A program made the translations under genes and the position numbers. Of a DNA stretch of 64,000 bases, positions 1-64,000 are shown piece by piece. Numbering within the stretch: position 1 is the stretch's first letter; each line of letters begins with the position of its first letter. The notes under the pieces were generated by a model that was given only the letters and a program-made list of their open reading frames with translations, did not search any database and had not been told where the DNA came from. Source of the DNA: Verrucomicrobiia bacterium (GTDB lineage: Bacteria > Verrucomicrobiota > Verrucomicrobiia > Limisphaerales > Pedosphaeraceae); the NCBI GenBank assembly GCA_036268055.1, contig DATAUW010000018.1, positions 62,001 through 126,000 of the forward strand, written 5' to 3'.

Positions 1-2
1 CT

Positions 3-719
3 GCGATTCGTCTCACCCTCCTCATCGCCGCCATCAGCGTCCCGCTCAACCTCGTCTTTGGACTCGCCGCCTCCTGGGCCATCGCCAAGTTTGAATTTCG
101 CGGCAAAAGTTTTCTCATCACCCTCATTGATTTGCCCTTCGCCGTCTCACCCGTCGTTTCCGGCCTCGTCTTCATTTTGCTGTTCGGACTCCAAGGCTAT
201 TTTGGCGCGTGGCTCGACGACCATAATATCCGCATCATCTTCGCCGTGCCCGGCATGGTCCTCGCCACCATCTTCGTGACGTTTCCCTTCGTCGCGCGCG
301 AAATTATCCCGGTCATGCAGGCGACCGGTTCCGAGCAGGAACAAGCCGCGCTCACGCTTGGCGCGAGTGGCTGGCAAACCTTTTGGCACGTCACCTTGCC
401 CTCCGTGAAATGGGGTTTGCTTTACGGCGTCATCCTTTGCAATGCCCGCGCGATGGGCGAATTCGGCGCCGTCTATGTCGTCTCCGCGCACATCATGGGC
501 CAGACCGAAACCATGTCCCTGCGCGTCGAAAGTCTATATGAAGATGCCCGCGGCGAAACCGCCGCCTTCGCCGTCGCCAGCCTGCTCGCGTTGCTCGCGC
601 TCGTCACCCTCGGTTTGAAAACGTACGTCGAATGGCGCACCCAGCGAAATTACGAACTCGCCCAGCAAGCCATCATTCCTCTACACTCCGCCCCCGTTAA
701 AGATTCAGCCTCTTCATGA
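3..719 (+). CDS. cysW: Sulfate/thiosulfate ABC transporter permease CysW (5'-truncated)
   Basis: Inner-membrane permease subunit of the CysTWA sulfate/thiosulfate importer. The reading frame is already open at the window edge, so the N-terminus is missing; 238 residues are visible. Several hydrophobic segments are seen. The family EAA loop is recognisable in the stretch reading [23 protein letters not shown], which docks on the ATPase, and it is followed by [11 protein letters not shown], typical of CysT/CysW. The stop overlaps the start of the next gene (cysA) by 4 bp (ATGA), indicating translational coupling. CysW rather than CysT is inferred from the position directly before cysA; the missing upstream part would confirm it. 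Confidence 0.9.
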
Positions 720-1819
720 GCATCGAACTCAAACACGTCAGCAAAAAATTCGGCGAAGTCAACGCCGTCAACAATGTCACGTTTTCCGTAAAGGAAGGCG
801 AACTCATGGCGCTGCTCGGCCCCAGCGGCGGCGGCAAGACCACCGTCCTGCGCATGATCGCCGGTCTCGAACTCCCGACCGATGGCGATATTTTCATTCG
901 CGGCCAGCGCGTGAACGACATCCCCGTTCAGAAACGCAATATCGGTTTCGTTTTCCAAAATTACGCGCTGTTCAAAAACATGACCGTGTTCAAGAACATC
1001 GCCTTCGGCCTCAAAATTAAAAAATGGCCGCGCGCCGAAGCCGAGGCCCGCGTGATGGACCTCCTGAAACTTCTCGGCCTCGAAGGTTTTGAGAAACGCT
1101 ATCCCCATCAGCTTTCCGGCGGCCAACGCCAGCGGGTCGCCATCGCCCGCGCCCTCGCGCCCAAGCCCAGCGTGCTCCTGCTCGACGAACCTTTCGGCGC
1201 CGTGGACGCCAAGATCCGCCAGGAACTTCGCGAATGGCTCGTCCACCTGCACCACGACCTCAACGTGACCACGCTATTCGTCACCCACGACCAGGAGGAA
1301 GCGATGGAAGTATCCGACCGCATCGTGATCTTTTCCAGCGGCGCGCTCGCGCAAATCGGCACCCCGCGCGAAGTGTACGAACAGCCTTCGAACGAATTCG
1401 TCGCCCGCTTTATCGGCGTGATGAATGTGCTCGAATGCAAGGTCGAAAATAAAATGGCGCGCGTTGGCGAACTCGAATTCCCCGCGCCCGGCAGTCCCGA
1501 CGGCGAAAACATCCGCATCGGTTTCCGCCCCTACGCCGTGCAAATCTCCACCGACCTCGCGCAATACCGCTACCGCGCGATCCTTCGCCGCACCTATTTC
1601 CTCGGCATCATGCTTCGACTTGAAATCGAGTTACCCTCCGGCCTCACCTTGCGCTCCCGCATGACCAAGGAAGAATACGCGCAACTCCAACTCTCCGACG
1701 GCTGCGACATCTCCTTCCACATCCGCCAATACCGCACCCTCGCCCGCGAAGGCTCCGGCCTCCCCCCCGAACTCCAAACCAACTACGTCGCCCCCCCCAC
1801 CATCGCCGAACACATTTAA
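716..1819 (+). CDS. cysA: Sulfate/thiosulfate ABC transporter ATPase CysA
   Basis: Cytoplasmic ATPase that powers sulfate/thiosulfate import with CysT/CysW. The 367-residue length is normal for the family. Walker A lies at residues 35-43 (GPSGGGKTT, with Gly where Ser is more usual), the Q-loop at about 81 (FQNYALF), the ABC signature LSGGQ at 133-137, Walker B LLLDEP ending at 157-159, and the H-loop in the FVTHDQEEA stretch. A C-terminal TOBE-like region (about 235-355) follows. The start overlaps the cysW stop by 4 bp. It is the last gene of its operon; the next 650 bp are non-coding repeats. Assignment to CysA rather than another importer ATPase rests on the adjacent CysW-type permease. 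Confidence 0.93.
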
Positions 1820-2466
1820 AACCCCAAATTTGAACCGCGAAGACACCGAGAAAAACAAATCTGGGTTCCTTTCAAGGTGAATCTTCGTCCCCTTCAATCC
1901 AAGTCCCGCAGGAATAATTGATATCCTAAAGCATAGTAGGGCTGCGTTGCCGCGCAGCCGTCCGGGATCCAGCTTCGGACAACCGACAATCTAGGACACG
2001 GGTAAGGCGGAACTGCTGCTCCGCCGTCCGAAGTCCCGCAGGACGACCGAAAATCCAGCGCACGGTAGGGCTGCGCTGCTGCGCAGCCGTCAGAAGTCCC
2101 GCAGGGACGACCGACCTTAGCCCAGCAATTTATTGCTGGGTTAGAATCCCCGTTAAACCAAGTCCCGCAAGGGACGAAAGAAAACACAATAGTTCAACCG
2201 GACTTGCACCAACCAAGCGCTTCTCATTAACCCCCAACTTCAGTTGGGGGAATAGCCCGGCGCAAAAAACAGAAAACTGTTTCAACAGTTTTCCTCACCC
2301 GTGTTTAATCAGTGTTCCATCTATTAGCCGTTTAATTCCTTGTCCTCTCTGCGCCTCCGCGCCTCTGCGTCAAAAAAAGCCCAACACCAAATCGCCACCC
2401 CACCCGGCACTCTTTCCCCCAGTGCCGTCCGCAAGGACCTCCGCGCCTCCGCGGTTAAGTTTGGCT
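1820..2466. repeat. Non-coding region packed with hairpin repeats
   Basis: No gene is seen in these 647 bases. The stretch carries a unit reading AAGTCCCGCAGGGACGACC, in four variants at about 1901-1915, 2031-2050, 2094-2114 and 2160-2177. Between the copies lie perfect or near-perfect hairpins: 1940-1959 and 2069-2088 (GGCTGCG arms), 2006-2025 (GGCGGA arms), 2121-2140 (CCCAGCAA arms), 2231-2250 (CCCCCAACT arms) and 2272-2293 (GAAAACTGTT arms). At 2343-2372 and 2433-2457 are G-poor, C-rich tracts of the CTCCGCGCCTCCGCGGTTA type, a phrase dispersed in many environmental bacterial genomes. It sits between a plus-strand operon and a minus-strand gene end, that is, a convergent gap. It could act in transcription termination or be a REP-like array. 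Confidence 0.8.
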
Positions 2467-3168
2467 CTACATCCCAATCATCACCCGCACCGCCCGTAAC
2501 ATCTCCACCTGCATCCCCAAATTTTTTATCTCCGCCTCCACATTGATGTAAGGAATCCCCCGCTTCGCAAAAAACACCGACAACGACCCATCCTCAGTCA
2601 CATTCGCGTTGTCCTGTAACACAACATTGAATTCCCGCTCGCGCAAAAATTCGAAATACGATTCCTCCGTCACATAAAAAAAGTCAAACTTATCGCGGCT
2701 ACTGCTGATATGCGTCAACGCCGCCTCCGATTTCAAAAGCCCATTCGGCCCAAAACTCTCCACCGAAAAAGTTCCATCTATCGTATTGTGCAACGCGATA
2801 ATCACCGGCTCCTTTTCCAACGCCAAAACCCGCAGATATTCCGCCGCGAACGCCTTGATCGCCGCCGCCGCTTCTGGCGCATTCACACTATGCTTCGTAA
2901 GCGTCGCCGCGATGCCTGCGTCCGAAAAAATTCGATTCGGATCAAACGAAAATGTTTGCCCGCCCAGCGAGAACGTGATCAACCGCTCCCCCGAATGCAC
3001 CAGTTCGATCACACGCCCGCCGAACTCGGCAATATTCGCCTTGCCCGCCGCCACGGACACATCCTCATCGTCATGCACATTGATCATCGTCGGCAGCGGC
3101 CCCTTGTTTTGGTGAACCACCGCATCCACCGTCCCATCGCCGAGCTTCAACGAAAATATCATCGGCAT
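2467..3168 (-). CDS. Conserved hypothetical protein with HDDE and FDPNRIF motifs
   Basis: A 233-residue soluble protein without signal peptide or membrane segments. I cannot name the family with certainty. Motifs that look conserved are NVHDDED (about residues 29-35), GERLITF (about 59-65), FDPNRIFSD (about 74-82), IALHNTIDGTFS (about 125-136) and the C-terminal GIPYINVEAE. The spacing of HDDE, a later Glu, an HN motif and a final N-x-E recalls zinc amidohydrolases of the N-formylglutamate/peptidoglycan-amidase type. That is a guess from residue pattern only. It is a single gene, convergent with cysA across the repeat region. Codon use resembles its neighbours. Confidence 0.8.
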   Translation of the reverse strand: MPMIFSLKLGDGTVDAVVHQNKGPLPTMINVHDDEDVSVAAGKANIAEFGGRVIELVHSGERLITFSLGGQTFSFDPNRIFSDAGIAATLTKHSVNAPEAAAAIKAFAAEYLRVLALEKEPVIIALHNTIDGTFSVESFGPNGLLKSEAALTHISSSRDKFDFFYVTEESYFEFLREREFNVVLQDNANVTEDGSLSVFFAKRGIPYINVEAEIKNLGMQVEMLRAVRVMIGM

Positions 3169-3229
3169 TCAACTACCTGTTAGTAACTCCGCATTCAAGC
3201 TCAACTAACTGCACCCCTCCCACCGGACC

Positions 3230-3246
3230 GCGGGTCTATGACCCGC
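3230..3246. repeat. GGTCTATGACC-type hairpin
   Basis: Perfect 7-bp inverted repeat GCGGGTC-TAT-GACCCGC in the short gap between two minus-strand genes. A second element with the same core (CGGTCTATGACCG) occurs at 51188-51200, nearly 48 kb away, so this is a dispersed family and not a one-off. Another hairpin, CAACCC-GGA-GGGTTG, lies close by at 3344-3358. Confidence 0.6.
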
Positions 3247-3406
3247 AGCAACATAAAAAAAGATTGCCGCTCGCGACTTATTCCATGACTCAAAAAAAAG
3301 ATAATCCACATTACCCACATATGCCCGTGAATGCATCTCTCTTCAACCCGGAGGGTTGGCGGACATTAAGGGCGCTGGAAAATACGAACCATTAATCTGC
3401 TCAAGC

Positions 3407-4267
3407 TCAACCCGCCAGCCCTTTGAGATACGCAAATACTAACTCCGGTAAGTCATCGCTGTAACCCCCTTCTAACACGCTAAACACCGGCACGCCCAAT
3501 TTTTTTATCTCCGCGCCCATCCAAAAATAATCCTCCGCCTCCAGCGTCTCCTGCGCCAGCGGATCTCGCGCGTATGCGTCAAATCCCGCCGACACCCCCA
3601 CCAAATCCGGCATGAATTTCTTCACCCCCTCCAGCGCCTTCGCCAAAATTTTTCGATACTCCTCTCGCGGCGTCTTCGGCGCGACGGGAAAGTTGAAACA
3701 ATTTTTCCCCACGTCCGCGCGTCCCGTTCCCGGATAACATGGCGATTGGTGAATCGAAAAAAATGCCGCGCCCGGCACATTCGCTAAAATCGCCTCCGTC
3801 CCATTCCCGTGATGCACGTCAAAATCATAAACCGCCACCCGTTTCGCCCCCGTCGCCAGCGCGTGCAACGCCGCAATCGCGATCGAATTGAAATAACAAA
3901 ATCCCATCGCCTGCTCCCGCGTCGCATGATGCCCCGGCGGCCGCATCAAACTCATCGCCGTCTCGCCCGCCCGCGCCGCCATCAGCGCCGCCAGCGCGCC
4001 CCCCACCGACCGCCGCGCGTGCTCCGCGATCTTCGGATAATTCGGCGTATCCGAATCGAATTTCTCGCCCGCATCCACCCGCGCCACGTGCGCCGCCGAA
4101 TGCGCCCGCAAAATAATTTCCTCCTCCACCGGCCACGGCTTGCCCCACGCAATCGGCAATTCCTTTTGCTCCCGCAATTTCGCCAGCGTCCCGCGAATCC
4201 GCGAAGGCCGTTCAGGATGTCCCGCCGCCGAATACTCCATGCACCGCTCGTCCGTGATTAGTTTCAT
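3407..4267 (-). CDS. Histone deacetylase-family (AcuC/HDAC-like) amidohydrolase
   Basis: Zinc-dependent deacetylase fold enzyme, 286 residues, likely cytoplasmic. The bacterial family acts on acetylated lysines, acetylpolyamines or related amides. The catalytic pair H113-H114 sits in RPPGHHA. Zinc ligands D148/D150 and H152 lie in YDFDVHHGNG, a further Asp (D230) in SAGFDAYARDPL, and the transition-state Tyr (Y269) in LEGGYS. All core residues are present, so it should be active. It is a single gene on the minus strand between a hypothetical gene and a divergent nuclease gene. Substrate cannot be told from sequence; a second, unrelated lysine deacylase (the sirtuin at 13.6-14.4 kb) is in the same window. 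Confidence 0.9.
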   Translation of the reverse strand: MKLITDERCMEYSAAGHPERPSRIRGTLAKLREQKELPIAWGKPWPVEEEIILRAHSAAHVARVDAGEKFDSDTPNYPKIAEHARRSVGGALAALMAARAGETAMSLMRPPGHHATREQAMGFCYFNSIAIAALHALATGAKRVAVYDFDVHHGNGTEAILANVPGAAFFSIHQSPCYPGTGRADVGKNCFNFPVAPKTPREEYRKILAKALEGVKKFMPDLVGVSAGFDAYARDPLAQETLEAEDYFWMGAEIKKLGVPVFSVLEGGYSDDLPELVFAYLKGLAG

Positions 4268-4393
4268 CGCTGTCTCCGTTGGAATAACTACGCACCCGTA
4301 TTAGTTTTTTATAAATGCGCCGCTGATTCTTTCATCAGTTGCCTTTTTCGCCTGCGCCGTTACAGTGGTCTAAATTTGATGATAGTTCAAACC

Positions 4394-5425
4394 ATGAAAA
4401 AATCATTCAGCCTTTTCGCTGGAATCTTCACCGCGATCTGCCTCACTCAAAATGTTTGCCGCGCCTGGGACTACGAGGGCCATCGTTTCGTCAATCAACT
4501 CGCCCTCGCCTCGCTGCCCACGAATTTTCCCGCCTTCGTCCTGACTCCCCAAGCCCGCGAACGCATCGCCTTTCTCGCCGGCGAACCCGACCGCTGGCGC
4601 AACACCCCCGACCTCACCCATTACAACGGCCCCGATCATTACATAGACATGGACGAGTTGCCCGCTTACGGCATTGACGTAAATAAGCTCACCCATTTTC
4701 GCTACGACTTTGCCGCCGAACTCGCCGTCGCGCGCGCCATGCATCCCGACAAGTTCCCGCCCATTGATCCCGAAAGAAATTCCGACCACACCCGCCAACT
4801 CGTCGGCTTCCTCCCGTGGGCGATCATGGAAAATTTCGACAAACTCAAATCCGGTTTTTCCTACCTGAAAGCCTTTGAAAAAGGCGGCACGCCCGAGGAA
4901 ATCAAAAACGCCCAGGAAAATATCATCTACATCATGGGCGTGATGGGCCATTACATCGGGGACGCCGCGCAACCGCTTCACACCACCATGCACCATCACG
5001 GTTGGGTCGGTGAAAATCCGCAGCAGTATTCAACCGACACCAAAATCCACGGCCGCGTTGACGGCTATTTCCGCGAACTAAGTCCCGCCGGCTTCAACGA
5101 ACTCAAAGCCCGCATCCACACCGCTGAATTACCCGCCACCGAACTAAATATGACCACCGGCGATACCTTCAAACAAATCCTCACCTACATTGTCAACGTA
5201 AACAAAGAAGTCGTCCCGCTCTACGAACTCGACAAAGCCGGCAAACTTTTCGGCGGAGGCGTAGCCGGCGCGGACGGCAAAGCTTTTCTCGATAAACAAC
5301 TCGTCCTCGGCGGCCAAATGCTCGGTGATTTCTGGTACGCCGCCTGGCAATCCGCGCCCGAAGATACCTATCTCGAAAGCTCCCTCGCCCGCCGCAAACT
5401 TCCTCCTGGCGACAGCTCAAAATAA
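4394..5425 (+). CDS. Secreted S1/P1-type zinc nuclease
   Basis: Trinuclear-zinc single-strand nuclease/3'-nucleotidase family, about 343 residues, exported by Sec. The ATG at 4394 is chosen because it begins a clean signal peptide (MKKSF, hydrophobic core, CRA cleavage site); a TTG at 4376 and an ATG at 4379 lie just upstream. Cleavage after CRA leaves Trp25 as the first mature residue, which matters because S1/P1 enzymes use the N-terminal Trp amino group as a zinc ligand. The WDYEGHRF motif follows, then LTHYNGPDHYIDMDE, and the two-histidine stretch MGHYIGDAAQPLHTT with a nearby HHHGWVGE. The role is probably nucleic-acid scavenging in the periplasm or outside the cell. The gene ends 21 bp before the next start. 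Confidence 0.9.
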   Translation: MKKSFSLFAGIFTAICLTQNVCRAWDYEGHRFVNQLALASLPTNFPAFVLTPQARERIAFLAGEPDRWRNTPDLTHYNGPDHYIDMDELPAYGIDVNKLTHFRYDFAAELAVARAMHPDKFPPIDPERNSDHTRQLVGFLPWAIMENFDKLKSGFSYLKAFEKGGTPEEIKNAQENIIYIMGVMGHYIGDAAQPLHTTMHHHGWVGENPQQYSTDTKIHGRVDGYFRELSPAGFNELKARIHTAELPATELNMTTGDTFKQILTYIVNVNKEVVPLYELDKAGKLFGGGVAGADGKAFLDKQLVLGGQMLGDFWYAAWQSAPEDTYLESSLARRKLPPGDSSK

Positions 5426-5446
5426 AACGATCCTGCGCGATCCAGC

Positions 5447-6211
5447 GTGCGCAATCTGAACTTTCAACGCCACGGCAGCGGCCTTCCGTTGATCATCCTC
5501 CACGGCCTGTTCGGCTCGCTCGACAACTGGCAAACCGTCGGCCGCATCCTCGGCGAAAACTTTCAAGTCTTCACCATTGACCAGCGCAATCACGGACGCT
5601 CCCCGCACAGCGACGAATTTAATTACGCCGTCATGGCCGATGACCTCCGCGATTTCATGGCGGAACATCAACTCCCCCGCGCGCATGTTCTCGGCCACTC
5701 CATGGGCGGCAAAACCGCCATGCACTTCGCCTTGCGTCATCCGCAACTGGTCGAAAAATTGATCGTCGTGGACATCGCGCCCCGGGCTTATGCGCCCGCG
5801 CACCTGCATATTTTTGCCGCGCTAGCATCGCTCGACCTCACCGCCTATCGCGACCGCAATCAAATCGCCGGAGCCCTCACGCCCGCCATTCCCGACGCGC
5901 CCACGCGCCAATTCCTGCTCAAAAATATTTCGCGCGACGACACCGGCGCATTCCGTTGGAAACTCAACCTCCCCGCCATTCGCGCGAATTACGATTCCCT
6001 CAACGCCGCCCTCGAACCCGGCCCGGCCTTCGTCGGCCCCGTGTTATTTCTCAAAGGCGGACGCTCCGATTATCTTAGCGAAGCCGATGTTCCGCTCATC
6101 CACCAATTATTTCCCTGCACAACCGTCAAAACCATTTCCGAAGCCGGCCATTGGGTCCACGCCGACGCCCCCGATCAATTCATCAAACACGTGCTCCGAT
6201 TTCTTCAATAA
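5447..6211 (+). CDS. Alpha/beta hydrolase (YbfF-like esterase)
   Basis: Cytoplasmic hydrolase of 254 residues. The oxyanion-hole motif HGLFGS is at about residues 19-24, DQRNHGRS at 45-52, and the nucleophile Ser85 sits in GHSMGG. The acidic residue is probably in GGRSDYLSEAD, and the catalytic His in SEAGHWVHAD near the C-terminus. This pattern matches the YbfF acyl-CoA/ester hydrolases. GTG at 5447 is used as start because the conserved beginning LNFQRHGSG follows directly. It lies 21 bp after the nuclease gene in the same direction and may be co-transcribed. The natural substrate is unknown. Confidence 0.85.
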   Translation: MRNLNFQRHGSGLPLIILHGLFGSLDNWQTVGRILGENFQVFTIDQRNHGRSPHSDEFNYAVMADDLRDFMAEHQLPRAHVLGHSMGGKTAMHFALRHPQLVEKLIVVDIAPRAYAPAHLHIFAALASLDLTAYRDRNQIAGALTPAIPDAPTRQFLLKNISRDDTGAFRWKLNLPAIRANYDSLNAALEPGPAFVGPVLFLKGGRSDYLSEADVPLIHQLFPCTTVKTISEAGHWVHADAPDQFIKHVLRFLQ

Positions 6212-6533
6212 ATTAAAATGCCGCAAACCGCCCACGCTGGATAAAATAATTCCGGCAAAACGCAAGAAATTTTCGACGCGCAATTCCAATCCCTTTGCGA
6301 AAAAATTAAATTCACTTTATAAAATATTTTCCCTGCTTGACTTGCCAACCTGTGATAAACTATGTGAGGGTGTAGTACAGCATGGTGACCAACGAGAAAT
6401 TGAAGGCTCGAACAGCTTCAACTGCGAGCGCGGGTAAAAACGCTCCAGCCAGCGGAAAATCTGTCTCGACGTTCTTTGATTCCCACCGCTCGCCACTCCT
6501 TTGCAACAGCCGAATCATTCAGAAGTTTTTCCC
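6212..6533. promoter_or_regulatory. rpoD leader region with possible promoter and upstream ORF
   Basis: This 322-base gap holds no established gene. An AT-rich stretch contains TTGACT at 6337-6342 and TATGTG at 6361-6366 with an 18-bp spacer, a plausible vegetative promoter for rpoD. Downstream of it an ATG at 6382 opens a 59-codon frame running to 6561, overlapping the rpoD start in a different frame. The promoter call is by eye. Confidence 0.4.

Positions 6534-6561
<28 letters not shown>
6382..6561 (+). CDS. Possible leader ORF or displaced RpoD N-terminus
   Basis: A 59-codon ATG-initiated frame in the rpoD leader, out of frame with rpoD and overlapping its first 28 bases. Its first half (beginning [20 protein letters not shown]) is Lys/Ala/Ser/Thr-rich, like the disordered N-terminal extensions of primary sigma factors; its second half looks random. 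It could be a regulatory leader peptide, the remnant of a longer RpoD N-terminus lost by frameshift, or chance. There is no clear ribosome-binding site. Confidence 0.3.
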
Positions 6562-8219
<1,658 letters not shown>

Positions 8220-8374
8220 AGTGTAACCATCGCAACTTTCCCGATACGAGTAAAACGGAAGGTAAGAATTCGACGCTTCGGTGATAGCGTGCTTTTTTAT
8301 TCCTGACAAATTCCGTGCCGTATTTATTTCTTTGAGCCGTGAATGCTTGATGATAACAATCCCGGCGCTGCCAG

Positions 8375-8686
8375 ATGAAAATGTTCCAAGATTGTTTCGA
8401 TAACAAAGTGCGGCTCACCGACGAGCGGCTGGGCCATATTTTGGAACACAAGGAAATGCAAGACATGGCCGCAGAAATTGGACGAATTTTGCGCCAGCCT
8501 CAATTTGTGCGAAGGTCGCGCGCGGATACTGCCGTGCGGCTATTTTATGAGTTTTACGCGCAAACAATTGTTGGTGGCAAATGGCTCTGTATTGTGGTTA
8601 AGTATGTAGAGAATGACGCATTTGTGGTAACTGCCTACCTGACGGACAAACCGAAAGCCGGAGAAGATTTATGGGCGAAAAAATAA
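8375..8686 (+). CDS. Small nuclease-like protein (DUF4258/PBECR-like), putative toxin of a pair
   Basis: 103 residues. The N-terminal motif RLTDERLGHILEHKEM is followed by the IGRILRQPQFVRRS stretch, then a beta-rich half with LFYEFY, WLCIVVKYVENDAFVVTAYLT. This is the layout of small RelE/barnase-like proteins often annotated DUF4258 or PBECR nuclease. Its last 16 bases overlap the next gene, a DUF2283 protein, the usual partner of such proteins. Toxin function is inferred from family and pairing; no catalytic residues can be assigned with certainty. Confidence 0.7.
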   Translation: MKMFQDCFDNKVRLTDERLGHILEHKEMQDMAAEIGRILRQPQFVRRSRADTAVRLFYEFYAQTIVGGKWLCIVVKYVENDAFVVTAYLTDKPKAGEDLWAKK

Positions 8687-8880
8687 AAGTCTGGTTCGAC
8701 GCCGAAGCTGATTTTCTTGAAGTCAGGTTTTCGGATGCTGTTGGTTACATGCAGGAATCGCAACACGACGCCGTCATGGAACGCGTGGACGCTCAAGGCC
8801 ACGTCATCGGCTTTAGCATTTTGGGGGTAAGCCGCTTCAAAAAAGACAAGCCTCTCGAAGCGGATCTGGCAATTACTTGA
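8671..8880 (+). CDS. DUF2283 family protein, putative antitoxin/partner
   Basis: 69 residues. The DUF2283 pattern is clear: VWFDAEADFLEVRFSD near the start and DAQGHVIGFSILGVSRF in the second half. The ATG at 8671 lies inside the end of the upstream gene, with GAGAAG as ribosome-binding site a few bases before it, so the two are translated together. In family terms DUF2283 proteins accompany small nuclease-like proteins and are suspected antitoxins. Here the toxin-like gene comes first, the less common order. Confidence 0.75.
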   Translation: MGEKIKVWFDAEADFLEVRFSDAVGYMQESQHDAVMERVDAQGHVIGFSILGVSRFKKDKPLEADLAIT

Positions 8881-8909
8881 CTCAAGCACTTAGTCGGAAG
8901 TAAGCGCCG

Positions 8910-9437
8910 TCAAGCTTCATGGACGCAAAGCCTTCGCGACACCACACTCATTCCCACAACCACAAAACCCAGCAACCCGAAAGTTCCCGTCGCATCCGGC
9001 GCGGGAATCAAGGATTCCGCATCCCACGATCCCAAAGTATCCACATCATACTGATTGTATAAGAGGCTCCGCAAACTCAGGTCGTTGCCGCCGCCCGAAT
9101 TTTCCGTCACGAAAATATTTCCAAAAGGCGCTGTCGAAAGGCCCGCGATGAACATCTCCGTGATGTGATCCGGATTCCACGTGAACGTCGGGTCCGTCAG
9201 GAAAACACTTCCGGAAGAAAGATTCATGCTCAGTGGCCCGAAGCGCGGTGTGTAAATCTCAATCGAAATGATATCCGCCAAAGTGCCGTGGCTGGACTCC
9301 GGCGAATCCAAAACAATGGTCCCCGAATAACCCGGTGCGCCGCCAGTCCAGATATAAGTCGTATCCTGCGCCTGAGCCACCAAGCCCAACGCAAGCAACA
9401 ACCCACAAAAAACCGCGCTATATTTATTGATCTTCAC
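8910..9437 (-). CDS. Secreted protein with VPD-type PEP-CTERM sorting tail
   Basis: 175 residues. An N-terminal signal peptide (MKINKYSAVFCGLLLALGLVAQAQ) is followed by a beta-rich, Gly/Ser/Thr-rich body. The C-terminus has a sorting signal: the short motif PAPDATGTFGLLG, a hydrophobic segment (FVVVGMSVV) and basic residues SRR. This resembles the VPDSG/PEP-CTERM signals of Verrucomicrobia, processed by an exosortase and usually linked to extracellular polysaccharide. No exosortase gene is in the window. The role is unknown; it is probably surface or matrix associated. Confidence 0.7.
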   Translation of the reverse strand: MKINKYSAVFCGLLLALGLVAQAQDTTYIWTGGAPGYSGTIVLDSPESSHGTLADIISIEIYTPRFGPLSMNLSSGSVFLTDPTFTWNPDHITEMFIAGLSTAPFGNIFVTENSGGGNDLSLRSLLYNQYDVDTLGSWDAESLIPAPDATGTFGLLGFVVVGMSVVSRRLCVHEA

Positions 9438-9593
9438 GACACCTATCGGAATTTACGCAAGGAAACATGGCAGAAAGCCCCCTTTATTACAATCTAATTC
9501 CCCGCTGGTTTTCAGCCCATGATGACGTCAAAAATGCATGATTTTGCAATAATCACAAACCAGCGCAACTGGCGGCAGGCGAACGAGAAACGC

Positions 9594-10007
9594 CTAATGC
9601 TTCCCATACTTCTGTATCCAAGGCGCAGGTTGTTCCCCTAAATCCTCACCCGTTTTTGCGCGAAGATGTGCGATGATTTCCTGCTCCGCGTTAGTCCTGG
9701 CACGTTCCACAACCCGATCCAGTCGCGATCCTTCCTGTTGCTTGCTGCCCGATGGATAATAATTGATTACCTCTTTGAGCCCTTCAATCGCGCCTGCGGG
9801 ATCGCTTTGCATCGCATGTTTCCACGCGTCCTCAAAAATCTGCGTCTGATCATCCGCAAATGCGACACGAATGTTGAGCCATCCATAACTCCAAAAAAGG
9901 TATCCATACATCACCATCAGTACAGCGCAAAAAACACCCAAACCAATCGTCAAACGCTTATAAACTAAAGGGCTTATCATTCGGACAAAATAATTTGAGA
10001 CTGACAA
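9594..10007 (-). CDS. Membrane-anchored hypothetical protein
   Basis: 137 residues, not recognised. One transmembrane segment near the N-terminus (LTIGLGVFCAVLMVMYGYLFW) would anchor it. The remainder is charged and helical, with a tetratricopeptide-like stretch (IFEDAWKHAMQSDPAGAIEGLKEVINYYPSGS) followed by RLDRVVERARTNAEQEIIAHLR. It starts 15 bases after the end of the upstream secreted beta-propeller gene on the same strand, so the two may share an mRNA. Confidence 0.65.
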   Translation of the reverse strand: MSVSNYFVRMISPLVYKRLTIGLGVFCAVLMVMYGYLFWSYGWLNIRVAFADDQTQIFEDAWKHAMQSDPAGAIEGLKEVINYYPSGSKQQEGSRLDRVVERARTNAEQEIIAHLRAKTGEDLGEQPAPWIQKYGKH

Positions 10008-10021
10008 AGATTCTTAACGCT

Positions 10022-11161
10022 TTACCGCGCGATTGAAAAAATAACTTTGACCACATTAAACCGGTCATGCGCCCTGAGACCTTGCTTCCCGCCATCGCCA
10101 TACGCGCTGAACACCGCCCACACCGTCGCGCCGTCCGCACTCATCCATTTCTCCGGAAATTCGCACGTGAGACCTTCACCCGCCGCGCCCATCCCGGCCC
10201 AATTATTATAATACGCCACCGTTGACCACGGACCCCACGGCTCGCGCGCTTCAAAAAGACCCAACTGCCCCGGCCCTTCGTGAAAACACGCCAGCAAATA
10301 TCGCTTCAACCCCGGATCATAATTCATCCCCGCCGGCGCCGAGCCATTCGCATCCGTAAATATCGGACCAGCCATTGCGAAATCCTGGTCCCACACAGGC
10401 TGGCCTTTCGCGCCACGACCGGTAAAAAATTGAATCGCCTCGCGCTCGCGGATCTTCCCGCGCGGCGCTCGTGCCAGATAAAGATTCGTGTGAGAATTTT
10501 CCGGCCCGATCTTCACCCCGTAAAAATAAATATAATCCTTCAGCGACACCGGCACACCCGAACCATCCTTTCCAAAATTGATAAATCTTGCCGGCTGAAA
10601 ACGATTCGTTCCCTTGGGAAACACCCACTCACAACGCGTCCAGGCCGCCCCCCTATTCGTGGACCACGCGAGCACATGCGTGACATCTGGCCACGTTCCG
10701 TCCTGAAGATTGACCAGCGCATAAAGAACCCCCTCGTCAAAAAGTATCCCACCGGTTTTCCCCTTTTTCGGAAAAGCCGTTGGATTCTCCGGATTCTTTC
10801 CGCCGTTGACATTGAACCCGCGGAAATCCTCCGGCGAACCTTCCAGCCGCGCAAAACCCAAACCCACGCGCCCATCCTGGTCCGAACCGCCAAACCCGCC
10901 GCCATCACCCCACGCGAGATACAAGTTATTATCCGGCCCCCAAGTGACCGGCCAAAGATCACTCCCCGGAGCCGCCCAGCGATAAGTCTCCCACTCCCAC
11001 GAAACGCTTTTGATCAGCGAACTCGGCGGATACGGCAATTCCCGAACCCGCGCCTCACCCGCCCTCAATAAATTCGCCGAAGCAACCAGAACCAACGCAA
11101 CAACACAAATCACGCGAGCCAAGAAAATTCGACTTAACCCAAAATAAAATATGGCCTTCAT
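10022..11161 (-). CDS. Secreted beta-propeller-like protein (DUF4185-like)
   Basis: About 379 residues from the ATG at 11161, which gives a proper signal peptide (MKAIFYFGL..., hydrophobic core, cleavage near ANLLRAGEA); an upstream ATG at 11203 would only add a poorly conserved tail. The body has repeated W/G/D-rich blades such as DLWPVTWGPDNNLYLAWGDGGGFGG, GILFDEGVLYALVNLQDG and NLYLARAPRGKI, as in five-bladed glycosidase-like propellers annotated DUF4185. Substrate is unknown; extracellular carbohydrate binding or hydrolysis is plausible. It probably heads a short operon with the membrane protein downstream. Confidence 0.75.
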   Translation of the reverse strand: MKAIFYFGLSRIFLARVICVVALVLVASANLLRAGEARVRELPYPPSSLIKSVSWEWETYRWAAPGSDLWPVTWGPDNNLYLAWGDGGGFGGSDQDGRVGLGFARLEGSPEDFRGFNVNGGKNPENPTAFPKKGKTGGILFDEGVLYALVNLQDGTWPDVTHVLAWSTNRGAAWTRCEWVFPKGTNRFQPARFINFGKDGSGVPVSLKDYIYFYGVKIGPENSHTNLYLARAPRGKIREREAIQFFTGRGAKGQPVWDQDFAMAGPIFTDANGSAPAGMNYDPGLKRYLLACFHEGPGQLGLFEAREPWGPWSTVAYYNNWAGMGAAGEGLTCEFPEKWMSADGATVWAVFSAYGDGGKQGLRAHDRFNVVKVIFSIAR

Positions 11162-11356
11162 CAGCAAGAGGAGTTCAACCAAAATACTCGCCGATTTCCA
11201 CAACCGCAGTCAATCGAAGTTCGTGGCCGGAAAAATTTAAATTCGCTTTGAAGAAGTGCCGCCCCGAAGTGCGAAAGAACATCCATCGCCTTGGCTTTCA
11301 TGTCAGCATCAGGCAACCAGGCGTTCGCCGCTATTAACTTGCAAATCCCCGGTAAA

Positions 11357-11374
11357 GCTGACATATTTGTCAGC
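11357..11374. promoter_or_regulatory. Palindromic operator candidate abutting the antitoxin start
   Basis: GCTGACA-TATT-TGTCAGC, two perfect 7-bp arms, ending one base before the ATG of the antitoxin gene. A further half-site TGTCAGCAT is found at 11301-11309. Antitoxin/toxin complexes commonly repress their own promoter through such palindromes. The position next to the start codon leaves no room for a Shine-Dalgarno sequence. Confidence 0.5.
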
Positions 11375-11599
11375 ATGAAGACCGTATCAAAACGGGAATT
11401 AGTTCGCAACCCATCGCTGGCTTCTCATTTAAAGCCGGGACAATCGTTGCAACTGGAAGACGGCAAAGAACCGCTGGTGGTTTCCCGCCGCAAACGCACG
11501 CGCCTGACCGCGTCGCAAATCCACGGGGAACTCGACCGGATCTGTAAAAATGCGCCTGCCCAGGACACTCTGGCCGCCCTGCGGGATTTGCGGCAATGA
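11375..11599 (+). CDS. Putative VapB-like antitoxin
   Basis: 74 residues from ATG 11375, chosen because it follows directly on the palindrome and because the longer frame upstream (start 11291) crosses that palindrome. The N-terminus reads MKTVSKRELVRNPSLASHLKPGQSL, followed by a short basic stretch RRKRTRLT. This is typical of small DNA-binding antitoxins with a charged C-terminal toxin-neutralising tail. The stop overlaps the start of the PIN toxin gene (ATGA), the classical VapBC arrangement. The precise antitoxin family is uncertain. Confidence 0.7.
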   Translation: MKTVSKRELVRNPSLASHLKPGQSLQLEDGKEPLVVSRRKRTRLTASQIHGELDRICKNAPAQDTLAALRDLRQ

Positions 11600-12047
11600 C
11601 CATCTATCCCGACGCCTCATTTTTGGTTTCATGGTTGTATCGGCCCGACCCCCTGAATGCCAAAGCGCGTGCTTGGTTCGTGAAACATCAGGCCGACGAT
11701 TTCGTGATCTCGGACTGGAGCCGGTTTGAAACCATCAACACACTGCGCGATTTATGTCTCCGCCCGCACCCGCCGAAACCGGAATTGATTGAGGCTCTGC
11801 GACGCTATTTTTTTCTCATTTGTTAAATAACGGGCCCTTTGAATTGGCGGCGGTGAATTGGGACGAGGTGCTCAAAGACGCCCATCAAATCAGCGCCGCA
11901 TTTGGGGCAAAATTTAAAGCTCGCAGTGCCGATGCGTTGCATGTTGCAATTCTGGAGCAAGTCAATCCTGATATTTTTGTGTCAGGAGATAAAGATCAGT
12001 TGGTGCTGGCAACGGCGCGCGGATTTCGGACCGCGTCCTTTTATTAG
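11596..12047 (+). pseudogene. PIN-domain (VapC-like) ribonuclease, interrupted by a frameshift at a T-run
   Basis: The reading frame starting at 11596 encodes the N-terminal half of a PIN nuclease (MTIYPDASFLVSWLY..., with Asp6 and the Glu of RFETINTL) but stops at 11826. The C-terminal half (SADALHVAILEQ..., DIFVSGDKDQ) continues in the -1 frame to 12047. The join falls at a run of seven T at 11808-11814, read as TAT TTT TTT. All four acidic catalytic positions are present across the two halves. Possible explanations are one T missed in the run by sequencing, a genuine inactivating deletion, or -1 ribosomal slippage on T-TTT-TTT. With one extra T the product would be about 150 residues, normal for VapC. 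Confidence 0.75.
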
Positions 12048-12055
12048 ATTTTAGT

Positions 12056-12131
12056 GGGCCCATAGCTCAGCGGTTAGAGCAGGCGACTCATAATCGCTTG
12101 GTCGTTGGTTCAAATCCGACTGGGCCCACCA
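12056..12131 (+). tRNA. tRNA with CAT anticodon, probably tRNA-Ile2 (lysidine-modified)
   Basis: Full cloverleaf: acceptor arms GGGCCCA/TGGGCCC pair perfectly, followed by discriminator A and an encoded CCA. The T arm is GTTGG/CCGAC, and the anticodon loop is CTCATAA. By anticodon alone it would be called Met. The D arm and anticodon arm (GGTTAGAGCAGGCGACTCAT, then AATCGCTTGGTC) are the same, from my memory, as those of E. coli tRNA-Ile2 (ileX), and unlike elongator tRNA-Met. It would therefore read AUA after TilS converts C34 to lysidine. Confidence 0.92.
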
Positions 12132-12210
12132 TTACCCAATCCAATCTTCACAAGGCATGTTCAGGAGATAACCCCAGCGAACGCCGCCTCGGTTGGATTG
12201 GATGGCATGT

Positions 12211-13167
12211 TCAACCACGCCCGGCTTGCCGCCGCGCGTACGAGATCGAGTAAACCTGTGCGCGAAAAGCCGGAAGCGGGTCGTCCGACAATTCAATGCC
12301 ATCCGTCAAATGCGTGGGATCATAGATCATCGCCCGCTCGGTTTCTGCGCTCTTGGAATCAATCGCATTCAATCGAATGGTCCCGAGCACGACCTTCTGG
12401 CAATCATCCGGCCAAACGAGCGTGGCGTCGTTCGTCGGATCATTGGGCCCAGCGATTTGGACTTGGAGCCGGAATTCCACCGGCGCTTTGCCGATGCGTT
12501 CCTTAAGTTCATCCATGAGAAAATTCGGGGACTTGGCCGCCGCGCTTGCCGGGTCTAAATGCTGCTCTCCCGCAAGCGGGACAATTTGATAGCGAGTGGT
12601 CTGCCGCTGCCCGGCTGCGTTCACGAATACGAACGAGTTGTTGCCGAAATAAGTGTAGGTGGCAAAGCTGGCTGGCTGCGGATTCGGCGTGGAAAGGAAC
12701 CGCATCGTGTTCGGATGCGCGGCAAGAAACTTCTCGAACGGCGTCGGTTTCGGAGTATCGGGTCCGCTCGCCAAAAAGCTGCCGAGGAACGCGACAAAAT
12801 CCGCCGGTGTCCCCGCCGGAAATCCATTCTGGCCGTTGGAGACGATGTCAGCGATGCCGCCGCCGGGAAGCTTGAATCGAATGGCCATGCCCTTCGGATT
12901 GGAATTGGGATCGCCGTCAGGAATCTGCGGAACTCCTGTGGCGTCCGAGAAACGGACGACGACCGGAACAGACTGGCTAAAATGCACCGCCCGGCTCACC
13001 GCTGAGGCAGTAGGAGCCGGTTCAAAAACGCCCTCGCAAACAATTCCCTTGGCGTGAGCCATCCGAAAGCCGGGATTATTTCCGAAAGCTTTGAGAAAAA
13101 GGCCGGCGGCTTCCTGCGCGAGTTGTTCAGTATCAGTTGTCATAGGTTTCGTGATGTCATTGGACAT
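12211..13167 (-). CDS. Small catalase-related heme protein (SrpA-like)
   Basis: 318 residues, far shorter than a classical catalase (about 480 or more), matching the catalase-related peroxidase group. The distal motif GFRMAHAKGIVCEGVFEP carries the active-site His (in HAKG). It is followed by VPVVVRFSDATGVPQIPDGDPNSNPKGMAIRFKLPGG and FPAGTPADFVAFL, all typical. Near the C-terminus is FRAQVYSISYARRQ, where the proximal Tyr/Arg would lie. No signal peptide is evident, so it is probably cytoplasmic peroxide defence. Single gene; the upstream AT-rich 175 bases probably hold its promoter. Confidence 0.88.
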   Translation of the reverse strand: MSNDITKPMTTDTEQLAQEAAGLFLKAFGNNPGFRMAHAKGIVCEGVFEPAPTASAVSRAVHFSQSVPVVVRFSDATGVPQIPDGDPNSNPKGMAIRFKLPGGGIADIVSNGQNGFPAGTPADFVAFLGSFLASGPDTPKPTPFEKFLAAHPNTMRFLSTPNPQPASFATYTYFGNNSFVFVNAAGQRQTTRYQIVPLAGEQHLDPASAAAKSPNFLMDELKERIGKAPVEFRLQVQIAGPNDPTNDATLVWPDDCQKVVLGTIRLNAIDSKSAETERAMIYDPTHLTDGIELSDDPLPAFRAQVYSISYARRQAGRG

Positions 13168-13331
13168 AAAAACTCCGGTTGCAATTTTAAGGGTTTAGGA
13201 TTTTTCCCTGCGAACGCAAAAAATTTAGAACGACACTGATTGATACGCGAGATTTACTTTTTATGAAAATATTTTATCCCGATGATTTTTGAAACCGGGT
13301 CAGCCATGTGAGCGGATGGGAGTGGCTGGGG

Positions 13332-13347
13332 ATGACCGTACGGTCAT
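13332..13347. repeat. 16-bp perfect palindrome
   Basis: ATGACCGTACGGTCAT with no loop, covering the stop codon of the addiction-module gene on the minus strand. It is more like a protein-binding site than a terminator because it has no loop and no T-tract. Confidence 0.4.
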
Positions 13348-13568
13348 TCAAGAGCAGCGCGATATTCTTCTTCCGTCAATCCCTGAATGCGCCCGGTGGC
13401 AACATCCTCAATGCGGCGAATGCCTTCGGTAAGCGCTTGCGTAAGAGAATCCGGGGAGACCACGCTTTCTACAAGCCGACGCGCCAATTCAAGCCGTTCC
13501 TCAGGCGGCAGCTCGAAAGCCATTTGGCCAATATCAGAAACAGCCATATCCAACGGTTGCACAATCAC
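13344..13568 (-). CDS. Putative addiction-module component (TIGR02574-like), orphan
   Basis: 74 residues, all helical. The family signature is AFELPPEERLELARRLVESV, followed by a less conserved middle and an acidic tail (GLTEEEYRAALE). These are small antitoxin-like proteins normally found next to a RelE-type toxin. No toxin is present on either side (sirtuin upstream, catalase downstream), so it is an orphan or a solitary regulator. Confidence 0.75.
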   Translation of the reverse strand: MIVQPLDMAVSDIGQMAFELPPEERLELARRLVESVVSPDSLTQALTEGIRRIEDVATGRIQGLTEEEYRAALE

Positions 13569-13607
13569 TCCTTCAAAGCAACGCGGCTTCCGAACTAAGA
13601 TTCTCTC

Positions 13608-14357
13608 TTAGACCTCGCGCAATTTTTTTATACCGGCGAATAATTCCGGAAGCGCCAGGCCCGCGGCACTCGACAAAACAAAACTTGCGTGCTTCGTCAG
13701 TGGCGTGGGCTGCGGATTGATTTCCACGAGGAGGGCCCCGTTTTGCAATGCTTCAAGTGGCAACGCAGCTGCGGGATAGACAAGCGCAGAAGTTCCGATG
13801 GAAAGGAAAACGTCACAACTGGCGCTGGCCAGATGGGCCGCGTGTATTTCGGTTTGAGGCAGCGACTCCTCGAACCACACCACATCTGGCCGCAGTGGAC
13901 CCCCGCAATTCTGGCATTTCGGGGGAACATCCCCGGTGTCCGGCCACTGTGAAATAATGGTGCCTTCGTTGAAACATTTTGTGCGCGCGATGTTGCCGTG
14001 CAACTCGATCACTTTGCGGCTCCCGGCGCGTTGATGCAATCCGTCCACATTTTGAGTGATGAGATTGAACTCCGGGAAATATGTTTCCATCGCCGCGAGC
14101 GTGTCGTGCGCCGGATTCGGTTTGGCCTTCGAAACCAATTCCCGGCGCCACGCGTACCACTCCCAGACAAGTTTCGGATTGCTGCGAAACGCCCGGGGAG
14201 TTGCCAGGTCTTCCGCGCGATATTTCGCCCAGAGTCCAGTTTGTGCATCGCGGAAAGTCGGCACACCGCTTTCAGCCGATACCCCCGCGCCGGTCAAAAT
14301 CGTCACGCGGCGCGCGGCGGCAAGGCACAGCAAAAGTTCCCGGGGAAAGGTCATCAA
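13608..14357 (-). CDS. cobB: Sir2-family NAD-dependent protein deacylase (class III-like)
   Basis: 249 residues. NAD-binding GAGVSAESGVPTFRD is at about 23-37, the TQNVDGLH motif at 101-108, catalytic His at 120 (ELHGN), and LRPDVVWFEE at 155-164. Tyr68 and Arg71 (EWYAWRR) are the pair that lets SIRT5/CobB enzymes accept succinyl- or malonyl-lysine. Odd point: the zinc site normally has two Cys pairs, but the first reads CFNE, so only three Cys (128, 148, 151) are seen. It probably reverses lysine acylation on metabolic enzymes. The gene ends 39 bp before the orphan antitoxin-like gene. Confidence 0.92.
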   Translation of the reverse strand: MMTFPRELLLCLAAARRVTILTGAGVSAESGVPTFRDAQTGLWAKYRAEDLATPRAFRSNPKLVWEWYAWRRELVSKAKPNPAHDTLAAMETYFPEFNLITQNVDGLHQRAGSRKVIELHGNIARTKCFNEGTIISQWPDTGDVPPKCQNCGGPLRPDVVWFEESLPQTEIHAAHLASASCDVFLSIGTSALVYPAAALPLEALQNGALLVEINPQPTPLTKHASFVLSSAAGLALPELFAGIKKLREV

Positions 14358-14419
14358 CCGACTTTGCGCTCGTGAAACCGTTTCGGCAATCTCAATGGCG
14401 ATTGTCCAAATGTCTCACG

Positions 14420-14680
14420 TCACTTCCCGCCGAAAACCTCGATCACTTTGACAGCCAGTGATTCCTCCGCGACCACTATCTGGCCGCGTGCGACTAATTT
14501 TGGCCCCGCATATATATCTACCTCCCGGCCTTCGCGCGGGTCCAACTCAACCACCGAGCCGAGTCCCAGCCCAAGCAATTCACGGGTGGTTTTGCGGCAA
14601 GAGCCGAGTTCCACGGTAAGCATCACGGGCAGGTCGAGGATATTATCCAAATTGGGAGGGCAAACGGTTGAATCGCTCAT
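14420..14680 (-). CDS. fliN: Flagellar motor switch protein FliN
   Basis: 86 residues, the C-terminal (SpoA) domain typical of FliN: NILDLPVMLTVELGSCRKTTRELLGLGLGSVVELD, then REVDIYAGPKLVARGQIVVAEESLAVKVIEV. It forms the lower C-ring of the flagellar switch with FliM. It is the last gene of the minus-strand chemotaxis/switch cluster, 6 bp after fliM. It is shorter than E. coli FliN because the N-terminal extension is missing, which is common. No other flagellar structural genes follow. Confidence 0.92.
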   Translation of the reverse strand: MSDSTVCPPNLDNILDLPVMLTVELGSCRKTTRELLGLGLGSVVELDPREGREVDIYAGPKLVARGQIVVAEESLAVKVIEVFGGK

Positions 14681-14686
14681 AAAATA

Positions 14687-15712
14687 TTATTTGGTGTTTT
14701 TCTGAACCTGATGAATTTTCACCGCCCATTGCTCGCCGTGCAATCCGAGTTCCGCGGTGAACTTCGCCATTCCACTCAGGCACAACTGCACCTGGCGCAC
14801 TTTCTCCGTGCGAATGGAAATGACGTCGCCCGCTTTCAAATCCGCCAGGCGGCGTGCGCTTACTTCGACGTCGGGCAATTCCGCCGTGACTCGTAATTCC
14901 ATATCGTCCAGCGCGGGGTTCCACTTGACGGGTTTGGCCACAAGGGCGACAGCTGGTTTATTCCCCGCTTCCATGACGACATTCAATTTGGCAATCAACG
15001 GTTCAAGGGTGGGGTAGGGCAATCCCAGTTGCATCTGCTCAACAATCGGACCCATTTGCAATTCCATTCCCAGCACCAGCATCATCGTGGCGGGCGGACA
15101 GGTTTGCAGGAAACGTCCGTTGCTTTCGCAACCGATCAACACCGGCCTCAAGTCCAGCAAATCACTCCACACGCCGCACCACTCGCTCAGGATATTTTCC
15201 ACCACTCGCGAAAGCAGGCCCGACTCCATCTTCGTCAACTCGCGCGGTTCATCCTGCCACACGCCCGTGCCACCCAGTTCCCGGTCCACGATGCACAATC
15301 CCAACCGCAGTGGAATATCCAGCAGACAATTTCCCAGCAACGGTTCCAGTTTCAAGACGGTCAGATGCGTCGGATTGGCCAGCGCATCAATGAATGCCTG
15401 GAACGGGATCGTCTCCAGCTTCGCCATTTGTAGCGACACTTCCGCGCCGAAGCGAATCGAAAGCCGCGCCGCGAGCGAATGGATAAATTCCTCGTGCCGC
15501 ACGCGCAATTTTCGCAGTTCCGCCGGTGTGAAAAAGGATAGCTGGGGAAAATCATGCCGCTGCAAAAAATCGCGCGCGCCCGCGGCTTGCGGCGTGGTCG
15601 CGCCCGGTTCAACCACGGGCAGTTCGCCGCCGCTCATCTGCGCCAAAAGTTTTTCGATCTCGGATTGCGAAACCGTGTCGCCGATTGGAATAGGATTGGT
15701 GGATGCGGGCAT
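14687..15712 (-). CDS. fliM: Flagellar motor switch protein FliM
   Basis: 341 residues. The N-terminal peptide VSQSEIEKLLAQM is the CheY-P-binding helix of FliM (compare LSQxEIDxLL). The CheC-like middle domain (about 65-255) and the C-terminal SpoA/FliN-like domain (about 265-335) follow. It forms the C-ring and reverses motor rotation when it binds phosphorylated CheY. The retained CheY-binding peptide suggests real control by the chemotaxis genes of the same cluster. It lies 19 bp from fliG and 6 bp from fliN. Confidence 0.93.
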   Translation of the reverse strand: MPASTNPIPIGDTVSQSEIEKLLAQMSGGELPVVEPGATTPQAAGARDFLQRHDFPQLSFFTPAELRKLRVRHEEFIHSLAARLSIRFGAEVSLQMAKLETIPFQAFIDALANPTHLTVLKLEPLLGNCLLDIPLRLGLCIVDRELGGTGVWQDEPRELTKMESGLLSRVVENILSEWCGVWSDLLDLRPVLIGCESNGRFLQTCPPATMMLVLGMELQMGPIVEQMQLGLPYPTLEPLIAKLNVVMEAGNKPAVALVAKPVKWNPALDDMELRVTAELPDVEVSARRLADLKAGDVISIRTEKVRQVQLCLSGMAKFTAELGLHGEQWAVKIHQVQKNTK

Positions 15713-15731
15713 AATTCAATGAATTCGGAAT

Positions 15732-16787
15732 TTAAACGCGCGAGCCTTGGCGCATGTCGTCGAGATCAATTTCGCCATCGCCTTCAAGCTGCTTGACGAC
15801 GTCAATAATCTGCGAGCGCGCGGCATCAATTTCGCTCAACTTGAGCGGCCCCATGAAATTGATTTCCTCCCGCACGTTGTCGGCGGCGCGTTTTGAGATG
15901 CACGAGAGCAGCTTCGCTTTGAGGCCTTCGCCGGCGGTCTTGAGCGCGACGGTCAACGTCCGCACATCCACCGTTTGCAAAATCTTTTGCAGCGCCTTGA
16001 TGTCGAGTTTTTCCAGTTCCTCGAACGTGAACATTTTTTTGGAAACCGACTCCGCCAAATCCGAATTGCGTTCGCGCAATGAAACCAGGATGGATTTGCT
16101 GACGTCTTTTGGCAGCGCGTTCAGCAACTGCGCCGCCGCCTTGACGCCCCCCGTCTGGCTCAATGCGCGCGCCCGGTTATTGCCGATCTTGCGTTGCAAC
16201 GCTTCGGCCACGCTTTCCACCACTTCGATCGAAGTCGAGGTCATCGTCGCCAGGCGTTCGATGACTTGCTCGCGCAATTCCGGGCGCATCAGCGTCAATA
16301 ATTGCGAAGCCTTCTCCTTGCTTAGATAACTCGCCACCAACGCTGTGGTTTGCAGTTGTTCGTGACGCAGCAAATTCAACAAATGCCGCGGGTCCATCTC
16401 AACAATTTGCTGCATCGCCGCCACCGGCGCGCGCAAAGGCGAGACGCGTCCGATGATGTTCGACGCCCGCAACAGACCCACAGATTTATCGAGAAGGTTT
16501 TGGACTTGCTCCACTCCGCCGGTGATCGCCGTCGCCGCCGTCACAGCCAGTGGCGCAAATTCCCGCAGGATTTCGTTCTGCATTTCCTGGCTGATGGTGG
16601 TGACTTTCAACATCTCCGATGAAACCGCTTCGAGTTCGTCCTCCTCCAGTTGCTTCATGATGTGCGTGGCGTTGTCCGCGCTCAACATCAACAACAACCG
16701 GGCCAGTTTCTGCACTTGGCTCAATCCGGCGATTTCCTTCAAGGTATCAAAATCCGCCGGCAGTTTTGCGTTCATCGTTTCCATCAT
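15732..16787 (-). CDS. fliG: Flagellar motor switch protein FliG
   Basis: 351 residues, three-domain FliG. The N-terminal part resembles the FliF-binding region (LSQVQKLARLLLMLSADNATHIMKQLEEDELEAVSSEML). The middle part carries the MDPRHLLNLLRHEQLQTTALVASYL equivalent of the EHPQ motif. The C-terminal torque domain is FEELEKLDIKALQKILQTVD..., KAKLLSCISKRAADNVREEINFMGPLKLSEID, with the alternating basic/acidic residues that face MotA. The start is uncertain: ATGs exist at 16787, 16784 and 16775. It lies 22 bp after the REC-REC-STAS gene. Confidence 0.93.
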   Translation of the reverse strand: MMETMNAKLPADFDTLKEIAGLSQVQKLARLLLMLSADNATHIMKQLEEDELEAVSSEMLKVTTISQEMQNEILREFAPLAVTAATAITGGVEQVQNLLDKSVGLLRASNIIGRVSPLRAPVAAMQQIVEMDPRHLLNLLRHEQLQTTALVASYLSKEKASQLLTLMRPELREQVIERLATMTSTSIEVVESVAEALQRKIGNNRARALSQTGGVKAAAQLLNALPKDVSKSILVSLRERNSDLAESVSKKMFTFEELEKLDIKALQKILQTVDVRTLTVALKTAGEGLKAKLLSCISKRAADNVREEINFMGPLKLSEIDAARSQIIDVVKQLEGDGEIDLDDMRQGSRV

Positions 16788-16809
16788 AATGTTCCAGTAG
16801 GTTCTGCGA

Positions 16810-17934
16810 TTATTTCAAGAGCGCCAGCGCGTCGTCGAAGCTGTGGGCGAACTGCCACGATTGCGTTTCCTCATAGCCGCGGCATTGGTTCACCATCGCG
16901 TCCGAGCCAACGATGACATGGCGGATGGCGAGTTTGCTGCACGCCTGGATCGCCGAGAGCACCAACTCAATCGTTGGCAGCGTGACGGATTCCGATTGGC
17001 TCAAGTCCACGATCAGCTTATTGCCGCCGGCATCCACAGTTCCGGCGAGCTGGTCGCTCAACCGTTTCGACACTTCATGCACCACGCCCGGATGAACGTC
17101 CTTGGGCAGTGTCAGTGTCAGCCAACTGTCCTTCTGCTGAAAATATTTGTAGGAAGTTTCCAGCCGCAGTGTCCGGCACACTTTGGTCTTCAATTCCTCG
17201 GGATCAATCGGCTTGGTGATCACGCCGCCGAAGCCCGCCTGTTGCGCGCGCGTCTGCTCAGCCGCCGCGGTCTTGACGCAAAGTCCCAGCATGGGAATGG
17301 ACGCCGTGTTGGTGTAGCCGCGCAAATTCTGAAACAGCATATACGCGCCGTCATTGGGCAGTGTCAGGCTCGCGAGCACGAGGTCAACGCCTTGTTCCAT
17401 GCAAACGTCCAGCGCCTGCCCGGGCTGGTCGGCGCTCGTCACTTTCCACGGCATGCCTTCGAGCGCGGTTTTGATTTGCCCAGCAATGGCGGGCTTGTCA
17501 TCCACCACAAGGATGTTGAGGGGATCATCATAACGCCGGGCTTTTTCCACGGCGCTGGTTTTCGATTTCAACGTCACCACCCGGCCCACGCGCTCGATCA
17601 ACAACTCGCCCTTGAACGGCTTGATCAAATAATCGCGCACGCCGAGTTTGGCGATTTTCACCACCGTCTCGCGCCCCGCTTCAGCGGTGAGCATGATGAC
17701 GGGTGTGGCCTTGAGATCGGGGTCGGAACGCAGGCGCGCCAGCACCTCGAACCCGTCCATCACGGGCATGGTGTAATCCAGCAGGATCACGTCCGGTTTT
17801 TCGCGGCTGGCGACTGCCAATCCCACCACGCCATTGTCTGCTTCCAGCACCATGCAATCATAGGGCTTGAAGGCCTTCGCCACGATCAGGCGAATGGTCT
17901 TGCTGTCATCCACGGTCAAAATTTTTATGCTCAT
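16810..17934 (-). CDS. Tandem receiver-domain protein with C-terminal STAS-like domain
   Basis: 374 residues from ATG 17934; the frame is open upstream but that part reads as out-of-frame cheX. Domain 1 (about 1-120) is a canonical receiver: TVDDSKTIR, phosphoacceptor Asp in ILLDYTMPVMDG, MLTAEAG, and Lys in LIKPFK. Domain 2 (about 138-260) is receiver-like (ILVVDDKPAIAG, ITKPIDPEE), but the phosphoacceptor position reads LASLTLP, so Ser replaces Asp. Domain 3 (about 275-374) looks like a STAS module (KLIVDLSQSESVTLPTIELVLSAIQAC). It sits between cheX and fliG, where a CheY would be expected, and may act as the CheY or as a phosphate sink/adaptor. I do not know a named family with this order. 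Confidence 0.85.
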   Translation of the reverse strand: MSIKILTVDDSKTIRLIVAKAFKPYDCMVLEADNGVVGLAVASREKPDVILLDYTMPVMDGFEVLARLRSDPDLKATPVIMLTAEAGRETVVKIAKLGVRDYLIKPFKGELLIERVGRVVTLKSKTSAVEKARRYDDPLNILVVDDKPAIAGQIKTALEGMPWKVTSADQPGQALDVCMEQGVDLVLASLTLPNDGAYMLFQNLRGYTNTASIPMLGLCVKTAAAEQTRAQQAGFGGVITKPIDPEELKTKVCRTLRLETSYKYFQQKDSWLTLTLPKDVHPGVVHEVSKRLSDQLAGTVDAGGNKLIVDLSQSESVTLPTIELVLSAIQACSKLAIRHVIVGSDAMVNQCRGYEETQSWQFAHSFDDALALLK

Positions 17935-17945
17935 ATCTTTTTCCT

Positions 17946-18422
17946 TTACGATTCTTTCACTAAAACTTCCGCTACCAGTTGATGTTGTCCGCTGCGAAAT
18001 CCAACGACTCTTCGCGACACTTGCGATGAGCCTTCCACGCTCAGTTGCTGTCCGCGCACGACCGACGGAATCGTCAGCGTGCAGGCCGAGCCCGCGTCGC
18101 ACAGGCGCGATTTCACGAAGCCCACGACCATGTTGCTCAGTTCGCCAATGGCGTCGTTCACCATGTCGCCCGGGTCCACTTCCGCCTCTTCGATGCCGAG
18201 CATGCGCCCCGTGATCACCTTCGCGAACGTCACGCCCGCGTAGAGATAAATGATGCCCGTGGCCTCGCCGGTGAATCCCACCGAGCCGATGATCTGGCCC
18301 GCCGCATCCAGCGGCAAAGGCGCGGGGGCGTCTGCGCTTAATTCCATGGACAGCATGCCCAGGAAAACCTCGGGTACCGCCTGGCGCGTCCACGCTTCAA
18401 TTTGTTCCGTTTGTTTGCTCAT
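17946..18422 (-). CDS. cheX: Chemotaxis phosphatase CheX
   Basis: 158 residues. CheX/CheC fold with the E-x2-N catalytic signature in DAIGELSNMVVGFVKSRL, which dephosphorylates CheY-P. Length and the single signature helix favour CheX over CheC. Its start overlaps the cheB stop by 4 bp, and it ends 11 bp before the receiver protein that is likely its substrate. Because cheZ is absent, this is probably the adaptation/signal-termination phosphatase of the cluster. Confidence 0.87.
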   Translation of the reverse strand: MSKQTEQIEAWTRQAVPEVFLGMLSMELSADAPAPLPLDAAGQIIGSVGFTGEATGIIYLYAGVTFAKVITGRMLGIEEAEVDPGDMVNDAIGELSNMVVGFVKSRLCDAGSACTLTIPSVVRGQQLSVEGSSQVSRRVVGFRSGQHQLVAEVLVKES

Positions 18423-19588
18423 AAATTTGATGTTCGAATATTGTTGATTGCCGAATGGGTGGATTCTCTTTCAGGTATCCGCTGGTCTTCAGCCGGTGAA
18501 TGGGCCGGACGCGCAAGCGCCGGGGTTTCAGAAATCATTTGTTCCACGCGCGGCGCGATCCGCTCCAGGGGCAACACCTGTTGCGCGGCGCCGAGGCGGA
18601 TGGCTTCGCGCGGCATCCCAAACACCACCGAAGTCTCCTCGTCCTGCGCGATGGTTCGCGCCCCCGTTTCGCGCAATCTTAAAAGTCCCGCCGCGCCATC
18701 GGCTCCCATGCCGGTCAACACCGCCGCCACCGTTTCCGCGCCCGCGCCCGCGCGAACGGCCGAGTCGAATAAAATATCCACCGCCGGACGCTGATGGTGA
18801 ACCGCTGGGCCCTGGCTCAATTCGATCTTGTAATGATTGCCCCGCCACTTCAGGAGCATGTGAAATCCTCCGGGCGCGATCAGCGCGAGCCCGGGTTTCA
18901 CCACATCGCCGTCACGGGCTTCACGAACTTCCATCGGGCAAATCTGGTTTAAGCGATCGGCAAATGCCTTGGAGAAATTCGCCGGAATGTGTTGCACGAT
19001 GCAGATGCCCGGCAAATCTCCGCGCATGGACATTAAAACTTTCTTTAGCGCTTCCGTTCCACCGGTCGAAGCGCCGAACAAAATAATTTTTCGCGACGAG
19101 ACAACTTGCGCATCGGCTTCCACGGCGGGAGCGCGTTGTACGATTGGACGGCGGATGAAAGTGGTTTCGCCTGAAGGCACATGAATGCGCGCGTTGGCGG
19201 CGGCGGCGATTTTCTCCGCGAGCCGCGTGCCGTCCGCGTGAGCGGAATAAGCGCCACCGGGTTTTTCCATCACATCCACCGCGCCTGCTTGCAGGGCTTC
19301 AAGTGCCTTTTGCGAGCCCGCCGTCGTCAGCGAACTCATGATGATCACGGGCATAGGCCGGTGTTTCATGATGACCTTCAGGAACGTGAGGCCATCCATG
19401 CGCGGCATTTCAATGTCCAGCGTCACCACGTCGGGATTGAGCGCCAGAATTTTTTCGCGGGCGGCGTACGGGTCCATCGCCGTGCCGACAATTTCTATTT
19501 CGCGAAACGGCGCGAGACTGGTGGTGATGATTTTTCGCGCGAGCGCGGAATCGTCCACCACGAGAAGTCGAATGGGTTTCGTATTCAT
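18419..19588 (-). CDS. cheB: Chemotaxis protein-glutamate methylesterase/deamidase CheB
   Basis: 389 residues starting at ATG 19588 (the longer upstream frame is shadow of the HDOD gene). N-terminal receiver: LLVVDDSALARK, phosphoacceptor in VVTLDIEMPRMDG. The C-terminal methylesterase has Ser in FGASTGGTEAL, His in IVQHIPANFSKAFADRLN, and Asp in GMGADGAAGLLRLRETGARTIAQDEETSVVFGMP. It removes methyl groups or deamidates receptors for adaptation, opposing CheR. It is coupled by 4-bp overlaps to both the HDOD gene before it and cheX after it. Confidence 0.96.
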   Translation of the reverse strand: MNTKPIRLLVVDDSALARKIITTSLAPFREIEIVGTAMDPYAAREKILALNPDVVTLDIEMPRMDGLTFLKVIMKHRPMPVIIMSSLTTAGSQKALEALQAGAVDVMEKPGGAYSAHADGTRLAEKIAAAANARIHVPSGETTFIRRPIVQRAPAVEADAQVVSSRKIILFGASTGGTEALKKVLMSMRGDLPGICIVQHIPANFSKAFADRLNQICPMEVREARDGDVVKPGLALIAPGGFHMLLKWRGNHYKIELSQGPAVHHQRPAVDILFDSAVRAGAGAETVAAVLTGMGADGAAGLLRLRETGARTIAQDEETSVVFGMPREAIRLGAAQQVLPLERIAPRVEQMISETPALARPAHSPAEDQRIPERESTHSAINNIRTSNL

Positions 19589-20433
19589 GGCTCCCTCGTG
19601 CTGAACCAATTTGCCGCCTTCAACGCGGTGTCGGTTTCGATAATAAAACTTTCGATTTCGCGCGGGCTGATCTCGAGAATTTCCAGCGCCTCGGCGCGTC
19701 CACGGACCGCGTGGGCCAGCAGCCCGTGGCCGTGGCCCATGAAATGCGCGATCATGTCGGCGAGATACACGCACGCTGCCAGTTGTTCGTAAGGTCGAGC
19801 CTGAACGGGATCATGGTGATGCCACACAGCTTGAACTAGATTCTCGGGAAAATTCCATTGCGCCAACAGCCGTCCGCCCACTTCCGCATGTTCGACACCA
19901 ATGACTGATTTTTCCGCTTCCAGAAAAGAGTGGCCGGCAATCCCAATCGCCCGCGCCATGCCGGGATAGGAATTGGCCACCGCCGGACTGAGCACGAGCT
20001 TGCCGATGTCATGCAACAGCGCCGCTGTGAACGCGAGATTTTCATCCTGATCCAGTGCGTGCGACAAAACTTTCGCCGCCACCGCCGTCACGACCGAGTG
20101 ACGCCACAATTCTCCCGTCAACATCCCGTAGCCTTGCTGCGCCGTGCCGAGCGTGCCCTTGCCGACAACGACCGCGACGAGGCGATAAATTTCGTTGAAA
20201 CCCAGACGCGTGACCGCGTGAGAAAGATTATCTACCTGCTCGGGCAGGCCGACGGCGGCATTGTTGCAGCGTTGCAAAACTTTCGCCGTCAACGCCGGGT
20301 CGTAAGTGATGAGGTCCACGATGCGCTGGGAATCCACGTCATTCTCCTTGAGCAACCCGAGCAGTTGCGTGAGCACGCGCGGTGCGGGCGGCAAAGTTTT
20401 AACCTGACTGATATAATCGTCGAGCAAGCGCAT
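19585..20433 (-). CDS. HDOD-domain signalling protein
   Basis: 282 residues. HDOD domain across most of the length: LPPAPRVLTQLLGLLKENDVDSQRIVDLITYDPALTAKVLQRCNNAAVG, then AALLHDIGKLVLS and EKSVIGVEHAEVGGRLLAQWNFPENLVQAVWHHHDP. The HD-type metal motif is largely kept (LHDIGKL), whereas many HDOD proteins have lost it. Such proteins link chemotaxis/two-component signalling to unknown outputs. It is embedded between cheD (2 bp gap) and cheB (4 bp overlap), so it is certainly co-expressed. Its target is unknown. Confidence 0.88.
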   Translation of the reverse strand: MRLLDDYISQVKTLPPAPRVLTQLLGLLKENDVDSQRIVDLITYDPALTAKVLQRCNNAAVGLPEQVDNLSHAVTRLGFNEIYRLVAVVVGKGTLGTAQQGYGMLTGELWRHSVVTAVAAKVLSHALDQDENLAFTAALLHDIGKLVLSPAVANSYPGMARAIGIAGHSFLEAEKSVIGVEHAEVGGRLLAQWNFPENLVQAVWHHHDPVQARPYEQLAACVYLADMIAHFMGHGHGLLAHAVRGRAEALEILEISPREIESFIIETDTALKAANWFSTREP

Positions 20434-20435
20434 GT

Positions 20436-20966
20436 TCAGCCTTGGAAAAGGGTTCGTTCATCGTTGCCACCGGAGGCTTTCAAACGCACTTCACCGGTTC
20501 CCAAATTTAAATGCACCGTGCGGCTCACGAGACCGCCGACATCTTCCGCCTGCACCATCAATCCATGTTCCGCCAGCAGTTCGCGCAGGCAGGAATAATT
20601 GCGCTGGCCGATGTTGAAGAAGCCGCTCTTGTCGAGAAATTGCGCACCGCCCGCCACGCAGATTTGCACGCGATGTTTTTGCGCGCGCAATTCATACGCC
20701 GCGCGAAAGAGCGCGGAGATGCCCGTGTCCACGAACATCGCGGGTTGCTCGGTGGCCTTCTGCGGATTGATGGACGAATTGGGCAACATGGCGTGCAATA
20801 ATCCACCCGCGCGCGATACCGGATCGTAAATGCTGATGCCCAAACACGAGCCCAGCGAATACGTCGAGAGCACGAGGTTCTGGTTATTTGAAACTGCCAA
20901 CCCGCCGACCCCCACGACGAGCTTGCGTTCAAATCCAACCAACGATGCCAAAGAGGGAGCGCCCAT
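20436..20966 (-). CDS. cheD: Chemoreceptor glutamine deamidase CheD
   Basis: About 176 residues from ATG 20966, which lies one base after the cheR stop and has AAGGA upstream; an alternative ATG at 21020 would overlap cheR by 53 bp and add a Cys-rich start. CheD catalytic residues are visible: Cys in STYSLGSCLGISIYD, His in GGLLHAMLP, and Thr in VDTGISAL. It deamidates receptor glutamines and often partners with CheC/CheX. The context between cheR and cheB fits. Confidence 0.93.
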   Translation of the reverse strand: MGAPSLASLVGFERKLVVGVGGLAVSNNQNLVLSTYSLGSCLGISIYDPVSRAGGLLHAMLPNSSINPQKATEQPAMFVDTGISALFRAAYELRAQKHRVQICVAGGAQFLDKSGFFNIGQRNYSCLRELLAEHGLMVQAEDVGGLVSRTVHLNLGTGEVRLKASGGNDERTLFQG

Positions 20967-20967
20967 A

Positions 20968-21840
20968 TTACGAGGAATTCCTTTGGTAAATGCTCGGCCG
21001 CAAACACCGCAGCGGCACATTTAAACCGTTGAGACTTTCTGAGTGCCCAATGAATAAATATCCGCCGGGCACGAGGAAGCGGCAAAGCCGGTTGACTAAT
21101 TGTTCCTGGGTCGCGCGATCAAAATAGATCATCACATTGCGGCAGAAAATAATCTCGAACGGCTGCGCGTGATGATAATCCTCGATCAAATTGATCTGCT
21201 CGAAGTTCACGCGTTCGGACAGGCTGCGTTTGATGCGGTAATATCCCGCCCATTGACCGGTTCCCTTTTGAAAATATTTTCGCCGCCATTCCTGCGGCAC
21301 GGCGCTGAGACGATCTTCCACATACAAACCCAATCGCGCGCGTTCGAGCACCTTCGTCGAAATATCCGAAGCCGTGATGCACCAATCCCACCCCTGCGCA
21401 AGCGTATAATGTTCAGCCAGATAGAACGCCGCCGTATAAGCCTCTTCGCCCGAAGAACTCGCCGCGCTCCAGACGTGAAATTTTTTCTCTCCCGGCCGCA
21501 ACATCGCTGGTAAGGCCTTCTCCACGAGAAATTTAAAATGTTCCTCCTCGCGCATGAAGTTCGTGAAATTGGTCGTCAACGCGTCCACCACTCGCGTGAA
21601 TTCTTCATCATCGCCGCGCGTCCGCAAAAAATCGCAATACTCGGCGAGCGTGGAAAAACCGAGATGCCGAATGCGCTTGCCGAGCCGCGCCTTGATCAAC
21701 GCCTCTTTTCCGGCGTGAAGCCGAATGCGGCATCGCTCATAAATAAAATGAATGATGTATTTGCACGCTTCGGCTTCGGCAGTCGCCGCGCTCATGATTC
21801 GCCGCGTGTCAGTTGGTGAATGGCTAAGTTCAGAAATCAT
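20968..21840 (-). CDS. cheR: Chemotaxis protein methyltransferase CheR
   Basis: 290 residues. The N-terminal helical domain contains RLGKRIRHLGFSTLAEYCDFLR; the SAM-binding domain has FHVWSAASSSGEEAYTAAFYLAEH, FDR-type catalytic motifs and IIFCRNVMIYFDRATQEQLV, ending with GGYLFIGHSESL. It methylates receptor glutamates using SAM. Overlaps the cheA stop by 4 bp. No C-terminal TPR or pentapeptide-binding insert is obvious. Confidence 0.96.
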   Translation of the reverse strand: MISELSHSPTDTRRIMSAATAEAEACKYIIHFIYERCRIRLHAGKEALIKARLGKRIRHLGFSTLAEYCDFLRTRGDDEEFTRVVDALTTNFTNFMREEEHFKFLVEKALPAMLRPGEKKFHVWSAASSSGEEAYTAAFYLAEHYTLAQGWDWCITASDISTKVLERARLGLYVEDRLSAVPQEWRRKYFQKGTGQWAGYYRIKRSLSERVNFEQINLIEDYHHAQPFEIIFCRNVMIYFDRATQEQLVNRLCRFLVPGGYLFIGHSESLNGLNVPLRCLRPSIYQRNSS

Positions 21841-24029
21841 GCCGCAGCCTCCAGCACCGTCGGATGCACCAATGCCTGCGGATCAAGAATCAGTCCGACG
21901 CGCCCATCACCGAGAATCGCCGCGCCCGCGAGACAGCGGTTCCCGCGAAACGCCTCGCCCAGACTTTTGATGACGACTTCCTGTTTGCCGAGCAACTGGT
22001 CCGCGAGAATGCAGCGCGATTCCTTGCCCGCCTCGACGACGACCACGATGGATTGTGTGGCATCGGTCGTCGCCGGTTGAATTCCCAAATGCGAGTAGAG
22101 CCGCAGCAGCGGAATCAGCCGCCCGCGCACGTTGATCAGTTCGCCGCGACCATGAACCGTTTTGATCATGTCCGCGCGCGGTTGAAACGATTCGCACACG
22201 GACAACGTCGGCAGAATATAACGATGTTCGCCGACGCCGACGAGCAGGCCGTCAATAATGGCGAGCGTCAGCGGCAAATAAATACTGAAGGTCGCGCCCT
22301 GCCCGGGAGTGGATTGAATATCAATCTTGCCGCGCAGCTTGTCTATGTTGCGCCGCACGACATCCAATCCCACGCCGCGCCCGGAAAGGTCAGTGACTTT
22401 TTCCGCCGTCGAAAATCCAGCAGCGAAAATAAGATTGAAAACCTGGTTGTCCGTCAGTTGTTCGTCCGGCTTCACCAAACCTTTTTCCCGCGCCTTCGCG
22501 AGAATGCGTTCGCGGTCGAGCCCGCTGCCGTCGTCCTTGATTTCAATGACAATATTTCCGCCCTGATGAAACGCCTTGAGAAACACCGTGCCGTGCGCGG
22601 GTTTGCCGCGTTGCAAACGCACTTCCGGTTTTTCGAGTCCATGATCCACGGAGTTGCGGATCATGTGAACCAGCGGGTCGCTGATTTCTTCGACGATGGT
22701 GCGGTCGAGTTCCGTGTCCTCGCCAGTCGTGACCAGCTCAACCTGCTTGCCGACCTTGCCCATGAGGTCGCGCACCAGCCGGTGCATCTTCTGAAAGGTC
22801 GCGCGAATGGGAACCATGCGCAGGGACATCGCCGTGCGTTGCAAATCTTTGCTGATGTGGCCCAGTTGCGCGAGATCGCGGGTCAACGATTCGCTGCGAA
22901 GGGAATTCAAATCGCGGTTTTGGATGACGATGGATTGGGCAATCACCAACTCGCCGACGAGATCAATCAACGCATCGAGTTTCCGTGTATCCACCTTGAT
23001 CGCGTTGGCCGGTGCGGTCAGGGCGTTGTTAGAATTGGTGGTTTTGATTTCTGTCGCAGACTTGGATGCGGACTTTTCCTGCGCCGCAGTGGAAACGGGA
23101 AACGAAATAATTTCTTCGGACGAAACCTCGGCAACGCTCGGTTTGGCGGCGAGCGGAGCAGGGGAGGGCGCTTGGGCATCTCCCGCCAAAACGGCGCGGA
23201 TGCAGCCCAGCAAATGCAAAGTCGGCACGATGATCGGGCCGGGATTTTTTTTTCCGGACAAGTGCGCGCCGATTTCGCCGGTGAATTGTTTGAGCGTATC
23301 GCCGCCCGCGAGGATAAGATTGATGACTTCCGGCGTGATCGCGAGTTTGTGCTGGCGCGCGAGGTCGAGCAGTGATTCCAACTCATGCGCGAGCGTTTGA
23401 ATCGCTTCGAGATTCAAAAATCCCGAACCGCCTTTGAAGGTATGAAACGCGCGAAAGATCGAGTCCAGTGTTTCCGCATCCGCCGGATTTTCCTCCAGGA
23501 CCAACACGCCTTGCTCGATGTTCTGCAAATGCTCCTGCGATTCGTTGATGAATTCGCCGAGCAACTCAGCGTCTTCAGCCAGGTTCAACACCAGCGCCGG
23601 TTCTTCCGTCACCACTGGTTTCTCCACCACTTTAGTTGGAACCTCCACTTCAATGACTGTGCCCGACCACTCCGCTGGAATCGGCGGCAACGCTTGTTCA
23701 TTTGTGATCGCTGACAGCGCGTTTTGCAGCCACGTCGTCCATTCACCCAGGCGCTTGAGACTCGCCGCGCTGAATGTGCCGGTGGATTCAAAAAGTCCGT
23801 CCACCCAACCGCGCGCCAGCCGCATCGCTTCCGAAAGCAGCGTCGGCGCGGGTTGCGCCGCCAGCAATTCCTCCATCTGCCCGAGCAGGCTGTTGACCGG
23901 CAGTAAGCCAAGGTCCTTGCCCGCCTCCGCGAACACCAATTCGCCGGCAATCTTTTCCGAAAGGGCTTTCAATTCGCCCAGCACAGTTGGATTCATGGTT
24001 GATTGAATGGTGGACGGTTTAATTGCCAT
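21837..24029 (-). CDS. cheA: Chemotaxis histidine kinase CheA
   Basis: 730 residues. The Hpt domain with phospho-His196 ([11 protein letters not shown]) is not at the N-terminus but after an extra helical region of about 120 residues and a Pro/Val-rich linker, which is unusual. P3 dimerisation is at about 350-400 ([21 protein letters not shown]). The ATPase has N-box [16 protein letters not shown]1 [13 protein letters not shown] and G2 [13 protein letters not shown]. The CheW-like P5 ends the protein. No clear CheY-binding P2 domain is seen. It overlaps mcp1 by 11 bp upstream and cheR by 4 bp downstream. Confidence 0.96.
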
Positions 24030-25656
24030 TGAAATCGCCTTGCGCGGTGCCGGCAGTTTTGTCGCCGCTGGTTTTAAGAATCACGATTCCGTTTTTGCGG
24101 CGATCGCCGTTGTGCGCGATGGTTTCTTTCGCGCGTGAAGTTTTTATTTCAGATGTGGCGATGACTTTCGTGTTCGGCTTCAAATCCGAAGAACCCGCTT
24201 TGTGCGAATGTCCGCTCCCAACCAGGGTGAGCAATCCGCCCACCGCTTCCTTTTGGGCGGCGGCCTGCGCGCTTAATAATTCCGCCGCGCTCGCGGTTTC
24301 TTCGGCGCTGGCGGCATTGGACTGAGTGACCTTATCCATCTGCGCCACTGCGCCGTTGACCTGTTGAATTCCCTGCGCCTGTTCTTTCGAAGCCGTCGCA
24401 ATCGCCGCAACCAATTCATCCACCTGCCGCGCCTTGAGCACAATTTGCTCCAGCGAGGCCGTGACCTTCACGCTGATCTGCGCGCTGCGCTGGCTTTTCT
24501 GCACCGAATTTTCGATCTTGTCGGCGGTTTCTTTCGCCGCCTGCGCGCTGCGCTGGGCCAGATTGCGAACTTCATCGGCCACAACCGCGAAGCCTAAACC
24601 CGCTTCACCGGCACGCGCCGCTTCCACGGCGGCATTCAGCGCGAGAATGTTCGTTTGAAAAGCGATCTCGTTGATCGTCTTGATGATCTTCGCAATATTG
24701 TCGGAAGCGGTTTTGACTTCGGCCATCGCGCCCGCCATCTCCTGCATATCGGCCGCGCCCGTGTCGGCTGCAGCCCGCGTTTGCGACGACAAAGTCTTGG
24801 CGGATTCAGCATGCTCGGCGTTGCCGCGCGTCATGCTCGCCATCTCTTCCAACGACGCGCTTGTTTCTTCGAGCGACGCCGCCTGTTCACCCGCGCCCTC
24901 GGCCAACGACTGGCTCGCGGAGGCAACCTGTCCCGCGGCGTCGTCCATTTGGTCAACGGTCCCGGAAAGATGTTCCGCCAACTGCTTCAAGGTCTTTTGC
25001 GTCCGCCACGAACTGAGCGTCACCAGGATCGCCACCAGCGCCGCGAAACCCACGCTGGCCGAGCCAAATCCCAGCATCCATTTGCGGATGCTGCCGAATT
25101 TTTCGACCGTCTGGTTCGCGCGGCCCAGCGCGAAGCTGTCGCAATAATCCTTGAGCGCGGCCGCCGATTCGCTGAGCTGCTTGACGCGCGGAGGAATGTC
25201 CTGATCCAGCATCTGCATCGCACCGGTAAAATCCTTGTCGAGCATCCCGCGCAACTGGCCCATCGCCTTCACGTAATCGGTCAGCGATTTGTCCAGCGCG
25301 AGCACGCGGTCGTGGCCTTCATTGTCCGGGAAGATGACGTTCAACTGCTCGATGATTTTCCGATTCGCCTGGTCGAGAGTTTCGGCCTGGCTGATTTTGA
25401 CGGGGCGATCTTTCTCCTGCGCGAACATCAGCTCGAACGAGCGCAGGCGATAGAGCGCCAGGTTTTCCTGCAAGGACGCCAGGCAGCGCAAACTCGGCAG
25501 CCCATCGGTCACGAGTCCGCGCGTCACGCGGTCGCCTTCCCGGCACACTTTCCAAAGTACCACTCCCTGCACGAGCAGGAAGATGAGGAGCAATCCCACG
25601 ACGGCCTGGATGATGCGAAAGGTGCGCCGCAGCGAAGTAGGTTTACGCGTTTTCAT
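24019..25656 (-). CDS. Methyl-accepting chemotaxis protein (mcp1)
   Basis: 545 residues from ATG 25656 (an upstream ATG at 25686 adds a non-conserved tail). TM1 at about 20-42; a periplasmic helical domain of about 150 residues; TM2 near 205-230; then the signalling domain. The receptor tip [42 protein letters not shown] is intact. Methylation-type Glu/Gln/Ala patches ([14 protein letters not shown]) are present. It directly precedes cheA and follows the porin/PstS-like pair, so it may sense the ligand those proteins handle. Confidence 0.95.
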
Positions 25657-25696
25657 TTTGAATCCTGGTTGGGCCGGGGCCCGCAATTTGCTGGTT

Positions 25697-26125
25697 TTAC
25701 TTCACTTCGATTTTCTTCACGCCTTTGAGTTCGGTGCCGGCAGGAACCAGGGCGATCGCGCCTTTGGTCTCGGCCACCATTGCGAGAAGTTTCTCGACGG
25801 TGTCTGCTTCCTTGGGCTGCTTGCCGCGGCCGCTGAAGGTGAGGCGTTGCCAAAACGTCTTGAACGCGCCCGCCGTCATGCCCGTGGTTTCCTGGAGCGC
25901 GGCGTCGGTCTTGTCCGCGAGCACAATGATAGTGACGGCCTGGCCGCCTTCCCAATAAGCGGTCTTGCCCAGCAAAATGTCCTTGAGCGCCGCCTTGTCC
26001 AGCGAAGCCACCGGCACACTTTCACTGGCAATAACGTCCGCGCCCGCCTGAGCGAACAGGCTCGCCGTGCCCAGCGACAGCACCATCGCGCCCAGCCATA
26101 AAGTTTTGATCAGATTATTTTTCAT
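25697..26125 (-). CDS. Short periplasmic PstS-like (phosphate-type) binding protein
   Basis: 142 residues including a signal peptide ([27 protein letters not shown]). The rest resembles one lobe of PstS-type binding proteins: [62 protein letters not shown]. It is about half the length of a transport-competent PstS, so it is more likely a sensing accessory than a transporter component; no ABC genes are nearby. It lies between a porin and a chemoreceptor gene in the chemotaxis operon. Confidence 0.8.
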
Positions 26126-26156
26126 TTGGGTTCCTTCTATTTTTTGAATTTCCGAA

Positions 26157-27533
26157 TCAGAAACTGACGGTGGTTTTCAACGCGAGCATGAACCAGCCGT
26201 TGCCGCTTTCCGAAGGGTTATGAATGTCGTCACGAACCAGCGCCGTGCCATTGAGGTAATGGCCTTCGACTTTGATAATCCACCAGGGCTTCGGATCGAA
26301 ACGGAAGGAAAGCGCGAGGTCGCGCTGATAATTTTTTGGCCCGCCGCCGCCGAGGTCGGAAAGATCATTATAATATTCCGTGTAATAAGCGCCGGTCTGG
26401 AACCAATGATTCACTTCATAAGCCGCGCCCGCGTACCACGTCACGCTGGTGCTGTCGCTGTGGGTCGCGCTGGTGCTGTTCGCCGCCGGGAAGTTCGGAA
26501 AATTCTGGCTGGTGGTGTCTTTTTCAATCAACGTCTGGAACTTCGCTTCGCCCTGGAATGTCCATTTGTCCTTCACATATTCCACCGAGTAATGCTCAGT
26601 CGGAACATTAAGGCGGCTGTGGCGGGTCAGCATGACCGTGTTGACGGGAAATGGCTGGCCGGTGGCGAGAACGCCCGCTTCATCAATATTGAAATTAAAA
26701 CCTTCCGTCAGCGCGACGCCCAAGCGCAGGCCGTCCATCGGCGTATTCCACCAGATTTGGCCGCCGACGAGCGGGCAATCGTTCACCGATGAAAGCGAGA
26801 GGCCGGTGTTGAGCAGTCCGTTTTGAACTTCCCGCGCCACGCCGCCTTGTTGCGACAAATTGATCATGCCGCCATAGACTTCGTAGGAAACACTTCCCAC
26901 TTTGCCCAGGCCGACGTTGCCGTAAACCGAGCCGCCATCCACTGACGCGGAAAAATCGCGCCAGCGGGCGTCATACATTCCCTGCGGCAACAATACCGAC
27001 GTGCGCGCGAGGTCAATGTCCTGGATGGAATTGTAAATGCCTTCCGGGCGGCGAATGCGTCCGGCGCGGATGCCGATTTCGTCGGCGAAATTATAATCAA
27101 TGACCGCATAGTCCAAACCGATGTCGTAGTTGCCCACGTTGCCGACGTCGAACATGAACGCCTGCGCGGAAATACGCGTGCGCGCAAACGGCGAGGTCGA
27201 GGCGTTCAAACCGAATTCGTTGAATTGAAACGAACCGCCCTTCGTGTTTGCGGCGAGATAGTTGTAGGAAGTGGTGTCGAGAAAACCTTGGCTCGCGAAA
27301 CCGTGAAACGTCACCGGCGGCAAAGAGCCGACGATCAAATCGTTGCCATCGAGCCGGACAAACGAATTGGCTTTGGGCGCGGCGACCGCTGCGGTGCTGG
27401 AATCTGTCGCGGGAGTGGTTGCGGTTTTGCTGGCATCAGCGGGAGCCGCAGTCTGGCCGTAAACGGAAGTGGCGATGGCCAGCACAAGTGCGCCGCCGGT
27501 AAGTTTGGGTTGCAGGGAGTTTTTAATTTTCAT
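26157..27533 (-). CDS. Outer-membrane beta-barrel porin
   Basis: 458 residues. A signal peptide is followed by an Ala/Thr-rich linker (about 25-55), then alternating hydrophobic/aromatic strands such as TRISAQAFMFDVGNVGNYDIGLDYAVIDYNF and WYAGAAYEVNHWFQTGAYYTEYYND. The C-terminus is LALKTTVSF, ending in Phe as expected for BAM-assembled barrels. It resembles porins found with phosphate-binding proteins or in Bacteroidota/Verrucomicrobia, but the substrate is unclear. Its place inside a chemotaxis operon, 31 bp before the PstS-like gene, is unusual. Confidence 0.85.
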   Translation of the reverse strand: MKIKNSLQPKLTGGALVLAIATSVYGQTAAPADASKTATTPATDSSTAAVAAPKANSFVRLDGNDLIVGSLPPVTFHGFASQGFLDTTSYNYLAANTKGGSFQFNEFGLNASTSPFARTRISAQAFMFDVGNVGNYDIGLDYAVIDYNFADEIGIRAGRIRRPEGIYNSIQDIDLARTSVLLPQGMYDARWRDFSASVDGGSVYGNVGLGKVGSVSYEVYGGMINLSQQGGVAREVQNGLLNTGLSLSSVNDCPLVGGQIWWNTPMDGLRLGVALTEGFNFNIDEAGVLATGQPFPVNTVMLTRHSRLNVPTEHYSVEYVKDKWTFQGEAKFQTLIEKDTTSQNFPNFPAANSTSATHSDSTSVTWYAGAAYEVNHWFQTGAYYTEYYNDLSDLGGGGPKNYQRDLALSFRFDPKPWWIIKVEGHYLNGTALVRDDIHNPSESGNGWFMLALKTTVSF

Positions 27534-27596
27534 TTGCTATTGTTTGTTTTGGGTTTCGTTAAAAAATGCGGACGGGTTTGAAATAGTTTGCGTCGG

Positions 27597-28115
27597 TTAA
27601 TTCTCGACGGAGTTGGGTAGCGGCACGGCGGCTTCGGCCTGGAGCAATTTGTCAATATCCAGCAGGGTTTTTACCGAGCCCTTGAGCTTGGCCATGCCCA
27701 AGATGTAGGCGGTGTCGAGGCTCGCGCCGAAATCCGGCGTCGGCTCGATGTCCGCCGCGGCGATGTTCGCGACTTCTTCCACGCCGTCCACGACGAGGCC
27801 CATCAAGGCTTCGACGCCCGCGCGCAAAACCACTTGGACGACCACGATGCACATGCGCTCCGTGTCTTTGGCTTCGGCGAGTTCGAACTTCAGCCGCAAG
27901 TCCACGATGGGAATCATCTTGCCGCGCAGGTTGATGACACCTTTCACGAACACCGGCATTTGCGGCACGAGCGTGATGTTGATCGGGCGGATGATTTCCC
28001 GCACTTTGATCACCGCGATCCCGTAGGATTCGCAACCGAGAGTGAAGGTGAGGTATTTGCCGGCGCACGCGGCGATTTTTCCGGCGGGCGCGAGAGTTGT
28101 ATTGTTGGCAGCCAT
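27597..28115 (-). CDS. cheW: Chemotaxis coupling protein CheW
   Basis: 172 residues. SH3-like CheW fold: YLTFTLGCESYGIAVIKVREIIRPINITLVPQMPVFVKGVINLRGKMIPIVDLRLKF, with the hallmark GVINLRGKxIPIVDLR. It bridges the receptor tips and CheA. It starts 17 bp after mcp2 and is followed by 63 bp before the porin. Confidence 0.95.
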   Translation of the reverse strand: MAANNTTLAPAGKIAACAGKYLTFTLGCESYGIAVIKVREIIRPINITLVPQMPVFVKGVINLRGKMIPIVDLRLKFELAEAKDTERMCIVVVQVVLRAGVEALMGLVVDGVEEVANIAAADIEPTPDFGASLDTAYILGMAKLKGSVKTLLDIDKLLQAEAAVPLPNSVEN

Positions 28116-28132
28116 GGCTTTTTAAGTTGGGA

Positions 28133-29767
28133 TTAAAAATCCTTGAAATCGCCGTCCATCGGGAGCGCGTCGCTTTCGGTCGCAGCCGTCACCAGCGCGG
28201 GCGCGGCGGTGAGCTGGCTGCCGTTGTCGCGATGATGTCCGTTATGCGCCGCCTTCGCGGACACGGTTTGTTCCGAACGCGCTTTCAATGGCCGCGCCGT
28301 TTTTTGAGGTTGTGCGGCGAACACATGGCCCGAAGCGGTTTCGGTTTTCTGCCCGATGAGACTGAGCAACTGGCCCACGGCTTCCTTCTGAACTGCCGCT
28401 TGCGCGTTCATTTCTTCGGACGCGCTCGCGCTTTCCTCGGCGCTGGCAGCGTTGCTTTGCGTGACCTTGTCCATCTGGCTCATCGCCGTATTGACCTGCG
28501 AGGTGCCTTGCGCCTGTTCGCGGCAAGCAACCGCGATTTCGCCGACGAGATCATCCACCGTGCGGGCCTTGGTGATGATTTGCTTCAAACTTTCCGCGAC
28601 CTTGCCGCTGACTTGCACGCCTTGGGTGGTCTTGTTGATGGCGTCCTCGATCTTGTCGGCGGTTTCCCGCGCGGCGGTCGCGCTGCGTTGCGCGAGGTTG
28701 CGCACTTCATCAGCCACGACGGCAAACCCCGCGCCGGCTTCCCCGGCGCGCGCGGCTTCAACCGCGGCATTCAAAGCGAGGATGTTGGTTTGAAAAGCGA
28801 TTTCATCAATCGTCTTCACGATGCGCGCCACGTCGTCGCTGGAGGACTTGATGGCTTCCATGGACGTCTTCATTTGTTCCATGTCAGCCGCGCCGGTATC
28901 GGCGGCCGCGCGGGTCTGGCTGGAAAGATCCTTGGCCTGTTGCGCATTGTCCGCATTGCGCCGGGTCATGCTCGCCATCTCTTCCAATGACGCGCTAGTT
29001 TCCTCAAGTGAAGCAGCCTGCTCGCTCGCGCCTTCCGCAAGCGTTTGGCTGGCGGCGGCGACTTGCGAAGCCGCTGACGCAGTTTGGTTCGCGCCTTCAG
29101 CAATCTGCGCGGCGATGGCGCTCAAAGCTTTTCCGATGCTCAAAATAATCATTGCGCTGGCCACAATTCCCGCCAGCAAACTGCCGATACCCGCAATCGT
29201 CAGGATGCGAACATCCCACGTCACCTGGTTCGTCAGCGTCTGCCCGCGCTCCTCGCCCATCCTCTGGTTGTAATCCATGAGCACATCCGCGCCTTTGGAA
29301 TAAGCCTTGTACGCCGGGGTCAGCATGCTATCCGCGAACGCGGTCGCCGCGGGTTGGTTCGTTTCCACCAGCGCGAGGAATAAATCCGCCTGCTTGCGAT
29401 ATTCGCCGCGAGCATCGCTAAACTTTGCGAAATTCGTCCGGTCTTCCGCCGCGAAGATCGAGCCCTCATATTTTTTGCACGCGTCCTCCGTGGCCTTGTC
29501 AATGTCCGCGATTTCCGCGCGAATCGTCTGCTTCTGTTCGCGAGTGGTCGCGGTCAACAATTGGTGAAAGCGAATCTGGCTTTCCGCCTGGCCGGAATTG
29601 ATGTGGCCCGCGTAAATCAATCCGGGCAGCGAATCGTCCACGATGGAATCGCTGATGTGATTCAAGCTGCGGAAGCGGCATACGGAAAAGATGTTTATGC
29701 TGACGATGATCAGACAGAGCATGCCGGTGCCCATGATGATGCGTTTGCCGATGGTGATTTTGTTCAT
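28133..29767 (-). CDS. Methyl-accepting chemotaxis protein (mcp2), first gene of the cluster
   Basis: 544 residues from ATG 29767; the frame is open to 29896, but [17 protein letters not shown] is the typical MCP beginning. A four-helix-bundle (4HB_MCP) periplasmic sensor lies between TM1 (about 8-30) and TM2 (about 188-212). The cytoplasmic domain has the intact tip [42 protein letters not shown]. Its signalling half is very close in sequence to mcp1, suggesting duplication with divergent sensing. A sigma-28-type promoter lies about 214 bp upstream. Confidence 0.95.
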
Positions 29768-30232
29768 GTTGGAGTTCTCGTTGGTCGTTTTTTTTGGGTG
29801 AATTATTTTTGTGCCGCTGGAATGCGCCAGCGCGGCATTCGCAACAAAGCGCGTGCGGCGATGGCCGTTTTTCATTCCAGGACTCTGATCGTTCATAAAT
29901 ATGGCGATGAGCTTGCGCTCCGCTTTTTTGGTAAAACTTTTCCCGCAAGTTGATGCGCGGGCGCGTCTCTGACTGCATCCTTATCGGCGATGTAGAACGC
30001 CTCCTTAGCGAGTAAAACTACTGAGAAAATCCTCCGGGAAATCCCTGAGCGAGTGCTAAAATCCCTTTAAACATGGGCCGAAAACGCCCTGTGGTTTTTG
30101 AAGAAAAAAGTTTTCCGAGAAAAGTAATCGTCGCGGCAAAAAAAATTGCGCAGGAAATTCCGAAGATGACGAAGAAAAGATGAGATAGGCGCAGACGTAA
30201 AAATTAACAGTCGTCCGGCCAAATTCAGAAAC
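29768..30232. other. Non-coding leader of the chemotaxis cluster
   Basis: This 465-base gap separates two minus-strand gene groups. No ORF looks coding. It contains the sigma-28-like promoter listed separately; the part between the promoter and mcp2 (about 210 bases) would be a long 5' leader, which could hold regulatory structure, but I see no recognisable riboswitch. Confidence 0.6.
29981..30007 (-). promoter_or_regulatory. Sigma-28 (FliA)-type promoter for the chemotaxis/switch cluster
   Basis: On the minus strand the sequence reads TAAG, then 15 bases, then GCCGATAA. The enterobacterial flagellar sigma-28 consensus is TAAA-N15-GCCGATAA, so 11 of the 12 defined bases match, with exact spacing. 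It lies upstream of mcp2 in the correct orientation. Position, strand and match make it a credible class-3 flagellar promoter; a sigma-28 gene is not in the window. Confidence 0.7.
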
Positions 30233-30889
30233 TCAAAGCGGAGAAATTCCCTCGCGAACTGCGTAGCGTGTAAGTTCGGCGCTGCTGCCGCACTTCAGCT
30301 TTTTCATGAGATTTGAGCGATGGGTTTCCACGGTCTTGGCGCCGATCTCTAACTGGCCCGCGATGTCTTTTATGCGGAGCCCCTGCGCGGTCAGTTTTAA
30401 AACCTCAAGCTCGCGCGGACTCAAAGTGGGGAGCGCCGGAGCCGACCTCTCAGCCAGCAGTTGCCGGTATCCGCTAAGGACCGCCTGCGAAACTTCCGCG
30501 CACAAATAAGAATCCCCCGCCATGATCGCGCGTATCGCCCGCACAAATTCATTCGCCGCTTTGGTCTTGAGAAGATAACCCTTGGCCCCGGTTTCGATGG
30601 CTTGGTTGATTAAATTTTGATCGGCGAGCGCGGACAAGATCAGGATGCGGACGCCGGGAAATTCCATGAGGATTTTCCGAGAGGTTTCAATGCCGTTGGT
30701 ATTGCCAAGTTCCAGATCCATCACCACCAGGTCGGGTGAAACCTTTCGAACTTGTTGCAAAGCTTCGGCGCCGGTGCCGGCCTCAGCCACCACCTCAAAA
30801 TCCGGTTCACGTTGAAGCATCAGGCGCAAGCCTTCGCGGATGATCTGATGATCGTCCACCAGGACGATTCGGCTGCGAATAGGTGACAT
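30233..30889 (-). CDS. NarL/FixJ-family response regulator
   Basis: 218 residues. The receiver domain (1-125) has IVLVDDHQIIREG, phosphoacceptor Asp in LVVMDLELGNTNG, and KGYLLKTKAANE. The LuxR-type helix-turn-helix (about 150-210) is LSPRELEVLKLTAQGLRIKDIAGQLEIGAKTVETHRSNLMKKLKCGSSAEL. It is a DNA-binding regulator, probably phosphorylated by a kinase coded nearby; it lies 3 bp after the STAS-like gene and downstream of the large hybrid kinase, in one transcription unit. Confidence 0.93.
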   Translation of the reverse strand: MSPIRSRIVLVDDHQIIREGLRLMLQREPDFEVVAEAGTGAEALQQVRKVSPDLVVMDLELGNTNGIETSRKILMEFPGVRILILSALADQNLINQAIETGAKGYLLKTKAANEFVRAIRAIMAGDSYLCAEVSQAVLSGYRQLLAERSAPALPTLSPRELEVLKLTAQGLRIKDIAGQLEIGAKTVETHRSNLMKKLKCGSSAELTRYAVREGISPL

Positions 30890-30892
30890 TCT

Positions 30893-31336
30893 TTACGCGA
30901 TGGAAGATGGTTGCAGCCAGTTTTCCGCGTCGGCGAATTCGGCGAATAGTTTGACGTTGAAGCCAGCGTTCGTGCAGAGCGCCTCGTAGAACTTAAAGGA
31001 GCCGACCCGGTGTCCGTTGACCGGAATCACCACGGCGACACGAAATCGGCGATCGGCAGTCAGCGCCGAGTAATGAGCTGGGAACCAATAAATCTTCGCC
31101 AGCGAAATTTCCACGCACCCCGCGCTGAAATCCGCCAGCACGCGATTCGTCCTGTGCAAACGCATCAACCGCGACGCCTCCTCGGCCTGTCGCTCGGCGT
31201 CTTCGTGAAAGATACGGCCGTGCGCCGTGATCACCACCGTTTCTGTCGGCGCATGGTATTCGATGGTCCAGGACCGGAAGCGTTTCGCTAATCCCGGTTC
31301 AGGCACAGCCTGAGTGCATTCGATTTCAAAGTTCAT
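30893..31336 (-). CDS. STAS/SpoIIAA-like hypothetical protein
   Basis: 147 residues, soluble. The fold pattern suggests a SpoIIAA-like/STAS protein: WTIEYHAPTETVVITAHGRIFHEDAERQAEEASRLMRLHRTNRVLADFSAG, then RFRVAVVIPVNGHRVGSFKFYEALCTNAGFNVKLFAEFADAENWL. Such proteins bind partners, often lipids or kinases. It sits between a hybrid kinase (6 bp gap) and a response regulator (3 bp gap), so it probably belongs to the same signalling unit. Its role is unknown. Confidence 0.7.
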   Translation of the reverse strand: MNFEIECTQAVPEPGLAKRFRSWTIEYHAPTETVVITAHGRIFHEDAERQAEEASRLMRLHRTNRVLADFSAGCVEISLAKIYWFPAHYSALTADRRFRVAVVIPVNGHRVGSFKFYEALCTNAGFNVKLFAEFADAENWLQPSSIA

Positions 31337-31342
31337 GAGATT

Positions 31343-34300
31343 TTACTTGGTGGAAGAATTGCCCAGGACATCATGGAGCGTGATCAGCAGCGTTTCCGTT
31401 GTGTAGGGCTTGGGTAGAAAAGCTTTCACCGCGTCATTCGGCGCCTTGGCCATGTGATTTTCCGGTGAAAGTCCGCTCGCGGCGATGACCTTGAGGTTCG
31501 GATTCAACCGGCTCAAGGCATGGATGGACGTCGGGCCATCCATCACGGGCATCATCATGTCGGTGATAATTACGGCGATGTCCGAGGAATGCTGGGCGTA
31601 CATTTCGATGGCTTCCGCGCCGTTAGCCACCGTCAGCACGCGATAGCCGAATGCCTGCAAAGTCTGCCGGGTGATCGAGCGCACCGAAGCTTCGTCATCC
31701 ACGAGCAGGATGAGTTCGCCATTACCGCGCGGAAATCGCACTTCCTGGATTTCAGAATTTGCCGTGCTCAACGAAATATGCGCGGGCAAATAAATTCTGA
31801 ACACCGTGCCCTGGCCGGCCTCGCTGTAAAGATTGATGAAACCGCCGTGGTTTTTGACGATGGCAAGCGTCGTCGAAAGGCCCAATCCTGTGCCCTTGCC
31901 CAATTCCTTGGTGGTGAAAAACGGGTCGAATATTTTCTCGCGAATTTCCTCCGGGATGCCCGTGCCGGTATCGTGAACCTCGATCACCACGTGCGGGCAA
32001 GGTTTATCGCCGCTGGCCATCACCGTTTGCTGGCCGTTGAGCACCACGTTCTCGACCGAGATGGCGAGCGTGCCACCGTCGGGCATCGCATCCCGCGAAT
32101 TGACGCAAAGATTCAGCATGACCTGATGCAACTGCGTCGGGTCTGCCAAAACCGGCCAAAGATTTTCGGCAACCTTCGGTTCAATCCGGATGGACTTGGG
32201 AAAGGTTTCGCTCAACATGTGATGCAGATCCTTGAGGACCGGCGCGAGCCGGCATTCCACCCGACGGCTTTCAACTCCGCGGCAAAACGAAAGCACCTGG
32301 TGTACGAGATCGGCGCCGCGTTGCGCGCTGGAGCGAATCATTTCCAGCAAACGGCTGCGATCAGCATCGGCAGGGCAAACCTCGATCAATTTTACCGCGA
32401 GCATGATCGGGGCAAGCACGTTGTTCAAATCATGCGCAATGCCCCCCGCGAGCGTGCCGAGGCTTTCCATGCGCTGGGCGCGGAGGAATTGTGTTTCCAG
32501 TTTTTTGCGTTCAGTGACGTCGGTGTTGATGGCAAGAATGGATTTCGGATTCCCATGCGGGTCGCGCACCAGCGTCAGGCGGGTTTCAACCCGTACTTCC
32601 TGGCCGTCTTTGGTGCGATGCTCCAATTCGCCGCTCCAATCTTCATCGCGCAAGACTGCGCGTTTGATCTCGGCGGATTTTTCGGCGCCCTGGCCGAGCA
32701 ACTCGGTCGCGTTTCTGCCCAGCGCTTCCTCCATCGTCCAGCCATAGAGCCGTTCCGCGCTTTGATTCCAATAGGAAATATTGTCTTCGAGATCGCGGAC
32801 GAGAATGGCGTCATGCGCCAGATCGAGCAGCCGGGCTTGCGAACGCAGTTGTTCCTCGATGTTTTTGCGTTCGGTGATGTTGATGATCGTGCCCAGCATG
32901 CGCACGGGCATGCTTCGCTCGTTCAGAAGAAACGAGCCGTGTTCCTCGACGAAAATGTAAGTTCCATCTTTGCGGCGAAAACGATACTCGACGTGATAGC
33001 GATGGCCATACTTGATGGCCTTGTCGAGCAACGACAACGCCTGCGCGCGGTCGTCGGGATGCACGTGTTCCGCCCAGCCCTGAACATGGATTCGCTGCAT
33101 CTCCTCCCAGCTATAACCGACCACTTCCTCAATCGCGCCCTGCCATTGGATGCAACCCGTCGCCAGGTCATATTCGTAAAGAATCTGGCCGGTTTCTTTG
33201 ACCACGGTGCGATAACGCAGTTCGCTTTCCTTGAGCGAATATTCGGTCTGGCGGTTGCGGGCCTCTTGTTCCAGCCGATCCAGGCCGCAGGAAATATTGT
33301 CCGCCACGCCTTTCAGCAGGGCCACTTCCTTTTTTCGAAACGCATTCTTCTCTTTATCATACAAACTGAACACCCCGCATATTTTGCCGCCGATGCGAAT
33401 GGGAAAACTCGCCACCGAATTCACCCCCGCCGCGCGCGCGGCGTCCCGCCAATGTTCGCTCGATACCTCAGCCATGAAATCGTTGACCACACACGGGCGG
33501 CCATCCCGCAACGCCGTTCCCGAAGGTCCCTGTCCTTCCGGTCGCTTGTCCGCGAAAATGCGAAACCGGCTGTAATATTCATCCGGCCCGCCGGCTCGCG
33601 CGATGGGCACCACCGCTTGTGATTGCGGATCTAGCCAGCCAATCCAGGCGGCTTCGAATCGTCCCTGATCGACCGCGATGCGGCAGGCCTGGCCGAGAAG
33701 TTCCTCGCGGGAATTCGCCCGGATCAACGCCTGATTCACGTGGCTTAACACCGCATAGAGGCGGTTTATCCGGCGAAGTTCGCCCTCGACGTTCCGGCGC
33801 TCGGTCACATCGCGGGAAATTCCCTGGATGGCAAAGGGCAATCCGTCATTAAGAATGAGCGAGGCGCTCGTCTCGATGACGACCCCTTTGCCGGACTTAT
33901 GCTGCAAATGAAATTCCGTGACCTCGCGCATGGAGCCGGTGGTGGCGACCTCGCGGATTTTTTCCAGCGCCAGGGGAAGTTGTTCGGCGCCCAGGCAGTG
34001 GGCGATGTCCAGCGAGGGCAACTCCGCGCGTTCATAACCGACGAGATCCAGCGCCGCGGCATTGGCATCCAAAAATTTGCCGTCAAAATCCAGCACGAAC
34101 AATCCGTCATGCGAACTTTCGAACAGTGCGCGATAGCGCCGCTCCATTTCCTGCAACGCACGCTCGGCGTGCTTTCGCTGGCGGCGTTCTTCGGCCTCGC
34201 GCACCGCGCGGAAAACCGCGGGCCCCAGGCGTTCGAGGCGCTGCTTGAGGACGAAATCAGCCGCGCCGCGCTTGAGCGCTTCGATGGCGGTTTCTTCCCC

Positions 34301-34564
34301 GGGCATGCTGGACACAAAAATAAGCGGCACATCGGGAGCCAGTTTTTGCGCGAGCGCGAGGGCCGCCAGTCCGTCGAACGGCGGCTGGGAATAATCCGCG
34401 ATGATCAGGTCGGGAGTGGATTCCGTCAGTTGCGCGGAAAATTCCGGTTCGGTCGTCACGTGCTTCGCCTGGAACGAAATATCGGCGCGCTGTAATTCCT
34501 GCGTCAGCCGTTGCGTATCGGCCGTCTGCCCTTCCAGGATTAAAATATTGAGAATGTTGGTCAC
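31343..34564 (-). CDS. Hybrid sensor histidine kinase (REC-PAS-GAF-PAS-PAS-HisKA-HATPase-REC)
   Basis: About 1073 residues from GTG 34564, which is preceded by AGAAGG; the longer frame upstream is not conserved. No membrane segment is seen, so it is cytoplasmic. Order: N-terminal receiver (1-125, [13 protein letters not shown]), PAS (about 150-265), GAF (about 290-430), two PAS/PAC (about 445-690), HisKA with phospho-His near 710 ([13 protein letters not shown]), HATPase ([30 protein letters not shown]), and a C-terminal receiver (about 945-1060, [11 protein letters not shown]). The H-D-LNNVL motif is of the NtrB/hybrid type. The signal is unknown; GAF and PAS suggest small-molecule or redox sensing. 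Confidence 0.92.
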
Positions 34565-34614
34565 GAGGTTGCCTTCTTGAAAAATCTTTTCGGGGAAAAT
34601 TCCGCCATCGGTAT

Positions 34615-35118
34615 TTAACCGGCGTTGGGTAATTTTCTCCGCAGTTTTGCCTGTATGTCGTTCAGCCGGGAGCCGCACTCTTCCAGCAGCGCCTCCACGC
34701 GGGCGCCCAACCGTTCCAGTTCCGTTACCGGACGCACGCGGCGCGCGGCGGTTTCGCGGCAAGTCTCGATGGCTTGCTCAATTTCGGTCAGTTTGTGGAA
34801 AAAATATTTTGCGCCCAGTTCCAGGCAGCGCTCGCGCAGTTTCGGATGGTCATAATTTGTAAGCATGATGATCAGCAGCGATTCGCGTTGCACTTTTCCC
34901 GATTGCAAAAGATCAATCCCCGTCTCGCCGGGCATGTCTATGTCCAGCAGCAGCACGTCGGGTTGGTGTTCCTGTAACAACTGCAAGCCGGCGGACACGT
35001 CCCCGGCTTGGCCGGCGACTTCCACTCCCTCCAGGCATGAAAGCGCCGATTCGACGCGCTCGCGGATTAGCGCGGAATCATCTATCAGCACTACTTTAAT
35101 TTTTTTATTTGTATTCAT
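34615..35118 (-). CDS. Response regulator with short helical C-terminus
   Basis: 167 residues. Receiver domain 1-125: VVLIDDSALIRERVESAL, phosphoacceptor in VLLLDIDMPGETG, IIMLTNYDHPKLRERCLELGAKYFFHK. The remaining 40 residues are a charged helix (LERLGARVEALLEECGSRLNDIQAKLRRK) with no DNA-binding domain. It may signal by protein contact, perhaps with the hybrid kinase encoded 50 bp downstream on the same strand. Confidence 0.88.
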   Translation of the reverse strand: MNTNKKIKVVLIDDSALIRERVESALSCLEGVEVAGQAGDVSAGLQLLQEHQPDVLLLDIDMPGETGIDLLQSGKVQRESLLIIMLTNYDHPKLRERCLELGAKYFFHKLTEIEQAIETCRETAARRVRPVTELERLGARVEALLEECGSRLNDIQAKLRRKLPNAG

Positions 35119-35482
35119 TTTGGTGCGTCTCTAATCGGCGTCATCATCACGAACCACTTCAGGACTTAAGTCCTGCCCGCAGTTGGCTTTCGCGAAAGAC
35201 GTTTGCCTATCGCGGCGTGAAGCATTGCCGTTTTGCATGACCACAAACTAAGGGAAATGCCGGAGCTGGGCTATTGAGCGCCCTGCTTTAAATGAAGTAA
35301 GTCGAAGCTATGGTTTCTGTAAGCCCAGGGCTTACAAAAAACGGGCGGGATTTTTTTGGACGCAAAAGAACTGCGGAAATTGCCCAATGATTCGCGGGTG
35401 GAAAAGAATTTTATCCCGGAACTAATTTCGTCATCGGCGATTTGAAATCACGCAGCGGGAATCTCGAATCGCAATTTTAAAA
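35119..35482. repeat. Non-coding gap with palindromic repeats
   Basis: This 364-base region holds no gene. Two perfect hairpins are present: AGGACTTAAGTCCT at 35161-35174 and GTAAGCCC-A-GGGCTTAC at 35319-35335. These resemble the dispersed hairpins at 1.9-2.3 kb in style, not in sequence. No T-tract follows in the orientation of the adjacent minus-strand genes. Confidence 0.6.
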
Positions 35483-36400
35483 TTACTTTTCTTTCGCCGC
35501 GGCCGCCGCTTCCGGATCAATTTTTTTGAGAGCAATCCCGGCCGTTTGCGCGACCAAGGCAAAAGGACTTTTCAAACTTTCGGTCAAGGCCGGCACTGCC
35601 GAAGACGCGTCTTTTCCCATTTCTCCCAAAACTGCCGCTGCTTGAAACGCAATCTGGTCATTGGGGAATTTGAGGATTTGGATCAGGATGGGAATTACAT
35701 TCGCTTTAATGGCGGCCTGGATATTCATGTGAACCAGCGCTTCTGCGGCCACGAGTTGCACCCGCATTTCGGTATCGTGCAAGGCCACAACCAAAGCGGG
35801 GATCACCGTGGGTGCATCATTCGTATAAGATCCCAACGCGAGGACGGCGTTATTGCGAATGCCCCAGTTTTTATCCTGCACAGCCCGCAGAAATGCGGGC
35901 AGCCGCGCCACTTTTTCGCGCGGCCCGATTACATCCAGCAATCCACTATTATAACTGCCCACCGCGATCTCGCGCACACCTTCATCGTCGTCCTTCAAGG
36001 CGCGGCTGATGGCGGGTTCGACTGGCTTGGCATCTTTGCCAAGCCGCGAGAGCAGGGAAATCACGCACATGCGCGTCGGATGGGCATCGGCGGGATTCGG
36101 CAACTGATGGCTAAGGGTGCGGTTTAATTGGCCCGGCAGCCGTGGCATGAGCCAGCGATAACATTTTCGATAATACCTGCCTTGATCAAGTTTTCTGGCC
36201 AGCAATTTGAGGCCGTCGGGACCTAGCTCGCGCCATTGCTGAGTTTGCGCGTCGTCGCCATTGTAAGCAATGCCCTTGATCCAGTCGCTTCCGCGTTTCC
36301 CCTGAAGCATCGGATCGCGAGAACGCAGCGCCCACCATCCCGCCGTAGCCACTACGATAGCCAGCACGCAAAGAAATAGAATGCGGATGGGCCTTCGCAT
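35483..36400 (-). CDS. HEAT-repeat protein with N-terminal membrane anchor
   Basis: 305 residues. An N-terminal hydrophobic segment (ILFLCVLAIVVATAGWWAL) acts as anchor or uncleaved signal. From about residue 110 there are HEAT/PBS-lyase-type repeats, such as AISRALKDDDEGVREIAVGSY, AFLRAVQDKNWGIRNNAVLALGSY, ALVVALHDTEMRVQLVAAEALV and ILIQILKFPNDQIAFQAAAVLGEM. These mediate protein contacts. Transcribed away from the binding-protein gene at 36560. Function is unknown; family members are frequent in Planctomycetes/Verrucomicrobia. Confidence 0.85.
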   Translation of the reverse strand: MRRPIRILFLCVLAIVVATAGWWALRSRDPMLQGKRGSDWIKGIAYNGDDAQTQQWRELGPDGLKLLARKLDQGRYYRKCYRWLMPRLPGQLNRTLSHQLPNPADAHPTRMCVISLLSRLGKDAKPVEPAISRALKDDDEGVREIAVGSYNSGLLDVIGPREKVARLPAFLRAVQDKNWGIRNNAVLALGSYTNDAPTVIPALVVALHDTEMRVQLVAAEALVHMNIQAAIKANVIPILIQILKFPNDQIAFQAAAVLGEMGKDASSAVPALTESLKSPFALVAQTAGIALKKIDPEAAAAAKEK

Positions 36401-36559
36401 TGTCGCAATATCAATAGCTGGTCTTTAAGAAACAAGCCTTTTCATTGGCAAAAATGGCCTGGCCAAATCCTGCTTGCGTCCCCTTTTCGCGGCGATATGC
36501 TCGCCTCATCACGAGTGGGCATTTTCTGAAATTGCCGCCCATCGAAACGCCAGTCGCCT

Positions 36560-37498
36560 ATGAATGTCGTGCCCACTTTTCGGGTGTGGACCGGTGCGTT
36601 CCTCCGGAGATTGGCCGTGCCTTCGGTCCCGCTGCTGCTTCTACTGGTGATGGGCCACACGGCGTCGCCCGCAGCCGAGGTGATGACCTACATTTATAAT
36701 TCACCCGAATCTTCCCTCGACAAACGCTATCTCTATCACTGGGAAATTTTGCGGACCGCCCTCGAAAAAACCACGGCTAAATATGGCCCTTACCGAATGC
36801 AACCTTCCGAGTTGATGACCGAGAAGCGGCAGGCTTCCGAACTCATAAACGCCACGGGAAAACTGACGGTCATGTATTTGAGCACGCTTCCCGATTTTGA
36901 AAAAAATCTGGTGCCCATTCATATTCCAGTGGACAAAAACCTCGGCGGTTATTGCATATTCTTAATACGCAAAGAGGAACAGACCAATTTCACGCAAGTC
37001 AAAACCCTCGACGATTTGCGCAAATTCACCTTCGGCCTGGGGCTGGGCTGGATTGACGTGGATATTCTTCGCTCCAACTCGTTCAAGGTCGTGACCGGCT
37101 CGGATTACGACGGTCTATTTGAGATGCTCGAAAATAAACGCTTCGATATTTTTTTGCGGGCGTCGGTAGAGATCATTGACGAATACGAAGAACGCAAAGA
37201 CCGGATGCCGGATTTGAAAATCGAGGACAACCTCTTGTTCTATTATCCGCTGCCGATGTATTTCTGGTTTTCCAAAACGCCGGAAGGCCGGCGGCTGGCG
37301 GCGCGCGCCGAAGAGGGCATGTGGATGATGATCAATGATGGCACCTACGACCGTATCTTCGATAAATATCAGCGCCATAAAATCGAGCGGCTTAAATTGA
37401 AGGAACGCAAAATTTTCAAAATCACCAATCCTTTCCTCGGCCCGGAAACGCCTTTCTCGGACCGGCGATTGTGGTTCGACCCGCAGACTTACAAATGA
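36560..37498 (+). CDS. Periplasmic solute-binding protein (SBP_bac_3-like)
   Basis: 312 residues. Basic start and long hydrophobic stretch (LRRLAVPSVPLLLLLVMGHTASPAAE) form a signal peptide. The mature part has the two-lobe layout of extracellular binding proteins: LKTLDDLRKFTFGLGLGWIDVDILRS, RFDIFLRASVEIIDEYE, and YPLPMYFWFSKTPEGRRLAARAEEGMWMMINDGTYDRIFDKYQ, which is the family end motif. No transporter permease is nearby. Its stop overlaps the start of a membrane histidine kinase by 4 bp, so it is probably a ligand sensor for that kinase. Ligand unknown. Confidence 0.85.
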   Translation: MNVVPTFRVWTGAFLRRLAVPSVPLLLLLVMGHTASPAAEVMTYIYNSPESSLDKRYLYHWEILRTALEKTTAKYGPYRMQPSELMTEKRQASELINATGKLTVMYLSTLPDFEKNLVPIHIPVDKNLGGYCIFLIRKEEQTNFTQVKTLDDLRKFTFGLGLGWIDVDILRSNSFKVVTGSDYDGLFEMLENKRFDIFLRASVEIIDEYEERKDRMPDLKIEDNLLFYYPLPMYFWFSKTPEGRRLAARAEEGMWMMINDGTYDRIFDKYQRHKIERLKLKERKIFKITNPFLGPETPFSDRRLWFDPQTYK

Positions 37499-40400
37499 AC
37501 ACAGCATCGAAAACCCGGCCGCTCAGTCCCTGGCAAAACGTCTCCGTGGCCTTCGTCGTCAGCATAGCGATGGTTTTAATCACCACGCTGTTGCTCGGCA
37601 CTTTCGGCATCCTCAATTATGTTTCCGAACGCACGCGGCTGGAGGCGGAATTGCAGAGCGATATTTCTCTCGACGGCGACCAGTTCTCAGCCGCGCTGGC
37701 TTTGCCCATCTGGAATTTCGACCGTGCGCAAATTGACAAGGTTATTGAAAGCATGATGCGAGACCAGGTCATTTCCGGCGTCATGATCCGTCTCAACGAT
37801 GCCAATAAAACTGTTTTTGCGCGCGCGCGCGATAAGAACGGGCGACCTGTCACATTGAGCGGGCCATTCCCGGCGCAAGGGCTGGTGACGGACCAGCGCG
37901 ACATTGATTTTAACGGGACGACGCTGGGAAATATGAAACTTTTCGGCACGCCCCGGTTTATGAATGCCGTGCTCAACCGCACCTTGCGCTCGACGTTTTT
38001 AAATATCTTCATCCTCGATGTCGTGCTGACGGTCAGCCTGTATCTGCTTTTGTGGCACCGCGTGCTCAAGCCGTTGCGGGAAATCGAAGGTTACGCCAAG
38101 GTCGTCAGTTCGGGCACTCGCTCGACGCAGGAATTCCGCTCCGGCAGATACGAAGGTGAACTCGAAAGTTTGCGCGCCTCAATCGAAAAAATGATTGCCT
38201 TGCTCGATGCGCGTTACGACGCCTTGCGGAAACATGAGGCAATGCTTTTGGAAGTGCTCAACTCCGTGCCGCAGTACATTTTTTGGAAAGATCTCAATAG
38301 CGTTTACCTGGGATGCAACAAAGTTTTTGCGGAAGCCGCGGGCTTGCCCAGTCCGCAACAAGTCATCGGCAAGACGGACTTTGATCTCCCCTGGACACCC
38401 GAGGAGGCGGAGACATGCCGCCGCCATGATCGCGAAGTGGTCACTCTGGGAAGTCCGCGCCAGCACATCATCGAACGGGCGCATTTGCCGAGCGGCGCCC
38501 GCGTGCTGCTGGACACTTCCAAAATCCTGCTCCGCGACGGGGAAGGCCAGCCTTATGGAATCCTGGGAGTGTATAATGACATCACCGAGCAAAAACGCGC
38601 GGATCTGGCGCTTGCCCGGCAAATAGCTTTTGATGAAATCATCCAGCGGCGGCTGGCGCGCTTTGCCAACAGTGTCGGTTCTGAATTGGATGATCATATT
38701 CAGGATACTTTGCGGGAGATGGCGCAATTCATCGGCGCGGACATGGCTTTCGTCCTTCAATTCGCGCCGGACTGTCTAACTTTTAGTTCCACCCATGTTT
38801 GGTATGCCCCGGGCATTCCGAGCCGCGGAGGCAGGTTTCAAAAAGTTCCAATGGATCGGAATCCCTGGGCCGTGAAAACGCTGATCGCCGAAGAAGTCAT
38901 CAACGTCAGTCGCCTGGATGAACTGCCGCCGGAGGCCGCCAATGGTCGCGCCGTGTGGGAGGCGGAGGGATTCAAGTCCGTCCTTCAGGTTCCCTTGAGC
39001 GGACGAGGCGGGAGAGTCAATGGCAGCGTCGGCCTCGTCACCACAACGCGGGAGATCACCTGGGTGCAGACCGATATTCAGCGATTAAAAATCGTCAGCA
39101 ACGCGATTGCCAATGCCCTTGAACGCAGCGAGGCCGAGGCCGCGCTTCGCCGAAGTGAAGTCCGCTATCGCACCTTGTTCGAGGCGGCGCAGGACGCCAT
39201 TTTGATCAGCAACGGGGAATGCATCGTTGACTGCAATCCCTGTGCTTTGGAGATGTTTGGATGCACGCGTCTTGAACTCATCGGGGAAAGTCCGCTCCGG
39301 TTTTCTCCCGCTCGCCAGCCCGACGGGCACGAATCCGTCATCAAAGGGCGCGAAAAAATCCTCGCGGCACTCGCCGGAGAACCGCAGCATTTCGAGTGGC
39401 GGCATTGCCGGCGCGACGACACGCCGTTCGAAGCGGAAGTGAGCCTGAACCGCATTGACCTTGACCACCAATCGTTCATGCTCGGCATCGTGCGTAACAT
39501 CACCGAGCGCAAGCGGGCGGAGGCCGCCATCCGGGAATCGGAGGCAAAATTCTCCACGGCGTTTCGCGCCAGCCCGGATCCAATGAGCATCGTCGAATTG
39601 GAAACTTCGCGCATCGTAGATACCAACGAAGTTTTTGAGCGCGCTTTTGGCTGGCGGCGGGAACAGGTGATCGGAGTTTCGACCGTTGACCTTGGTCTTT
39701 GGGCAGACCCGGAAGATCGCAACCATTTTCTCGTTAAGCTTAACCAGTGCGGCTCGGTGAAGGATTTTCCCACAATCGTGAAAACGCGTGAAGGGCGTAT
39801 TTATGATTGTCTCGTCTCGGCGGAAGTGGCGGAGATCAACGGGCGAAAAAGCATGATCGTCGTTTCGCAGGACATCACCAAGCGCAAGCAGGCCGAGCAG
39901 CGGTTGGAAAAATCCCGCCTCCAGCTTCGCGCGCTTTCGGCCCGCCTCCAATCGCTTCGTGAAGAAGAACGCACGCATCTCGCGCGCGAAATCCATGATC
40001 ATCTCGGCCAGTTGCTCACCGCGCTCAAGCTCGACCTTCGCTCAATCGAACGCAAACTCCCGGCGTTGGGCGATGCCACGCTGATCGCCGGTTTGAATGG
40101 CAAGCTTGCCTCCGCGCGCGAACTCACCGATGAGACCATCAAATCCATCCAGCAAATCGCCTCGGAATTGCGTCCGGCAATTCTGGATCGCCTTGGACTG
40201 GAAGCGGCGATTGAATCAGAGACGCAAGCCTTTCAATCGCGCACGGGCGTTCAATGCGAATCGCAGTTGCCCGGCGAATCCATCGCCACCGCGCCGGAAT
40301 TGGCGACGGCCGTCTTTCGAATTTTTCAGGAAATACTCACGAACATCGCGCGGCACGCCCACGCCACGCATGTGCAGGTAAACCTTCACCGCGAAAATGG

Positions 40401-40602
40401 CAGCCTGGTCCTGAAAGTGGAGGACGACGGTGTGGGGATGCAAAATAGCGATCTCGATAATCCAAAGTCACTCGGCTTGCTGGGAATGCAGGAGCGCGCG
40501 GAAATTCTCGGCGGCCAAATGTCGTATGGGTCGGCCAACGGCAAAGGCACGCTGGTGACGATGCGCATTCCCCTGAACGGAAAGGCTGGTCATCAATCAT
40601 GA
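37495..40602 (+). CDS. Membrane sensor histidine kinase (NarX/HisKA_3 type) with PAS and GAF domains
   Basis: About 1035 residues from ATG 37495, overlapping the binding-protein stop (ATGA). TM1 is about 17-38, a periplasmic domain about 39-160, TM2 about 163-182, then PAS (about 245-365), GAF (about 375-540), two PAS/PAC (about 555-800), HisKA_3 with phospho-His near 832 (AREIHDHLGQLLTALKLDLRSIERKL), and HATPase (VEDDGVGMQ, LGLLGMQERAEILGG). The family autophosphorylates and controls LuxR-type regulators. Such a regulator follows with a 4-bp overlap. With the upstream binding protein this forms a ligand-to-transcription pathway. Confidence 0.93.
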   Translation: MNTASKTRPLSPWQNVSVAFVVSIAMVLITTLLLGTFGILNYVSERTRLEAELQSDISLDGDQFSAALALPIWNFDRAQIDKVIESMMRDQVISGVMIRLNDANKTVFARARDKNGRPVTLSGPFPAQGLVTDQRDIDFNGTTLGNMKLFGTPRFMNAVLNRTLRSTFLNIFILDVVLTVSLYLLLWHRVLKPLREIEGYAKVVSSGTRSTQEFRSGRYEGELESLRASIEKMIALLDARYDALRKHEAMLLEVLNSVPQYIFWKDLNSVYLGCNKVFAEAAGLPSPQQVIGKTDFDLPWTPEEAETCRRHDREVVTLGSPRQHIIERAHLPSGARVLLDTSKILLRDGEGQPYGILGVYNDITEQKRADLALARQIAFDEIIQRRLARFANSVGSELDDHIQDTLREMAQFIGADMAFVLQFAPDCLTFSSTHVWYAPGIPSRGGRFQKVPMDRNPWAVKTLIAEEVINVSRLDELPPEAANGRAVWEAEGFKSVLQVPLSGRGGRVNGSVGLVTTTREITWVQTDIQRLKIVSNAIANALERSEAEAALRRSEVRYRTLFEAAQDAILISNGECIVDCNPCALEMFGCTRLELIGESPLRFSPARQPDGHESVIKGREKILAALAGEPQHFEWRHCRRDDTPFEAEVSLNRIDLDHQSFMLGIVRNITERKRAEAAIRESEAKFSTAFRASPDPMSIVELETSRIVDTNEVFERAFGWRREQVIGVSTVDLGLWADPEDRNHFLVKLNQCGSVKDFPTIVKTREGRIYDCLVSAEVAEINGRKSMIVVSQDITKRKQAEQRLEKSRLQLRALSARLQSLREEERTHLAREIHDHLGQLLTALKLDLRSIERKLPALGDATLIAGLNGKLASARELTDETIKSIQQIASELRPAILDRLGLEAAIESETQAFQSRTGVQCESQLPGESIATAPELATAVFRIFQEILTNIARHAHATHVQVNLHRENGSLVLKVEDDGVGMQNSDLDNPKSLGLLGMQERAEILGGQMSYGSANGKGTLVTMRIPLNGKAGHQS

Positions 40603-41231
40603 CACGAATACTTTTGGCCGACGATCATACGATGGTGAGGAAAGGGCTGAGAGAAACGCTCGACGAAGAACTTGGCCGGGTGACTTTTGGCGAGGCCAGC
40701 AACAGCAAGGAAGTTCTCGACCTCGTTTGGAAAAATAAATGGGACCTCGTCATCCTCGACATCAACATGGAAGGGCGCAGCGGACTGGAAGTGCTCGGGG
40801 AAATTCACACCGCATCGCCGAAACTTCCCGTGCTGGTTCTCAGCATGTATCCCGTGGCGGAATTCGCCGTGCGAGCTTTGAAACAGGGCGCGGCCGGTTA
40901 CCTCAGCAAACAGAGCGCGCCCGAAGACCTGGTCACCGCTGTCAAAACCGTGCTCGCCGGACGCCGCTACATCAGCGCGCAACTGGCCGACCGGCTGGCG
41001 GCGGAGTTGGTGCGTTCATCCGATACGCCCTTGCACGAAACACTTTCCACGCGCGAAACTCAAGTCTTGCTCATGATTGCCCGCGGAAAATCACTCAAGG
41101 AAATCGCCGCCGACTTGTCCATCAGCGCCAAAACCGTCGGGACATACCACATCCGCGTGCTAAAAAAAATGAACCTCAAAAACGACATCGAACTCACGCG
41201 TTATGCCTTGCTGAACAAGCTCGTGGAATAG
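40599..41231 (+). CDS. NarL/FixJ-family response regulator
   Basis: 210 residues. Receiver domain (1-120): ILLADDHTMVRKG, phosphoacceptor in LVILDINMEGRSG, GYLSKQSAPEDL. LuxR helix-turn-helix (about 145-205): LSTRETQVLLMIARGKSLKEIAADLSISAKTVGTYHIRVLKKMNLKNDIEL. Its start overlaps the kinase stop by 4 bp, so the two form a cognate pair. Targets are unknown. Confidence 0.94.
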   Translation: MTRILLADDHTMVRKGLRETLDEELGRVTFGEASNSKEVLDLVWKNKWDLVILDINMEGRSGLEVLGEIHTASPKLPVLVLSMYPVAEFAVRALKQGAAGYLSKQSAPEDLVTAVKTVLAGRRYISAQLADRLAAELVRSSDTPLHETLSTRETQVLLMIARGKSLKEIAADLSISAKTVGTYHIRVLKKMNLKNDIELTRYALLNKLVE

Positions 41232-41259
41232 AACTACTTGATAATCAAAAGTTATAATT

Positions 41260-41292
41260 TGTAAATAAAATTGACTATCAATATTATTTACA
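41260..41292. promoter_or_regulatory. Near-perfect 33-bp palindrome overlapping the marR-type promoter
   Basis: Outer arms TGTAAATAA and TTATTTACA are perfect, and the inner ATTGA and TCAAT also match: 14 of 16 pairs are complementary around 41276. TTGACT at 41271-41276 and TATCAT at 41294-41299 are 17 bp apart, a good vegetative promoter, and the start codon follows at 41306. The palindrome therefore covers the -35 and most of the spacer. This is the expected layout for autorepression by the MarR-family protein downstream. Confidence 0.65.
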
Positions 41293-41305
41293 GTATCATT
41301 CAGGC

Positions 41306-41788
41306 ATGAATGAAGCAAAACCTTGGTATGAAGAAATTGTATTGCCCGCGTTGCTCCGGCACGCCCGCGCAGTTTATGGAATAGCCATGCGCGCCGCACT
41401 GGCCGAAGCCGGATTCGATGACATTCCCAAAAACGGTCTCTATGTGATCGGTGGCTTGGCGCTCGGCGCGGGCGACGTGCCTCTGGGCCAGCTTGTCGAG
41501 GAACTGGCCGTGTCCAAACAGGCAGCGGGTCAGCTTGTGGACACACTCGTCTTGCGCGGCTACCTCGAACGCGCTGTGGACACCGAAGACCGCCGCAAAC
41601 TCACCGTCACCCTCACCGAGCGCGGCAAGGCCGCGGCCGCGACGCAGACAGTGGCGCGAGAAAAAATTGATGCTGAATTACTCGCGCGCATGGGCGGCGA
41701 AGCGATTCACCTTACCCGCCAAACTCTCGCCGTCCTAATCAACCTGGGACAGGAACAAAGGAAGAACCAACCGCCGCACTCTCATTAA
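41306..41788 (+). CDS. MarR-family transcriptional regulator
   Basis: 160 residues. Winged helix: NGLYVIGGLALGAGDVPLGQLVEELAVSKQAAGQLVDTLVLRGYLERAVDTEDRRKLTVTLTERGKAAA, with the wing DRRKLTVTLTERG typical of the family. The start at 41306 is only about 7 bases after the predicted -10, so the mRNA may be leaderless. The inverted repeat upstream is a likely binding site. No divergent efflux gene is adjacent, so targets other than itself are unknown. Confidence 0.92.
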   Translation: MNEAKPWYEEIVLPALLRHARAVYGIAMRAALAEAGFDDIPKNGLYVIGGLALGAGDVPLGQLVEELAVSKQAAGQLVDTLVLRGYLERAVDTEDRRKLTVTLTERGKAAAATQTVAREKIDAELLARMGGEAIHLTRQTLAVLINLGQEQRKNQPPHSH

Positions 41789-41822
41789 GCGCAGAGTAAA
41801 AGTGCAGTGCCGTATCGGTGAA

Positions 41823-41883
41823 TTTACGATTTATGAATTACGCGCAAAAAGATTTTTCAGCCGCGTAAATCGTAAATCGTAAA
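41823..41883. terminator. Long inverted repeat between convergent genes
   Basis: Arms at 41823-41844 and 41862-41883 match at 20 of 22 positions (TTTACGATTTATGAATTACGCG against CGCGTAAATCGTAAATCGTAAA), separated by a 17-base loop. The gene before it (+) and the gene after it (-) converge here, so the stem may stop transcription from both sides. There is no clear U-tract; the TTTACGATTTA phrase is also a common dispersed repeat. Confidence 0.45.
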
Positions 41884-41893
41884 CCCAAAATTA

Positions 41894-42346
41894 CTAAATG
41901 GGTTTGCGTGGCCAAAAAAACTTCGCCACTTCCGCGTGCGCCAGCACCACGTCGGGATCGCGCTGCAAGGCATCGAAATAATGGTGCGAAAAACCTTCGC
42001 CTTCCTCCGATGTGACCAGAAGCGTGCCTGCCTGTTTGATCAAAGATTCCGCATCGGCATCCGTCCCCGGTTTCTTGGTTTCGAGCGCTTCGTCCATCGC
42101 GACGATCAGTTGCGAGATCGGCTGCAGCCACGCAAACCAAGGATCGCTCGTGAGCAATTTCAAAAAATGATTCGGCGACGTAATGGCGCCCACGGTTTTT
42201 TCATAGCTCACGCGTTCGGAATCCACGAGGGCTTTGTGCAAATCCAAAAGCGCATGGCGGCAATCCTGTAATCGTTGGCGAATATCGTTTCTCACTCGGC
42301 GAGCAACGTCGTCTCTCAAGGCAGTTAAGTCAATGCGCGGCATCAA
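41894..42346 (-). CDS. Hypothetical helical protein
   Basis: 150 residues, not recognised. Soluble, helical: RIDLTALRDDVARRVRNDIRQRLQDCRHALLDLHKALVDSERVSYEKTVGAITSPNHFLKLLTSDPWFAWLQPISQLIVAMDEAL, followed by a charged stretch and SHHYFDALQRDPDVVLAHAEVAKFFW. The pattern resembles small heme- or metal-free four-helix proteins found next to housekeeping genes, but I cannot assign a family. Two adjacent ATGs (42346, 42343) could start it. Confidence 0.65.
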   Translation of the reverse strand: MMPRIDLTALRDDVARRVRNDIRQRLQDCRHALLDLHKALVDSERVSYEKTVGAITSPNHFLKLLTSDPWFAWLQPISQLIVAMDEALETKKPGTDADAESLIKQAGTLLVTSEEGEGFSHHYFDALQRDPDVVLAHAEVAKFFWPRKPI

Positions 42347-42378
42347 TTCTCCGTGCGAATTTTCGATGCCGATGTTAT

Positions 42379-42669
42379 ATGCCGCTTACGTTGAAAATTT
42401 CGGACTCACTCGCCCTCGTTTGGTTTGCTATGTTCAATACACTGGCATTCGTTTCCTTTGGCCTTGACAAGTGGCGGTCAACACAGACCGGGCGTCGCGT
42501 CCCCGAATCATTTCTCATTTTGCCGGCAGCCTTGGGCGGTTGGCCGGGCGGCTTGATCGGCATGAAAGTGTTTCGGCACAAAACTGCCAAATGGAGTTTC
42601 AGACTGAAGTATATGCTCGCGCTGGTTCCGTTCGCTCTCGAAGTTTACGCGTTCATTTGCTGGCGATGA
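42379..42669 (+). CDS. DUF1294 membrane protein
   Basis: 96 residues. Clear DUF1294 pattern: FNTLAFVSFGLDKWRSTQTGRRVPESFLILPAALGGWPGGLIGMKVFRHKTAKWSFRLKY, with two or three hydrophobic segments (about 9-27, 45-62, 78-95). Integral inner-membrane protein of unknown function. It stands divergent to the gene at 41894-42346 and 106 bp before the aldolase gene. Confidence 0.85.
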   Translation: MPLTLKISDSLALVWFAMFNTLAFVSFGLDKWRSTQTGRRVPESFLILPAALGGWPGGLIGMKVFRHKTAKWSFRLKYMLALVPFALEVYAFICWR

Positions 42670-42775
42670 CGCTTGAGTTTGCCTTCGCAAAAAGTTGTTT
42701 ACCGCCCCCGGCCAATATTGCTACGTTATTCGGCCACGCGAGCATTGCTAACAATCGAGCGGGAACTTTGAAACT

Positions 42776-43840
42776 ATGACAACTACTGAAACCTATTTGG
42801 CCGACAAAGCGGAATCTCTCCTCCGCTTCAACAACCCTAAAATCAGCAAGGAACGCCTGCATCTGCCCGGTCCCGATGTCGTGGATCGTTTCTTCGCCCC
42901 GAGCAATCGCAACAACCGCGTCATGGGCAATCTCCAGCGCATGTTCGGCCACGGCCGCCTGGCGAACACCGGTTACCTCTCCATCCTCCCGGTGGACCAG
43001 GGCATCGAACATTCCGCCGGCGCGAGCTTCGCGAAAAACCCCGATTATTTCGATCCCGAAAACATCGTCAAACTTGCCATTGAAGGCGGCTGCAATGCCG
43101 TCGCTTCGACCTTCGGCGTGCTTGGCGCTGTTTCCCGCAAATACGCGCACAAGATTCCCTTTCTCGTCAAAATCAATCACAACGAACTGCTCACCTATCC
43201 GAACAAGTTCGATCAAATTATGTTCGGCACCATCAAGGATGCCGCGGACATGGGCGCAGCCGCCGTCGGCGCCACCATTTATTTCGGCTCGGACAACGCC
43301 ACGCGCCAGATCGTCGAAGTCGCCCAGGCCTTTGCGATGGCCCACGAACTCGGCATGGGCACGGTTCTCTGGTGTTACCTCCGCAATAATGCCTTTAAGC
43401 AGGACAAAGATTATCACGTCTCCGCCGACCTTACCGGCCAGGCCAACCACCTCGGCTGCACCATCCAGGCCGACATCATCAAACAGAAATTGCCCGAGAA
43501 CAACGGCGGCTTCAAGGCGCTCAACAGCGGCAATTCCAGTTACGGCAAACTCGACGAGCGCATCTATACCGAGCTTACCAGCGATCATCCGATTGACCTT
43601 TGCCGCTATCAGGTCGCAAATTGTTATATGGGCCGCGCCGGTCTCATCAACAGCGGCGGCGAATCCAAAGGCGCGGCGGATGTCGCCAACGCCGTGGCCA
43701 CCGCCGTCATCAACAAGCGCGCGGGCGGCATGGGCCTCATCTCCGGCCGGAAGGCGTTTCAACGCCCGCTCAAGGAAGGCGCCGCGCTGCTCAATGCCGT
43801 GCAGGACGTTTATCTCGATAAATCCGTGACTGTCGCTTAA
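42776..43840 (+). CDS. fbaB: Class I fructose-bisphosphate aldolase (DhnA/FbaB type)
   Basis: 354 residues. DhnA-type class I aldolase cleaving fructose-1,6-bisphosphate to DHAP and glyceraldehyde-3-phosphate through a Lys Schiff base. Family-typical stretches are [77 protein letters not shown], and the phosphate-binding [25 protein letters not shown]. It is longer than the 300-residue archaeal enzymes, as in bacterial FbaB. The next gene begins 5 bp downstream, so they are probably co-transcribed. Confidence 0.93.
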
Positions 43841-43845
43841 CGCGC

Positions 43846-44655
43846 GTGGACGAGCCGCTTGCATCGGGCGCAAGTCCCGCGTCACCCAAGCCTGCGGTGG
43901 ATCTTTGCAACCGCAAGCACACGCTTAATGTCTCGCGTGGGCTTGTCGGTCGCAGTCTGATCGCGTTGCAAAACGGAATCGAAAGCGGCGTCGCCAAAGT
44001 TTCGGTCAATGGCGACCCGCCGATCTACGACAGCAAAACCTTCCCGTGGGCCGCTGAAGTCGAGGCCGGTTGGAAATCTGTCCGCGCCGAATTGGATCAG
44101 GTCATGAAATATCGTGACCAGATTCCGAGCTTCCACGAGATCATGAAGGAAGTCACCACCATCACCACCGACGCGAATTGGAAAACCTATTTCCTCGCCG
44201 GCATCGGAATGGACTGTGCGGAAAACGCGCGGCGTTGTCCTGAGACAATGAAAGTGCTCGCGAAAATTCCGGGCATGAAGACCGCGTTCTTCTCCATCCT
44301 CTCGCCGCGCAAACACATTCCGGCGCATCGCGGCGCTTACAATGGCATCCTGCGCCTGCACCTCGGCCTGCTTGTGCCCGAGCCGCGCGAGCAATGCCGC
44401 ATCCGCATCGGCAACGATTACCGCAGTTGGACCGAAGGCAAAACCCTCATATTCGACGACACTTTCAACCACGAAGTCTGGAATGATACCGACGGCTACC
44501 GCGTCGTCCTCTTCGTGGATTTCGCGCGCCCACTAAAATTCCCCTTCCACCAGATGAACGAAGCCCTGCTGAACGTCGGAACCCTCGCCCCCTTCCTCCG
44601 TGAAGCCGGCGCGAAACAAAAAAAGTGGGAAAAAGGTTTTTACAAGAAAAAGTGA
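43846..44655 (+). CDS. Aspartyl/asparaginyl beta-hydroxylase-family dioxygenase
   Basis: 269 residues from GTG 43846, 5 bp after the aldolase. Iron/2-oxoglutarate oxygenase fold: FFSILSPRKHIPAHRGAYNGILRLHLGLLVPEP with His161 in the HRG motif, and TLIFDDTFNHEVWNDTDGYRVVLFVDFARP with His209 and Arg219. Like human AspH it has two His ligands with Gly where the usual acidic ligand lies. In bacteria the family may act on lipid A or proteins; the substrate is unknown. The first 20 residues look disordered. Confidence 0.9.
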   Translation: MDEPLASGASPASPKPAVDLCNRKHTLNVSRGLVGRSLIALQNGIESGVAKVSVNGDPPIYDSKTFPWAAEVEAGWKSVRAELDQVMKYRDQIPSFHEIMKEVTTITTDANWKTYFLAGIGMDCAENARRCPETMKVLAKIPGMKTAFFSILSPRKHIPAHRGAYNGILRLHLGLLVPEPREQCRIRIGNDYRSWTEGKTLIFDDTFNHEVWNDTDGYRVVLFVDFARPLKFPFHQMNEALLNVGTLAPFLREAGAKQKKWEKGFYKKK

Positions 44656-44687
44656 CATTCCCCAGCGCAGAAGCCCGCGCATCGGCG

Positions 44688-45383
44688 CTACCACGGGCGA
44701 TTCTGATCGGGACGTTTTTTGCGATTGCTTGGAGCGCCGAGTTTTGGACCTGTGACGGGCGCTGCTTCGGTGGAAACCGGGCGAGCTTTTATCGCCGCCA
44801 ATTCTTCGCCGATTACTTTCAATAATTCCTCCCGTCCCTTCCCGGTGGTTGCGGAAGAGGTGAATATCGTCGGCAGTTGCTCGAACCATGTCGAAATGCG
44901 TTTGGTGAATGACGCGATATTCGTTTCTGCCTCCTTGGCCGATACCTTGTCCAACTTTGTGAACACGAGGACAAATGGGAGAGACTTGTCCGTGAGCCAT
45001 TGCACAAAGTCCACATCAATTTGTTGCGCTGGCAATCCAGAATCAATGAGCGCGAACACACAGAAAAGATTTGGCCGATGCTCCAGGTAATCGTTCACCG
45101 CGCGGTTGAACTGGGATTTATCGGCGCGGGCAACTTGGGCATAACCGTAGCCGGGCAGATCCACCAGCCGCCAGGTGCGGTTCACCGTGAACATATTGAT
45201 CATTTTGGTGTGCCCCGGAGTGGGCGAAACCTTCGCCAGGCCGGGCTTATCCAAAAGCATGTTCAGCAGCGATGATTTGCCGACATTCGAGCGCCCGATG
45301 AAGGCGAATTCCGGCAAAGACTCATCGGGGCACGAATCCAGATCGGGAGAACTGCAATCAAAAATGGCGGATGAAATATTCAC
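44688..45383 (-). CDS. engB: Ribosome biogenesis GTPase EngB/YsxC
   Basis: 231 residues. G1 GRSNVGKSS at about 30-38, G3 DLPGYGYAQV, G4 TKLDK and a G5 region SATTGKGR are all present. Required for 50S subunit assembly in bacteria. The last 30 residues (KARPVSTEAAPVTGPKLGAPSNRKKRPDQN) form a basic, disordered tail longer than in E. coli. It follows the lipoprotein gene by 57 bp on the minus strand and converges with the beta-hydroxylase gene. Confidence 0.95.
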   Translation of the reverse strand: MNISSAIFDCSSPDLDSCPDESLPEFAFIGRSNVGKSSLLNMLLDKPGLAKVSPTPGHTKMINMFTVNRTWRLVDLPGYGYAQVARADKSQFNRAVNDYLEHRPNLFCVFALIDSGLPAQQIDVDFVQWLTDKSLPFVLVFTKLDKVSAKEAETNIASFTKRISTWFEQLPTIFTSSATTGKGREELLKVIGEELAAIKARPVSTEAAPVTGPKLGAPSNRKKRPDQNRPW

Positions 45384-45440
45384 AAATGAAATTGACCGCT
45401 CATCCTCGCATCAAATCTGCCGCGCTGAAACATCTATTTC

Positions 45441-46115
45441 CTACTGCTGCCCAAAACTCACTGACTCCAGAATCTTTTGCAACGCGGCTTGCTGGTCGTC
45501 ATCGCCGCTGCTGATGATGAAACTGAGCGCGTAACCTTTCATGATCGTGCTGTAATATTTTTGCTTGATCACAATTTTGCGAATGTGCATCTCAACGTCC
45601 ATCACGTCAAAATCCACGCCGCCCACTTTTCGCACATAGGTTTCCCCGTTGTTTGGAAACTCCGCCTGGATCGCGCCGGATTCGAGCAGCGTTTTCAACT
45701 GAAACTGGTAATCCTTTCCGCGCTTGATTCCCGGAAGATGACTCACGTCCGTCGCCACGCTGGCGATGGAAGGATTGAACGTCACCGGCGAACCTTGCGG
45801 ATACTCGAAGACGGAGAACAAATTTCCCGAGCTGTGCTTGCCAGCCTTGACGGTTGCCTCCAGGTTTTTGTCATCACCGACGAGCAATTTCGTCCCCATT
45901 TTTTGCAGGTGCTCGCGCTCCTCCTCATTCTGAATCACCCAATCTGGCGGCACCGTGAGCGTCATCGCAAAAAATTTATTGTGATAAACATTCTTGTCGA
46001 AGCTCCCGACATCCATCGCGCCGCCGTCTTCACCGGCCATTTTTTTGCCGCAGGAAACAAATAACAATGCCAGCAGGACGAATTGAACGGTGAATAGTAA
46101 TTTATTTTTTGGCAT
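45441..46115 (-). CDS. Hypothetical lipoprotein
   Basis: 224 residues. Signal peptide with lipobox LLFVSC (residues about 17-22), so the Cys would be lipidated and the protein membrane-attached. The mature part reads like the beta-sheet domain of small uncharacterised lipoproteins: KFFAMTLTVPPDWVIQNEEE..., KQKYYSTIMKGYALSFIISSGDDDQQAALQKILESVSF, similar in feel to PsbP/DUF1795-like proteins. It begins 18 bp after carB and may be in the same mRNA. Confidence 0.8.
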   Translation of the reverse strand: MPKNKLLFTVQFVLLALLFVSCGKKMAGEDGGAMDVGSFDKNVYHNKFFAMTLTVPPDWVIQNEEEREHLQKMGTKLLVGDDKNLEATVKAGKHSSGNLFSVFEYPQGSPVTFNPSIASVATDVSHLPGIKRGKDYQFQLKTLLESGAIQAEFPNNGETYVRKVGGVDFDVMDVEMHIRKIVIKQKYYSTIMKGYALSFIISSGDDDQQAALQKILESVSFGQQ

Positions 46116-46133
46116 GGTTATTTCCTTTTAATG

Positions 46134-47639
46134 TTAGTTATTTGTTCCCGCCAGCACTTCCTCAAAATCCACGATCTCCTTGATCTGCGTCAGGAACCAC
46201 CGGTCCACTTTGCACAAGTCAAAAATCTCATCCACCGTCATGCCCGCGCGCAACGCGTGGCGAATAAAGAAAATCCGCTCTGCATTCGGCGTGCTCAATT
46301 TGCGCGTGATAACTTCGCGCGGTAAAATATCGCGGTCGCCATACACATCCGTGCCGATGCGCCAGGGTTTGCCATCGCCGCCCAAACCGCTGCGACCGAT
46401 TTCCAGCGAGCGCAAACATTTTTGCAGCGATTCCTTGAACGTGCGCCCGATGGCCATCGCCTCGCCAACCGATTTCATCTGCGTGTTCAGTGTCGGGTCG
46501 GCTTGCGGAAATTTCTCGAAAGCAAACCGCGGAATTTTCGTCACCACATAATCAATCGTCGGCTCAAAGCTCGCCGGCGTTTCGCGTGTGATGTCGTTCT
46601 TGATTTCGTCGAGCAAATAACCCACCGCCAGCTTCGCCGCAATCTTCGCAATCGGAAAACCCGTCGCCTTCGACGCCAGCGCCGACGACCGCGACACGCG
46701 CGGATTCATCTCGATGATCACCATGCGCCCGTTATCTGGATTCACGCCGAACTGGATGTTCGACCCGCCCGTCTCCACGCCGATCTCGCGGATCACCGCG
46801 AACGACGCGTCGCGCATGATTTGAAATTCCTTGTCCGTCAGCGTCTGGATGGGCGCGACGGTGATGGAATCGCCGGTATGCACACCCATCGGATCAAAAT
46901 TTTCAATCGAGCAAATGATGACGCAATTATCGGCGCGGTCGCGCATCACTTCCATCTCGTATTCCTTCCAGCCGAGCAGTGATTCCTCCACCAAAATTTC
47001 CGACACCGGCGAAAGCTCAATCCCGCGCTTCGCAATCTCCTCGAACTCCTCGCGATTGTAAGCGATGCCGCCGCCCGTGCCGCCCAGCGTATACGCGGGG
47101 CGAATGATCAATGGCAACCGCCCAATCCTTTCCGCCACCGCGCGCGCTTCCTCGACATTGTGCGCCGTGCCGCTGATCGGCACATCGAGCCCAATCTTGA
47201 GCATCAAGTCCTTGAAAATCTGCCGGTCCTCGCCGCGCTCAATCGCCCGTGCGTTCGCGCCGATCATTTCGACGCCGTATTTTTCCAGCGTGCCGCGGCG
47301 CGCCAGCGCCATCGCCGTGTTCAACGCCGTCTGTCCGCCCAGCGTCGGCAGCAAGACCAATTTGCCCTTCGCGCCCTGCCGCTTCAATTCTTCCACTTCG
47401 CGCGCGATGATTTTTTCCACGCACTCCGGCGTGATCGGCTCGATGTAAGTGCGGTCGGCGAATTCGGGGTCCGTCATGATCGTCGCGGGATTCGAGTTCA
47501 CGAGGATGACGCGATAACCCTCTTCGCGCAGTGCCTTGCAAGCCTGCGTGCCCGAATAATCAAACTCACACGCCTGGCCAATGATGATTGGCCCCGCGCC
47601 GATGATAAGAACAGAATGAATGTCAGTACGTTTCGGCAT
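46134..47639 (-). CDS. carB: Carbamoyl-phosphate synthase large subunit, N-terminal half (split CarB)
   Basis: 501 residues where complete CarB has about 1070. It contains the whole first ATP-grasp (carboxyphosphate) half: [120 protein letters not shown] and [30 protein letters not shown]. It ends early in the oligomerisation domain ([21 protein letters not shown]) with a clean stop, not a frameshift. The C-terminal (carbamate) half is not in the window. This is the natural split known from some archaea and thermophiles. Feeds pyrimidine and arginine synthesis. Confidence 0.93.
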
Positions 47640-47741
47640 AAAACCGGTTGAATTAAAGCGATTCCTCGAGAGTTGTCATTGTTTTATTTTTGTGCGAATG
47701 TTTTGCCCGTGAACGAGCGGACGGAACTCCAATTAAACGCA

Positions 47742-48302
47742 ATGGAAATACCCACGACGCCGCTGGATCTTCATTATAACAATAACGGTCTAGTTCCGCA
47801 TATCGGATTGCATCGCCACGGAAAATTGTACGTTCAGGAATCATCATATTCCGCTTTTTGGCTATCCGGTATAATATTGATTGTTGCGATCGTCGTGGCC
47901 GCGCTTCCCTGGGAAACGAAGGCTGTTGCTGGCACGAAATTAAAAGATTGGGTCGTCGGCGGATGTATCTTTTGGATTCTATGCACCGTGCTTCCGTACT
48001 TCATCCGTAATGCGTTCGGACAGAGCATCATCATTGATCCAGAGAAACAGACATTGCGCATCTGGAGCCGCAACCCCGAGAAAACAATTTTGTGGAGACA
48101 AATTATTGGGCTGCAGATTTGTCATGAGAAAGTGGAACGCGACTCAGAGTTGACCGGACATCAACTAAATCTTGTATGGATAAATGAAGGCGGAATTGTT
48201 CGGCGTCATTGCCTATTAAAGCATGGCAGCAGACGATTCGTGGCGGCTCTTGGAAAACGCTACCAAGCCCTCTTCGCCTTCAAACTGCTCGACGGATTTT
48301 AG
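47742..48302 (+). CDS. Hypothetical membrane protein
   Basis: About 186 residues from ATG 47742; a GTG at 47709 and an upstream frame to 47673 are possible, but the start codon choice is not decided by a clear ribosome-binding site. Two hydrophobic segments (about residues 37-55 and 73-92: FWLSGIILIVAIVVAALPW, VVGGCIFWILCTVLPYF) anchor it. The C-terminal half is soluble with IIIDPEKQTLRIWSRNPEKTILWRQIIGLQI, a PH-like/bPH-type feel. Divergent from carB. Not recognised. Confidence 0.6.
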   Translation: MEIPTTPLDLHYNNNGLVPHIGLHRHGKLYVQESSYSAFWLSGIILIVAIVVAALPWETKAVAGTKLKDWVVGGCIFWILCTVLPYFIRNAFGQSIIIDPEKQTLRIWSRNPEKTILWRQIIGLQICHEKVERDSELTGHQLNLVWINEGGIVRRHCLLKHGSRRFVAALGKRYQALFAFKLLDGF

Positions 48303-48373
48303 GCGGCAGACGCACTTCAATTTGTGGAAAGGAACTCGCGAAGAGACGAAAACTGCTTCAGCAATTTTTACAA

Positions 48374-49801
48374 TCATTGCTCATACCCATCCGCCTTGGC
48401 CGGCCACGCGATAATAAATAAAATCGTTCCGCACACCGCACAACCAATCATCACTCCAAAGCCGGCGTTCCAGCCAAACTCCTGCACGAGCTTGCCGAAT
48501 CCCCAGCCCGACAGCACCGTGCTCGCGTAGCCAAAAATACTCGTCAATCCGACTGCCGTCGCCGCCGCGCGCCGCGTCGCCAGATTCGCGCACGCAATCG
48601 CCAGCAAACATTGTGGTCCATAAACAAAAAATCCCGTCGCGCACAATAACCCCGTGATCAGCAATTCCGATTGCGTTTGGATTTTCCAAAAGGCGAAAAC
48701 CGATACTCCCGCCATCGCCATATAAAACACACACGCCCGCACCGCGCGCCCGCCGAGAAACCGGTCCGTGATCCATCCGCCGATCAGCGCGCCGAGCAAT
48801 CCGAACACCTCAAAACCCGCGATCATCCACGCCGCATGCAAAATTTTTATGTGCTTTGCCTCCGTCAACAAAGTTGGACCCCAATCAAAAACCGCATAAC
48901 GAATCGCATACACAAAAAAATTCGCGCTCGATAGAATCCAGATGTAGGGATTCCCAAAAACCTTCCGCCCCACGAACGCCTTGAAATCTTTGTCTGACTC
49001 CGCCTTCGCCATGCCTTTGCCGTGCGTCCCTTCAACCTCCGGCAAACCAACCGAGGGCGGCGTGTCCGGCATCAGGAAAAAGATTAGGATTGCCGCGCCC
49101 CCCGCGATCAGCGCCGGAATAAAAAAGCACAACCGCCAATTATGCGCGCCAACCGGGTCCGCGCTCGCGCCGCCCAGATTCAAATTTTTCAGCTTGCCCA
49201 AATGCGGCGACACCAAAACCCCACACAACAGCACAATCAAAATGCTCCCGATGTTATGCGAGGAATTCCAAATCGAAAATTTCGTTGCGAGTTCCTTCGG
49301 CGGAAACCAATTCGCCATCAGCCGCGCGCATGGTGGAAAACCCATTCCCTGAAACCAGCCATTGAGCATCCAGATAATTCCGAACGCCACCACCGTCGAA
49401 CTAAACCCAAACCAGATATTCAGCAGCGCCGATGCCAGTAATGCTGTGGACATGAACACGCACGCGTTCGACCGGTCCGCGAGAAAGCCATTCAGAAATT
49501 TTGATACGCCATAAATCACCCCGTGCAACGTGAGAAAGAGCCCAAGATTTTCCTTCGTGATCCCGAGGTCGCGCCCCATGAACGGCATGGCGATGCCCAA
49601 ATTCTTGCGCACGAAATAAAACATTGCGTAACCAAGCGTGGCGTAAATCAAAACACGCAACTGCCAGAAACGATATTTTGCTCGGATTTCGGCCGGGTCC
49701 GTCAGCATTACTTTCGCCGGCGGCATTGGCCGAAAAAATCGCAACCATCCGCCCGAGACGGCAGGGTGGGGTGGGATTGGATTATTCGGTTCAGCGCCCA
49801 T
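48374..49801 (-). CDS. MFS transporter, organophosphate:phosphate antiporter (OPA/GlpT-like)
   Basis: 475 residues, about 12 membrane segments. OPA-type features are LGYAMFYFVRKNLGIAMPFMGRDLGITKENLGLFLTLHGVIYGVSKFLNGFLADRSNACVFM in the first half and WMLNGWFQGMGFPPCARLMANWFPPKELATKFSIWNSSHNIGSIL, the GlpT/UhpT signature. It would exchange a sugar phosphate or glycerol-3-phosphate for phosphate across the inner membrane. An N-terminal Pro-rich cytosolic tail of 40 residues precedes TM1. Exact substrate is not deducible. Confidence 0.88.
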   Translation of the reverse strand: MGAEPNNPIPPHPAVSGGWLRFFRPMPPAKVMLTDPAEIRAKYRFWQLRVLIYATLGYAMFYFVRKNLGIAMPFMGRDLGITKENLGLFLTLHGVIYGVSKFLNGFLADRSNACVFMSTALLASALLNIWFGFSSTVVAFGIIWMLNGWFQGMGFPPCARLMANWFPPKELATKFSIWNSSHNIGSILIVLLCGVLVSPHLGKLKNLNLGGASADPVGAHNWRLCFFIPALIAGGAAILIFFLMPDTPPSVGLPEVEGTHGKGMAKAESDKDFKAFVGRKVFGNPYIWILSSANFFVYAIRYAVFDWGPTLLTEAKHIKILHAAWMIAGFEVFGLLGALIGGWITDRFLGGRAVRACVFYMAMAGVSVFAFWKIQTQSELLITGLLCATGFFVYGPQCLLAIACANLATRRAAATAVGLTSIFGYASTVLSGWGFGKLVQEFGWNAGFGVMIGCAVCGTILFIIAWPAKADGYEQ

Positions 49802-49950
49802 CAGTGGAAAAAGGTGATGCTACTTAACCCCACTGGTCTTAAAATGTCAGGCGAATTCATTCTATTTCTCGCCGTGATTTCGCGCGGCTTCGCCAATTTT
49901 TAATTTTACCTTTTTAATTTTTAATTACCTCGGTATCTTCGCTCCCCTTT

Positions 49951-51165
49951 ATGGCTACGATAAAACCATTCGCCGCACTGCGTCCGCGACCCGAACTCGC
50001 CGCGCAAATTTGTGAACTTCCTTACGATGTGATGTCTTCCACCGAAGCGCGCTCGATGGCCGCCGGCAATCCGCTCAGTTTCCTCCACGTGAGCAAGCCG
50101 GAGATTGATCTCGCGCCCGACGTGGATATTTATTCGCCGCAAGTTTATGCCCAAGGCAAAAAGAATTTCGAGAAACTAATCGCCGAAGGTTCGCTGCGGC
50201 AGGACGCGCAACCCAGCTTTTATCTCTATCGCCAGATCATGGGCAAGCACGCGCAGATCGGCCTGGTCGCCGCCGCGAGTTGCGAAGATTATCTGCACAA
50301 CATCATCAAGAAACACGAATTCACACGCCCCGATAAAGAAGACGACCGCGTGCGCCACATCGAAACACTTAATTCGCAAACCGGCCCCGTGTTCCTGACT
50401 TACCGCGCCCAACCCACGCTCGACGAACTGTTCCAAAAGAAAATTGCCGAAACGCCCAACATTGATTTCACCGCGAAAGACGGCGTTCGCCACACCGCAT
50501 GGGTCATCAGCGACGCGCCGACGGTGGAACGCATCGCGTCCGAGTTCGCGCGCATTCCCTTTCTTTACATCGCCGACGGCCACCATCGCAGCGCCGCCGC
50601 CGCGCGCGTTTATCAGAGCCGCAAGGGCGCGGGACAGAGCGGCTTTTTTCTCAGCGTGATTTTTCCGCACAACCAAATGCAGATCCTTCCGTACAATCGC
50701 GTACTGAAAGATTTGAATGGCCGCACCCACGCGCAACTGCTTGAGCAACTCGACACCCTGTTCAGCATCAAGCCGGGTGGCGCCGCGCAACCCACGCGCA
50801 AACACGAACTCGGTTTTTATATCAACGGCCAATGGCACACGCTGAATTTCCGCCCGCAACTCACCGCGACCAGCGATCCCATCGAGCAGCTCGACGTCAC
50901 GCTCCTGCAAAAAAATGTGCTTGCGCCGATGTTCGGCATAGATGATCCGCGCACCAGCAAGCGCATCAATTTTGTCGGCGGCATCCGCGGCACGGGCGAA
51001 CTGGAGAAGCTCGTTAATTCCGGTGAATACGCTTGCGCTTTTTCCATGTTCCCGACGAGCATTGAAGATCTCATGACCATCGCCGATGCCGGTGGAATCA
51101 TGCCGCCCAAAAGCACGTGGTTCGAGCCCAAGCTGCGCGACGCCATGTTCTGTCACATGATCTAG
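49951..51165 (+). CDS. DUF1015 protein
   Basis: 404 residues, typical length. Begins with the DUF1015 signature IKPFAALRPRPELAAQICELPYDVMSSTEARSMAAGNPLSFLHVSKPEIDL. Further conserved stretches are FYLYRQIMGKHAQIGLVAAASCEDYLHNIIKKHEFTRPDKEDDRVRHIETLNSQTGPVFLTYR, YIADGHHRSAAAARV and the end SIEDLMTIADAGGIMPPKSTWFEPKLRDAMFCHMI. DUF1015 proteins are widespread, often next to serine-metabolism genes, and have been linked to SerC/phosphoserine roles; none of those genes is adjacent here. Function not established. Confidence 0.93.
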   Translation: MATIKPFAALRPRPELAAQICELPYDVMSSTEARSMAAGNPLSFLHVSKPEIDLAPDVDIYSPQVYAQGKKNFEKLIAEGSLRQDAQPSFYLYRQIMGKHAQIGLVAAASCEDYLHNIIKKHEFTRPDKEDDRVRHIETLNSQTGPVFLTYRAQPTLDELFQKKIAETPNIDFTAKDGVRHTAWVISDAPTVERIASEFARIPFLYIADGHHRSAAAARVYQSRKGAGQSGFFLSVIFPHNQMQILPYNRVLKDLNGRTHAQLLEQLDTLFSIKPGGAAQPTRKHELGFYINGQWHTLNFRPQLTATSDPIEQLDVTLLQKNVLAPMFGIDDPRTSKRINFVGGIRGTGELEKLVNSGEYACAFSMFPTSIEDLMTIADAGGIMPPKSTWFEPKLRDAMFCHMI

Positions 51166-51187
51166 CGAAGCTTTTCAACTGTAGTCG

Positions 51188-51243
51188 CGGTCTATGACCG
51201 TCGAATCCTCCTGTAGGACTTTGCGAAGAATTCTTTTCGCAAA
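51188..51243 (+). terminator. Hairpin cluster after the DUF1015 gene
   Basis: Three stems in 55 bases: CGGTCTATGACCG at 51188-51200, TCCT/AGGA around 51206-51218, and TTTGCGAA/TTCGCAAA at 51220-51227 and 51236-51243. T-rich sequence (TTTTTCATTTTT) follows at about 51251. It is a weak candidate for transcription termination; the first stem shares its core with the hairpin at 3230-3246. Confidence 0.35.
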
Positions 51244-51289
51244 ACTCCGATTTTTCATTTTTGCGAATCCGCCGATGCTATCCCTGTAT

Positions 51290-51508
51290 ATGAAAGTTTT
51301 AATTCAAGATAGCCAAAGCAAAAAGTTTTTCGCACCGAATCGCGCGTGGGTCCGAGACGCGCAATCCGGCCAGGATTTTGAATCGCACAATCGCGCATTC
51401 AAAATAGCTCAAGCGGCAAAAGTGCCGCAATTTAACATCGTGCTGCTTTCCACCAGCGGCCGCTACGCCTTTCGCATTGACGAAGGCATCACCCAATCAT
51501 GCAACTAA
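51290..51508 (+). CDS. Small conserved-looking hypothetical protein
   Basis: 72 residues from ATG 51290 (an upstream frame starting at 51194 crosses the hairpin cluster). Reads MKVLIQDSQSKKFFAPNRAWVRDAQSGQDFESHNRAFKIAQAAKVPQFNIVLLSTSGRYAFRIDEG: a compact alpha/beta protein with no signal or membrane segment. The family is unknown to me. Similar small proteins are seen in Verrucomicrobia as response-like or DNA-end proteins, but I have no firm match. Confidence 0.55.
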   Translation: MKVLIQDSQSKKFFAPNRAWVRDAQSGQDFESHNRAFKIAQAAKVPQFNIVLLSTSGRYAFRIDEGITQSCN

Positions 51509-51606
51509 TCCTGCTAATCAACTATATTTTTCAATGGGGATTCGCCCTGATGCTTGGGGCTTCCCTTTTGGTTTGGGTTTTCGAATTCAAACTGTCGCCA
51601 CGTTGA
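51499..51606 (+). CDS. Possible tiny membrane protein
   Basis: 35 codons starting at an ATG inside the end of the previous gene and overlapping its stop by 10 bases. The product is almost one hydrophobic helix (LILLINYIFQWGFALMLGASLLVWVF) with a basic C-terminal end (KLSPR). Overlap with the upstream stop would allow translational coupling. It may be chance; nothing else supports it. Confidence 0.3.
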   Translation: MQLILLINYIFQWGFALMLGASLLVWVFEFKLSPR

Positions 51607-51675
51607 GCGCGCGAGGCATGCGCCCGCCCGTTCTTGACGCTCCGCGGAATTTCCCGCAGGCTCACGTGAAATTCG

Positions 51676-52857
51676 ATGAGCCAAAATAAATTTCTCGCCG
51701 CCGCGTTCGGTCTCTCCTTGCTTACATTTTTCGCGCCGGTCACGAGCGCGCAAAACAGTAAGGATTTCACGCCCAGCGAATGTTTTGTCTATGTCGGCAC
51801 CTATACCGGTGGCACGAGCAAAGGCATTTATCTTTATCGCATGGACATGGAGACCGGCGTATTGACTTCCGAAGGGCTCGCGGCGGAAACGCCCAATCCA
51901 ACTTTCTTCGATCTCACTACCAACGGAAAATTTCTCTACGCCGCTGATGAGGTTAATAATTTTCAGGGCAAACATGCCGGCTCGGTGGGCGCTTATTCCG
52001 TTGAACGCGGCACGGGCAAACTGACTCTGCTCGACGAACGCTCCACGGTCGGCGATGGCCCCTGCCATATATTAATAGACCACAGCGGCAAGGATGCCCT
52101 GATCGCCAATTACGGCGGCGGCAGCGTCGCCGTTCTTCCCATTGAAGCCGATGGCAAAGTTGACGATGCCTCCACGTTTATCCAGCACCACGGCAAAAGC
52201 ATCAATCCCGACCGCCAGCAAAAGCCCCATGCTCATTTTATAACGGTTGATCCCGCCAACCGTTTCGCGTTCGTCTGCGATCTCGGCCTCGACAAGATCA
52301 TGAGCTATCGTTTCGCCGCCGCCGCCGGGAAGTTGACGCCGAACGACCCACCCTTCACCGAGATCAAACCCGGCTCCGGTCCGCGGCATTTGGCCTTCAG
52401 CGCGAACGGACGCTTCGCCTATCTGATCAACGAAATGGCCTCCACCATAAACGTCTTCAACTACGATGCTACGCACGGCGTGTTGGCCGAAATGCAAACC
52501 ATCAGCACGCTTCCCGCTGATTTCAAAGGTTCGAGCACCGGTGCGGAAATCGCCATTCATCCGTCGGGAAAATATCTCTACGCCTCCAATCGCGGTGACG
52601 ATAGCATCGCCTTCTTTGCCATCAATCCTGCGAACGGCACTTTGTCATTCGTCCAGCGCCAATCCGTCCAGGGAAAAACCCCGCGTTATTTCGGCATTGA
52701 TCCCACTGGCAAATACATCCTCGATGCCAATCAGGATTCCAACAATCTCGTCCTCTTCGTCATCAATCCCGAGAATGGCCAGTTGACTTTCACCGGCAAA
52801 ACGTGGGAACTGGGCTCGCCGGTTTGCGTTAAATTTTTGCCAATCCGCCCGAAATAA
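51676..52857 (+). CDS. Secreted lactonase / 6-phosphogluconolactonase-like beta-propeller
   Basis: 393 residues. Signal peptide (MSQNKFLAAAFGLSLLTFFAPVTSAQ) then seven-bladed propeller repeats: CFVYVGTYTGGTSKGIYLYRMDMETGVL, GPCHILIDHSGKDALIANYGGGSVAVLPI, GSGPRHLAFSANGRFAYLINEMASTINVF, HPSGKYLYASNRGDDSIAFFAINPANGTL, and FGIDPTGKYILDANQDSNNLVLFVINPENG. This is the YbhE/Pgl family. A periplasmic location makes a role in oxidative sugar metabolism (lactone hydrolysis) more likely than the cytosolic pentose phosphate pathway. Single gene. Confidence 0.92.
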   Translation: MSQNKFLAAAFGLSLLTFFAPVTSAQNSKDFTPSECFVYVGTYTGGTSKGIYLYRMDMETGVLTSEGLAAETPNPTFFDLTTNGKFLYAADEVNNFQGKHAGSVGAYSVERGTGKLTLLDERSTVGDGPCHILIDHSGKDALIANYGGGSVAVLPIEADGKVDDASTFIQHHGKSINPDRQQKPHAHFITVDPANRFAFVCDLGLDKIMSYRFAAAAGKLTPNDPPFTEIKPGSGPRHLAFSANGRFAYLINEMASTINVFNYDATHGVLAEMQTISTLPADFKGSSTGAEIAIHPSGKYLYASNRGDDSIAFFAINPANGTLSFVQRQSVQGKTPRYFGIDPTGKYILDANQDSNNLVLFVINPENGQLTFTGKTWELGSPVCVKFLPIRPK

Positions 52858-53090
52858 ATTTGCCTTTGGCGCGGCAAAATCCGCCGGGTATTTTTCTTCG
52901 CGCCGGTTCATTTATGCCTAGACCGGCGGTTCGCAGATCGCGAAAAATTTCACCATAGTCGTGTAATCGGCCATTTCCGGGCGTTTTTGCCTCAATTCAG
53001 GGCGCCCGCGCCCGTGGCACATCCCGTGCTCATCCCTCCTGACGAAACATCGAAAACGATGAACCTATAACGCAGTCGCGCAAAAAAATT

Positions 53091-54389
53091 ATGAAAGTCG
53101 CCGCATTTCTTCCGGCCAAAGGCACCAGCAACCGCGTGCCCAATAAAAATACCATGCTGCTCGACGGCGACCCGATGTTTCTTCGCAGTTTGCGCAAGCT
53201 CATCGCCTGCTCGGGCATTGATGAAGTCTGGCTCGATACCGAGTCGCACGAAATCGCCGATCTGGCCAGCGACCTCAAGTGCAAATGGCTTCGCCGCGAC
53301 CCTGTCCTCGCCAATAATAAAACCGATGGCAACCAGCTTTTCTTCAACGAAATCCAGAGCACCGATGCCGACATCTGCGTGATGCTTCTCTGCACTTCAC
53401 CGTTCATTCAGCAGAGCACCATCGAGAAGGCGATTGAGATTCTCAAGACCGACTCGCGCTACGATTCCGTCGTCGCCGTTCGCAAGGAAAAACAATATCT
53501 CTGGCAGCAGGGCCACCCGGCGTATTCGCTCGACCGCATTCCCAACAGCATTGATTTGCCGGACACGACCGTTGAAACGATGGGCCTCTACGTCATGCGC
53601 CGCGATGCCGTGCTGCAACTCAAACGCCGCATCGGCAACAATCCTTATCTGCTCGAAATCGAACCCATCGAAAGTGTGGATGTGAATTGGCCGCGCGATT
53701 TTGAACTTGCGAATCTTATCGCCGTCGGCCTGCGCGAACAGGAACGCCGCCTCTTCAACAACCTGAAATTGCAATTCAATAGCCCGCTGCTTTCCGACGT
53801 GCTGGACGATCTTGGCATTGACGGCGTGCTCTCCAAGGATTTCAAACTCAACCTGCCGCAATCGAAAGTCCTTGGCCGCGCGAAGACGATGCAGATTGAC
53901 AGTTGCAAGGACGACGAGGATTTCAAAAAAATTTACGACAGTCTCGCGCTTTACGATCACGTGGTCTCGAATGATGTCGTCGTCGTCGCGAATCACGCGC
54001 CGAACTTTGCTTTCTTTGGTGAACTCAACGCGAATCTGGCCATTCGCGCCGGTGCGGTCGGCGCCATTATTGACGGCGTCACTCGCGATACGCGCGATAC
54101 GGTTGGCATGGGTTTTCCCGTGTTTGCCAAGGGACACTACTGCAAGGACACGCGCAAACGTGGCGTCGTCACTTCGCGCAATCGCACGGTGTTGATTGAT
54201 GAAATCAGCATCCACAAGGACGACCTGATTTTTGGCGATACCGATGGCATCGTCGTCATTCCCAAGCAGCACGAGAAGGCCGTGCTTGCCGAAGCGCTCA
54301 AGCGCCGCAAAAACGAATCGTCCATCCTGCTCGCCATTGCCGAAGGCATGGAGACAAATCAGTTGGTAAAAGAATTCGGCCTATTTTAA
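53091..54389 (+). CDS. Fusion: acylneuraminate cytidylyltransferase-like domain + RraA-like domain
   Basis: 432 residues in one uninterrupted frame. Residues about 1-225 are a NeuA/KdsB-type cytidylyltransferase: FLPAKGTSNRVPNKNTMLLDGDPMFLRSLRKLIA (CTP loop), DTESHEIADLA, VMLLCTSPFIQQSTIEKAIEIL, ETMGLYVMRRDAVL. Residues about 235-425 are RraA/HMG-aldolase-like: FFGELNANLAIRAGAVGAIIDGVTRDTRDTVGMGFPVFAKG, with the characteristic R-D pair, and IFGDTDGIVVIPKQHEKAVL. It may activate a sialic/legionaminic-type or Kdo-type sugar and cleave or process a keto acid; RraA members can be aldolases. A capsule-type glycosyltransferase gene follows after 9 bp. Confidence 0.88.
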   Translation: MKVAAFLPAKGTSNRVPNKNTMLLDGDPMFLRSLRKLIACSGIDEVWLDTESHEIADLASDLKCKWLRRDPVLANNKTDGNQLFFNEIQSTDADICVMLLCTSPFIQQSTIEKAIEILKTDSRYDSVVAVRKEKQYLWQQGHPAYSLDRIPNSIDLPDTTVETMGLYVMRRDAVLQLKRRIGNNPYLLEIEPIESVDVNWPRDFELANLIAVGLREQERRLFNNLKLQFNSPLLSDVLDDLGIDGVLSKDFKLNLPQSKVLGRAKTMQIDSCKDDEDFKKIYDSLALYDHVVSNDVVVVANHAPNFAFFGELNANLAIRAGAVGAIIDGVTRDTRDTVGMGFPVFAKGHYCKDTRKRGVVTSRNRTVLIDEISIHKDDLIFGDTDGIVVIPKQHEKAVLAEALKRRKNESSILLAIAEGMETNQLVKEFGLF

Positions 54390-54398
54390 TCCAATAAA

Positions 54399-55985
54399 GT
54401 GACGCCGAACATTTGCCTGGCCTTCAATTATCTCTTGTGGACTGAGCCCACGCGCCAGATGTGGACCAACCTCGCGCGTCATCTCGAGGAATTCGATTTT
54501 CAACTCGTTCTGCTAAGCACCGCTCCGGTGGAAAGCCCGCTGCCTTTTCCCGTGCTGCCTATTCCATTTTTGTTGCGCGATTATGCCACGCAATTTCCCG
54601 GCGCGACCGTCGAAGGTGGCCACTATTCGCCCGGCGATTGGGACATCGCCTGCGCGGACAGCAGCCGTTCTCATGGCGCTTACCCGCCCGCCGAAGCAAT
54701 TCCCGGCTTGCAAGTTTGCCGCAGCGTCCTGCGAACCATTTTAAAAACTTTGCAACCCGGCTTCGTGCTGACGTGGGATTCCACCTCGCCACTCGCGCGC
54801 GTTGCACATGGCCTTTGCCTCGAAGCGGGCATGCCCGTGCAAAGCCTTGAACGCGGTTTGCTGCCCGAGACTTTGATGATTGAAAGTCGCGGCATTCAGG
54901 GCCACTCGGACTTGCGGACTCACTGGCTCGCGCAGGAAATTTCCGCCGCCGAGCCTTCCGCCTACGAGCGCGTGCGCAGCTTCTACGTGAATCGCAAGCC
55001 GCAGAAATATCAGCAACCGGAATTCAACGGCGGCGGCGCGCAGTTGCGCGAAGAATGGAAACTCGGCGCGAAGAAAGCGGTCATGTTTTTCGGACACTAT
55101 GATCCGTGCGGATTAACGCCCGCCGACGGCGCGCAACGCCGCTATCATTCGCCCGCGTTCGCGTCCACGGAAGATTTGCTGATGAGCCTCGGCGCGCTCC
55201 TGAAAAATTCCACGGACTGCGCGCTCATTTTCAAGCCGCATCCGCTTGATAAAAATCCCTACGCAGCCGCCGCAGCGCAAGGCACGCGCATCGTCAACGA
55301 TGTGAATGTGCATGCATTGATGGACCTCGCCTCCGTCGTGGTGGCGCAATTTACCACGCTGCAATTTGAGGCGGCGCTTTACGAAAAACCAGTTCTTCTG
55401 GCTGGCCGTAGCGCGTGGTGGGGCCGGGGTGCTACTTACGAAGTGGCGCGGCGCGAAGATTTAGGCTCGGGGCTGTTGGCGGCATTGCGCGGCGAGGATT
55501 GGGCCGCGCGCTCCGCGAATGCCCGAGTCTTTCTCACCTGGATCATGGAGCACTGGCTCATTGGCTGTTCGAGTGTCGTGCCGGCGCGGCGCAATCTCTC
55601 CGAGTTGGCAAAATTTTTAGCAACGACTTCGCTCGAAGCGAACGCCGACACTTCCGCTGAAAAACGGGTGGCGTCGGCGCAAAAACAATTTGAATCGTGG
55701 CGAACCATTGCCATTGCATCCACGCCGGTTGCTTCCGAAAGTTCCGAGGTTCTTCGCGAACGCGCCGAAGTGTTGCGCCAGCTTGCTTCATGGGAATCCG
55801 CCGCGGAAATTTATCGCACGCTCTCCAATCAATTTCCCGACGATTTGGAAATCTGGCAAAAACGCATTGAATGTGCCACGCGCGCCGGCCAAAAATTCGT
55901 CGCCGGACTTCTGCGCGGCGATGCCCTGCGCGCGCATCCTGAATGGGCGGACAAACTGGATAACGTCATTCCGACTCGCGGATAA
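54399..55985 (+). CDS. Capsule-type polysaccharide synthesis glycosyltransferase (GT-B-like)
   Basis: 528 residues from GTG 54399, 9 bp after the fusion gene. No membrane segments. The central part has the KpsC/KpsS-like features: FGHYDPCGLTPADG, CALIFKPHPLDKNPY (KPHP motif that binds the nucleotide phosphate), VNVHALMDLASVVVAQFTTLQFEAALYEKPVLLAGRSAWWG. The C-terminal 100 residues (SSEVLRERAEVLRQLASWESAAEIYRTLSNQFPDDLEIWQKRIECATRAG) look like a tetratricopeptide hairpin. It probably adds the sugar activated by the upstream fusion enzyme to a surface glycan. Exact family uncertain. Confidence 0.75.
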   Translation: MTPNICLAFNYLLWTEPTRQMWTNLARHLEEFDFQLVLLSTAPVESPLPFPVLPIPFLLRDYATQFPGATVEGGHYSPGDWDIACADSSRSHGAYPPAEAIPGLQVCRSVLRTILKTLQPGFVLTWDSTSPLARVAHGLCLEAGMPVQSLERGLLPETLMIESRGIQGHSDLRTHWLAQEISAAEPSAYERVRSFYVNRKPQKYQQPEFNGGGAQLREEWKLGAKKAVMFFGHYDPCGLTPADGAQRRYHSPAFASTEDLLMSLGALLKNSTDCALIFKPHPLDKNPYAAAAAQGTRIVNDVNVHALMDLASVVVAQFTTLQFEAALYEKPVLLAGRSAWWGRGATYEVARREDLGSGLLAALRGEDWAARSANARVFLTWIMEHWLIGCSSVVPARRNLSELAKFLATTSLEANADTSAEKRVASAQKQFESWRTIAIASTPVASESSEVLRERAEVLRQLASWESAAEIYRTLSNQFPDDLEIWQKRIECATRAGQKFVAGLLRGDALRAHPEWADKLDNVIPTRG

Positions 55986-56021
55986 TCGGCGATCCAATCC
56001 GCGACTTCTGCGGCTTAGTAA

Positions 56022-57215
56022 TTACTTAGAATTTCCGATCCAGAGTATCGGCTGAGTAATGGCAATGTTGCGTTGAACTTCTGCGTTGGTGGGGTCCGGC
56101 GGCAGTTTTTTCCACAGCGTCAAATATTTTTCCTCGTCGAGTTTCAATCCGGCAAAGAGCAGACACGGTTCGCGCGACGGCCAGCTATCCCACGCCATCA
56201 CGTCCGGCTTGTAGGGCCACGCAGATTTGTCGGCGAGATACGGATAAAGAAACGCCACGGCCTTCGCGATGCCGCGTCCGTCCGGCAAGCTATATAGCCA
56301 GAGATCTTCTTTGCTGGTCGAAAGCACCTGGCAAAGCGTGGCCATATTATCCAGTTGAAAAATCGAATAGGCATAAGGCTTCGTGCGTTTGAGTTCCGCC
56401 GGAAAACTTCCATCCGCCGCCATTTGTTTCGCCACGAACGCCTCCTTATACTTCTGCCGGCATTCCGTCATTTTTTCCTCGTCGCCCACAAATTTCGAGA
56501 ACACCGCGAGTTGGAGATAGAAGGCCACCGCGTGATTGTTGAGCGTGTTCGCCTCGTCATGGCCATTTTTGCTCGTGGTCATCCACGTGCTGTAATCAGT
56601 GAACCAGCTTTTGAGCCCGTCCAAAACATCCCGTGGAAATGCCGGTGACGCGCTCAAAGCCTCGATGGCCACCGGCACCTCGATCAGATGCAGTGTATCA
56701 ATAATGCCGATGCCGCGCCCGGTGGAAACACCCGGTATCGCCTGCGCATAATTCAAACTCGGATTCATGCGCGTTTTTGGATCGATAAAAAACACCCGCA
56801 GCAACGCCGCCGCCTTCGCCGCGTAACGGTCGTCGCCCGTGATCTTGTAAGCGGCTCCCAGCGCGGCCACGGCGTCGCGCAACTGCATAACGCATTTCCG
56901 ATGCTCGATAAAATTTTCGGGATTCGATTGCCCGTCGCGCTGAATGTACGGCAATCCATTCGACTTTGACGGGTCGGGCCACCAATAATCGCCATTGGAA
57001 TAAAAGTCGTTCGACCCGCCCTGGCTGAGCTTCGCCGGGAACGCCGTAATAGTGATCGGCTCCAGCGCGAGGGCATTCGTGGCGGCGGCAAGGATGCGCG
57101 CGCGTTCGATGTCCGCCACGTTCAATGTCGGCAGCGCGGCCCGTGTCATTGGAGACGCCAGCCAAAAAAACAAAATGCAGCCCAGCAGACGCGCAACCTT
57201 TGAGAATGACTTCAT
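56022..57215 (-). CDS. Secreted alginate lyase-family protein (PL5-like)
   Basis: 397 residues from ATG 57215, which opens a signal peptide (MKSFSKVARLLGCILFFWLASPMTRA). Family signatures: SNGDYWWPDPSK, MNPSLNYAQAIPGVSTGRGIGIIDTLHLIEVPVAI, GHDEANTLNNHAVAFYLQLAVFSKFVGDEEK, ELKRTKPYAYSIFQLDNMATLCQVL, with the catalytic-type Asn-Asn-His. It would depolymerise alginate or another uronate polymer. Stands alone, divergent from the WXG100-like gene; the 211 bases between hold both promoters but no clear motif. Confidence 0.9.
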   Translation of the reverse strand: MKSFSKVARLLGCILFFWLASPMTRAALPTLNVADIERARILAAATNALALEPITITAFPAKLSQGGSNDFYSNGDYWWPDPSKSNGLPYIQRDGQSNPENFIEHRKCVMQLRDAVAALGAAYKITGDDRYAAKAAALLRVFFIDPKTRMNPSLNYAQAIPGVSTGRGIGIIDTLHLIEVPVAIEALSASPAFPRDVLDGLKSWFTDYSTWMTTSKNGHDEANTLNNHAVAFYLQLAVFSKFVGDEEKMTECRQKYKEAFVAKQMAADGSFPAELKRTKPYAYSIFQLDNMATLCQVLSTSKEDLWLYSLPDGRGIAKAVAFLYPYLADKSAWPYKPDVMAWDSWPSREPCLLFAGLKLDEEKYLTLWKKLPPDPTNAEVQRNIAITQPILWIGNSK

Positions 57216-57426
57216 AATTATTAAACTATCATTGGATGGGAATGGTTGGCAATCGTACATGTGCCGTCCTCATCGCGAATGCCGCCCAAGGCAGCCCTGC
57301 ACGGCAAATTTTAAACCGAGAAAATGTGGGAAACGGTTTGCGCAGCGGCCAAAAAGCGGGCAAGTTAAGGCAAGCCGGAGACGCGATAGCAGGCAAACGC
57401 TTTTCCGGCAAAGAGAAAGCATTATT

Positions 57427-57699
57427 ATGGCGCAGGCAATAATGGATCCGGAGGAGGTGCGGCGGTTCGCCCAGGAATTGAAAAAATTCAACGCCGATTT
57501 ACAAAATGGCATGGCGTCATTGCAGGCGCGGTTTTCCGCCCTCGGCGATACGTGGCAGGACCAGGAGCAAGTCCGCTTCGCCGACGAATTCAAGACGACA
57601 ATGAAGGCGTTAAAAAAGTTCATCGAGATTTCAAATCAGCAAACCCCCTTCCTGTTGCGCAAGGCGCAGCGCATTGAGGAATATCTGAACCAGCATTAG
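57427..57699 (+). CDS. WXG100-like (ESAT-6 family) small protein
   Basis: 90 residues from ATG 57427; an open frame extends far upstream but reads as unrelated. Two helices with a turn at GDTWQDQEQVRFADEF: Trp43 is followed by Gln-Asp rather than x-Gly, so it is a W-x-D variant of the W-x-G motif. Length is close to the 100 residues of the family. These proteins are small secreted substrates/co-factors of type VII secretion. It is the first gene of a four-gene run ending in an EssC-like ATPase, the usual pairing. No C-terminal YxxxD/E signal is evident (it ends LRKAQRIEEYLNQH). Confidence 0.82.
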   Translation: MAQAIMDPEEVRRFAQELKKFNADLQNGMASLQARFSALGDTWQDQEQVRFADEFKTTMKALKKFIEISNQQTPFLLRKAQRIEEYLNQH

Positions 57700-57703
57700 C
57701 CGC

Positions 57704-58255
57704 ATGGCCACGCGCGTCAATGTCACCTCGGTCGAGGCCATCGAAGATTTTCGAACGAGCCTGATCATCTATTTGAGCAAGGCGAAGCCCGCGCTGGAAG
57801 AAGTCGCCGCCGAGGTGGGCCGCACCCGCGTCTGGGTGCAATACACGCAACGCTCGCATTGGGACGGAATTTTTAAACGCAACGCGCGCGAGTTGGAGGA
57901 GGCAAAGGCGGCGTTGTTCAGCGCCAAGATGTCCAACCTGCGCGAAGTTTCCACCGCGGAACAAATGATGGTGGTTAAGTGCAAACAGCGGATGGAGGCG
58001 GCTGACATCAAACTGCGCGTGTTGAAAAAATGGGACCGGGATTTCGATACGCAAACCGAACCGATCTCGCGACAGTTGGAAAAACTACATTCCATGTTGC
58101 ATGAGGATTTGGTCAATGCGGTCGCGTATCTCACCCAAACCATCGCGACACTTCAGGCTTACGCCGACATGGTTGCGCCCACATTGGATGGCCCGCCGCC
58201 GGAAACAAAACCTCCCGGCGAAAGCGGATCGGGCAGCGAAGGAGGCCTCGCATGA
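57704..58255 (+). CDS. Helical protein of the WXG100/FtsK locus
   Basis: 183 residues, 4 bp after the WXG100-like gene. Predominantly helical/coiled coil: VEAIEDFRTSLIIYLSKAKPALEEVAAEVGRTRVWVQYTQRSHWDGIFKRNARELEEAKAALFSAKMSNLREVSTAEQMMVVKCKQRMEAADIKLRVLKKWDRDF, ending in a Pro/Gly/Ser-rich disordered tail. The first 80 residues have the length and helix content of ESX proteins, with a W-x2-Y/W pattern. Could be a co-substrate, scaffold or chaperone. I do not recognise a named family. Its stop overlaps the next start by 4 bp. Confidence 0.85.
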   Translation: MATRVNVTSVEAIEDFRTSLIIYLSKAKPALEEVAAEVGRTRVWVQYTQRSHWDGIFKRNARELEEAKAALFSAKMSNLREVSTAEQMMVVKCKQRMEAADIKLRVLKKWDRDFDTQTEPISRQLEKLHSMLHEDLVNAVAYLTQTIATLQAYADMVAPTLDGPPPETKPPGESGSGSEGGLA

Positions 58256-58464
58256 GCTTGCGAAATAACGGCACGAGTCTGGCGATGATGACGAAAGAAT
58301 TGATCGGCCGCTGGAAAACCACCCGGGAATATTGGAAGGACGCGAAGAGTGAGGAGTTCGAGAAAAAGTACATCGAGGAGTTGCAGGCGAGCGTGGACAA
58401 TGCCGTCGTCATCATCGAGCAGCTCGACAAGATCATAAACAAAATCAGGAAAGACTGTGAGTAA
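58252..58464 (+). CDS. Small helical protein of the WXG100/FtsK locus
   Basis: 70 residues: MSLRNNGTSLAMMTKELIGRWKTTREYWKDAKSEEFEKKYIEELQASVDNAVVIIEQLDKIINKIRKDCE. Two helices; WKTTREYWKDAKSEEFEKKY recalls the helix-turn of WXG proteins (W-x-D-A...F), so it may be a second, divergent ESX-like partner. It overlaps the upstream gene by 4 bp and the ATPase start by 8 bp; all four genes are surely co-expressed. Confidence 0.8.
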   Translation: MSLRNNGTSLAMMTKELIGRWKTTREYWKDAKSEEFEKKYIEELQASVDNAVVIIEQLDKIINKIRKDCE

Positions 58465-61400
58465 CCATCAAGGGGTAAAAAAGACACTGGTGCTGGTGGA
58501 AGACCTGAAAGCCGTGGTGAGCGATTTCGCGGCCCGCGAGGAAAAGCTCGACCGCGATCTGCGCGTGAAATCTGGCCGCGAACGCCAGCACAATGAAGAA
58601 GAGGCTGCCGAGGAGGCGCGCCAAACCGCCGCCGAACGCGACGCGGCGGAATCGGAATTTCAAGCGGAGAAAGATGCGATCGAATCGCGTTACACCCAGT
58701 GGAAGGCGCGCATCAACCGGGCGCGCAGTTCGAGCAAGGAGCAAACGTCCGAGCGCATCGAGAACCGCACCGGCACGCGCAAGTATGAGCTGCAAAAATT
58801 GCTGATGGAGACGGAGCGCAGCCGCGACGGCGCGTTCGCGCAAACCGCCGCGCGTTTCCAGGATTTCAATACGAATCTCGCGACGGAGTTGGTGAATTTG
58901 GAAGCGCTGGAGCGGCGCGCGCGAAATTCCTTGCGCAGTTATTTCAAGTTTTCCTTCATGCTCGCGCGCGCGAAAGAAAAAGCGGAAGTCAATCTCGCGC
59001 CGGATGAGGAACAGTTGTTCGCCGAGATGCGCGCGTTGCTGGCGAAAGCGTCGGAAGATTTGAAACGGTTTCGCTGGCAGCCGTTTTCAATATTGTTTCG
59101 ATATTTGCCGGTGTGGCTGTTGCTGCCGTTGTGTGCCACGCCAATGGTGTTGCAGCGTTTCGGCATCGGTTCGCTCACGCACGACGGGGCGATGGGCGCG
59201 TCCATCGGCGCGGCGGTGGTGGTGCTGGTGCTTTATTTCGTCGGGCAAAGCCAGGGTGATAAACTCGCCAGCGGAATCGCGACCGCGCTGGGCAAGGCGC
59301 GAAAATTATACGCCGCGTGCCTCGAAAAGTCCGACACGCATCATCAAAGCGAACTTGAGCGGTTGCAAGGCGAGTTCGAGGCGGCGACGCAGATGATTGA
59401 CGATGATTTGAAACGGACGTTGAAAGAGGCCGGCAGTTTGCGCGGGACGTTCCGTGAAAAAATTGATGACAAAACCGTGCGCATCACGGCGACGAATGAG
59501 CGCATCCGCAAAGCCCGACTGGCGAAAGCGGAAGACAAGCACGCGCATCGGGTGGAAGTGGTGGAGAAAACCATCGCCGCGCGCGAAGGCGCTTTTGGCA
59601 AAATGATGGATGTGCGCAACGCCGGTTCCAGCGCCGAGCAACAACGCATCTGGCAGGAGTTGGAAAAGGAATGGCTTGAGCGGACACAACCGATTTACGC
59701 GGCGCTCGCGGATTTAAAGGCGGACTCGGAAAATCTATTTCCGCCGTGGCAGGAAAATTGGCTGAAGAATTGGACGCCGCCCGCAAAGTTCGAGCACGCC
59801 GCAAAATTCGCGGACCTGCAAGTGGATGTCGAAAAATTGAGCGGCGCGATTCCGAAAAACAAGCGGCTCGCGCTGCCCGGCCCGGCCCGTTTTGATGCGC
59901 CCATGCTGCTTACATATCCAGACCAGGGTTCGGTGTTGTTCGAGACCAACGGCGGCGGCACCGCCAAGGTCATTGACGCGCTGAATAATATTATTTTGCG
60001 TCTGCTCGCCTCCGCACCTCCGGGGCGATTGAGCTTCACGATCATTGACCCGATCGGCCTTGGCCAAAATTTTGCCGGCGCGATGCATCTCGCGGATTAC
60101 GGCGAACATCTCATCAACAGCCGCATTTGGACGCAGCCTTCGCAGATCGAGCAACGCCTTGGCGAGTTGAACGAGCACATGGAAAAAGTGATCCAGATGT
60201 ATTTGCGCAACGAATATGAAACCATCGCGCAATACAACGAAGCCGCCGGAAACATTGCCGAGCGTTACCAGATTTTGGTGATCGCGGATTTCCCGGTGAA
60301 CTTCAGCGAGCTGGCGGCGAAGCGGTTGATGAGCATTGCCACGAGCGGCGCGCGTTGCGGGGTTTTTACTCTGATTCATTGGGACCATCGCCACCCGGCC
60401 TTGCAGGATTTTATGCCGGACGAATTGCGCCGCAACAGCGTTTGCGTGACGGTCAAGGGCAACGATTTATTTTTCACGAACAAACCATTGCCGGGAACGA
60501 ACCTTCAACTCGACGTTCCGCCGCCCGCGGAACTGGCGACCGAATTTATTCACACCGTCGGCAAAAACAGCCGCGACTCCAGCCGCGTGGAAGTTCCATT
60601 CTCGCAGGTCGCCCCCACCGACGACAATTTGTGGAGCGAAGACACGACGAGCGAGATGCGCGTGCCCATCGGCCGCACGGGCGCGACGAAATTGCAATAT
60701 GTCGCCATCGGGCGCGGCACGCGGCAACACGCGCTTATCGCCGGTAAAACCGGTTCCGGCAAATCCACGTTGTTTCACGTGATGATCACGAATCTCGCGT
60801 TGTGGTGCAGCCCGGAGCAGGTGGAATTTTATCTCGTGGATTTCAAGAAGGGCGTCGAGTTCAAATGTTACGCCGCGAAACGATTGCCGCACGCGCGCGT
60901 AGTGGCGATTGAGAGCGATCGCGAATTTGGCCTGAGCGTTTTGCAACGCGTGGATGACGAATTGAAACGGCGCGGCGATATGTTCCGCAAACTGGGTGTG
61001 CAGGACATCGCCGGTTACAAGCGCGCGGGCGGAAAAGAACCGGTTCCGCGCTCGCTGCTAATGATTGACGAGTTCCAGGAATTGTTCGTCGAGGATGATA
61101 AGATTTCGCAGAGCGCGAATCTGTTGCTCGACCGCATCGTACGCCAGGGCCGCGCGTTTGGCGTGCATGTCATTTTGGGTTCGCAAACTCTCGGCGGCGC
61201 TTACACCGTGGCGCGCACGACGCTTGGGCAAATGGTCATCCGCATCGCGCTCATGTGCAACGAGGCCGACGCGTATCTTATCATGGACGACAGCAATCCC
61301 GCGCCGCGCCTGCTCACGCGTCCCGGCGAAGGCATTTATAACGACATGGCCGGCGCGCTTGAAGGCAACAGTCCGTTCCAAACCGTGTGGCTCTCCGATG

Positions 61401-62344
61401 AAATTCGCGACAGCTATCTCGAAAAAGTGCGGCAACGCGCGGTGCAGGAAGGCATGGGGCACATCGGGCCCATCGTGTATGAAGGCGATGCGCCGGCGGA
61501 CATCCGCGAGAATCGTTTGCTTCAGCAATTGCTCGAAGTTGAGGCCGTCAAACCGCCGTCGTCGCCACGCATCTGGCTCGGCGCGCCCAATTCCATCAAG
61601 GGTCCGACCGAGGCCGTGTTCCATCGCCAGAGTGGAAATAATTTATTGATCGTCGGCCAGCGCGAGGAAGCGGCGCTGGGAATTCTCTCGCTTGCGCTGG
61701 TTTCGCTCGCGGCGCAATATCCCGTGGGCGCGGCGAACTTCATCGTGTTCGACGGCACGACGCCGGGATCGCAACAGCGCGAATTTTTGGAACGCATCAC
61801 GCGGGCGATTCCGCATCAGGTGACGCTCGCCCGTGGCAGCGATCTTGGCGAAGTGCTCGGCAATCTTTCCGCCGACCTGAAAAAGCGCGTTGAGGAAGAT
61901 CATGGCAGCGGCGCTCCGGCGACGTTTGTGTTTTTCCACGGGTTGCAAAAGTTCAACAAACTGCGGCGCGAAGATGACTTTGGATTTTCGTCCGGTGACG
62001 CGTCGGCAAGCCCGAGCGAATTGCTCAACGGTATTATCACGGAAGGCGCGAGCTTGGGCATCCACCTGATTGTGAGTTGCGACACGTATAACAACGTGAA
62101 CCGGTTTCTCAGCAAGAAGGCGTTCAGCGAATTCGAGATGCGCGTGTTGTTCCAGATGAGCGCGAACGATTCGGCGAACCTGTGCGACAGTCCCCGCGCC
62201 AGCATGCTCGGCTTGCATCGCGCCTTGTTCTACAATGAACAAGAAGGTTATCTCGAAACCTTCCGGCCATACGCGTTGCCGGACGGCGATTGGGTTGAGC
62301 AGGCCGAGAAAAATTTGCGGCGGCTGGTGAGTTCGGTAAGCTGA
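58457..62344 (+). CDS. EssC/EccC-like FtsK/SpoIIIE ATPase of a type VII-like secretion locus
   Basis: 1295 residues from GTG 58457. Residues 1-200 are charged coiled coil. Two membrane segments lie at about 217-262 (PVWLLLPLCATPMVL, MGASIGAAVVVLVLYFVG), followed by a second coiled coil to about 420. Then three FtsK-like modules: module 1 (about 470-660) lacks a Walker A; module 2 has GKTGSGKST at 763-771 and Walker B LLMIDE with D871/E872; module 3 (about 1035-1290) has a degenerate P-loop GQREEAALG and FFHGLQ instead of Walker B. This architecture is that of EccC/EssC, but without the FHA domains of EssC. It would drive export of the WXG100-like protein. No EccB/D/E or EsaA/EssA/EssB homologue is seen. 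Confidence 0.9.
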   Translation: MSNHQGVKKTLVLVEDLKAVVSDFAAREEKLDRDLRVKSGRERQHNEEEAAEEARQTAAERDAAESEFQAEKDAIESRYTQWKARINRARSSSKEQTSERIENRTGTRKYELQKLLMETERSRDGAFAQTAARFQDFNTNLATELVNLEALERRARNSLRSYFKFSFMLARAKEKAEVNLAPDEEQLFAEMRALLAKASEDLKRFRWQPFSILFRYLPVWLLLPLCATPMVLQRFGIGSLTHDGAMGASIGAAVVVLVLYFVGQSQGDKLASGIATALGKARKLYAACLEKSDTHHQSELERLQGEFEAATQMIDDDLKRTLKEAGSLRGTFREKIDDKTVRITATNERIRKARLAKAEDKHAHRVEVVEKTIAAREGAFGKMMDVRNAGSSAEQQRIWQELEKEWLERTQPIYAALADLKADSENLFPPWQENWLKNWTPPAKFEHAAKFADLQVDVEKLSGAIPKNKRLALPGPARFDAPMLLTYPDQGSVLFETNGGGTAKVIDALNNIILRLLASAPPGRLSFTIIDPIGLGQNFAGAMHLADYGEHLINSRIWTQPSQIEQRLGELNEHMEKVIQMYLRNEYETIAQYNEAAGNIAERYQILVIADFPVNFSELAAKRLMSIATSGARCGVFTLIHWDHRHPALQDFMPDELRRNSVCVTVKGNDLFFTNKPLPGTNLQLDVPPPAELATEFIHTVGKNSRDSSRVEVPFSQVAPTDDNLWSEDTTSEMRVPIGRTGATKLQYVAIGRGTRQHALIAGKTGSGKSTLFHVMITNLALWCSPEQVEFYLVDFKKGVEFKCYAAKRLPHARVVAIESDREFGLSVLQRVDDELKRRGDMFRKLGVQDIAGYKRAGGKEPVPRSLLMIDEFQELFVEDDKISQSANLLLDRIVRQGRAFGVHVILGSQTLGGAYTVARTTLGQMVIRIALMCNEADAYLIMDDSNPAPRLLTRPGEGIYNDMAGALEGNSPFQTVWLSDEIRDSYLEKVRQRAVQEGMGHIGPIVYEGDAPADIRENRLLQQLLEVEAVKPPSSPRIWLGAPNSIKGPTEAVFHRQSGNNLLIVGQREEAALGILSLALVSLAAQYPVGAANFIVFDGTTPGSQQREFLERITRAIPHQVTLARGSDLGEVLGNLSADLKKRVEEDHGSGAPATFVFFHGLQKFNKLRREDDFGFSSGDASASPSELLNGIITEGASLGIHLIVSCDTYNNVNRFLSKKAFSEFEMRVLFQMSANDSANLCDSPRASMLGLHRALFYNEQEGYLETFRPYALPDGDWVEQAEKNLRRLVSSVS

Positions 62345-62377
62345 GCCGGTTAGGAAAATTTCGTTTCAACACACTCT

Positions 62378-64000
62378 ATGAGGATATTTCGAATTGTATT
62401 TTTGTGGGCTTGCGCGGCGGGCGTTTGTTTGGGCGCGGAACCCAAATCGCCGCCAAGATTTCCCCCAGTCGGAATCGCCGTGCCCGATGATGTCCGAAAC
62501 GGACTGGAAACAGGCGCCGCCGCGCTTGGGAAAAATATTGAGGAATTGAAAAGTTCGCTGGTGTCGAAACCGGAGTTGCTTGAACTGTTGCCGGACGTGC
62601 AGATTTATTATAACGCCGTCAAATATGCGCTCGACGACACGATGTTTTACAAGACGAACGAATTTGGCGTCGCGAAAAAGCTGCTCGAACAAGGCGAAGA
62701 GCGGGTGCGCGATTTGCGCGAAGGCAAAGCTCCGTGGACAACCGCGACGGGACTGGTCGTGCGCGGCTATGTTTCCAGGCTGGATGATTCGGTGATTCCG
62801 TACGGGTTGGTCGTGCCGGCGACTTACCATGCAGGCGAGACGAATGGGCATCGGCTGGATATTTGGTTTCATGGACGCGGCGATCAACTGAGCGAAATCA
62901 GTTTCATCAACGATCGGCAGAGGAATCCGGGCGAATTCACGCCGACGAACACGTTCGTGCTGCATCCGTACGGGCGTTATTGCAACGGCTTCAAATTTGC
63001 GGGCGAAGTGGATGTGTTCGAGGCATTGCAGGACGTCGAGCGGCATTATCCGATTGATACGAACCGGATTTCCGTGCGCGGGTTTTCGATGGGCGGCGCG
63101 GCGACGTGGCATTTCGGAGTTCATTACGCAGGCCAATGGGCGGCGGTCGCGCCCGGCGCGGGCTTTGTCGAGACGGCGATTTTCTCGAAGGCGTTTTCGA
63201 AGAATCCGCCGCCGACCGATTACGAGCAGACGCTGTGGCATTATTATAATGCCACCGATGACGCGGGGAATTTGTTCAACACGCATGTGGTTGCTTACAG
63301 CGGCGAGATTGACGGGCAGCGCGCGGCGGCGGAATTGATGACGAAGTACATGGCCGAAGAAGGCATGATGCTCACGCATATCATTGGGCCAAACACCGCG
63401 CATAAATACGAACCCGAGGCGAAGAAAAAAGTGGCGCAGTTGGTGGATGCCATCGCGAACGAGGGGCGTGATCCGCTGCCGAAGCAGGTGAAGTTTACGA
63501 CGTGGAATTTGCGCTTCAACGAAATGGATTGGGTGACGGTGGATGGGATGGAGCACGAATGGAATCGCGCGCGGGTGAATGCGGAAATTGTGGACGATAA
63601 AAAAATTGCGGTGACCACGACGAATGTATCGGCGTTCACGCTCGCGATGCCGGAGGGACTTTGTCCGCTGGCCAAGGGCGAGAAGCCGCTGGTGGAGGTT
63701 GACGGCGAAGCGATCAAAACTGTGCCGGTGCGAAACGATCTTTCGTGGACGACGCACTTTCAAAAAATGGGCGGAAAATGGGAGTTGGTAAAAAATGTGG
63801 ATACGATCAGTTTGAAAAAGCGCCACGGTTTGCAGGGGCCGATTGACGATGCGTTCATGGATTCGTTCATCATGGTGCGGCCGACTGGTGAACCGATGAA
63901 TGAAAAACTTGGCGCGTGGGCGGCAGATGGATTGCATCACGCGGTGGACGAATGGCATCTGCAATTTCGCGGCAACGCGCGGGTGAAGGATGATAGCGAG
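62378..64000 (+). CDS. Secreted alpha/beta hydrolase (3'-truncated at window edge)
   Basis: 541 codons open from ATG 62378 to the window end without a stop. Signal peptide MRIFRIVFLWACAAGVCLGAE. After a helical region (about 45-120), the hydrolase core begins: PYGLVVPATYHAGETNGHRLDIWFHGRGDQ, with the nucleophile Ser in RISVRGFSMGGAATWHFGVHYAGQWAAVAPGAGF, probable Asp in YSGEIDGQ and probable His in IIGPNTAHKYEPEA. This resembles secreted PHB-depolymerase/prolyl-oligopeptidase-type esterases. It begins 33 bp after the FtsK gene in the same direction; the Sec signal suggests it is not a type VII substrate. The antisense strand also has a long open frame, judged a shadow. Confidence 0.85.
   Translation, partial: MRIFRIVFLWACAAGVCLGAEPKSPPRFPPVGIAVPDDVRNGLETGAAALGKNIEELKSSLVSKPELLELLPDVQIYYNAVKYALDDTMFYKTNEFGVAKKLLEQGEERVRDLREGKAPWTTATGLVVRGYVSRLDDSVIPYGLVVPATYHAGETNGHRLDIWFHGRGDQLSEISFINDRQRNPGEFTPTNTFVLHPYGRYCNGFKFAGEVDVFEALQDVERHYPIDTNRISVRGFSMGGAATWHFGVHYAGQWAAVAPGAGFVETAIFSKAFSKNPPPTDYEQTLWHYYNATDDAGNLFNTHVVAYSGEIDGQRAAAELMTKYMAEEGMMLTHIIGPNTAHKYEPEAKKKVAQLVDAIANEGRDPLPKQVKFTTWNLRFNEMDWVTVDGMEHEWNRARVNAEIVDDKKIAVTTTNVSAFTLAMPEGLCPLAKGEKPLVEVDGEAIKTVPVRNDLSWTTHFQKMGGKWELVKNVDTISLKKRHGLQGPIDDAFMDSFIMVRPTGEPMNEKLGAWAADGLHHAVDEWHLQFRGNARVKDDSE

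Follow-up and report, generated by a model that had tools for sequence, protein, structure and literature searches.

The window, i.e. the whole stretch of 64 000 nucleotides of Verrucomicrobiia DNA that was analysed, carries at positions 53091–54389 of the plus strand an uninterrupted reading frame of 432 amino acids, which runs from an ATG to a TAA. The frame encodes a fusion of a putative CMP-ulosonate synthetase domain and an RraA-like domain. The N-terminal cytidylyltransferase domain (residues 1–210) is encoded by positions 53091–53720 and the C-terminal RraA-like domain (residues 231–432) by positions 53781–54386, both on the plus strand. At the amino acid sequence level, residues 5–130 belong to the Pfam family CTP_transf_3 (PF02348; 59.5 bits, gathering score 22.6) and residues 234–389 to the RraA-like family (PF03737; 88.9 bits, gathering score 24.5). 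The RraA half has an adjacent arginine and aspartate, R332–D333. A sequence-only reading had proposed that one frame joins a CMP-sugar-synthetase-type domain to an RraA-type domain with such a pair, and this is upheld. The gene is found once in the window's genome (5.1 Mb, 41 contigs).

The AlphaFold2 model of the fusion protein, which was made with 45 fusions as input, has a mean pLDDT of 93.3. Comparisons of this predicted model by Foldseek and VIA-align 2 match residues 1–214 to CMP-Kdn, CMP-sialate and CMP-Pse synthetases, with CMP-Kdo synthetases lower. The nearest solved structure to the N-terminal domain is that of the CMP-Kdn synthetase PpNeuA (9t4z), with a Z score of 26.7; that of 2y6p is 22.4. 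By the same methods the second half of the model matches RraA-like proteins and HMG/CHA aldolase (5ir2, 3k4i and 5x15, and 3noj with a Z score of 23.7), and the RraA fold expected of this half is therefore present in the prediction. The fusion is a genuine single protein with two confidently predicted folds.

Nine bases after the fusion a second gene begins with a GTG codon (positions 54399–55985, plus strand). Pfam and fold searches point to a GT-B-like protein and a likely glycosyltransferase partner of the fusion. The score of 30.9 bits on Capsule_synth (PF05159; cut-off 20) agrees with the earlier statement that a capsule-type glycosyltransferase follows; a TPR match is below its cut-off. 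Capsule_synth is the family of the KpsC/KpsS beta-Kdo transferases. The model of the downstream protein is of moderate quality (pLDDT 67.8), and its fold search gives a generic GT-B assignment only, with WbbB and KpsC among many GT-B folds listed. A sequence profile built on the downstream gene (A4) matched WbbB at 7e-7 and KpsC at 6e-4, but it included the gene next to a related fusion, L033, and that gene has a GT99 domain (107 bits). GT99 is the family of the WbbB beta-Kdo transferase (PMC9587256, in excerpt). When L033 is removed the WbbB match is gone and KpsC alone is found, at an E value of 1.1. Profile and fold searches together show no closer tie of the downstream gene to the beta-Kdo transferases (GT99/GT107).

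No NCBIfam cut-off is passed by the window's fusion or by three other fusions tested, and thus the architecture has no curated name there. The N-terminal domain shares its fold with NeuA, PseF and the CMP-Kdn synthetases (PF02348 family; 9t4z, 1eyr, 9ftc), and catalytic motif residues are conserved. Among all 62 fusions collected (see below), K10, S13, R15, K19 and N20 are identical in the 61 sequences that cover them, D94 in 62 of 62 and D197 in 60 of 60; by their roles we take these to be the catalytic motif residues. PseF (TIGR03584) is the best NCBIfam CMP-sugar model for the domain, yet the score is 54.9 bits against a cut-off of 205.7, and no NeuB in the window's genome is over cut-off. 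Fusions of NeuA enzymes with an O-acetylesterase are known. The same chemistry is expected for the fusion as for KdsB/KpsU, the CMP-Kdo synthetase, and in some Firmicutes loci the fusion stands beside kdsA, kdsD and kdsC in the position at which the genome G451 has a partial kdsB. The fusion differs from KdsB in that it is far from the equivalog model (TIGR00466; 18.8 bits, cut-off 155.2), has a NeuA-like domain of ∼210 residues and is joined to RraA. The N-terminal domain may work like KdsB, but it is not a member of the KdsB family.

In HMG/CHA aldolase the pyruvate enolate is stabilised by Arg-123, and the metal is bound by Asp-124 and Glu-199 (PMC5065237, in excerpt). Alignment to 3noj places R332–D333 of the fusion (positions 54084–54089, plus strand) at Arg-123 and Asp-124, and E409 (positions 54315–54317, plus strand) at Glu-199. 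R332 and D333 are kept in all 60 fusions that reach these sites and E409 in all 59, and the fusions therefore have the conserved residues of RraA-type class II pyruvate lyases. By alignment, E311 (positions 54021–54023, plus strand) is an acid that precedes the R-D pair in the arrangement D/E-X20-R-D. An acid is found at 311 in 55 of 60 fusions, and the remaining five carry a Glu at 336, an either-or pattern that is not significant by Fisher's test (p 0.073; 45 rows, not independent). Mazurkewich and co-workers reportedly defined, in 2014, the metal motifs D-X20-R-D and G-X20-R-D-X2-E/D, and the acid, R-D and Glu pattern of the fusions fits these. With the R-D pair and the metal-ligand Glu so completely kept, the RraA half is probably catalytic and metal-dependent.

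A second set of residues separates the fusions from free-standing RraA proteins. An alignment of 45 fusions shows no variation at Y282, V299, F309, N313 and T331, where 15 solo RraA proteins have other residues, and Y288 is likewise invariant at a position where the solo proteins have a gap. T331 adjoins the R-D pair, and N313 is three residues from G310. These residues suggest that the fusions share one conserved substrate, unlike that of the solo RraA proteins. D353 was also considered as a fusion-specific residue and was rejected, as it is present in the 15 solo proteins.

The RraA half does not fall into the characterised families of its fold. It is far below the cut-off for RraA proper, the RNase E regulator (NF006875; 32.7 bits, cut-off 136), and a reading of the fusion as an RNase E regulator was rejected on this ground. 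It has the fold of HMG/CHA aldolase (LigK, GalC) and the three catalytic residues, but it is far under the LigK equivalog cut-off (TIGR02798; 66.9 bits, cut-off 304.5). Two models, PRK07028 (hexulose-6-phosphate synthase-RraA) and PRK12764 (FAH-RraA), also have an RraA-type region at the C-terminal end; the fusion aligns to the C-terminal part only, far below both cut-offs, and the fused N-terminal enzymes differ, by their family names. Kdo has a 3-deoxy-2-keto-4-hydroxy acid unit, as does 2-keto-3-deoxy-glucarate. The RraA-family protein FlDet is described in an excerpt of PMC8563752 as a dehydratase/decarboxylase of 2-keto-3-deoxy-glucarate, and is thus an RraA-type protein that acts on a 2-keto-3-deoxy sugar acid, a substrate class related to Kdo. 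FlDet differs from the fusion in being free-standing and catabolic.

The fusion is not confined to one assembly. Full-length relatives with ∼44% identity are present in two of 386 other genomes of the phylum, and fusion relatives are found at 61 other loci in a species-level genome collection. These loci were found by two conserved peptide patterns of the N-terminal half, so that the sample is not random and not exhaustive; many come from metagenome-assembled genomes (MAGs) with uncertain taxon names. By size and match position, the two phylum loci are probably the contigs of L057 and L065. The relatives at 57 of the 61 loci are near full length, starting within the first three residues of the query and reaching at least residue 414, and four loci are partial (L084, L088, L090, L092). 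None of the 61 matched stretches contains a stop codon. The domain order therefore recurs as the sequence-only reading had asked, its concern that the fusion might be unique to this assembly is refuted, and an assembly artefact is rejected. The alignment (A2), the tree and the structure prediction use 45 of the 62 fusions (the 61 and that of the window), and the residue counts use all 62, of which L090 and L092 fall short of the RraA active site.

A quick tree of RraA halves groups the 45 fused domains together, apart from 15 solo RraA proteins, which were chosen from the phylum for their similarity to the protein of the window. The row nearest to the window's fusion is L033, from a Verrucomicrobiales MAG. 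Eleven phylum-level labels, many of them MAG labels, are present among the 45: Verrucomicrobiota, Kiritimatiellota, Ignavibacteriota, Bacteroidota, Myxococcota, Pseudomonadota, Bacillota, Planctomycetota, Fidelibacterota, Melainabacteria and Elusimicrobiota. These phyla are interleaved in the tree, which suggests that the fusion arose once and then spread horizontally. Phage records gave no match to the fusion, no plasmid record covered 80% of the fusion query, and a scan of viral contigs gave one pattern match and no fusion relative; a phage or plasmid origin was rejected on these searches. A plasmid region and six solo-N loci were inspected for split versions, with an N-domain gene beside a separate RraA gene, and none was found. 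The former is a capsule-like cluster of NeuB/NeuA type, and its gene table, known to be incomplete, annotates no RraA; at the six solo-N loci tblastn with the fusion gave N-domain matches only.

Genes around the fusion were compared by calling and clustering open reading frames in the 61 loci, the window and two duplicates. The longest-ORF scheme used is crude and found no fusion frame in L054, L091 and L092, although the matched stretches are open in all three. Adjacent same-strand neighbours often lie within a few bases of the fusion, and several overlap it by 1–4. A Pfam scan at E ≤ 0.001 covered 69 of the 76 adjacent same-strand frames; those dropped are a 2560-amino-acid frame in L039, the window's upstream lactonase and one each in L033, L076, L079, L082 and L085. 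The 69 neighbours include 11 MptE-like, seven DAHP_synth_1, six SIS, six CBS, seven NTP_transf_3, five Capsule_synth and three polysialyltransferase matches, where at this threshold some MptE-like matches are under Pfam's own cut-off. The NeuB model gave two weak matches among the 69 at E ≤ 0.001 (best 5.3e-5).

A protein search of the 62 loci found KdsA at nine, KdsD at 11, KdsC at six, any of these three at 14 and MptE-like proteins at 16. At all nine loci that have KdsA, its gene adjoins the fusion. Three KdsA proteins beside fusions were scored, and all three pass TIGR01362 with 403–415 bits (cut-off 314); the one KdsC example passes the TIGR01670 subfamily model, and both KdsD examples pass the KpsF/GutQ subfamily model and are under the KdsD equivalog cut-off. 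The motif KANR is a mark of Kdo8P synthases, and KPR is found in DAHP synthases. Seven of eight proteins of the KdsA cluster have KANR; the eighth (L048:7204–8010) is a DAHP-synthase-type outlier further from the fusion. Three Firmicutes loci (L045, L049 and L093) have the order fusion-kdsA-kdsD, which kdsC follows in the first two, and other Firmicutes fusion loci have kds genes in other orders. No kds genes were found near the fusion in 48 of the 62 loci, the window included, where several loci end at contig edges. The proposed look at the neighbours for nonulosonate or Kdo synthesis genes thus finds kds genes at 14 of 62 fusions and none near the window's own. At a broader level, the kds context of these 14 loci and the conserved catalytic residues support the proposed tie between an aldolase-type RraA domain and keto-sugar activation. 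As a separate observation, the kdsA adjoining the fusion at L093:8995–9849 (the same contig as L108) is broken by an in-frame TAG.

The strongest evidence on the role of the N-terminal half comes from the place that kdsB would occupy. The search for kdsB covered 38 fusion genomes, the window's included (drawn from 38 of the 61 loci plus the window's genome, with L041 left out). KdsB is over cut-off in 27 of the 38, again including the window's, and 11 have none over cut-off, where the absence of kdsB from a MAG may reflect incompleteness. KdsA is over cut-off in all 13 genomes tested, i.e. the 11 without kdsB plus G000 and G406. NeuB was searched for in 19 fusion genomes; it scores over 200 bits in seven, and 12 have no NeuB over 100 bits. 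Five of the 11 genomes without KdsB (G392, G397, G398, G401, G414) have NeuB over 200 bits, and the contig that encodes it has another cytidylyltransferase-like match below cut-off; the fusion is thus not the sole candidate there. In the remaining six, NeuB does not exceed 100 bits. In Agathobacter ruminis (G405) a single KdsA is present, and neither KdsB nor NeuB gives a match (E 0.001). Two KdsA proteins are over cut-off in G406; one is encoded on the contig that bears the fusion, the other next to a canonical KdsB.

Of 149 genomes drawn around G402 (its class), two, G402 and G451, have KdsA over cut-off. In G402 kdsA is beside the fusion, and no other of the 149 has the fusion at E 1e-40. 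The operon kdsA-kdsD-YhcH-kdsC of G451 (L107:7418–10086) has a partial canonical kdsB beside kdsA (97.3 bits, below cut-off, model positions 125–240) and no fusion match in the stretch. Thus, in some loci with kdsA, kdsD and kdsC, the fusion is found in the kdsB place. This argues that the N-terminal half does the work of KdsB although it fails the KdsB model. YhcH (DUF386), which is present in this one kds operon, is found at none of the 62 fusion loci. The genome of L107 was drawn without regard to the fusion, and its Kdo operon lies next to genes that read as recombinase-like.

KdsA, a canonical KdsB and KdsD (KpsF/GutQ model) are each over cut-off once in the window's genome, and none of the three lies on the contig of the fusion. 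No NeuB is over cut-off; the best match has 20.2 bits against 22.1 and overlaps a site that matches the KdsA model at 130.6 bits, under the KdsA cut-off, and is taken for a DAHP synthase gene. Among the surface ulosonic acids tested, Kdo alone therefore has its usual synthase in this genome. A new nonulosonate-like pathway, one of the two possibilities first raised for the fusion, is not borne out here, and a nonulosonate pathway in the window's genome was rejected for want of a NeuB-type synthase over cut-off.

To our knowledge there is no biochemistry of the fusion. The reading we prefer, the chances of which we judge to be about even, is that of a bifunctional surface-glycan enzyme that couples synthesis of CMP-Kdo, or of a close relative, to RraA-type editing or tailoring of the ulosonate. 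The N-terminal half would use CTP to form CMP-Kdo, or the corresponding CMP-sugar of a near relative of Kdo, doing the job of KdsB from the NeuA/PseF-like branch. Against this, 27 of the 38 fusion genomes searched, that of the window among them, also have a normal KdsB, and a second source of CMP-Kdo is not obviously needed. The CMP-ulosonate would then pass to a neighbouring glycosyltransferase for capsule, LPS or protein glycosylation; in the window this may be the downstream gene. The RraA half would act on the 3-deoxy-2-keto-4-hydroxy acid class that includes Kdo, making and breaking the C3–C4 bond of the open-chain sugar via a metal-bound pyruvate enolate. Two outcomes can be envisaged. 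Arabinose and pyruvate might leave, which would dispose of Kdo that is not activated; or the aldehyde might turn and add back, which would epimerise C4. Ribulose-phosphate 4-epimerase brings about C4 epimerisation in this way, by an aldehyde turn and re-addition. Dehydration is another possible reaction of the RraA half on the sugar. This half would most likely serve to edit or tailor the ulosonate next to the site of activation, by retro-aldol cleavage or by re-addition to the C4 epimer. Control of free versus activated sugar, the other possibility first raised, is possible, and an aldolase beside an activating site could also give a futile cycle. A Maf enzyme in E. coli can put Kdo on flagellin when the native donor is absent (PMC11339370, in excerpt), and MptE-like neighbours would accordingly fit protein glycosylation in some hosts.

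Perhaps the RraA half has no reaction of its own and is an oligomerisation or regulatory module of an ordinary CMP-Kdo synthetase, sensing pyruvate, oxalate or another keto acid, for example. Solved RraA-type proteins are oligomers. The normal KdsB works without such a domain and coexists with the fusion in 27 of the 38 genomes searched. In addition, RraA of E. coli is a modulator of the RNA degradosome, to which it binds (PMC5065237, in excerpt). A purely structural role would not need an active site, however, and every fusion that reaches them retains the residues that HMG/CHA aldolase uses for the enolate and the metal; F309, N313 and T331 nearby (also Y282 and V299) are invariant in the 45 fusions, unlike in the 15 solo proteins. 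We regard a module of this kind as unlikely.

The N-terminal domain is closest in predicted structure to the CMP-Kdn synthetase PpNeuA and, among the NCBIfam CMP-sugar models, to PseF, which raises the question of whether a nonulosonic acid (Kdn, legionaminic or pseudaminic type) is activated in place of Kdo and edited by the RraA half. The MptE-like (Maf-type) genes at 16 of 62 loci and the NeuB proteins over 200 bits in seven of 19 genomes are in keeping with this. It is nevertheless quite unlikely: 12 of the 19 genomes have no NeuB over 100 bits, neither the window's genome nor that of its nearest tree relative (G387) has one over cut-off, and the synthase found beside the fusion is KdsA (nine of 62 loci), the NeuB model giving only the two weak matches among 69 neighbours. 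Distinctly improbable is a route in which the RraA half joins pyruvate to an aldose and the N-terminal half activates the product to its CMP form, bypassing the phosphoenolpyruvate (PEP)-dependent synthases. In its favour, class II pyruvate aldolases are reversible, no kdsA was found close to the window's fusion or to those of 52 of the 61 other loci, and the window's genome lacks NeuB over cut-off. Against it, the PEP-dependent KdsA encoded directly beside nine of 62 fusions would be redundant, and kdsA and kdsD are present elsewhere in the window's genome.

The preferred reading, of CMP-Kdo synthesis with editing of the ulosonate, can be carried further. The RraA half might re-sculpt Kdo before activation, to the C4 epimer by retro-aldol and re-addition or by exchange of the aldehyde, and so supply a never-described CMP-ulosonate for surface glycans or protein glycosylation in many phyla, Gram-positives included. 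We consider this doubtful; if it were true, a gene could be assigned to Kdo aldolase chemistry (EC 4.1.2.23), for which we know of no assigned gene.

The activation of Kdo belongs to the textbook biology of Gram-negative bacteria. KdsB has been put forward as a target for antibiotics (PMC7717453, in excerpt), and a Kdo cassette in a Gram-positive, with kdsB, has been reported (PMC4744853, in excerpt). In the openly licensed PMC literature no paper has both 'RraA' and 'cytidylyltransferase', and in related searches there no title or abstract among the matches listed describes the fusion. The fusion thus appears to be present in many bacterial groups and to be unstudied. It is widespread, has no name and probably activates Kdo, with an RraA aldolase-type domain that looks active. 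What is new is a putative second form of the Kdo-activating enzyme, widespread and with an aldolase-type active site of its own, which occurs also among Firmicutes and in certain genomes where no KdsB is over cut-off. It makes testable whether a cell edits or remodels an ulosonic acid at the point of activation, and it offers a definite proposal for the substrate of one RraA branch.

Two further gene arrangements were seen beside fusions. In L064, L067, L069, L071, L072, L077 and L078 two conserved genes (clusters c16 and c11) come after the fusion, with an M1 peptidase gene near, and these seven loci form a second conserved setting. Labels are from one representative each: c16 is NTP_transf_3-like, c11 has a marginal Glyphos_transf match and c1 is the M1 peptidase. 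At L048:5543–8535, a stand-alone cytidylyltransferase (219 amino acids), a short DAHP-synthase-type protein with the motif KPRTS and a KdsC-like phosphatase are encoded beside the fusion. This second ulosonate-like set might make a CMP-activated seven-carbon acid.

The window itself has other genes of note. An Alginate_lyase-family protein (267.6 bits) is encoded on the opposite strand beside the glycosyltransferase gene (positions 56022–57260, minus strand). On the plus strand a WXG100-family protein (positions 57052–57699; 36.9 bits, cut-off 27.3) is followed by one open reading frame without a Pfam match and by a 1295-amino-acid FtsK/SpoIIIE-type ATPase (positions 58457–62344), which looks like a type VII secretion-like locus. 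Upstream of the fusion, a 501-amino-acid frame (positions 46134–47639, minus strand) reads, from its translation, like only one half of the carbamoyl-phosphate synthase large subunit.
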